Origin: a virus | DNA length: 29,609 nucleotides | Reading direction: 5' to 3' (one strand) | IMG/VR virus record: IMGVR_UViG_3300036944_000176 | Location: 1 to 29,609 of that record | Part shown: in pieces, positions 1 through 29,609 of the stretch | How the letters are laid out: every line of letters begins with the position of its first letter | Position numbering within the stretch: the first letter of the stretch is position 1 | Program-made: the position numbers and the translations under genes | Notes under the pieces: model-generated | The model's database searches: none | The model's input: the letters and a program-made list of their open reading frames with translations, nothing else | What the model was told of the DNA's origin: nothing

Positions 1-2
1 AG

Positions 3-50
3 CATATGCAGGAACTATTCCCACATTCATGGAAGGCTTTGGTAGGATAA
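3..50 (+). CDS. C-terminal end of an upstream gene (partial)
   Basis: A reading frame enters from the left edge and ends at the TAA at 48-50. The last readable residues are MQELFPHSWKALVG. The TAA shares its final A with the ATG of the next gene (TAATG), the same stop/start coupling used repeatedly in this operon, which is the main reason to believe it. Too little is visible to name a product. A second frame is also open from the left edge into the next gene, so the fragment could be non-coding. Confidence 0.35.
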   Translation, partial: HMQELFPHSWKALVG

Positions 51-262
51 TGAATATTCTTTTTGTAGATGTGCCAGTAGAACGAATAGAGTCAGTAGTA
101 AGTGTGCTTAAGGAGTACCTATATAGTCATACAAGTAAGACACTTATTGATGAGGGCTATAGTAATTGTACTTATGTGTTAGTTGTTGAACGTGCTTTTG
201 TTCAAATAAAGAATAAAGGGTATGATGGGCTTGTGGTTAAGTGGGTACCAGATGACTTATGA
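50..262 (+). CDS. Hypothetical small protein, 70 aa
   Basis: A small protein I do not recognise. The ATG at 50 is preferred over an in-frame ATG at 29 because it is preceded by GGTAGGA and overlaps the TAA of the upstream frame. The frame is nevertheless open to the left edge, so a longer protein cannot be excluded. It starts MNILFVDVPVERIESVV and alternates beta-like stretches with one amphipathic helix (about residues 8-22), suggesting a compact alpha/beta fold. There is no signal peptide, membrane segment or cysteine motif. Its end overlaps the probable start of the next gene by 11 bases, so it belongs to the rightward early operon. Confidence 0.6.
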   Translation: MNILFVDVPVERIESVVSVLKEYLYSHTSKTLIDEGYSNCTYVLVVERAFVQIKNKGYDGLVVKWVPDDL

Positions 263-551
263 CCCAGAGAATGATATGTGTCCTAACTGTGTGACACCTT
301 GGAAATGTAATGGCCCTCACTTGACAGGAGAAGAAGATATGGATAAGTACAAGTTGGAATGGCGTGGACTAGAGGATGACCAGAAAGCCAGCATTGCTGT
401 GGAACTACTCACAGAAATCTTGGAAGAGATTGACCAGTACCATAAGGTGTGGAATGAGTACCCTGAGTTTTGGAACAAGAAAGACTACAAGGCGATGGAT
501 CGTGTACGTGATACTCTCGTTGCTCACTATGGTATTCCATCTGGAGATTAA
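252..551 (+). CDS. Hypothetical protein with a short Cys cluster, 99 aa
   Basis: Unknown function. From the ATG at 252 the protein begins MTYDPENDMCPNC and has a Cys-x2-Cys-x5-Cys-x3-His cluster (CPNCVTPWKCNGPH) that could bind one zinc ion. The rest is an acidic helical domain rich in Trp and Tyr. Two other starts are possible: ATG 222 (ten extra residues, deep inside the previous gene) and ATG 339, which has the best Shine-Dalgarno (AGGAG at 326-330) and would give a 70-residue protein without the Cys cluster. I chose 252 because the Cys cluster looks like selected protein sequence, but initiation at 339, or at both sites, is realistic. It ends five bases before the primase-helicase start. 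Confidence 0.6.
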   Translation: MTYDPENDMCPNCVTPWKCNGPHLTGEEDMDKYKLEWRGLEDDQKASIAVELLTEILEEIDQYHKVWNEYPEFWNKKDYKAMDRVRDTLVAHYGIPSGD

Positions 552-556
552 GGTAA

Positions 557-2128
557 TTGGTTGAACACACACATAAAGACTGTCCCTTTGATGGGTGTAA
601 AAGTTCTCAGTTTGCTTGGAACGACGAGAGGCACACAGGGTACTGCTTCGTTTGTACTGGTAGATACCCACCACCACGTATGAGAGGGCTAAAAGGTTGG
701 GCAACAGAAAGGTATCCCGTGAAAGAACAAATTGATATTAAGTCTGTACCAACATCAGGGTTTACCTATGATGGTATCCGTGACATTGACCCAGACGTAT
801 GCAAACTGTATGGCATCCAGCTACAGCTTGGGCTTGATGGTGACCCAGTTCGTTATGCGTTCAAGCACACTGAGAACGTAAAGTATCGTGGGTTTGAGGA
901 GAAGGTCTTCTGGACGAAGGAGAAGGGCAAGACTATGGATGATCTCTTTGGCCCAGAGTTTAATGCTGGTACGTCAAAGAAAATCTTCATCACCGAGGGA
1001 GAGTTTGATGCTGCATCATTGTATCAAATCCTAGGCAAGACCTACCCAGTGAAGTCCCTACCCAGTGCCAGCATTGGTGACAAGTTCGTTAAGAAGAACT
1101 ACAAGTACCTATCCACCTTTCAGGATATCATCTATGCTGGTGAGCTTGATGATGCAGGGCGTAGGGCAGCAGAGCTTCTGTATGCAGCCTTCCCAAAGAA
1201 CTTCTGGTATGTACCTATGACCCAGTACAAGGATGCCAATGAGTTCCTGATGGCAGGCGCAGGGGAAACCCTTAAGTGGGCAGCAGTCAAACCACAACGC
1301 TACACGCCAGACAACTTCTTCTGTTCTGATGAGGCAGTTGATAATGCTATCCGTAAGGAGAACCCATATAGCTATGTCCCAACAGGTCATGCTGGTATCG
1401 ACGAGAAGTGCCGAGGGCTGGTCAAGGGTGGCCTGACATTTATCAAAGCACCCCGTGGTATGGGTAAGACAGAGGTTGTGCGCTTCTTCGAGATGGCTAT
1501 GCTGGCTGATCCTGATGAGCGCATTGCCCTACTACACATGGAAGAGATGAAGTCCACAACGTATCGTGCTATGGCCACCTACGAGTTGGGTGTTAATGTA
1601 CGTACAAAGGATGATGCTCGTGATAACGGGGTAAGTGAGGATGATGTCATCAAGGCTGCACAGAAGGCAACCAAGGCAGAGCGCACAATCATCTTCGAGA
1701 TGCGGGTACACGATGATCCTATGAAGTTGCTAGAGTATGTACGCCTTGCTGCCTCTGTGTATGGCGCAGGCTATCTGTTCATTGACCATGTGCAACGTCT
1801 TGCTTATCTATCCAATGCTGGTGTAGATGGTGCAACCTCAACGCTTACCTCACTGGGCGCACAGATGGCACAGCTTGCTAAGGAGTTGAACATTGGTGTG
1901 ATCTTCATCAGTCAGGTCAACGATGATGGTCGTACTAAGTATGCTGGTGCATTGGAAGAAGAAGCTATCATCTGTATAGAGATTGCCAGAGACGTTGAGA
2001 GTGAGGATGAAGTGGAACAGAATACTACTAACTTCAAGATTTCAAAGAACAGACCATTCGCTAAACTTGGGGATGCTGGTTCACTCTACTACGACACCGA
2101 GACAACAATCTTAAGGGAAGGGTTCTAA
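557..2128 (+). CDS. T7 gp4-like bifunctional DNA primase-helicase
   Basis: Replicative primase fused to a hexameric 5'-3' helicase, acting at the phage replication fork. The 523 residues compare with 566 in T7 gp4. Domains in order: a zinc-binding domain with C9, C14, C30 and C33; a TOPRIM primase core with the TEGE motif around residues 146-149 and an E-L-D-D-A-G motif at 196-201; a linker; then a RecA/DnaB-type helicase with Walker A APRGMGKT at 298-305, a Walker B strand YLFID ending at D410, and a later FISQVNDDGRTKYAGALEEEA segment at about 450-470. The second TOPRIM motif normally begins with Asp and here has Glu196. The start is a TTG behind TAAGGTAA. No ATG fits, because the zinc finger begins nine residues in. 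The next gene starts two bases after the stop. Confidence 0.95.
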   Translation: MVEHTHKDCPFDGCKSSQFAWNDERHTGYCFVCTGRYPPPRMRGLKGWATERYPVKEQIDIKSVPTSGFTYDGIRDIDPDVCKLYGIQLQLGLDGDPVRYAFKHTENVKYRGFEEKVFWTKEKGKTMDDLFGPEFNAGTSKKIFITEGEFDAASLYQILGKTYPVKSLPSASIGDKFVKKNYKYLSTFQDIIYAGELDDAGRRAAELLYAAFPKNFWYVPMTQYKDANEFLMAGAGETLKWAAVKPQRYTPDNFFCSDEAVDNAIRKENPYSYVPTGHAGIDEKCRGLVKGGLTFIKAPRGMGKTEVVRFFEMAMLADPDERIALLHMEEMKSTTYRAMATYELGVNVRTKDDARDNGVSEDDVIKAAQKATKAERTIIFEMRVHDDPMKLLEYVRLAASVYGAGYLFIDHVQRLAYLSNAGVDGATSTLTSLGAQMAQLAKELNIGVIFISQVNDDGRTKYAGALEEEAIICIEIARDVESEDEVEQNTTNFKISKNRPFAKLGDAGSLYYDTETTILREGF

Positions 2129-2129
2129 G

Positions 2130-3362
2130 ATGGCACTGTATGAACTAACAAGTGGTAAAGACTTTGTAAAGTTGGGTGACGAAGTTTTCAGTAAGTATAC
2201 AGAAGTCCCAAAGAATCCCTTCTCGTTCAATAAGTGGTTAAACCTTCATGCCAGCGATTACTCTGTGAAGTTCTATCGTGGTAATGATACTGTCCTACCA
2301 CGGGTGTTGAACAAAGGGCTTCACGAGAACTTTGGTTCTAAGATAACACTACGTCTGAACGCTGCACTATACAACACGTTTATCAAGGCGAACTTCCCCC
2401 GTGAGACTTACTTTGCTATTAGTCGCAGTGGCAAACGCTGGAACACCTTCGCTCCACGCATGGTAAATCTTGCATTAGAGAACAAGCATCTGATTGACCA
2501 AGCAATTAAGGACAGAACGATCAACCTGATCCCACTAATGCTTGAGTTTGAGGAAGACCCACAGCAGCTACGTAAAAGGTTCGGTAAGGGTTTGTGGAAG
2601 CAACTAGCGCATACTTCAAAGACTAGGATGAAACACCTTGCACCACTACTAAAAGAAAGCACAGAACTTATCTCTATGAGAACAGGTATCTTACCCTTGG
2701 TATCCTCATATTATATGCACAGTAGGGAGATTAAGTGGTGTCTATTAACCGCAGCTAAGATTGCCCCACGCATCAAAGACTTTGATTCAACAGTTGATAT
2801 AGTTAGAGATACTATGAGAATGGCTGAGAGGGCTGGGGTTGAGGTAAACCATGACTGGTCTTGGCGTAGGTGGAATGAAGAGCATGATCGTCTGTCATGG
2901 GATGTGGCACGTAAGGGTTACTCCGAGACAAAGTTTGCGGAAGATTGTGTCTTTACACAGGGTGGATATACCTTTACACTTCTGACTTCACAGGCTGATA
3001 TTGCCGCAGAGGGTATGCAGATGAGACACTGTGTTGCATCCTATGCGTTCTGTGCTAGTAAGGGTACATATGCTGTGTTCAAGATTGAGGGTAAGGAGAG
3101 GGCAACCCTTGGACTTAATATTACCCCAACGCTTGAGGTAGTCAATCTGAAACCTAACAGGGTTCTTCACGCCTCACTACAACAATGCTATGGCCCACGT
3201 AACCAACCTATATCCAGTGAACTACACGACACACTACCAGATATTGTAAGGAAGTATGATGATCTTATTCGACACGGAAACAGATGGACTCCTTCGGCAA
3301 GCAACGAAAGTCCATGTGCTGTCGTGGACAACGAATGGGAAAGAGTTCGCGTCTACTTCTAG
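2130..3362 (+). CDS. PcfJ-like protein
   Basis: A 410-residue protein whose C-terminal half matches the PcfJ-like family as I know it: a W-x2-W-x2-EHDRL region at about 243-255, the core GMQMRHCVASY at 295-305, an ATLGL strand at 325-329 and the QCYGPRN element at 352-358. PcfJ proteins are known from conjugative plasmids and occur in phages and genomic islands; their biochemical role is not settled. The N-terminal 240 residues are basic, helical and unrecognised. It lies between primase-helicase and DNA polymerase, which suggests a role in replication, but that is inference. Its last 35 codons lie inside the polymerase gene in another frame. Family call fairly confident, function unknown. 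Confidence 0.7.
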   Translation: MALYELTSGKDFVKLGDEVFSKYTEVPKNPFSFNKWLNLHASDYSVKFYRGNDTVLPRVLNKGLHENFGSKITLRLNAALYNTFIKANFPRETYFAISRSGKRWNTFAPRMVNLALENKHLIDQAIKDRTINLIPLMLEFEEDPQQLRKRFGKGLWKQLAHTSKTRMKHLAPLLKESTELISMRTGILPLVSSYYMHSREIKWCLLTAAKIAPRIKDFDSTVDIVRDTMRMAERAGVEVNHDWSWRRWNEEHDRLSWDVARKGYSETKFAEDCVFTQGGYTFTLLTSQADIAAEGMQMRHCVASYAFCASKGTYAVFKIEGKERATLGLNITPTLEVVNLKPNRVLHASLQQCYGPRNQPISSELHDTLPDIVRKYDDLIRHGNRWTPSASNESPCAVVDNEWERVRVYF

Positions 3363-5133
3363 CTACGACGATATGCGTGACCTACTCACTGGTGCTGATA
3401 GTCTAATAGGCCATGATATCTGTCGCTTCGACGTTCCTGTACTAGAAAAAATCCTTGGTGTCACCATCAAGGCTAAACTCTATGACACACTGCCCATGTC
3501 TTGGGTAATCAACACTGATCGTATGATCCACGGGCTTGAGTCCTTTGGTGAAGACTTTGGTATCCCTAAGCCTGTGGTCACAGACTGGGTTGGCCTAAGC
3601 TATGAGGAGTACAAGCATCGTTGTGAAGAGGATGTGAAGATCAACTGGATGCTGTGGCAGAACTTGCTCAAGCGGTACAAGATGCTGTACGGTAAGGACA
3701 CAGAGGCTATGGAGAAGTTCTTCCAGTACCTTACCTTCAAGATGCGTGTGGCACACAAGGCTAGTGCTGCTGGTTGGCGCATTGACAAGAAGCTTGTGAC
3801 TGAATCTCTGGCTACGCTAGAGAAGCTACAGGTGGAGAAGGTCGAGGAACTACGCAGTGTTATGCCTGATGTGATCAAGTATACCACCAAGTCTAAGCCT
3901 GAGAAGATGACCATCAAGGATGGATCACACAGCAAGGCTGCACTGGACTGGTTCAGGATACTTGAGGACAATGACCTACCCCTGTTCCACGAAGATGATG
4001 TTACTGTAGTTAAGAGCGTGGAGAAGGCTAACCCTAACTCACCAGATCAGGTCAAGGACTGGCTGTTCTCCTTCGGGTGGGAGCCATGCACCTTTGACTA
4101 CAAGACCAATGATGATGGTAGTGAGAGGCTTGTTCCACAGGTACGTAAGGAAGGTGAGCTTGCACCATCTGTACAACTACTCATTGAGGATCACCCAGAG
4201 GTGGGTGTTCTTGATGGCCTCACAGTCTTGCAACACCGCAAGTCTATCTTCGAGGGTATGCTAGAGTCAGAGGTTGATGGGTACGTTAGTGCAGAGATTG
4301 CTGGCCTGACCAACACACTGCGCTTCAAGCATAAGAAACCACTGGTCAATCTTCCCGGAGTTGATAAGCCTTGGGGTAAGGAAATCCGTGGTGCGCTTAT
4401 TGCTGACGAGGGTACGATCATGTGTGGTGCTGACATGGTGTCCCTTGAGGCTACCACCAAGCGTCACTTCATCTTCCCCTATGACCCTGAGTACGTTGCA
4501 GAGATGTCAGTCAAGGGCTTTGATGAACACCTAGACCTAGCTGTACGTGCAGGCTACATCACTCGTGAGGACTATGAGTTCTACACACGGGCTGACGAAG
4601 CTACTGTCAATGATATCTCTCGCTTCAAGAGTATCAAGAAGACACGCAAGAAGTTCAAGCCTGTGAACTACAGCGCAGTCTATGGTGTAGGTAAGAGCAA
4701 GCTGTCACGCACTACGGGTATGTCTGTATCAGAAGCTGGTGTCCTACTTGAGGCATATTGGGAGCGTAACTGGGCAGTCAAACAGTTTGCTAAGGAACAA
4801 CAGGTGAAGACCCTGAACAAGCAGATGTGGGTGCGTAACCCTGTCAATGGTTTCTGGTACTCCCTACGATACGAGAAGGATATCTTCTCTACGCTAAACC
4901 AATCCACTGGGGCATACTGCTTCGACCAGTGGGTGGCTCACTACCTGACCAAGCGACCCAACATCATTGGTCAGTTTCACGACGAGTCTATCAATCGTAT
5001 TCCAGTAGGCGAAGAGGAAGAGCATGAGTCTGTTCTCCGTTGGGCCATTGAGAAGGTGAACGAGAAGCTCAAGCTAAACATCAAGCTGGACATTGACGTA
5101 CAGTTTGGCATTACGTATTCCTCAATTCACTAA
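3256..5133 (+). CDS. DNA polymerase, family A, with 3'-5' exonuclease
   Basis: Replicative Pol I-type polymerase, 625 residues against 704 in T7. Exonuclease motifs are complete: Exo I FDTE at 5-8, Exo II around GHDICRFD at 52-59 and Exo III with D126. Polymerase motif A is D393-M-V-S-L-E398, motif B is R464-x3-K468-x3-Y472 followed by YG, and motif C is H575-D576-E577. Y472 aligns with T7 Tyr526 (E. coli Pol I Phe762); tyrosine at this site is associated with virulent phages. Two adjacent ATGs (3256 and 3259) follow TAAGGAAG, and the exonuclease motif begins four residues in, so the start cannot be later. The first 107 bases overlap the PcfJ-like gene in another frame. Confidence 0.96.
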   Translation: MMILFDTETDGLLRQATKVHVLSWTTNGKEFASTSSYDDMRDLLTGADSLIGHDICRFDVPVLEKILGVTIKAKLYDTLPMSWVINTDRMIHGLESFGEDFGIPKPVVTDWVGLSYEEYKHRCEEDVKINWMLWQNLLKRYKMLYGKDTEAMEKFFQYLTFKMRVAHKASAAGWRIDKKLVTESLATLEKLQVEKVEELRSVMPDVIKYTTKSKPEKMTIKDGSHSKAALDWFRILEDNDLPLFHEDDVTVVKSVEKANPNSPDQVKDWLFSFGWEPCTFDYKTNDDGSERLVPQVRKEGELAPSVQLLIEDHPEVGVLDGLTVLQHRKSIFEGMLESEVDGYVSAEIAGLTNTLRFKHKKPLVNLPGVDKPWGKEIRGALIADEGTIMCGADMVSLEATTKRHFIFPYDPEYVAEMSVKGFDEHLDLAVRAGYITREDYEFYTRADEATVNDISRFKSIKKTRKKFKPVNYSAVYGVGKSKLSRTTGMSVSEAGVLLEAYWERNWAVKQFAKEQQVKTLNKQMWVRNPVNGFWYSLRYEKDIFSTLNQSTGAYCFDQWVAHYLTKRPNIIGQFHDESINRIPVGEEEEHESVLRWAIEKVNEKLKLNIKLDIDVQFGITYSSIH

Positions 5134-5142
5134 GGAAAGATT

Positions 5143-5295
5143 ATGGAAAAGAAAATCGTAGGACTAAAGAAGCTGACCAAGCCAAACAGTATCCCCATGC
5201 GTATGGCTGCTGGTGGTAAGGAGTTGGTTCGGGATAACTCTAAGCAGAGAAAATATCGTGTAGCGGGTGAAAAGCCCCTTGCACAATCTAACTAA
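5143..5295 (+). CDS. Hypothetical small basic protein, 50 aa
   Basis: A 50-codon frame starting ATG at 5143 behind TAAGGAAAGATT, nine bases after the polymerase stop, and ending TAA at 5293-5295. It begins MEKKIVGLKKLTKPNSIPM and is strongly basic (many Lys/Arg, few acidic residues), with no hydrophobic segment. It fills the gap between polymerase and SSB exactly, and the ssb promoter begins inside its end. Function unknown; basic small proteins in replication operons may bind nucleic acid or a host enzyme, but nothing in the sequence shows this. Confidence 0.65.
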   Translation: MEKKIVGLKKLTKPNSIPMRMAAGGKELVRDNSKQRKYRVAGEKPLAQSN

Positions 5296-5308
5296 TACCT
5301 GCTATAAT
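5279..5308 (+). promoter_or_regulatory. Sigma70-type promoter with extended -10 upstream of ssb
   Basis: A perfect -10 hexamer TATAAT at 5303-5308 is preceded by TG with one base between (TGC-TATAAT, an extended -10). A weak -35 (TTGCAC, 5279-5284) lies 18 bases upstream. Initiation would fall around 5315, just before the AAAGGAG ribosome site of ssb. It would let host RNA polymerase transcribe ssb and downstream genes separately from the polymerase. The call rests on consensus only. Confidence 0.55.
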
Positions 5309-5331
5309 TACACATTGCAAAGGAGCTACAC

Positions 5332-5880
5332 ATGGCAACACGTAAAGTAAAACTAACTGGACTTGCATATTGGGGGAAGGTCTTTGAAGATAATAGAGAC
5401 TTGACTGGGTTTGAGAATGCACTCAAGGATGCTGGTGGGCAATGCACCATCGACGTTGACTTGGATGAAGAGAGCATGGCTAAGCTGGCTAAGAGCAAGT
5501 CGATGCTCAAGGGTAAGGACAGCCCTGACAATGAGGGACTAACTCGTGTACGCTTCAAGCGTAAGTGGGAAGAAGCCTATGCTGGCGGCGCGCCTAAGGT
5601 GGTCAAAGCAGATGGTACTGTCTGGGACTACGACGAGGATGGCTCTATCGGTAATGGTTCTACTGTAGAAGTTATCCTGAATGTCTATGATACTTCTCGT
5701 AAGAACATCATTGGCACTCGTCTTGAAAAAGTTAAGGTTACTAACCATGTAGAGTATAACCCAGACGAAGACGAAGAAGAGGACGAGGCTCCAACACCAC
5801 CTAAGACAGCAGCCAAGTCAACCACTAAGACAGCACCTAAAGTTTACACTGTCGAAGATGATGATGAGATTCCATTTTGA
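5332..5880 (+). CDS. Single-stranded DNA-binding protein, T7 gp2.5-like
   Basis: A 182-residue protein that should coat single-stranded DNA and contact polymerase and helicase. The N-terminal 145 residues are beta-rich with a lysine-rich segment (RVRFKRKWEEAY around 72-83), as expected of an OB fold. The C-terminal region is acidic, then a Thr/Lys/Pro/Ala linker, then the tail EDDDEIPF ending in an aromatic residue, which is the hallmark of gp2.5-type and bacterial SSB tails used to dock partners. Length fits (T7 gp2.5 is 232). A strong AAAGGAG precedes ATG 5332 and a likely promoter lies directly upstream. The stop overlaps the TTG start of the next gene. Confidence 0.85.
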   Translation: MATRKVKLTGLAYWGKVFEDNRDLTGFENALKDAGGQCTIDVDLDEESMAKLAKSKSMLKGKDSPDNEGLTRVRFKRKWEEAYAGGAPKVVKADGTVWDYDEDGSIGNGSTVEVILNVYDTSRKNIIGTRLEKVKVTNHVEYNPDEDEEEDEAPTPPKTAAKSTTKTAPKVYTVEDDDEIPF

Positions 5881-6125
5881 GCAAGTCCTTAGCGAATGTT
5901 GAGAGTAAGCTAAAGGAAACACTTCCCGAAAATCTCAAGGTGGTTAACCTCGAAGTAATCACCTCACCACGTTTGGGTCGTATACTGAGGGGTACAACAG
6001 AAGAGCCTCAACTTGAGTTTGCAGTGGCAATCCCTCAAAACCCTGATCTAGAAGAGATAGACAAAATCGCTTTAAAGGTACGGGACAAATTACTCTTTTA
6101 TATTGCAAACAAGGTTACAGAATGA
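5877..6125 (+). CDS. Hypothetical protein, 82 aa
   Basis: Unrecognised. It starts at a TTG (5877) overlapping the ssb stop; no ATG is available near the start, so initiation probably depends on translational coupling to ssb. The protein has a helical N-terminus, a central beta stretch (VVNLEVITSP) and a C-terminal helix, with mixed charge and no cysteine or membrane segment. It ends in ATGA overlap with the nuclease gene. Its position between SSB and two nucleases suggests recombination or replication, by neighbourhood only. Confidence 0.65.
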   Translation: MSKSLANVESKLKETLPENLKVVNLEVITSPRLGRILRGTTEEPQLEFAVAIPQNPDLEEIDKIALKVRDKLLFYIANKVTE

Positions 6126-6973
6126 AATCAATAGACACACTTGTAGAGGATATTTACAGGGTTGTCGAGGGTAAAGGGGGGTGGGATGCTACATCTACAG
6201 AGTTCCTGTCTTCCTCTATTGCTACTGTTGCAGAGGCTAGGTTTTCCAAGGAGCAAGTACCACGGGACTACCTAAGCCTCTCTGGCATTGGCTCACCCTG
6301 CGACAGGAAGCTTTGGTACAAGATCAACCAAAGCAAAGACTCTGAACCACTGCGGGCAGAAACTTTAGGTACTTTCTTCTATGGTGATCTGCTCGAAGCC
6401 TTGATCCTAGCACTCGCTGTAGCCGCAGGGCATAAGGTAGAGGGGATGCAGGACAGAGTGAATGTCTTTGGTGTCAGTGGGCAACGTGATGCTATCATTG
6501 ATGGTGTTACTGTTGATGTGAAGTCTGCCTCTGAGCGTGGGTTTAAGAAGTTCAAGAAGCATAATCTACGTAATGAAGACCCCTTCGGGTACATCAGCCA
6601 GCTAAGCTCGTATGTATACGCAGGGAAAGATGATCCCCTTGTGAAGAATAAAACAGAGGGCGCATTTCTTGTAGTTCAGAAGGATAGGTTCAAGCTATGC
6701 CTAGACAAGTACGATTTTACGAAGGAACTTAAGGGTAAAGAACAGGAGATTAAACGTGTACAAAGCCTTGTTGCTGGCACTATTCCTGAGGATAGAATAC
6801 CCCCAGTACCTCAGTCCGAAACTTCTGAAAACACTAAGCTATCCGCCACCTGTGGCTATTGCGAGTTTCGTAAGGTTTGTTGGCCAGAGGCAAGAACTTT
6901 TCTATACAGCACAGGGCCAGTATACCTTGTTGATGTCGTCAATGAGCCTCGTGTGACGGAGTGGATTGAATGA
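6122..6973 (+). CDS. PD-(D/E)XK exonuclease with Fe-S cysteine cluster (Cas4/AddB type)
   Basis: A 283-residue RecB/Cas4-like nuclease. The catalytic core is readable: GxxxE around G88-E92, D123 in QRDAIIDG, the D132-V-K134 pair followed by SAS, and the Q160-x3-Y164 motif. C60 (SPCDRKLWYK) upstream of the core plus C244-x2-C247-x5-C253 at the C-terminus form the 4-Cys pattern that holds a 4Fe-4S cluster in Cas4 and AddB nucleases. In this replication operon it probably takes the place of the T7 gp6 exonuclease: DNA end processing, recombination, or degradation of host DNA. It overlaps both neighbours by an ATGA. No CRISPR genes are near, so a spacer-acquisition role is not suggested. Confidence 0.85.
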   Translation: MKSIDTLVEDIYRVVEGKGGWDATSTEFLSSSIATVAEARFSKEQVPRDYLSLSGIGSPCDRKLWYKINQSKDSEPLRAETLGTFFYGDLLEALILALAVAAGHKVEGMQDRVNVFGVSGQRDAIIDGVTVDVKSASERGFKKFKKHNLRNEDPFGYISQLSSYVYAGKDDPLVKNKTEGAFLVVQKDRFKLCLDKYDFTKELKGKEQEIKRVQSLVAGTIPEDRIPPVPQSETSENTKLSATCGYCEFRKVCWPEARTFLYSTGPVYLVDVVNEPRVTEWIE

Positions 6974-7317
6974 CACGGGCAGCTAAACAAAAGGGTAGGC
7001 TTGGACAGAACGAAATCAGGGATAAACTTCTTGAAATCTTCCCTGAGTTTGAGCCTGATGATATTAAGTCAACAACAATGGGTGATGGGGGAGAGGACAT
7101 TCAGCTTTCCCCCGCTGCCCGCAAGAAGATGCCAATCACCATCGAAGTCAAGAGGCGTAAGTCTGGGATGAAGATGCAGTATGACTGGCTTGAGCAAGCT
7201 AAACGACATGGCAAGGGTGAGCCAGTACTTTTCTTTAGGGCAGATCGTTCTGAATGGATTGTGATGGTTGGCCTAGACCACTACATGGAACTCTTGAGAG
7301 GTTGGAAGAATGTTTAA
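6970..7317 (+). CDS. Small PD-(D/E)XK endonuclease, Holliday-junction-resolvase-like
   Basis: A 115-residue nuclease candidate. Visible core residues are E15 in the first helix (GRLGQNEI), D43 in GGEDI, the E59-V-K61 pair, and a following helix with E75-Q76. This order (E, D, ExK, helix) is that of Hjc-type resolvases and related phage endonucleases, and the length fits. It probably resolves branched DNA, the role of T7 gp3 endonuclease, though the sequence families differ. It overlaps the Fe-S nuclease by ATGA and the next gene by eight bases, which supports a joint recombination/packaging-preparation function. A restriction-like or nicking activity cannot be excluded. Confidence 0.72.
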   Translation: MTRAAKQKGRLGQNEIRDKLLEIFPEFEPDDIKSTTMGDGGEDIQLSPAARKKMPITIEVKRRKSGMKMQYDWLEQAKRHGKGEPVLFFRADRSEWIVMVGLDHYMELLRGWKNV

Positions 7318-7630
7318 CTGGCTGAAAAAATGGGCTATGGATGTGTTTGATCTACAGATGATTGACCCTATCCCTAGTAATGACGCACAAATCTGGAGTA
7401 TTGTTGAGGGAGCAAAACGTGCAGAAGACTTGGACTACGACGAACTGGATGGCCTAGATGTACATGACAGTGCTGTACGTTTAATCCTAAAGATTGCAGT
7501 AGGTTCAGATGTGTTTGACATTGAGGCTTGGTTTGATAACATTGGTGAAGCTAAACATATCATCGACCACTTCAACAAGTCTATAGAACCACTGCCTATG
7601 AACCTAAAGGAGTTTCACGAGTATGACTAA
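7310..7630 (+). CDS. Hypothetical protein, 106 aa
   Basis: Unrecognised. ATG 7310 has a GGTTGGAAGA ribosome site inside the previous gene. The protein begins MFNWLKKWAMDVFDL, an amphipathic aromatic helix, then is strongly acidic (DLDYDELDGLDVHD near 41-53), with a beta stretch RLILKIAVGSDVF. No catalytic motif or membrane segment is clear. It overlaps both neighbours by eight bases, so it is translated with them. Confidence 0.65.
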   Translation: MFNWLKKWAMDVFDLQMIDPIPSNDAQIWSIVEGAKRAEDLDYDELDGLDVHDSAVRLILKIAVGSDVFDIEAWFDNIGEAKHIIDHFNKSIEPLPMNLKEFHEYD

Positions 7631-8399
7631 AACAGTAGTAGTCTATTCCTGCGCACACTCTGAACCTGAGGTCAGCAACATCCGCTTCAAAGCATTGGGT
7701 AAGTTCCTGTATGACTTGAAGCCAGACATGGTGTTTGATCTGGGTGATGGTGCGGATATGCGCTCACTCAATACCTACGATGAGAAGTACCCTAAAGCAA
7801 TCTCATCACAAAGCTATGAGCGAGACATTGAGTGCTACAATCAGTCACAAGAATACCTGCGTGAACCCTTTAAGCATCATCGTAAGAAGCGTCCATACTG
7901 GGTAGGCTTTGAGGGCAACCACGAGCATCGTATCAAGGCTTACGTAGCTAAGAACCCACGTAGCGAGGGTGAGAAGTTTGGGATTTCTTTCAGCCATCTT
8001 GATACAGATCATTGGTTTGATGATTACCATGAGTATGAGAATGGTGGGCCAGCAGTTGCTATGTATGATGGTGTAGCCTATGCACACTACTTCACTTCTG
8101 GCAACTCTTCTACTGCAACTGGGGGTATCCATCATGCACATAGTGTGATCCAAAACCTAAGTTGCTCTGCTACCTGTGGACATTCACATAAACGTGACTT
8201 ACACTTCAAAGACACAGCATTACCGCACGGCAACATTGGCCTAGTGGTAGGTTGCTTCAAGGGTGCAGAGGAAGACTGGGCTGGTCAAGCTAACAAGGGC
8301 TGGTGGCAGGGCGTGGTGGTTAAGCGAGAGTTGGCTAATGGTATGTATGAACCAGAGTTTGTATCTCTTGCGCAGATTATGAGAGCATATGAAGAATGA
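7623..8399 (+). CDS. Calcineurin-like metallophosphoesterase
   Basis: A 258-residue phosphoesterase. The family motifs appear in order: S9-C-A-H12 at the first strand, GDGAD at 41-45, GNHEH at 98-102, a His at 155 (AHYF), and GHSHK at 186-190. These normally bind two metal ions. In the first motif the usual Asp of D-x-H is replaced by Cys10, so metal binding at that site may differ. The substrate cannot be read from the sequence; phage relatives are usually just annotated metallophosphatase, with nucleotide or DNA phosphodiester cleavage as possibilities. ATG 7623 follows AAAGGAG. Ends in overlap with a 52-residue gene. Confidence 0.82.
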   Translation: MTKTVVVYSCAHSEPEVSNIRFKALGKFLYDLKPDMVFDLGDGADMRSLNTYDEKYPKAISSQSYERDIECYNQSQEYLREPFKHHRKKRPYWVGFEGNHEHRIKAYVAKNPRSEGEKFGISFSHLDTDHWFDDYHEYENGGPAVAMYDGVAYAHYFTSGNSSTATGGIHHAHSVIQNLSCSATCGHSHKRDLHFKDTALPHGNIGLVVGCFKGAEEDWAGQANKGWWQGVVVKRELANGMYEPEFVSLAQIMRAYEE

Positions 8400-8554
8400 G
8401 GTACGAAATTACGTTAGTTGTTAAGGTTGATAAAGATGCGGACTTCGCAGGTACTGATGATGAAATGGATAACGTCTACAGCCTTGTAGAATCAGCTATC
8501 CTAGACCTTGACGATTTTAAACTACAGACACTAGAAGTATTGGAGTATGACTAA
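8396..8554 (+). CDS. Hypothetical protein, 52 aa
   Basis: A 52-codon frame starting at the ATG that overlaps the phosphoesterase stop (ATGA) and ending in TAATG with the next gene. The protein starts MRYEITLVVKVDKDADF: a beta strand, an acidic helix, and a C-terminal strand LQTLEVLEYD. It is acidic and soluble. Exact coupling on both sides argues that it is real. Function unknown. Confidence 0.65.
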   Translation: MRYEITLVVKVDKDADFAGTDDEMDNVYSLVESAILDLDDFKLQTLEVLEYD

Positions 8555-9033
8555 TGACACAAGAAGAAGTAATGTCGCATGAAGGGCATATGGTTGCAGA
8601 GTTCATCAGAACTTTTAAGGCATCCCTAGACCTACGCCTGTGGGTTAAACTCATGCGGGAAGAGTTGAGTGAGTTTAATGAGAGTATTTATGGTAGTGAG
8701 AATATGTTGAAGGAGATTGCAGACTTACTGTATGTTCGTACTGGTTTCATCATGGTACTTGGTGGTGGTATCGGAGAGGGTGTTATCAGTGAAGAAGAGG
8801 AACAAGAGTGGAAAGATTTGCTGCACAATGTTAGTGAAGCTTTTGAATTAGCAGAAGAACAGTTTAGCACTGCAACAATCTGGGAAGCTTTCAAGCGTGT
8901 ACACATTAGCAATATGTCTAAGCTTGGTGACGATGGTAAACCTATCCTTCGTGAGGATGGTAAGATCATGAAGGGGCCAAACTATAAGGAACCAGACTTG
9001 ACAGACCTGCTAGAAGAGAGTACTATTGCATGA
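8554..9033 (+). CDS. MazG / PRA-PH-like nucleotide pyrophosphohydrolase
   Basis: A 159-residue all-alpha NTP-pyrophosphohydrolase-like protein. The metal-binding pattern is visible: E36-E37-x2-E40 in LMREELSEF and E54-x2-D57 in KEIADLLY. After an acidic insertion (VISEEEEQEW at 78-87) the C-terminal part HISNMSKLGDDGKPILREDG at 117-136 is typical of phage PRA-PH-like proteins. Such enzymes hydrolyse (d)NTPs to monophosphates; phage versions are thought to salvage or clean nucleotides, or to affect host stringent signalling. Co-operonic placement ahead of nrdJ suits a nucleotide-pool role. Confidence 0.82.
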   Translation: MTQEEVMSHEGHMVAEFIRTFKASLDLRLWVKLMREELSEFNESIYGSENMLKEIADLLYVRTGFIMVLGGGIGEGVISEEEEQEWKDLLHNVSEAFELAEEQFSTATIWEAFKRVHISNMSKLGDDGKPILREDGKIMKGPNYKEPDLTDLLEESTIA

Positions 9034-9194
9034 CAGTCGAAGAGCTAATACGTAAGCTTGAGAAAATAAAAGACAAGAGTGTGCCTGTGGTACTGGTCGA
9101 ATGGGAGATACAAAATCCTCTATCTAAGAAGGATGAGTTAACTTCTGATCGACTACTAATGCAGGCACATCGTGTTGCAATCTTAATTGACTAA
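9030..9194 (+). CDS. Hypothetical protein, 54 aa
   Basis: A 54-codon frame starting ATG 9030 in ATGA overlap with the MazG-like gene. It begins MTVEELIRKLEKIKDKSVPV followed by VVLVEWEI, and ends with the strand RVAILID: a helix-loop-strand layout common in small phage proteins of unknown role. The ending is close to the ribosome site of the DUF1127 gene. No function is recognised. Confidence 0.65.
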   Translation: MTVEELIRKLEKIKDKSVPVVLVEWEIQNPLSKKDELTSDRLLMQAHRVAILID

Positions 9195-9203
9195 GGGGTC
9201 AAG

Positions 9204-9404
9204 ATGAAAAAGAAACTACTAGAGACTTGGATCATGCGGTTCCTACGCTTTGTGAATACTTGGCGGGCGCATCGTAGGATCATCAAAGAGTTGAATGCTC
9301 TGGATGATAAGACACTACGGGATATCGGCATTGATCGCCATGACATTGATAAGCTGATCTGGTTGGAATTTGACAAAGAGAACCGAGGTACTAATGGGAA
9401 GTAA
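9204..9404 (+). CDS. DUF1127 family protein
   Basis: A 66-residue protein with the DUF1127 core: R-x2-I-I-K-E-L-N-A-L-D-D-K-T-L-R-D-I-G-I-D-R-x-D-I at about 25-49. The N-terminal half is basic and amphipathic (MKKKLLETWIMRFLRF). The family is most abundant in alphaproteobacteria, where small DUF1127 proteins affect RNA turnover, stress responses and phosphate or carbon physiology. A phage copy could redirect host RNA metabolism, but that is inference; it may also be host-derived. ATG 9204 follows AAGGGG. The last 11 bases overlap the next gene. Confidence 0.85.
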   Translation: MKKKLLETWIMRFLRFVNTWRAHRRIIKELNALDDKTLRDIGIDRHDIDKLIWLEFDKENRGTNGK

Positions 9405-9606
9405 GAATGATGATTGGGCTACACTAATGGCAGGTTTTCTGGCAATCTTTGCGTATATCGCAGTATTTGCAGCAGTAGCATATGGATACATCTGGAACAT
9501 CATCACACTGTTTAGTGATATGGATACAATTTCTGGAGTAGAAGCAGCAGTGCGTACCCTTGGTATTCTAGTTGCTCCTGCTGGTGCAATCATGGGGTAC
9601 TTTTAA
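9394..9606 (+). CDS. Small two-helix membrane protein
   Basis: A 70-residue protein with two hydrophobic segments, about residues 11-36 (starting MAGFLAIFAYIAVFAAVAYG) and 52-70 (starting VRTLGILVAPAGAIMGYF), so probably an inner-membrane hairpin. ATG 9394 is preferred over an in-frame TTG at 9370 because GAGG lies seven bases upstream. Its TAA shares a base with the nrdJ ATG. Function unknown. A holin would be expected with lysis genes, and none are adjacent, so I do not call it a holin. Confidence 0.72.
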   Translation: MGSKNDDWATLMAGFLAIFAYIAVFAAVAYGYIWNIITLFSDMDTISGVEAAVRTLGILVAPAGAIMGYF

Positions 9607-10628
9607 TGAGCAGTAACTATCTACCTACAGACTACCAATCCTTTATTGCAACCTCACGCTATGCCCGCTGGTTGCAGGAACAAGGTCGCCGTGAGAACTG
9701 GGGTGAAACTGTCTCTCGCTACATGGAGAACGTAGTAAATAAACTTCTTGCAAGCATTGATCACGTAGGTGGTGAGGCTATTGCTATTGAACAGGCTATC
9801 CTCAGCCTAGACATTATGCCTTCCATGCGGGCTGTTATGACTGCTGGCCCTGCGCTAGATCGTGATAACACTGCGGGGTACAACTGTTCGTATCTGCCTG
9901 TAGATGATCCTAAAGCTTTTGACGAAGCTATGTTCATCCTGCTATGTGGTACTGGTGTAGGCTTCTCTGTAGAACGTCAGTTCATCAGCAAGCTACCAGA
10001 AGTACCAGAGAGTATGTTCCAGTCCGAAACTACTGTTGTTGTTAAGGATAGCAAAGAGGGTTGGGCCAAGGCACTGCGTCAGGTTATCGCACTGCTGTAC
10101 TCTGGTGAAATCCCTAAGTGGGATGTATCTCTGGTTCGTCCTGCTGGTGCTAAGTTGAAGACCTTTGGTGGCCGTGCATCAGGCCCAGCGCCTCTGGTCG
10201 ATCTGTTCCAGTTTGTTATTAGTAAGTTCAAGGAAGCCAAGGGACGTAAGCTATCGTCTCTCGAATGCCACGATATTATGTGTAAGATTGGTGAAGTGGT
10301 TGTAGTTGGTGGTGTTCGTCGTAGTGCTATGATTTCTCTGTCTAACTTGTCAGATGATCGTATGCGTTATGCTAAGTCTGGTAACTGGTGGGAGAATAAC
10401 CCTCAGCGTGGTCTGGCTAACAACTCTGTGAGCTACACCGAGAAGCCAGATGCTACTAGCTTCATGCGTGAGTGGGTTGCTCTGATGGAGTCTGGTTCGG
10501 GTGAACGGGGCATCTTCAATCGTCAGGCATCCAAGAAGCAGGCAGCAAAGAATGGTCGCCGCAAGACTGACTATGAGTTTGGCACTAACCCATGCTCAGA
10601 GATTATCCTGCGTCCCTACCAGTTCTGT
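9606..10628 (+). CDS. nrdJ: Class II ribonucleotide reductase NrdJ, exon 1
   Basis: First 341 codons of an adenosylcobalamin-dependent, monomeric ribonucleotide reductase, which makes deoxyribonucleotides without oxygen or a small subunit. Key residues by alignment from memory to the Lactobacillus leichmannii enzyme: C94 (C119), N328-P-C330-S-E332 (N406, C408 thiyl-radical cysteine, E410) and C341 (C419). The spacing C330 to C341 equals that of C408 to C419. The exon ends with the C341 codon TGT at 10626-10628. If the RNA is not spliced, a TAA follows at once. Joined to exon 2 the protein is 639 residues, against 739 in L. leichmannii. Start ATG 9606 overlaps the previous stop (TAATG). Confidence 0.93.
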
Positions 10629-11393
10629 TAAGAAGATAGCAGAAGTAAAACAAGGTGAATTGCTGGGAAGCCTAAGTGCATGACATATGGTAATCAGCAG
10701 CCAAGCCCATCAGGGATGATGTGGAAGGTTCAACGACTAGGACGAGAGACTAGAACAGTCAATAATGTCCATACACCTAAGTAGGTGGAAGTGCCTTGCC
10801 CCTAGTAACAATAGGGTGATGATATAGTCTGATCTGTAGGGAAACTTACAGGAGTGTTGACAAAAGTTTCTTTTCTGGTATAACTATCAAAGTTACAGAA
10901 TTGGAGACTACATGATAAGGAATAGACAAGGTTATCTGGTTTCGGAGTTGAGTAGGGAGTGTACCAAATGTGGTTCAATCTTTCAGAATAAGAGCAAGAC
11001 GGTTACACTATGCGGCCCTTGTAACTCTACTAGAGTTAAAGAACAAAGCCCAGAAGTACGGATGTACAGAAGAGCTAAGTCAAGAGCAGCACAAAGTGGT
11101 CTTGAGTTTGACCTCAACAAAGAAGACATTAAGATACCTACCCATTGTCCTGTGCTAGGGATACCACTAAGTACTCATCAAGGTACATCAGGTGGAAGAG
11201 ATAACTCTCCAGCACTAGATAGGGTGGACAATGGCAAAGGTTACATTAAGGGTAACGTACTTGTCATAAGCCACCTAGCTAATATGATGAAGAGTTCTGC
11301 TAACAAAGAACAACTAATCAAGTTTAGTGAATGGGTACAGAAAACTTACGTCAACACCGCTGGGGAAGTTACGAAACCCAGTGAACATAAATG
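10629..11393 (+). ncRNA. Group I self-splicing intron in nrdJ
   Basis: A 765-nt intron interrupts the NrdJ frame. P1 can form between exon end TTCTGT (10623-10628) and GCAGAA (10639-10644), with the canonical U-G wobble at the splice site. The R element GGTTCAACGACTAGG (10728-10742) and S element GATATAGTC (10821-10829) are those of T4 td-type introns; GACTA (10735-10739) pairs with TAGTC (10825-10829) as P7. A P-like GGTGAATTGCTGGGAA (10654-10669) pairs in part with ATCAGCAGCC (10693-10702). The intron ends in G11393 (omega G). A short P10 is possible between AGAT (10634-10637) and ATCT (11395-11398). Exact joining gives QFC-NLTEV, the conserved reductase sequence. The likely subgroup is IA. 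Confidence 0.9.
10857..10884 (+). promoter_or_regulatory. Intron-internal promoter for the homing endonuclease
   Basis: A perfect -35 TTGACA (10857-10862), a 16-base spacer and a -10 TATAAC (10879-10884) with an upstream TGG (extended -10). It lies after the catalytic core (S element ends 10829) and 28 bases before the endonuclease ATG at 10912. It is the best promoter match seen in the window and would allow the endonuclease to be made without depending on nrdJ transcription. Confidence 0.7.
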
Positions 11394-11394
11394 A
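10912..11394 (+). CDS. HNH homing endonuclease encoded in the nrdJ intron
   Basis: A 160-residue HNH endonuclease that would cut intron-less nrdJ and spread the intron. An N-terminal zinc knuckle has C17-x2-C20 and C34-x2-C37. A basic helix (RRAKSRAAQSGLEF) follows, then the HNH region with CPVLG at 79-83, S99-P-A-L-D103-R-V-D106-N, GYIKGN at 110-115 and N124. GGAG at 10903-10906 serves ATG 10912, and a strong promoter lies upstream. The stop codon TGA (11392-11394) consists of the last two intron bases and the first base of exon 2, so its reading frame ends exactly across the 3' splice junction. Confidence 0.9.
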   Translation: MIRNRQGYLVSELSRECTKCGSIFQNKSKTVTLCGPCNSTRVKEQSPEVRMYRRAKSRAAQSGLEFDLNKEDIKIPTHCPVLGIPLSTHQGTSGGRDNSPALDRVDNGKGYIKGNVLVISHLANMMKSSANKEQLIKFSEWVQKTYVNTAGEVTKPSEHK

Positions 11395-12290
11395 ATCTAA
11401 CGGAGGTCGTTGTACGTGCTACGGATACGATCAAGACACTGGAAGAAAAGGTTCGCCTTGCTACCATCTTGGGTACGATCCAGTCTACCTACACCAAGTT
11501 CCCCTACTTGCGTAAGATTTGGCAAACCAACACAGAAGAAGAACGTCTGCTTGGTGTGTCTCTGACGGGGATCATGGACAACCCCCTGATGACTACAAAG
11601 AATGCTGGTCTGTCTCAAACATTGGAGCACCTAAAAAATGTCGCTATTATTACTAATGCTGAATGGGCTGAACGTCTTGGTATCCCTGTTGCTGCTGCTA
11701 TCACTTGTGTCAAACCTTCTGGCACTGTCTCCCAGCTTGTCGATTCTGCTAGTGGTATTCATGCTCGTCACTCAGAGTATTACATTCGCACTGTCCGTGG
11801 TGACAACAAAGACCCTCTAACACAGTTTATGAAAGACCAAGGCATTCCATCTGAACCTGATGTGATGAAGCCTACACAGACCACCGTGTTTAGTTTCCCA
11901 ATGAAGGCTCCTACGGGTGCAGTGGTAACGGCTGACCTAAGTGCTATCGACCAACTAGAGATGTGGTTGGCCTATCAGCGTAGTTGGTGTGAGCATAAGC
12001 CTTCTGTCACTATCAACGTCAGAGGGCATGAGTGGGTTGAGGTAGGTGCTTTTGTCTACAAGCACTTTGATGAAATGTCTGGTGTATCCTTCTTGCCATA
12101 CAATGAACATACCTACCAACAGGCTCCATATCAAGAGGTCGGTAAGTCAGAGTATGATAACCTGCTGTCTGTTATGCCAGTAGCTATTGACTGGGCTAAG
12201 CTTGCAGACTATGAACAGGAAGACAACACATCTGGATCACAGACGATGGCTTGCTCTGGTGATGCTTGTGAGATTGTTGATCTGACTTAA
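11394..12290 (+). CDS. nrdJ: Class II ribonucleotide reductase NrdJ, exon 2
   Basis: C-terminal 298 residues of NrdJ, beginning NLTEVVVRATDT directly after the intron. It contains VKPSGTVSQLVDSASGIH (a nucleotide/cofactor-site region of class II enzymes) and ends MACSGDACEIVDLT. C628-x4-C633 match the C-terminal redox pair of L. leichmannii (C731, C736) that passes electrons to the active site. The in-frame ATG at 11391 lies in the intron and is not a gene start; this segment has no ribosome site of its own. The reducing partner is probably the glutaredoxin at 12801. A hairpin terminator follows the stop by 12 bases. Confidence 0.92.
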   Translation, partial: NLTEVVVRATDTIKTLEEKVRLATILGTIQSTYTKFPYLRKIWQTNTEEERLLGVSLTGIMDNPLMTTKNAGLSQTLEHLKNVAIITNAEWAERLGIPVAAAITCVKPSGTVSQLVDSASGIHARHSEYYIRTVRGDNKDPLTQFMKDQGIPSEPDVMKPTQTTVFSFPMKAPTGAVVTADLSAIDQLEMWLAYQRSWCEHKPSVTINVRGHEWVEVGAFVYKHFDEMSGVSFLPYNEHTYQQAPYQEVGKSEYDNLLSVMPVAIDWAKLADYEQEDNTSGSQTMACSGDACEIVDLT

Positions 12291-12302
12291 TCATGTTACA
12301 AT

Positions 12303-12336
12303 ACCTAGGACAGGATAAGCTTTTGTCCTAGGTTTC
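12303..12336 (+). terminator. Hairpin terminator after nrdJ
   Basis: A perfect 10-bp stem, ACCTAGGACA (12303-12312) with TGTCCTAGGT (12324-12333), has an 11-base loop and is followed by TTC. The U tract is short, so it may act as a partial terminator or as a 3'-end stabiliser. It separates the nrdJ transcript from the next gene. Confidence 0.6.
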
Positions 12337-12357
12337 ATACCAAAGAAAGGGGATAGA

Positions 12358-12582
12358 ATGACCAGAGGCGAATACCGAGTAGGGATTAACTTCAACCCTG
12401 CTAATGATGATATGGTTGCTATAATCAAGCGGGCTGCGGCTAACCTAATTGACCTGATTGACCATATTGATGATCAAGCTAACCTAGGAGAAATCATCCG
12501 ACTCAAAGCTTTGGCACAGACCGAGGTTGAGAGTGCTGCTATGTGGGCGGTGAAGGCAGCTACAAAACCTAGCTGGGGATAA
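12358..12582 (+). CDS. Candidate Acb2/Tad1-like hairpin protein (possible anti-CBASS)
   Basis: A 74-residue protein beginning MTRGEYRVGINFNPANDD. Two helices dominate: residues 17-40 (MVAIIKRAAANLIDLIDHID) and 45-69, the second containing RLKALAQTEVESAAMWAVKA. The pattern R-x-K-A-L-A-Q-T-x2-E-x-A-x-M-W-A-V-K-A-x-T recalls small phage proteins annotated with the Acb2/Tad1 hairpin domain (T4 Vs.4 relatives), which bind and sequester cyclic-nucleotide immune signals. This is recognition from memory, not a search; the protein could be an unrelated helical hairpin. AAAGG precedes the ATG. It stands alone between a terminator and a structured RNA region. Confidence 0.5.
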   Translation: MTRGEYRVGINFNPANDDMVAIIKRAAANLIDLIDHIDDQANLGEIIRLKALAQTEVESAAMWAVKAATKPSWG

Positions 12583-12598
12583 GGATAAGTGTCTGACC

Positions 12599-12705
12599 TA
12601 GGCTTCGGCCTAAACTGTGGATGTTACACAGTGAGTGGGATTGATCAACCACAAGGGAATTAGGATAAGCTGGCAAGGCTTAGGGTTATAGCGCCCCTCG
12701 TCCTA
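12599..12705 (+). ncRNA. Candidate structured RNA or leader upstream of glutaredoxin
   Basis: A non-coding 107-base run filled with consecutive stems. TAGGC-TTCG-GCCTA (12599-12612) is a UUCG tetraloop hairpin. CTGTG/CACAG (12615-12631) and GTGG/CCAC (12635-12652) follow. A three-way junction is then closed by TAGGA (12661-12665) and TCCTA (12701-12705), enclosing AAGC/GCTT (12667-12681) and AGGG/CCCT (12682-12698) end to end. It does not fit a tRNA (no T-loop) or a riboswitch I know. It may be a leader of the glutaredoxin-phoH operon or a separate small RNA. Confidence 0.4.
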
Positions 12706-12711
12706 CCTAAG

Positions 12712-12730
12712 TGTTCCCGAACAGGAACAT
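12712..12730. promoter_or_regulatory. Palindrome copy 1, possible operator
   Basis: TGTTCCCGAACAGGAACAT. Arms TGTTCC and GGAACA are a perfect 6-bp inverted repeat around CGAACA. It is 17/19 identical to a second copy that starts 49 bases downstream. Paired palindromes before a ribosome site suggest repressor or activator binding, but as RNA each can also fold into a hairpin. Confidence 0.5.
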
Positions 12731-12760
12731 ATTGCCAAAATATCTTACCAACTGCTTATT

Positions 12761-12779
12761 TGTTCCCGAACGGGAATAT
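12761..12779. promoter_or_regulatory. Palindrome copy 2, possible operator
   Basis: TGTTCCCGAACGGGAATAT. Arms TTCCCG and CGGGAA form a 6-bp inverted repeat around AA. The two differences from copy 1 keep or improve pairing (A to G makes a C-G pair; C to T leaves a G-U pair). It ends 13 bases before AAGGAG of the glutaredoxin gene. Confidence 0.5.
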
Positions 12780-12800
12780 TCGATCTTACAAGGAGTTAAC

Positions 12801-13031
12801 GTGTACACAATTATTGGAAGACCTGACTGCCATTGGTGTGAGAAAGCTAAGAAACTGCTTACAGAAAAGGGGCGAGAGTATCAGTATATCGACCTAATTG
12901 AGAACATCTGGGTAGCAGCTATTATGATGAAAGGCGGATACCGAAAGGTTCCACTGGTCATTCAACACACAGAAGTTATTGGTGGGTACTTGGAGCTAGA
13001 AGAGAAGTTTAAGGAACTAGCGGATGGATGA
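12801..13031 (+). CDS. Glutaredoxin
   Basis: A 76-residue thioredoxin-fold redox protein. The active site is C10-H-W-C13 (classical glutaredoxins have CPYC) after the strand MYTIIGRPD. A cis-proline motif is present in KVPLV, and GGYLELEEKF forms the last helix with its Gly-Gly turn. It probably re-reduces the C-terminal cysteine pair of NrdJ with host glutathione. The GTG at 12801 is the start: AAGGAG lies six bases upstream and the fold begins at once. An upstream in-frame ATG at 12711 would add 30 residues translated from the palindromes and is rejected. It overlaps phoH by eight bases. Confidence 0.88.
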   Translation: MYTIIGRPDCHWCEKAKKLLTEKGREYQYIDLIENIWVAAIMMKGGYRKVPLVIQHTEVIGGYLELEEKFKELADG

Positions 13032-13728
13032 GGGTAAGCCTAAGGGCAAACGAGTGAGTCGCTACAAGAATGCACCAGAGGAAGCTGCTGTCCGCACTGT
13101 GAAGCTTGTAGCTATGAATGATACACAGCAGCGGTATATCTCTGCACTACAAACACACAATCAGATCATTGTGACTGGCTTTAGTGGCACAGGGAAAACC
13201 TTCATCGCCGCATCCCATGCAGCTAATCTGTATGCTAATCGCCGCATTGACCGTATCATCATCACTCGACCTAACATTGCTGTAGGTAAAGACCTTGGGT
13301 ATCTTCCGGGAACTCTTGAAGAGAAGTACACTCCGTGGATCATGCCCGTGCTAGACGTACTGGAACAACAGCTAGGTAAGAATGTTGTTGAGACGGGGAT
13401 GAAAGCTGGTAATATCCAGATGGTTCCACTCTCTGTTATGCGTGGTCGCAGCTTCAACAAGGCTTTCATTATTGTAGATGAGGCACAGAACCTTACGATA
13501 CATGAGATAAAAATGCTCTTGACTCGTGTAGGTAAAGAGTGTACTATTGTTATCAATGGGGATATCAAGCAGAGTGACATCAATCAACAGAGTGGTCTTA
13601 GTAAGATTCTGCATCTAGCTAAGAAATACAATATGGATATCCCAACCATTGAGTTTGGTGTTGATGATATTGTTCGTAGTGATATCTGTAAGCAGTGGAT
13701 TATTGCATTTGAGGGAGAAAATTTGTAA
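13024..13728 (+). CDS. phoH: PhoH-like ATPase
   Basis: A 234-residue PhoH-family P-loop ATPase. Walker A is GFSGTGKT at 52-59, the LGYLPG element is at 91-96, Walker B is IIVDEAQN at 149-156, and a GD sensor is at 179-180 followed by IKQSD. PhoH is a common marine-phage gene, once linked to phosphate starvation. Its biochemical role in phages is unclear; RNA helicase or nucleotide-binding functions have been proposed. The N-terminal 25 residues are basic. It is translationally coupled to glutaredoxin upstream and, by TAATG, to the DUF3310 gene downstream. Confidence 0.95.
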   Translation: MDEGKPKGKRVSRYKNAPEEAAVRTVKLVAMNDTQQRYISALQTHNQIIVTGFSGTGKTFIAASHAANLYANRRIDRIIITRPNIAVGKDLGYLPGTLEEKYTPWIMPVLDVLEQQLGKNVVETGMKAGNIQMVPLSVMRGRSFNKAFIIVDEAQNLTIHEIKMLLTRVGKECTIVINGDIKQSDINQQSGLSKILHLAKKYNMDIPTIEFGVDDIVRSDICKQWIIAFEGENL

Positions 13729-14063
13729 TGGCGTGGTGGGATCACGAAGAACCTAAAGACGATGTGAAGGAAGATGATATGGCTAAGTGGAATGTACTGG
13801 GTTGGGAAGAACTCAAAGAGGCTCAATCAGACAATGTGAACCACCCAAAGCACTATGGTCAGGGTGACATTGAGTGCATTGACTACATTGCGGACTTCCT
13901 GACATATGAAGAGTATATCGGGTATCTGCGGGGTAACACTGCAAAGTATCTGCACCGCTGGCGCTATAAGAATGGCCTAGAAGACTTGAAGAAAGCACAG
14001 TGGTATCTGGCAAGATTAGCTTTAGAGGTGGACAATGAAGAAAACAACCCTGATAAAACCTAG
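13728..14063 (+). CDS. DUF3310 family protein (T7 gp1.7-like)
   Basis: A 111-residue protein with the DUF3310 signature VNHPKHYGQGDIECIDYI at 37-54, then LTYEEYIGYLRGN and KYLHRWRYKNGLEDLKKAQWYL up to about residue 97. The family includes T7 gp1.7, a nucleotide kinase acting on dTMP and dGMP; that activity may or may not apply here. The N-terminal 35 residues are acidic and Trp-rich. Placed after phoH and glutaredoxin, a nucleotide-metabolism role is reasonable. The end overlaps the next gene by 29 bases. Confidence 0.85.
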   Translation: MAWWDHEEPKDDVKEDDMAKWNVLGWEELKEAQSDNVNHPKHYGQGDIECIDYIADFLTYEEYIGYLRGNTAKYLHRWRYKNGLEDLKKAQWYLARLALEVDNEENNPDKT

Positions 14064-14283
14064 AGAGATACCAGTAGAAACAACTGTAATGCCTCTCGAA
14101 GAAGAAGCCAAGCAGTTCACCGCTAAGAAGAAGTTTGGTGGGCCACCTAAACCTATGACATCCCGAATCTACTTAATGGGGATGGCAATGAATGCCCTGC
14201 TGTCTAGGTCTACAGGCGTGGTACGTAGGGATGATATCAAGCGTGAGGCAGAGGATTGGGCTGACTTTATGCTTGATGACTAA
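14035..14283 (+). CDS. Hypothetical protein, 82 aa
   Basis: Last gene of the rightward arm. ATG 14035 is preceded by GAGGTGG inside the previous gene. The protein begins with a basic, Pro/Thr-rich stretch (MKKTTLIKPREIPVETT), then FGGPPKP, then two helices (about 44-58 and 63-80) ending DWADFMLDD. It is not recognised. A strong terminator starts seven bases after its stop. Confidence 0.68.
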   Translation: MKKTTLIKPREIPVETTVMPLEEEAKQFTAKKKFGGPPKPMTSRIYLMGMAMNALLSRSTGVVRRDDIKREAEDWADFMLDD

Positions 14284-14289
14284 ACTTAA

Positions 14290-14316
14290 AGGGAGCCATA
14301 AAGGCTCCCTCTTTTT
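14290..14316 (+). terminator. Rho-independent terminator between converging arms
   Basis: Perfect 8-bp stem AGGGAGCC (14290-14297) and GGCTCCCT (14303-14310) with loop ATAAA, followed on the + strand by CTTTTTG. On the - strand the same hairpin is followed by TTAAGTTT, so it probably also helps to end the leftward late transcript, whose last gene stops at 14319. Confidence 0.9.
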
Positions 14317-14318
14317 GT

Positions 14319-17300
14319 TTATTGTGGTTGGTCTCTTCTTTGATCTGGGAAACCTTCAAAATCTTCAACCATCCGAGCAGACCACGCCATAATAGCCTGT
14401 CTTTTCCTGACCTCTTCCTCGACAATCTCAGAAGAACCTATGAAAGAAGCAGCATCCGCAAACTCTCCGTTAGTAAAAGCTCTTACTGCGGTGTCATAGA
14501 TACCCTTATCACCAGAGTTTTTAATGGCCTTTCTTTCTTCGATGACATAAAGATTACGAACATACCCTGCAGCCAACCTAGGTTTTTTGTCTAAAAGTTC
14601 AATGAAGCTTTGCTCTGCTTGATTAGTAGCCTTAGCAATTTCATCCTGAATAAATTGATTTAACAAGAATCTCTGGTCTTCGGTGTTTGTAAGTTCACTA
14701 TAAGTCCTGTCACCAAACCTACCGCCATGCTTGACTTGATCTCTCCAAGCAAAGAACTTCCTAGGTAGGTTCTTACTGATAAGTTCCCCTACAAAAACAT
14801 CTACTGCAGGGTTTGCTATCTTCTTACTTCCATAGAGTTCATAGGTTTTAAGCTGCATACGGCTCATCTCTTTCTGCAACTCATTAGGCTTAGTAGATGT
14901 TTGCATGCCAAGCTGCTTAGAAAGAGGGTCAAAAGTCCCAAGAGGGTTTCCACTAAAGTCTCCGTAGTAAGGGATAGCTGATTTACCGTTGTAGCTCTGT
15001 GCGTATTGTACAAAGTCTACCTCTGGCAAGAAGCGTGTTGCTCTGCGGATCATCTCATCCACAAAATTACCTTCACCATAGGTTTCAACATTATCTAAGT
15101 CCCCACCAAGAACTTCTCTTGTGTATGGAGTAGTACCTAGCTCAGGATTAAGCTGTCCGTAGAAGTCTCTTGTAGGTGTTAGTGGATAGGTAAACGTAGC
15201 AGCAATGTCTCCCAACGACCGAGCAAGGCCAACTGTTAGAACACCCTCGTCATAGCTCTTCGCTATTTCTGTAAATAGTGGTGCGTCAATACCTAGGTCA
15301 GTCTGACCTATAGAGATATCCATCATGGTACTAATAATATTCTTTGTGGGTAGGTCATTCTTCCAACGATAATACAGGTCACCTAAGTACATATTCATCA
15401 ACCAAGGGCCAGCAGTACGGCTCAGGTCAACAAGACCTGTATCTGTTTTGAGCTTGTCATAGTCAACAGTACCTTCGGTAGATGCGGCAGTGTATGCACC
15501 CAACATAAAGATGGAAGCCCCTGTCATCTGCCTAGCAAAACGATCTTGACCAGTCTTGTTGACATCCCCAAAGACAACACTATCATACTTGTTCAGACCA
15601 CCAGTCATAAGACCAATAAGGGTGTAGTCATTGACGTGTTCAAGGTGGTTGGCAATGTACCTTGGAAAGGGGATACCTGCACCAGCAGAAACAACAAATG
15701 GTAGCTTGTGGTGTGCATCAATAACACCTTGTGCTACCTTACCAAAAGCCGACTTGTCACCCCTATAAGAACGCTGGAAAGTAAACCTACGAGCATCATC
15801 AATAGCCTTGGTCATAACACCTTCTGGAAGATTATCTAGGGGAATGTTCTTCGAGAGGAACTCCCCAAGATTTTTACCGATAGCAGGATCAGCAATGTCT
15901 CTTAACTGTCTATCTACACTAGAGTAGAGGACACCCTGCTTAAATACAGAGTCCACAGTGGAGTTCAGTACGTTGACCCCTCTGCCAACCTTAGCCAAGC
16001 GAGAGGTACTCCCAGAGGCTGTTTCAGCACGAGAAGCTTCATAGAAGAGTTCAGAATACTGTTCTGGTAGTTCTTCAAGAAAAATTTCTTTGAAGAGTTT
16101 TGCATCACCTTTGTTCCAAGAAAGTCCTTTTATTGTTGAGAGAGTACCACCAACCCATTTACGTTGAACTTTATCTCCAACCTTCTTACCTACAGTGACG
16201 TTAGCTATATTCTTCCAGAGTTGGTCTGACATATCAATGAGTACGTTAGCAGTAGAGGTAATAGTGTTAGCAGCAGTAGTACCAAGCTGAGAGGTCATAA
16301 GGGCAATACGAATAGAGTCTGCCTCTTTCAAGGCGTTATAGAGAGGGTTACCCTTATCCTTGTACACACTGGCAGCAACAGTACGTAGCTCAGAGTCAGC
16401 CAGAGTTTCAAGTCCGCTTGCTGCCAAGAAGTCTAAGTCTCTTATAGTTGCCTCGACCTCTGCCTTTGCAGTAGCTTTTGCTGTGGAACGAGTCTGAGCT
16501 TGCTTGATGTAACTTGCTTCTGCCAAAGTCTTACCAGCTTGAGAGAAGTCAGCCAAAAGGATGTAAGAGGCTTGTTCTTTTGATAGGCCATATTTAGTAC
16601 GTAGGTCATCCAAGTAGCTACTATCAATCTCACTATCTCGTAGACCCCTTGCAACAGCAGAAGAGATACGTTCGTTAGGTTCAACTTTAAAACGATCTAT
16701 AATATCAATGGTGGCAGCAGTAATGCTACGTAGGGTGTCAATAGAGAGGTTGCTTGTGATAAACCTATCCACTTTACCATTCAAGACTTCCTTCTTAAGG
16801 AGATTACCCTTCTCAACCAACTTAGGGTCAAGAGGGTCAAGCTTAACGCCCCTGAAACGTGCATCTAAGGCCAATGCGGCAGAGACAGCACGATCAGCAG
16901 CAGCAGAAACTTTTGCAGGCTTTACTGAGGCTATCGTTGTCTTAGCAGCAGTAGTCCCAGCAGTCTTAGTCGCAAGATTTGCAGCATCACGAGCAATAAG
17001 GTTATCAACAATACCACGCTGAGTTCTTGTGTCCAACGCACGGGTAGCAGAACCTAATGCACCACCAATGGTAGCTGCAATAAGTCCATCACGAAGAAGG
17101 TTGCCTGTCGTGTACTCTTCACCAGCAGCTTTCTCACGAGTCTTACCCTGCAAGAAGGATTGACCAGCACCAAGAGAACCCTCTACTACAGCAGAAGATA
17201 CGCCCCCCATGAGGGCTTGCTTACCGATTGTGCCTGCAACCTGATCCTTCACAGCACCAGTGGCAACACCCTTGCGAACAAGCTCAGAGATAGTCTGACG

Positions 17301-17750
17301 CATTGCCAGTTGTGCAGCCTTACCCGCCGCCTTTGCAGCAAGTTTAGAACCTACACCCCAACCAGCAGTACCTACTGTAGCAAGAGTGCTGGGAGACGTG
17401 GCAAAGGCTGACAGATAGTCTACTGCACCATCCAGCGCCCCCGTGCCACCACCCTCAGCCCTGTCATAGGCCATCATAAGATTACCAAAAGACTTTAACT
17501 CTTCTTGAGGTAGGTTCTCTTGTTTTACAAAATTGTAATCCTTGAGGGCAGTAATCTCATTGGTATCCTGCCAGCGCATATGCTCAACAAACTTATCTGC
17601 CAGACCGTCTGCGCCAAGCTCCTTCATCTCGTCACCAGACAAACCATAACGAGAACTTCTAAAGAACAGCACAAGGTCTTTTTGAAACTCAGGATTATCC
17701 TTAAGTTCCATAAAGTCTTTGCCATCGACTTCTTCTAAGTAACTGCCCAT
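14319..17750 (-). CDS. Large internal virion / DNA-ejection protein
   Basis: A 1143-residue protein, the largest in the window and last in the late operon, the place and size of T7 gp16-type ejection proteins. There is no clear sequence motif. The N-terminal 100 residues are acidic. A Gly/Ala-rich segment (about 105-250) includes hydrophobic stretches such as LIAATIGGALGSA, and there is a further one near residue 750 (TGASIFMLGAYTAAS). Such segments suit insertion into the host envelope during DNA ejection. The transglycosylase activity carried by gp16 in T7 is on a separate gene here (19299-19985). The ATG at 17750 overlaps the previous stop (TAATG). Confidence 0.7.
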   Translation of the reverse strand: MGSYLEEVDGKDFMELKDNPEFQKDLVLFFRSSRYGLSGDEMKELGADGLADKFVEHMRWQDTNEITALKDYNFVKQENLPQEELKSFGNLMMAYDRAEGGGTGALDGAVDYLSAFATSPSTLATVGTAGWGVGSKLAAKAAGKAAQLAMRQTISELVRKGVATGAVKDQVAGTIGKQALMGGVSSAVVEGSLGAGQSFLQGKTREKAAGEEYTTGNLLRDGLIAATIGGALGSATRALDTRTQRGIVDNLIARDAANLATKTAGTTAAKTTIASVKPAKVSAAADRAVSAALALDARFRGVKLDPLDPKLVEKGNLLKKEVLNGKVDRFITSNLSIDTLRSITAATIDIIDRFKVEPNERISSAVARGLRDSEIDSSYLDDLRTKYGLSKEQASYILLADFSQAGKTLAEASYIKQAQTRSTAKATAKAEVEATIRDLDFLAASGLETLADSELRTVAASVYKDKGNPLYNALKEADSIRIALMTSQLGTTAANTITSTANVLIDMSDQLWKNIANVTVGKKVGDKVQRKWVGGTLSTIKGLSWNKGDAKLFKEIFLEELPEQYSELFYEASRAETASGSTSRLAKVGRGVNVLNSTVDSVFKQGVLYSSVDRQLRDIADPAIGKNLGEFLSKNIPLDNLPEGVMTKAIDDARRFTFQRSYRGDKSAFGKVAQGVIDAHHKLPFVVSAGAGIPFPRYIANHLEHVNDYTLIGLMTGGLNKYDSVVFGDVNKTGQDRFARQMTGASIFMLGAYTAASTEGTVDYDKLKTDTGLVDLSRTAGPWLMNMYLGDLYYRWKNDLPTKNIISTMMDISIGQTDLGIDAPLFTEIAKSYDEGVLTVGLARSLGDIAATFTYPLTPTRDFYGQLNPELGTTPYTREVLGGDLDNVETYGEGNFVDEMIRRATRFLPEVDFVQYAQSYNGKSAIPYYGDFSGNPLGTFDPLSKQLGMQTSTKPNELQKEMSRMQLKTYELYGSKKIANPAVDVFVGELISKNLPRKFFAWRDQVKHGGRFGDRTYSELTNTEDQRFLLNQFIQDEIAKATNQAEQSFIELLDKKPRLAAGYVRNLYVIEERKAIKNSGDKGIYDTAVRAFTNGEFADAASFIGSSEIVEEEVRKRQAIMAWSARMVEDFEGFPDQRRDQPQ

Positions 17751-18796
17751 TATTGTGTTGGACTCCCAAATTGATCCACTGTGCTTCCAAAGGTGGACTC
17801 TGCAGTGCCAGTGATAAGCCCTTGAAGTTCCTCTTCTGTGTCATTAGGGTTAACCTCAACTACAGGAGGGGGGTTAACTACAGGTGCAGTGGTTGTAATA
17901 GGTGTAAAGATAGTATCAGGTTTTTCCAAAACTGCATCAAAGTTATCTAGAATAACTTGCGCACTAAGGTTACCTGAATTGACTGCAGTTCGGATTTGTT
18001 CTGAGACAAAAGCAGCCGCCTCTGTAGGACTAAGAACACTGTCAGGACTGAAGGCTAAATCTTTTGCACGTTCTGTAGCCAAAGCAAATAGGTTTGCCAC
18101 CCCCACATCAGTATTATTTGGTGCTAGGTCAGACTCTCCAAACTGGTTTACCGCAAAAGAGTCTACGAACTGGGCTTGTAAAGAAGATGCAATTTGGTTC
18201 TTCATAGCCTTAGTTTCAGATAGCTCTGGGCCAGATACATAGTTAAAGTTCAAATCAAGGGGTGCCATTGGGGTTACCCCAACAGGGGCATAAACATCCC
18301 CGCCAAGTTTTTGTAGTTCCTCTAGGCTAGTTGCACTGTAGATAGCTTCAGCCAGTGCCTCAGCAGACTGTTCTGGGTCTGTTGTATCTTTATCAGTAGA
18401 TACACCATTGATAAATGCGTTTGAGATAGTCTCATCATCAGAGTCTTTAAGGTAATTAGTTATGGTAAGGTCAAGGTCTTTCATGTACTCTTTATCAACC
18501 TTTTTGTTTTTTTCATACTGGTCGATTATGAGGCTAAGCTGACCTGTACGTTGCAAGATAAGGGCATTTGTGTCTGATAGGCCCAACAGAATGCCTGTAG
18601 AAAGTTCTGCTTGCAGAGCAGCCTTTGTCTCTGTTTTCTTTGCAAGACGCTCAATATAACGATCCTGATAAGCTGCAAGCATAGTCTGTTGGTACTCTTC
18701 CCTCTTGAAAGCGTAGGCTCTATCTTCAGTTTCTTTTGCAGCTTTCTTATCAAGTACGTATGTCAAGCCTTCGTTTAGACCCTGCCAAAAACCCAT
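17750..18796 (-). CDS. Probable internal virion protein, 348 aa
   Basis: Unrecognised sequence. It begins MGFWQGLNEGLTYVLDKKAAKE and has about 100 residues of charged, probably coiled-coil helix. An acidic region, then Ala-rich helices and a Pro/Val/Asn-rich linker (VVNPPPVVEVNPND near 307-320) lead to the C-terminus. The layout (helical core, flexible tail) and its position between the transglycosylase and the large ejection protein suggest a component of the internal core. Both ends overlap neighbours by TAATG. Confidence 0.65.
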   Translation of the reverse strand: MGFWQGLNEGLTYVLDKKAAKETEDRAYAFKREEYQQTMLAAYQDRYIERLAKKTETKAALQAELSTGILLGLSDTNALILQRTGQLSLIIDQYEKNKKVDKEYMKDLDLTITNYLKDSDDETISNAFINGVSTDKDTTDPEQSAEALAEAIYSATSLEELQKLGGDVYAPVGVTPMAPLDLNFNYVSGPELSETKAMKNQIASSLQAQFVDSFAVNQFGESDLAPNNTDVGVANLFALATERAKDLAFSPDSVLSPTEAAAFVSEQIRTAVNSGNLSAQVILDNFDAVLEKPDTIFTPITTTAPVVNPPPVVEVNPNDTEEELQGLITGTAESTFGSTVDQFGSPTQ

Positions 18797-19296
18797 TATC
18801 TATCTCCTCTTGACATCAGACCCTTAGGCTTTTCTGCAGTGACTTGTTCTGCGGGGGATACCGCTAGTTTTTCTTCTGGCATTACTGGTGGCATTTCTTT
18901 AATCATCTTCTTAGAGAGGCTAGTATTCTTTGCCTTAGCATACTCAGCTTTTTCTTCTTTGTTCTCAAAGCCATCATCAGGATTAAGTCCAAAAGCAAGA
19001 GCGCCCTGCTTAATAAACTCGTGCACAACAGGTGCAACCAACAACGCGACATCAATAGTGTGCATACCACTAGCCACTGCACCACGCATGATACCAGCAG
19101 TAAGAGTCTTTACGTCAAGCTCATCCACTTCAATCAAGTCAAGAATGCCATCAAGCATATCTGGTTCAGATAGACGGGCTAGATGGTACTGGATAGCTTC
19201 TTCTGGATCAGTAATCTCTGGGGGACGTTCCCAAGGATACCCTTTAGGCTCCGTAGTCAGGGACTGACCGGGGATAGGAGCATTAAACATATCCAT
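18796..19296 (-). CDS. Hypothetical virion-associated protein, 166 aa
   Basis: Starts MDMFNAPIPGQSLTTEPKGY followed by PWERPPEITDPEEA, an N-terminal pattern I have seen in uncharacterised proteins of several marine phages. A hydrophobic helix IDVALLVAPVVHEFI lies at about 81-95. The C-terminal third is charged and Lys/Glu/Pro-rich. Position in the ejection-protein cluster implies a virion or scaffolding role. Function unknown. Confidence 0.65.
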   Translation of the reverse strand: MDMFNAPIPGQSLTTEPKGYPWERPPEITDPEEAIQYHLARLSEPDMLDGILDLIEVDELDVKTLTAGIMRGAVASGMHTIDVALLVAPVVHEFIKQGALAFGLNPDDGFENKEEKAEYAKAKNTSLSKKMIKEMPPVMPEEKLAVSPAEQVTAEKPKGLMSRGDR

Positions 19297-19298
19297 TA

Positions 19299-19985
19299 TT
19301 ATTCTCCAGAAATTGCATTGTATCTACGCAGCCAGTCAGCCTGATATCTTTCAGCCGTAAGACCTTTATTAACAGCCAAGGCTTCTTCACTCATTGACCC
19401 TGCAGCATTACCTGTGTACCAAACAACAGGAACTTTTGTAACATCATTATTGTTTTCAGCAAGGATATCTGCAACGTATCTTGCAGCTACAATATCCTGT
19501 ACTTCAGTTGGTGCAGACTTGGCCGTTCTATATTCTGTACCTACACCATACTTATTCGACAGGCTTTGCCAAGTGCTGTCAATAAACTGATACCCTCCAG
19601 AAGCAGAACTCTGAGTGTTCTTAGCATTGTAGTCTCCACTAGACTCTTTACTCTTGAGTGCTGAAAGAATGCGTCGAATACCCTTGTCACCGACATCAGC
19701 AGAGATAGCCCCAGAGAGTGAAGCAGAATAACCTGTAGCTCGACCAGATAAGGAAGGGCTTGAGACTGTCATTGCCTCTCTTTGTTCTGCAACAGGTGCA
19801 AAGAGATCCCTTGTGAAGCTCATATACTGAGGGATAAGGTCATCAAACTCTGAGAGCTTTTGTTCCGTCTTTGCCATACGCGAAGCAAGCCCACTTCCAA
19901 CTTTTACCTTAGTCCCAGAGAGAGCCGCCTGTCTAATTGAATCTGCAAGAGAAGAGGCTGTCTTGTAACCTTTATCATAGTCCAT
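19299..19985 (-). CDS. Virion-associated lytic transglycosylase (SLT-like)
   Basis: A 228-residue protein with a lysozyme-like transglycosylase domain at about 103-200: SKESSGDYNAKN with probable catalytic E114, then SSASGGYQFIDSTWQ at 126-140, and YGVG. The N-terminal 100 residues are helical and probably anchor it in the virion. It would cut peptidoglycan at infection so that the ejection proteins and DNA can cross the wall. In T7 this domain is part of gp16; here it is a stand-alone gene. ATG 19985 follows AAGGAA. Confidence 0.82.
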   Translation of the reverse strand: MDYDKGYKTASSLADSIRQAALSGTKVKVGSGLASRMAKTEQKLSEFDDLIPQYMSFTRDLFAPVAEQREAMTVSSPSLSGRATGYSASLSGAISADVGDKGIRRILSALKSKESSGDYNAKNTQSSASGGYQFIDSTWQSLSNKYGVGTEYRTAKSAPTEVQDIVAARYVADILAENNNDVTKVPVVWYTGNAAGSMSEEALAVNKGLTAERYQADWLRRYNAISGE

Positions 19986-19997
19986 TATTATTATTCC

Positions 19998-21773
19998 TTA
20001 ACCAAATAGAAGTTTGAAGAAGAAGTTAGCCTTACCCTGTGCTTCTGCTGCTTTCTCTTTTTTATTTGCAAGCGTGAGTTCCATAGCCCTGTCTCTTGCA
20101 GATTCATAAGATTGGAAAGCAAAAGACATAATATCCCGTTCTTTCTGCCAGATGTTGTCTAGAGCGAGAGTGGTGAGGTTATTCTGATTCTTAGCTGCTT
20201 CTAGGTTTGCAGTGTTCTGTGCAGCAGTATTTAAAGTAGCTACGTTCTGTCTCCACTGTGCGTTAGCCTGTGCAATCACCAGAGAGTTAGTGGCATTGAA
20301 TTGTTCACGCTGTGTCTCTAGCTGAGCATTAAACTTTCTCGTGGCGTTAGTCTCACCAGCATTGAACTGCTTCATAGCATTGCCCTGCTCAGCATTAAAC
20401 ATACCCACACGGCTGGAGAGGTCTGCAAAGAATTGGTTAGTCTGGTTCTCACTCGAAGCATTAAACTGTGCTGCAGCATTCTTAGCTGCTTGGTCTGTGA
20501 ACAACGCCTGAACATTAGACTGCGCACGGAACATAGATGTTTGTTGTTCATTGTCAAGGTTCGCCATGTCCATCTGCAGGAACGCTTGTGCATTCTGAAC
20601 AGCAGCCTGTTGACGATTACTCAGGTTAGCCATGTCTAGGTTAGCAAGGGCAGCAGCCTGTGCCATAGTCATAGCCTGACGGTTATTCAGGTTCTCCAAG
20701 TTAACCGTGTTGACGATACGGCTGTTCTCCATCGCAATGTTCTGTTCTGCGGTGAAGTTCATATTAGCAATGTCTGAAACCTTAGCGGCATTCATAACAC
20801 GAGTCTGGAAGTTCTGGTCAAACTCTTGACCAAGGAATGTAGCACGTTGTTGAGCAGCAAAGAGTGCAGTCTGTTGTCTGTTCGAAAGGTTCTGTCCCTC
20901 GAACTGTGCAAAGGTATTAGCATCTGCCTGAGCAATAGGTAGCGCAGACTCCATAGCAGCCTGAATAACAGCCTGTCCAGCCATAGAGGATGCACCAAGA
21001 CCACGAGCAGCCAGAGCAGCATTAGCAGCCCTCATAGCCCCTGCAGCCCACGCTGGTGTCTCTCCACCCTCAAACTGTTGCATCAATCCTTCAAGCTGAC
21101 CCTGTACAGTAGCCTGCTTTGTAGGAGTAGCCTCTGCTGCCTGAATGCTTTCCACTAGGCTATTAACCTTAGTAGCATCTACAGTAGAACCAGAGATTAA
21201 TTCTCCCTCTTCAACTTGACGCTGTACTGGGTTATCCATAAGGATACCTGTACCCTGTTCAGCCTTACGACCTTCCAAGGAGCTATCCGTTTGCTGTGCA
21301 GCTTGAACTGTAGCATCCTCAGACACAGTACCAGTAACAGCATTAACACCCGCTGTCTCTCTCTTAACATCCTCAGAAGCAGTAGCAGCTTCAACAAGAC
21401 TGGCAGGGGTAGCTACAGGTGCAGTAGCAGCCTCAACATTAGTTACCGTTGCTGTGTCTACCTGTGGTGCAGCATCAACCTGACCTGCATTAGGGTCAAT
21501 CAAGGTGCCGGGGGTAACCTGTATATTAGCTACATCAGCTTCTGTAGTAAGCTTTTCTGGGTTTTTGATGATTGCTTCTGAAAGCTTCTCACCAGCAGAC
21601 AAGCCGCCAGCAGCCATACCTGCACGTTTCTTAACTACACGAGAGAACTTGCCCATACGTGCTGCTGCGCCGGGATTGGACGATAGGAAAGCTTCCATCA
21701 TCTTAGGGTCTGTTGGCCCGTCATAACCCATTTGTTTAAGCAAGTTATGCTGCTGTTGGGGATTGAAGTCCAC
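19998..21773 (-). CDS. Internal virion protein with long 11-residue repeat
   Basis: A 591-residue protein without a known domain. Residues 1-60 are basic; 80-235 are Ala/Thr/Val-rich and low complexity; 236-285 are Ala-rich helices containing GLGASSMAG. From about 295 to 525 there is an 11-residue repeat with Asn at a fixed position and Gln-rich spacing. The C-terminus is a charged helix ending FFFKLLFG. It precedes the transglycosylase and is probably part of the internal core or ejection tube. The start is GTG 21773 behind GGAG. A possible promoter lies just upstream. Confidence 0.7.
   Translation of the reverse strand: MDFNPQQQHNLLKQMGYDGPTDPKMMEAFLSSNPGAAARMGKFSRVVKKRAGMAAGGLSAGEKLSEAIIKNPEKLTTEADVANIQVTPGTLIDPNAGQVDAAPQVDTATVTNVEAATAPVATPASLVEAATASEDVKRETAGVNAVTGTVSEDATVQAAQQTDSSLEGRKAEQGTGILMDNPVQRQVEEGELISGSTVDATKVNSLVESIQAAEATPTKQATVQGQLEGLMQQFEGGETPAWAAGAMRAANAALAARGLGASSMAGQAVIQAAMESALPIAQADANTFAQFEGQNLSNRQQTALFAAQQRATFLGQEFDQNFQTRVMNAAKVSDIANMNFTAEQNIAMENSRIVNTVNLENLNNRQAMTMAQAAALANLDMANLSNRQQAAVQNAQAFLQMDMANLDNEQQTSMFRAQSNVQALFTDQAAKNAAAQFNASSENQTNQFFADLSSRVGMFNAEQGNAMKQFNAGETNATRKFNAQLETQREQFNATNSLVIAQANAQWRQNVATLNTAAQNTANLEAAKNQNNLTTLALDNIWQKERDIMSFAFQSYESARDRAMELTLANKKEKAAEAQGKANFFFKLLFG
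20199..20891 (-). repeat. Coding 11-residue (33-bp) repeat array
   Basis: Within the preceding protein (residues 295-525) Asn recurs at positions 295, 328, 339, 350, 361, 383, 394, 405, 438, 460, 471, 482, 493, 504 and 515, all separated by multiples of 11. The clearest units are NLSNRQQ-type (starting 295, 361, 383, 405) and FNA-type (F at 437, 459, 470, 481, 492). Hendecad spacing predicts long helices packed as a coiled coil. Confidence 0.8.
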
Positions 21774-21797
21774 TCTATGTCTCCAGACGTTTGTTAT

Positions 21798-21826
21798 ATC
21801 TTACACTAAAATAGGTTTGACTGCAA
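21798..21826 (-). promoter_or_regulatory. Possible promoter for the ejection-protein genes
   Basis: In the 61-base gap between the adhesin-like gene and the repeat protein, the - strand reads TTGCAG (21826-21821), a 17-base spacer and TAAGAT (21803-21798). Matches are 3/6 and 4/6, so this is weak. Support comes mainly from being one of only three sizeable gaps in the leftward cluster. Confidence 0.3.
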
Positions 21827-21834
21827 GTGTTTTA

Positions 21835-22530
21835 TTAGGCAAACAACTCTACGATTACAATACCAGTTCCACCAGCCCCGCCTGCGGTATTGTTAAAGCC
21901 AGCACCGCCACCAGAACCTAGAAGACCATCCCCACCAGCCACAGCAGTGAACCGCCCAAAACCCCCACCAGAAAGCAGACTAGAGCCTCCGTGACCAGAA
22001 TATGCAACGTCATTTTCAGCTTTCAGCCTATGCCCACCGTTACCACCCGATGCGTTTATGTCACCACCAGAACCTACTCCACCCGCCCCACCGTTATTAG
22101 CACCACCAGCACCACCAGTTGCAGAACAGAACGATCCAAAAGAAGATGAACTACCAGTAGTACCACTGTTACCGCCAGCAGCGCCACCAGCACCACCTGC
22201 ACCAACAGTCACTGTCTCTGATGCATCAAGGCTACTGGCTAGGATAAACTCCTCTGAGTAGCCACCAGCACCCCCACCGCCCGCAGCAGTAGCATTGGCA
22301 GTTGAAGATGGGCCTCGTCCACCACCGCCGCCAGCCTGAACACGAACACGAACAGCTTTCAACCACGGGTAGGTAGCTTTGCTAAATGTAAACGTACCGC
22401 TTGTTGCATACTGTACAGTGCTGACATAGCTATATGAAGGTACTGCAGCCGCTGCTAAAATACCATTAGGAAAGGTTGGTGCGCCTGTACCTGCACCATC
22501 AGTGATCGTGTCTACTTTAATCTGGCTCAT
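21835..22530 (-). CDS. Glycine-rich tail fibre tip / adhesin-like protein
   Basis: A 231-residue protein. The N-terminal MSQIKVDTITDGAGTGAPTF resembles fibre proteins of related phages and may attach it. From about residue 66 to 226 it is dominated by Gly runs (AGGGGGRG, GGGGAGGY, GAGGAGGAAGG, GSGGGAGF) and ends GTGIVIVELFA. Such Gly-rich domains form polyglycine-II bundles in T2/S16-type gp38 adhesins and tip loops bind the receptor; I infer the same here. It is coupled by ATGA to a chaperone-like gene upstream. Confidence 0.75.
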   Translation of the reverse strand: MSQIKVDTITDGAGTGAPTFPNGILAAAAVPSYSYVSTVQYATSGTFTFSKATYPWLKAVRVRVQAGGGGGRGPSSTANATAAGGGGAGGYSEEFILASSLDASETVTVGAGGAGGAAGGNSGTTGSSSSFGSFCSATGGAGGANNGGAGGVGSGGDINASGGNGGHRLKAENDVAYSGHGGSSLLSGGGFGRFTAVAGGDGLLGSGGGAGFNNTAGGAGGTGIVIVELFA

Positions 22531-22730
22531 GCTTCCAACCCTCGAATTTCCTCACGCCATACTTGACGCTGGGCGATCACCTCTGGTTTATCTTTGTCGT
22601 AGTCATACAGGGCCACATAGTCAGTATCACGCAGCAACTGCTTTAGTTCAGCAATACGGGCATCCTTAGTGGCTTGTGCTGCCTCAGCGGCTTTCTGTTC
22701 AGCGGTCTTCAGTTTGGACAGGTCAATCAT
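22527..22730 (-). CDS. Small tail-fibre assembly chaperone-like protein, 67 aa
   Basis: A helical, charged protein. An Ala/Lys/Gln-rich N-terminal helix precedes LLRDTDYVALYDYDKDKPEV and QRQVWREEIRGLEA. The TDY-x-DY and WREEIR-x-L pattern is shared with phage tail assembly chaperones (Caudo_TAP / DUF4376-like). It is encoded next to the glycine-rich adhesin, the usual place for a fibre chaperone. ATGA overlaps link it to both neighbours. Confidence 0.65.
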   Translation of the reverse strand: MIDLSKLKTAEQKAAEAAQATKDARIAELKQLLRDTDYVALYDYDKDKPEVIAQRQVWREEIRGLEA

Positions 22731-23017
22731 TGGGGAAACTCCAGAAGGCCATCTGCGGGGTCAACAAGTGGGGATGGGAAACGAACAGCATAAGATGCAT
22801 TTGCGCCATGCGGGAGAATCAGGGTCAAGTGCAGGACGCCATCAATACGTTCTACATCTGAGGCAAGCCACTCACAGTCAACTGCATCCTGTGGCAGGGT
22901 AGCACCCTCAGGGACTACAGAGAAATCATACTCCACGCCGTTGATTGTCAGCGTGTCTCCACTCTTTGAGACTTGCAAAGTATCATCACGGCGCTGTGGG
23001 GATAGGGTAATTTTCAT
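22727..23017 (-). CDS. Hypothetical protein in the tail-fibre cluster, 96 aa
   Basis: Begins MKITLSPQRRDDTLQVSKSG and continues as beta strands with INGVEYDF, an acidic DAVDCEWLASDVERIDG and LHLTLILPHGANASY, ending LLEFPQ. I recognise it only as a type that sits before fibre chaperones in phages of this kind. ATG 23017 with AAAGGAG is chosen over an upstream in-frame start that lies inside the previous gene. Function unknown; a fibre-assembly role is inferred from position. Confidence 0.7.
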   Translation of the reverse strand: MKITLSPQRRDDTLQVSKSGDTLTINGVEYDFSVVPEGATLPQDAVDCEWLASDVERIDGVLHLTLILPHGANASYAVRFPSPLVDPADGLLEFPQ

Positions 23018-23028
23018 TCTGTTCTCCT

Positions 23029-23499
23029 TTAGAACCATTGTCCGATAGCTATGCAAGTTGCAGTTCCTGCACCGAGTACGCCGTTGTTTGTTAAAACTAC
23101 ACCAATAGTTGTGGTTGACGCAGATGAAAATTTAGCTGTGATGTCTGACGCACCCGCAGAGGACATACTTCCACCTACAGCGATATAACCAGTGCTTATG
23201 AAGGTGGCGGGTAGCGTCTTTGTGGTAGCACCAGCGGCGCTTGTTGTGACAGTAAACCTGCAAATCATTGTCCCGTCTGCAAATTTGGTGAACTCTCCAT
23301 TGGCATTTGATCCGCTTTCAATAATACCACCAGTAGGTACACCAGCAGACTGACTGACTGTCCCAACAATGTTACCTTGGTTAAACATAATACCAGAAGT
23401 ATCAGGTAGCGTCAAGGTACGATTAGTGTTGCTGTTTGGTGATGCGAGAGTGAAAGTTCCCGTACCACTTGCATCAGGCGTAAGTGCGATGTTGCTCAT
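23029..23499 (-). CDS. Small tail fibre protein, paralogue A
   Basis: A 156-residue beta-rich protein starting MSNIALTPDASGTGTFTLAS. It contains GTVSQSAGVPTGGIIESGSN, then ADGTMICRF, and ends CIAIGQWF. These match the next gene upstream in transcription, so the two are paralogues. The ADGT-x-IC motif and the C-terminal AIG-x-WF recall distal fibre domains. ATG 23499 (AAAGGAAAAC before it) is preferred over a TTG at 23520. Confidence 0.75.
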   Translation of the reverse strand: MSNIALTPDASGTGTFTLASPNSNTNRTLTLPDTSGIMFNQGNIVGTVSQSAGVPTGGIIESGSNANGEFTKFADGTMICRFTVTTSAAGATTKTLPATFISTGYIAVGGSMSSAGASDITAKFSSASTTTIGVVLTNNGVLGAGTATCIAIGQWF

Positions 23500-23510
23500 T
23501 TTGTTTTCCT

Positions 23511-23945
23511 TTAGAACCAACGCCCAATAGCTGTAACCATTGTATCAACAGTCGCAGCCGCTGTGACAGCCGAAAAGTGCCTAAAATCAGCAGTCGTAGT
23601 TGTTACTGCACCCACAGCCCCAAACCTAGAAGTTATGTTAGGCGAAGCTATAACTACAGGAGCTACAATAAAAACCTTTGGAAAAGTCCATGTAACTTCC
23701 GTAGTAGTTCTAAACAAACTGCCTGAAGCTGAAGTAGAAGCTAAACTACCTGCATTGTAATTCCAACAGATTTGTGTACCGTCAGCATATCTTACATACT
23801 CACCATTGGCATTACTGCCTTTTTCAAGAATAGACCCAGTAGGTACACCAGAGGTCTGACTAACTGTACCAAGGATATTTCCCTCAGCATAAACGTCACC
23901 ATTGGTCGTTGTAATCCCAGTTGTTCCGTCTAAAGTAATTGCCAT
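23511..23945 (-). CDS. Small tail fibre protein, paralogue B
   Basis: A 144-residue beta-rich protein starting MAITLDGTTGITTTNGDVYA. It contains GTVSQTSGVPTGSILEKGSN and ADGTQICWNY, and ends TAIGRWF. It is paralogous to the gene at 23029-23499 in its middle and end, with a different N-terminus. It probably forms a distal or accessory fibre that attaches to the large fibre encoded immediately upstream. Confidence 0.75.
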   Translation of the reverse strand: MAITLDGTTGITTTNGDVYAEGNILGTVSQTSGVPTGSILEKGSNANGEYVRYADGTQICWNYNAGSLASTSASGSLFRTTTEVTWTFPKVFIVAPVVIASPNITSRFGAVGAVTTTTADFRHFSAVTAAATVDTMVTAIGRWF

Positions 23946-23946
23946 A

Positions 23947-25833
23947 TTAGATTACCACATATCTTGCGCCAGTGCTAACCGTCACGGTTACACCAGAGTT
24001 AATTGTAATTGGGCCAGTTGACATAGCGTTCTTGTCCGCTGGGATTGTGTAGGGGGTTGTAACGGTTTGACCGTTCTGAATGAAGATATCATCCGAGCCA
24101 CCACCAGTTGCACCACCACCTACAGCACCCCAAGCAGTACCATTGTAACCCTCGAACCTAGTGATGGTTGAGTTAAACCTAAAGTACCCTGCACTGGGTG
24201 AACCATCACGTTGGACTGTTGTACCAGAGGGTACTACCGCAGAACCAGTTGAAGATGTCTTAGCTACATAGGCTGTACTGTCTGTTGTAGCCGCTGTACC
24301 AAGGCCAGAGATATCCGTGCTTGGGATACTTGCAGAGGCTGTGAATGCTGAAGTACCATTACCCTTAACATAACCAGTAAGAGTTGATACACCAGTACCA
24401 CCATCAGCTACAGCAAGGTCAGTGATACCTGTGATAGTTCCACCAGAAATAGAGACAGTATCAGCAACCAGAGAGTCAATATTAGCAGTACCATCAATGT
24501 GTAGATTACGCCATTCTCTAGCGGCAGAGCCAAGATCATAAACATCATCTGCACCGGGGAGAACATGACCATCACCAGTAACTTCTACACGAGTGGCAAC
24601 AGCACCAGCAGAGGCAGTCTGTAGCAACATAGAAGTTTTGTTGTTGGTGGCATCAAAGGTGATATCTGAGACAGCTTTAATACTGGCAGTAACCAGAGTG
24701 GCATTACCTCCACCAGATACGTTAGGTGCTTGGAAGTCCACTACACCAAGAGTCTCACCCGTGATGATTGCGCTATCATTTCTCTGTAGGGTAATAGTAC
24801 CACCAGTCGTAGTGATTACTGTAGCAGCACTTAGAGTAGCAGTACCTGCACTGATAGCAGCAGTATCAGCAACCAGAGAGTCAATATTAGCAGTACCCGT
24901 AATGTATAGGTCTTTCCACTCACTGCCAGTTGCACCTAGGTCATAGGTATTGTCTGCAGAAGGGATTAGGTTAGAAGCTACATCTGCGGTAACAGTTACA
25001 GTATCAGTTGCAGCATTACCTAGAGTAGTATTACCGTTTACAGTAAGGTCAGCCGTGATGGTAGCTGATTCGTCTACCTGCAGGGTATCTACCTGAGCAG
25101 TACCGTCGATATAGATATTGCGCCACTCATCAGTAGCAGACCCAAGATCATGTGTATTATCTACAGAAGGGATCAAGTTTGAGGCAATATCTGCTGTAAT
25201 AGTAACTGTATCCGTAGCTGCATTGCCTAGGGTAGTATTACCGTTTACAGTAAGATTAGCTGTAATGGTAGCAGACTCATCCACCTGTAGGGTATCAATG
25301 GTAGCAGTACCATCAATATAAAGGTCACGCCATTCGTCAGTGGCAGCACCAAGATCGTAGGTATTGTCTACAGAGGGGATCAGGTTTGAGGCTACATCAG
25401 CCGTGACAGTGATAGTATCTGTTGCAGCATTACCAATCGTAGTATTACCATTCACAGTGAGGTTAGTAGTAATGGTAGCATTACCAGTGACAGTAAGGTT
25501 GGCAGCAATAGTAGCAGACTCATCTACTTGGAGAGTATCTACTTGAGCAATACCATCAATATACAAGTCCTTGAACTCAAGGGTGCTTGTGCCTAGATCA
25601 ACAGTGTTGTCAGTCTTAGGGCGAATTGTGCCAGTAGTAATAACAACATCCTGAACTGGGCCAATACCAACAATGGGCGCACCACCACCAACAGTACCAT
25701 CATGGGTATGGCCTGTGGATACATCCATAGCAGCTTGGATTCCATCAAACTCTAAATCTAGGTCTTCAGCATTGATAATGTTGCCATTGTTAATGTTGTT
25801 TGAAGTGTCTTTACGGGTATAACCTGTTGCCAT
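23947..25833 (-). CDS. Tail fibre protein with internal 69-residue repeats
   Basis: A 628-residue fibre. The N-terminal part (ATGYTRKDTSNNINNGNIIN, about residues 2-21, then THDGTVGGG) resembles tail-attachment regions. From about 68 to 310 it holds tandem units of some 69 residues built around DNTYDLG-x4-EW-x-DLYIDGTA, TLQVDESATI and LTVNGNTT, rich in Thr, Asn and Asp, as in triple-stranded beta shafts. A degenerate unit recurs near 410-440. The C-terminal 120 residues are Gly/Ser/Thr-rich and end ARYVVI. It follows the gp12-like tube gene, as fibres do in podoviruses. Confidence 0.85.
   Translation of the reverse strand: MATGYTRKDTSNNINNGNIINAEDLDLEFDGIQAAMDVSTGHTHDGTVGGGAPIVGIGPVQDVVITTGTIRPKTDNTVDLGTSTLEFKDLYIDGIAQVDTLQVDESATIAANLTVTGNATITTNLTVNGNTTIGNAATDTITVTADVASNLIPSVDNTYDLGAATDEWRDLYIDGTATIDTLQVDESATITANLTVNGNTTLGNAATDTVTITADIASNLIPSVDNTHDLGSATDEWRNIYIDGTAQVDTLQVDESATITADLTVNGNTTLGNAATDTVTVTADVASNLIPSADNTYDLGATGSEWKDLYITGTANIDSLVADTAAISAGTATLSAATVITTTGGTITLQRNDSAIITGETLGVVDFQAPNVSGGGNATLVTASIKAVSDITFDATNNKTSMLLQTASAGAVATRVEVTGDGHVLPGADDVYDLGSAAREWRNLHIDGTANIDSLVADTVSISGGTITGITDLAVADGGTGVSTLTGYVKGNGTSAFTASASIPSTDISGLGTAATTDSTAYVAKTSSTGSAVVPSGTTVQRDGSPSAGYFRFNSTITRFEGYNGTAWGAVGGGATGGGSDDIFIQNGQTVTTPYTIPADKNAMSTGPITINSGVTVTVSTGARYVVI
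24904..25632 (-). repeat. Tandem repeats in the tail fibre gene
   Basis: About three and a half units of roughly 207 bp within the fibre gene. Residues 144-212 and 213-281 are near-identical, flanked by diverged copies at about 68-143 and 282-310. DNA identity between units is high (for example the codons for DESATI and NGNTTLGNAATDT), so recombination could change the repeat number. Confidence 0.8.
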
Positions 25834-25834
25834 T

Positions 25835-27808
25835 TTACTGCCTGTCGTTATTAAGATACTCTATGGTGATAGCATCCAGAGAGAAAGGGGGTGATATGCT
25901 AGAGAAGTTATACTGAAGACTCACAGTGAACCCAGAACCAATCATTTGAGAAGTAAAGGTATACGTTAGTTTACCTCCATATGTTGCAGTGCCATAGACA
26001 GCAGAGCCATACAAGAATGGAGTGTCAGCAGTGTTACTCAGAGAAATTGTTGGTGGTTGTATCACACCGATTTGACTAAAGTTTAATTCTGGGCTAACTG
26101 AACCAGAGATAGAGCCTTCTGGATTAACATAGGTAGTTAGTTTGTAAAAGGTCTTTCGTATTCTAGGGTCAGTCAGTGGGATGTGCGGTGTAAAGTATTG
26201 AGAGGAGATAGCTGAACCATCAAAACTGTTTCCAGACTCTAGACGATATACATAGCCATCTTTATTAGCAAAGAGTAGTGTCTCAGCGGAGTCTGCAGTA
26301 GAATAGATACTATCAGCTACATAAGCAAGAACACCATTTATCTCTGCCCAAGCCATACCCTGTGCTGTCTGGTCTACAAACTGTGTAGCTAGAACACCGA
26401 TAGCAGTTGATGGAGTTCTGCTTGAGGAATATCCAAAAAGTCTATACTGGTTTTTACCACGAATTACACAAGAAGTAAAGCTAGTATTTGAGTTTACAAG
26501 ATCATCTACTTCAGATTGGATTGGGCGAGATGCAACTGCAAAACCAAAGTCACCAATCTTATCTGTTGCACTAAGAAGTCTAACACCATCAGGCCCAAGG
26601 AAAGCAATGTCACCACCAACTTCTTGGATAGTGTCTGTTCTCACACAACCAATATCAGTAGATATAGGCTGCAACTGAAAGTCAGAGATGGTGTTCCCAA
26701 CGACCCTGTGTATCTGATCTGTACTAAAGATGATAAGCTGTTCACGGAAAACAATCATACCTGTAACTGTATGGGCTAGGTTGATTGAACCAGCACCACT
26801 AGCTGCAGAGAAATCTGTGTCCGAGTATGGTGCAGAGAATGTAAGGTTTGTTCCGTTAGCAAAGAACAGATGATTCTTAAACTGAGTTACGTGACTAGCA
26901 CCAATGATATCTGAGGGTGCAGTAGTAATTACAGAGAAGGTAGAACCAGAGTATTTAAACGGACGGTTAGCACTATCAACACCTACAACACTGGGCGTAC
27001 CTGAGAAGTTGTAACGCTCAAACCTCATCTTGGAACTGTCAGGACGGCCAGAGCTACGGAAGGTAATAGCAGCATTATCTGCTGGTGAGGATGCTAGTGC
27101 AGGAGAGATAGCAAAAGTTGCACCGCCAGAGGTAACAGTAACTCCACTGGTAATAGCATAGACTTTTTCTACGCCAGCTACAGTAAAGGTATCACCCTGC
27201 TGTGGTACTCCAGTCAACCCATCAACTACAAGACTTGAACCAGTCTGGCTCCCACCATTGACAAGCACAGTGCCATAAGCTGGGTTGTTGATCTTGATCC
27301 AACCTGTTCCATCAGAAGACCAGAGGTTACTACCACGAGCAACAATGGCTCTCTGCCCAAAGTACACAAGACCTTCAATTAAGTTTGTGTTATTGCTGAA
27401 GGTCACTGCTGCTTTATCTGCAGGAGAAGAGGCTAATGAAGTGCCGAGTGTTAGCGTAGCAGTCTTTGCGGCAGTAGTAAAAGTTACAGCAGATACTGTA
27501 TAGGTTCCAGTTACCCCTGTGATAGTCAGTTTATCACCTACAGCGGGAGTGTCATAAATGTTTGCTATGAGAAGGGTTGTGCCTGTCTGTCCGCTACCCT
27601 GCACAAGGGGTTCACCATAGGGTGGGACAAAGGCAGAATCAAATTTTGTATAACCTAGGATACGTTTGTAACCACCCTCAATAGAAGGTTCAAAGTTAAT
27701 TAAACGTCTGGCTGACCCCGGTGCAGTAATACCTTGTTGAAGCGGGGAGATGTTTGTAACAAGTCCACCCTTAACTTCAATAGGAAAAGTTTCCCATGCT
27801 GTTGGCAT
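25835..27808 (-). CDS. Tail tubular protein B-like (gp12/nozzle) protein
   Basis: A 657-residue beta-rich protein starting MPTAWETFPIEVKGGLVTNI, with the N-terminal GSARRLINFEPSIEGGYKRI segment typical of podovirus tail-nozzle proteins (T7 gp12 is 794). A central block VFREQLIIFSTDQIHRV and EVGGDIAFLGPDGVRLLS fits the beta-propeller-like part of this group. Two internal GSxxTGxxLxxxxL-type repeats occur near residues 70-135 and 180-250. Located after the gp11-like gene and before the fibre gene, in canonical tail order. Confidence 0.75.
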   Translation of the reverse strand: MPTAWETFPIEVKGGLVTNISPLQQGITAPGSARRLINFEPSIEGGYKRILGYTKFDSAFVPPYGEPLVQGSGQTGTTLLIANIYDTPAVGDKLTITGVTGTYTVSAVTFTTAAKTATLTLGTSLASSPADKAAVTFSNNTNLIEGLVYFGQRAIVARGSNLWSSDGTGWIKINNPAYGTVLVNGGSQTGSSLVVDGLTGVPQQGDTFTVAGVEKVYAITSGVTVTSGGATFAISPALASSPADNAAITFRSSGRPDSSKMRFERYNFSGTPSVVGVDSANRPFKYSGSTFSVITTAPSDIIGASHVTQFKNHLFFANGTNLTFSAPYSDTDFSAASGAGSINLAHTVTGMIVFREQLIIFSTDQIHRVVGNTISDFQLQPISTDIGCVRTDTIQEVGGDIAFLGPDGVRLLSATDKIGDFGFAVASRPIQSEVDDLVNSNTSFTSCVIRGKNQYRLFGYSSSRTPSTAIGVLATQFVDQTAQGMAWAEINGVLAYVADSIYSTADSAETLLFANKDGYVYRLESGNSFDGSAISSQYFTPHIPLTDPRIRKTFYKLTTYVNPEGSISGSVSPELNFSQIGVIQPPTISLSNTADTPFLYGSAVYGTATYGGKLTYTFTSQMIGSGFTVSLQYNFSSISPPFSLDAITIEYLNNDRQ

Positions 27809-27809
27809 A

Positions 27810-28532
27810 TTACCCTACCCGCATGTTCATGGAGTCACCCCTGTAGACACGTGTATCTCTAATATACTCATAGCGATTGATATAGAGAGAACGCATATCC
27901 TTAATACCCTCATCAAATTTCTGTAGGTGTAGGGTAGCATCCTGAGTATTACCACGGAAAGTGTATGCGTAGTACATAGCACCATCTACAATAACAGAAC
28001 GGAACTGCTCTGGGTAGACAGGAACATCTGTATAAGCATCTAGGCTAACGGTGTTCTTGTAGTATTCATATACCAGTTCATAGGCATAGTTTGGCACAGG
28101 ATGGATACCATAAAATTGATTAGGCGCTCTAAAGACTCTCTTAGGTAGGCTTCTGATAGAGGTATTTGTGGTGTTATATTCATCATCTAGATAGTTCTCT
28201 AGATATTCCTCGTAAGCAATGATCTTTAGTTTCTGCGTAGTATTATTAAAAGTAGCATTACGTTTGATACGGAAGGAATCAAAGTCTAAGGTCTTTGCAT
28301 CATTAGGGTAAGCATAACGAACTGTACCTGCAGTTAGAGTTTGCTCTTTTACTTCATGGTTAAAGGGCCACTCAAACTGGTTCTGTCCAAGGTACTGCAG
28401 TGCAGAGTTAACCGAGTCTTTAGCTGACGAATAGAAACCTGTAGCTCCAGCAAAGTTAGCAGAGGTCAACTCAACTTCATTGAGCCTACGATTCACATCA
28501 TTCACAAGGCCAAGAAAATTATAAGCTGACAC
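27810..28532 (-). CDS. Tail tubular protein A-like (gp11/adaptor) protein
   Basis: A 240-residue protein starting SAYNFLGLVNDVNRRLNEVE with a helical N-terminal domain (AKDSVNSALQYLGQNQ), a beta domain with FYGIHPVPNYAYELVYEYY, and VPVYPEQFRSVIVDGAMYYAY followed by C-terminal helices. The order and the IPE-x-F-x3-IV-type segment match phage head-tail adaptor/gp11 proteins, which form the gatekeeper ring between portal and nozzle. Start is GTG 28532 behind AAGGA, 20 bases after the hairpin terminator of the preceding gene. Confidence 0.78.
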   Translation of the reverse strand: MSAYNFLGLVNDVNRRLNEVELTSANFAGATGFYSSAKDSVNSALQYLGQNQFEWPFNHEVKEQTLTAGTVRYAYPNDAKTLDFDSFRIKRNATFNNTTQKLKIIAYEEYLENYLDDEYNTTNTSIRSLPKRVFRAPNQFYGIHPVPNYAYELVYEYYKNTVSLDAYTDVPVYPEQFRSVIVDGAMYYAYTFRGNTQDATLHLQKFDEGIKDMRSLYINRYEYIRDTRVYRGDSMNMRVG

Positions 28533-28551
28533 GTTGTCTATCCTTAAAAGT

Positions 28552-28580
28552 TAAAAGAGTACCCCCGTGAAGAGGTACTC
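28552..28580 (-). terminator. Hairpin terminator downstream of the decoration-protein gene
   Basis: Read on the - strand: GAGTACCTC (28580-28572), loop of six, GGGGTACTC (28565-28557), then TTTT. Nine pairs with one wobble plus a U tract make a plausible intrinsic terminator. It may attenuate transcription so that capsid and decoration proteins are made in excess over tail proteins. Confidence 0.7.
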
Positions 28581-28598
28581 TCTGTTATCTTAGGCTAA

Positions 28599-29087
28599 TT
28601 AAGCCAGAACGTCACGATCAACTTCTGCAGCGGTTTTACGTGCATCAATGTCCATCAGGATAGCAAAGATACGAACCACACCCGAAGTTGGGGCAGTCGT
28701 AGCAGTAGCAATCAGCAGGTCAATCGTATCAGCCGTACCAATCACAACAGGTTGAAAGGCAGCAGCGTTCTGAGCATAAGCGCCAGCAGCAGCAGCATCA
28801 AGGTCGAAGCCATCAATAAAGTTATCAGGCTCAGTCGTGGTGACACCAAGGTCAACAGTCGTATCGCTCGACTCGCCACCAGCAACGGTAATAACTTCCA
28901 GACCAGCGTTCAAGATGATAGTGTTAGCAGGTACCGAGATTGCTTCGATTACGTCAGCAGCAGCCAGAGCCGAGCCTTTTGCAGTTGCAGCAGCAGCGAA
29001 GTCAATCAGGACTTCTTTGAAGTAGGGCATACGCCCAGCGGTGAAACCATCAACCGTTCCGCCCGCAAGAGTAGTAACAGTAGCCAT
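28599..29087 (-). CDS. Candidate capsid decoration protein, 162 aa
   Basis: A beta-rich, Ala/Thr-rich protein without cysteines. It starts MATVTTLAGGTVDGFTAGRM, with ISVPANTIILNAGLEVITVA and VDLGVTTTEPDNFIDGFDLD in the middle and GVVRIFAILMDI near the end. No family is recognised. Position directly downstream of the capsid gene, a strong AGGAAAGGG ribosome site, and hairpins on both sides suggest an abundant head protein such as a decoration or head-fibre protein. Function is inferred from context only. Confidence 0.65.
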   Translation of the reverse strand: MATVTTLAGGTVDGFTAGRMPYFKEVLIDFAAAATAKGSALAAADVIEAISVPANTIILNAGLEVITVAGGESSDTTVDLGVTTTEPDNFIDGFDLDAAAAGAYAQNAAAFQPVVIGTADTIDLLIATATTAPTSGVVRIFAILMDIDARKTAAEVDRDVLA

Positions 29088-29122
29088 TTAAATTCCCTTT
29101 CCTAGGTTTATGGCAGAGTTAA

Positions 29123-29146
29123 GAGGTACCCCCGAAGGAGTACCCC
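29123..29146 (-). terminator. UUCG hairpin between capsid and decoration-protein genes
   Basis: On the - strand GGGGTACTCC (29146-29137), loop TTCG, GGGGTACCTC (29132-29123): ten pairs, two of them wobbles, with a stable tetraloop. No U tract follows, so it may be an mRNA stabiliser, a processing site or a weak terminator. It shares the GGTACTC core with the hairpin at 28557-28580. Confidence 0.55.
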
Positions 29147-29160
29147 ACAGTAACTTAGCA

Positions 29161-29609
29161 TTAAGCTAGGTTGTACTTTGCAGTGGTGATTGCTTCTGGA
29201 CGTAGAATCTTACGACCATACAAGTGCATACCACGGATGATATCCGCGAACGAGTCTGGGTCACGGTAGGTTTCGGTCTTGTTGATCTGCTCAGCGGTAG
29301 CAACAGCCGAGTCATGACCAGCAACGATCACACCGTAGTTTGCGTTCTGGTTAGCAGTACCAGCAGTACCAGCACCCGTACCAACCGAAGGCAGGTTGTT
29401 CGAGACGTACACACGGAAGCCGTTCCAGTTCGTCAGAACCAGACCATTACGCAGTGCGCCCGAATCACCGAAGTCAGCATTCAGGAAGCGCGAGTCTTCG
29501 TCCATCAGGATTTCCATCATGATGGAGTCGATAACCAACCAACGGCCAGCCTTGTCAACGTTCTGTTGATCCAGCAGACGGCCCATACGGTTGATCAGCA
29601 TGACAGGCG
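29161..29609 (-). CDS. Major capsid protein, C-terminal part (cut by window edge)
   Basis: The frame is open to the right edge of the window; the ATG at 29601 is internal, as the coding frame continues into PV upstream of it. The visible 148 residues read LLDQQNVDKAGRWLVIDSIM, later LTNWNGFRVYVSNNLPSVG, then NYGVIVAGHDSAVATAEQIN and SFADIIRGMHLYGRKILRPE. These are typical C-terminal regions of HK97-fold major capsid proteins of podoviruses, where the A-domain and P-domain strands carry such NNLP and ADIIRG-x-HLYG segments. First gene of the visible late operon; followed by a hairpin. Confidence 0.8.
   Translation of the reverse strand, partial: PVMLINRMGRLLDQQNVDKAGRWLVIDSIMMEILMDEDSRFLNADFGDSGALRNGLVLTNWNGFRVYVSNNLPSVGTGAGTAGTANQNANYGVIVAGHDSAVATAEQINKTETYRDPDSFADIIRGMHLYGRKILRPEAITTAKYNLA

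Follow-up and report, generated by a model that had tools for sequence, protein, structure and literature searches.

An optional gene for a predicted Acb2/Tad1-type cyclic-nucleotide sponge in a marine roseophage-like genome

The DNA analysed here (referred to as the window) is a virus record of 29.6 kb. Among isolated phages it is closest to Roseobacter phages CRP-2, CRP-4 and CRP-5 and to Lentibacter phage ICBM2, with DNA identities of 70-74%. CRP-5 and ICBM2 are classed within the Zobellviridae, Cobavirinae, and the window is a marine Cobavirinae-like roseophage. On its plus strand, an open reading frame (ORF) running from an ATG at 12358 to a stop ending at 12582, with AAAGGGG as its ribosome-binding site, encodes a protein of 74 amino acids. 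The genes around this ORF are nrdJ, encoding an adenosylcobalamin ribonucleotide reductase, and those for glutaredoxin and PhoH, the ORF itself lying between nrdJ and glutaredoxin. A reading made from the sequence alone had described it as a small helical-hairpin protein with an ALAQT-x2-E-x-AAMWAVKA helix, resembling the Acb2/Tad1 sponges; the ORF is present as claimed, with the helix ALAQT-EVES-AAMWAVKA. Taking together the PF24729 profile, AlphaFold2, HHalign and dN/dS, we annotate the product as an Acb2/Tad1-hairpin-domain protein and predicted cyclic-nucleotide sponge, and refer to the ORF as the sponge gene.

Between nrdJ and the sponge gene lies a strong 13-bp hairpin (12303-12333, plus strand; -18 kcal/mol, z -4.3), which the sequence-only reading had taken for a terminator ahead of the gene. 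The very stable structure is there; however, it is non-canonical as a terminator, with no T-run, and does not figure in the list produced by a terminator scan. Nor does it travel with the gene, as it also occurs in two relatives devoid of the sponge gene (L234 and L236) and is missing from one that carries it (L001). For want of a T-run, the terminator assignment was considered and left unproven. Further upstream, a group I intron (RF00028, 80.7 bits; 10619-11394, plus strand) splits nrdJ after ...ILRPYQFC and holds a 160-aa homing endonuclease-like ORF with no Pfam match. In the closer relatives L001 and L002 nrdJ is uninterrupted, and in L233, L234, L235 and L236 an inserted HNH-like reading frame precedes the last nrdJ codons, an apparent second intron or insertion site in this gene.

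Downstream, a non-coding stretch (12583-12800, plus strand) separates the sponge gene from glutaredoxin. It contains a hairpin-rich conserved RNA candidate at about 12591-12713 (plus strand), which recurs in 15 viral contigs outside the window and adjoins a tRNA gene in L245, L247 and L248. Neither Rfam, searched with the non-coding stretch, nor the isolate phages, searched for the candidate, gave a credible match; a HOTAIRM1 match from Rfam was rejected as chance. A model of the RNA likewise found nothing in 198 genomes of the assumed host family, an outcome that carries no evidential weight. Covariation lends support, albeit thin, both sides changing in 2 of the 23 predicted pairs, and the window copy folded as a single sequence is no stabler than its shuffles (z -0.21). 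This RNA candidate may be a more novel feature than the sponge gene. Just before glutaredoxin stand two near-identical palindromes, TGTTCCCGAACAGGAACA (12712-12729) and TGTTCCCGAACGGGAATA (12761-12778), 49 bases apart and absent from both L001 and L002, which are possible operator sites.

The nearest relative of the ORF product, encoded by L001, shows 84% identity across 70 residues. The two coding sequences differ by 22 changes at third codon positions and 15 at the first two, and their dN/dS is about 0.11 (dN 0.088, dS 0.79), so that the ORF does encode a protein, one maintained by purifying selection. Scanning viral contigs uncovered at least 381 stretches coding for relatives of the 74-aa protein. 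A chance or degenerate ORF, which its shortness might suggest, as might PADLOC, where the protein had no match (NCBIfam likewise returned nothing useful), is refuted by these relatives, by the low dN/dS and by a significant family match to PF24729, and we give it practically no credence.

The distribution of the gene among related phages sets it apart from the core genome. Its place in L001 and L002 is exactly that of the window. In CRP-5, ICBM2 and CRP-2, nrdJ is followed directly by glutaredoxin, and PF24729 matched nothing in these genomes (0/3). The gene is also absent from nine relatives (L229-L236 and L247), in which nrdJ lies directly upstream of the conserved non-coding stretch. Clean empty sites could be recognised, L234 and L236 retaining the hairpin and flanks of the window cassette and L232 those of the L001 cassette. 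Given these empty sites and the absences among relatives, the sponge gene is an optional cassette and not a core gene, and such clean presence and absence among close roseophages makes its benefit testable. Further relatives of the protein occur in genomes of Paracoccus, Defluviimonas, Pseudoruegeria, Camelimonas and Endozoicomonas.

Family membership was established by profile comparison. Against Pfam the protein gave a single match, to PF24729 ("Acb2/Tad1, hairpin domain"; E 2.3e-11), at 44.1 bits against a curated cut-off of 27 bits, and all 40 aligned relatives (40/40) matched this family and no other. The same profile detects the Acb2 proteins of phages PaP2 and T4 in their own genomes. 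In HHalign comparisons, with alignments built from individual loci (PaP2 type, n = 42 sequences; T4 type, n = 34), the window subfamily scored 95.9% with the PaP2 Acb2 type (E 5.8e-9) and 88.5% with the T4 Acb2 (Vs.4) type (E 2.7e-6), while reversed or column-shuffled controls reached 1.9% at most. As PaP2 and T4 Acb2 scored 97.8% with one another, the window subfamily is a bit farther from either type than these are mutually. Direct matches to PDB sequences had E values of 0.17-0.97, none significant singly: phmmer reached T4 Vs.4 at no better than E 0.97, and a profile search placed Acb2 homolog 43, T4 Vs.4 and Tad1 among weak matches, and PHROG 717, of no known function, matched weakly. By its profile match the 74-aa protein is a member of the named, curated Acb2/Tad1 family PF24729, and the likeness first proposed from the sequence alone is thus borne out, both by the Pfam score and by HHalign with clean controls. 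Related proteins already stand in public tables under the label "Acb2/Tad1 hairpin domain-containing".

The predicted fold agrees with this assignment. The AlphaFold2 model, built on an alignment of 40 sequences, has a pLDDT of 94.6 and is all-helical (helices 3-8, 18-35 and 43-68; no strand), forming a helical hairpin with Acb2 topology: the Acb2 protomer likewise consists of a short N-terminal helix followed by a long antiparallel pair (PMC12043709). In BFVD, the nearest predicted viral structures are named Acb2/Tad1 hairpin domain proteins. Compared with the solved Acb2 structure 8h2j, the model gave Z 5.4 and an rmsd of 4.4 over 62 aligned residues with 19% identity, a score tied by unrelated helical hairpins. 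Since the fold by itself thus fails to single out Acb2, it is the sequence profiles that carry the assignment. A plain Foldseek search of the PDB with the model returned chance-level matches only, with no Acb2 listed, and was not counted against Acb2 because a hairpin this small matches many folds.

For three codons of the gene, HHalign brings the encoded residues into register with the ligand sites of known Acb2 proteins. F12 (12391-12393, plus strand) aligns with the ligand-site tyrosine, Y11 in PaP2 and Y8 in T4, the motif NPA being placed over KPH of T4 Acb2 with F12 on Y8, and the same loop leading to Y11 of PaP2. K24 (12427-12429, plus strand) aligns with K26 of PaP2 Acb2, which we take to be the pocket lysine, and R48 (12499-12501, plus strand) supplies an arginine at the position of PaP2 R67, presumably the arginine of the cyclic-trinucleotide site. 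Across 67 distinct relatives, gathered by short exact query peptides, one of which was enough per relative, so that conservation is biased upward, F12, R48 and W63 are invariant and position 24 is a lysine in 66, with arginine in one. The alignment of the invariant R48 with R67 favours cyclic-trinucleotide binding. These positions also bear on whether the hairpin domain could have been reused outside anti-defence, for instance in phage regulation or as an assembly factor. Hairpins of this small helical kind are commonplace and indistinguishable by structural comparison alone, and the PHROG matches come without a known function; nonetheless, ligand-site positions that are (nearly) invariant among the relatives, and a gene that is an optional cassette, argue against such reuse, which we regard as very unlikely.

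The putative dinucleotide site differs from that of characterised Acb2 proteins. F12 takes the place of the tyrosine, and K24 is kept at a spacing 3 residues shorter. In T4 Acb2, Y8 is required to bind the dinucleotide, while F82 makes a stacking contact with the ligand (PMC12657218). The N-terminal segment of known Acb2 proteins (MDNQHKKIKGYRDLS / IEDIKGYKPHT) is replaced in the window subfamily by a highly conserved signature, (M)TKGEYRVGIxFNPS; the KGY(R/K) segment of the PaP2/T4 subgroup is absent from the 74-aa protein. On the strength of this replacement, the TKGEYRVGIxFNPS proteins are a distinct PF24729 subfamily outside the PaP2/T4 subgroup. Together, the altered N-terminal segment and the shortened aromatic-lysine spacing suggest a changed dinucleotide pocket, and the TKGEYRVGIxFNPS segment may be where the ligand range differs from that of known Acb2.

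Overall, the 74-aa protein is most probably a hexameric sponge of the Acb2 type that takes up the cyclic di- or trinucleotides of CBASS, a reading that draws on analogy with Acb2. By that analogy, the helical-hairpin protein would assemble as a hexamer, which in the infected cell would tightly bind, without cleaving, the cyclic dinucleotide or trinucleotide products of CBASS-type enzymes; with the signal so sequestered, death-inducing effectors would stay off, and the phage would thereby counter the defence. As regards targets, a survey of 198 genomes from the bacterial family to which Pseudoruegeria (L096) belongs, the family of the host as inferred from related isolates, detected SMODS, the CBASS nucleotidyltransferase domain, in 16, ThsB-TIR in 18 and PF24729 itself in 10. 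The assumed host family does offer targets for such a sponge. The earlier suggestion of CBASS pressure on the host population is made plausible by these frequencies, and no more than that, for a host assigned through the related isolates. Panoptes detects sponges, which may thus cost a phage dearly (PMC12657218); such a cost fits an optional sponge gene, as a compatibility and not as a proof.

The near-equal frequencies of ThsB-TIR and SMODS (18 vs 16 of 198) also bear on whether the protein is a sponge for some other signal, its new N-terminal pocket suiting a gcADPR-type (Thoeris) molecule or another nucleotide instead of those of CBASS. The strong conservation of the subfamily-specific N-terminus and the Tad1 chains among the weak PDB matches point the same way. 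However, the N-terminal beta-sheet part with which Tad1 forms its gcADPR pocket (PMC12043709) is missing from the all-helical 74-aa protein, and F12, K24 and R48 retain Acb2-aligned positions, so that we consider a different signal rather improbable and retain the Acb2-like CBASS sponge as the preferred reading. Also unlikely is the idea that the TKGEYRVGIxFNPS subfamily might be a separate sponge class, with an N-terminal pocket rebuilt for a signal beyond the known Acb2 range; if true, this would hint at an uncharacterised nucleotide alarm in marine alphaproteobacteria and related hosts. Our literature search found no experimental report on this subfamily. To the Acb2/Tad1 sponges it adds a branch that is abundant and highly conserved, occurring in phages that include those of aquatic alphaproteobacteria, and binding assays on its members could reveal nucleotide alarm signals used by their hosts.

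Among known systems, Acb2 of Pseudomonas phage PaP2/PaMx33 (PDB 8H2J, 8H2X) has PF24729 and the helix plan in common with the 74-aa protein, along with the K26/R67 pair aligned with K24/R48 and a T ... A ... P pattern in helix 2. The two are only about 21% identical, and PaP2 Acb2 begins with MDNQHKKIKGYRDLS instead of MTKGEYRVGIxFNPS and has a tyrosine at the ligand-site position held here by F12, with 3 more residues between this aromatic and the lysine, and a longer loop. T4 Acb2 (Vs.4, PDB 7uq2) shares an A-x-T-x4-A-x-MWA-x-(R/K)-A helix and aligns its Y8 with F12, whereas its ligand-stacking F82 corresponds to T69, and it has no arginine at the position of R48. The Pfam domain family also includes the C-terminal helical hairpin of Tad1 (Thoeris anti-defence 1; PDB 7uav, 8smd), which is preceded by an N-terminal antiparallel beta-sheet that has no counterpart here. 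Similarity extends to PF24729-type proteins from Flavobacterium phages (FCV-1, elemo group) and from uncultured Caudovirales, which come from other hosts and are annotated as hypothetical or by domain name only; at about 42-56% identity, they have in common with the 74-aa protein the motifs FNPS...IK..SAELI and T-x-x-E-x-A-x-MW-x-VKA.
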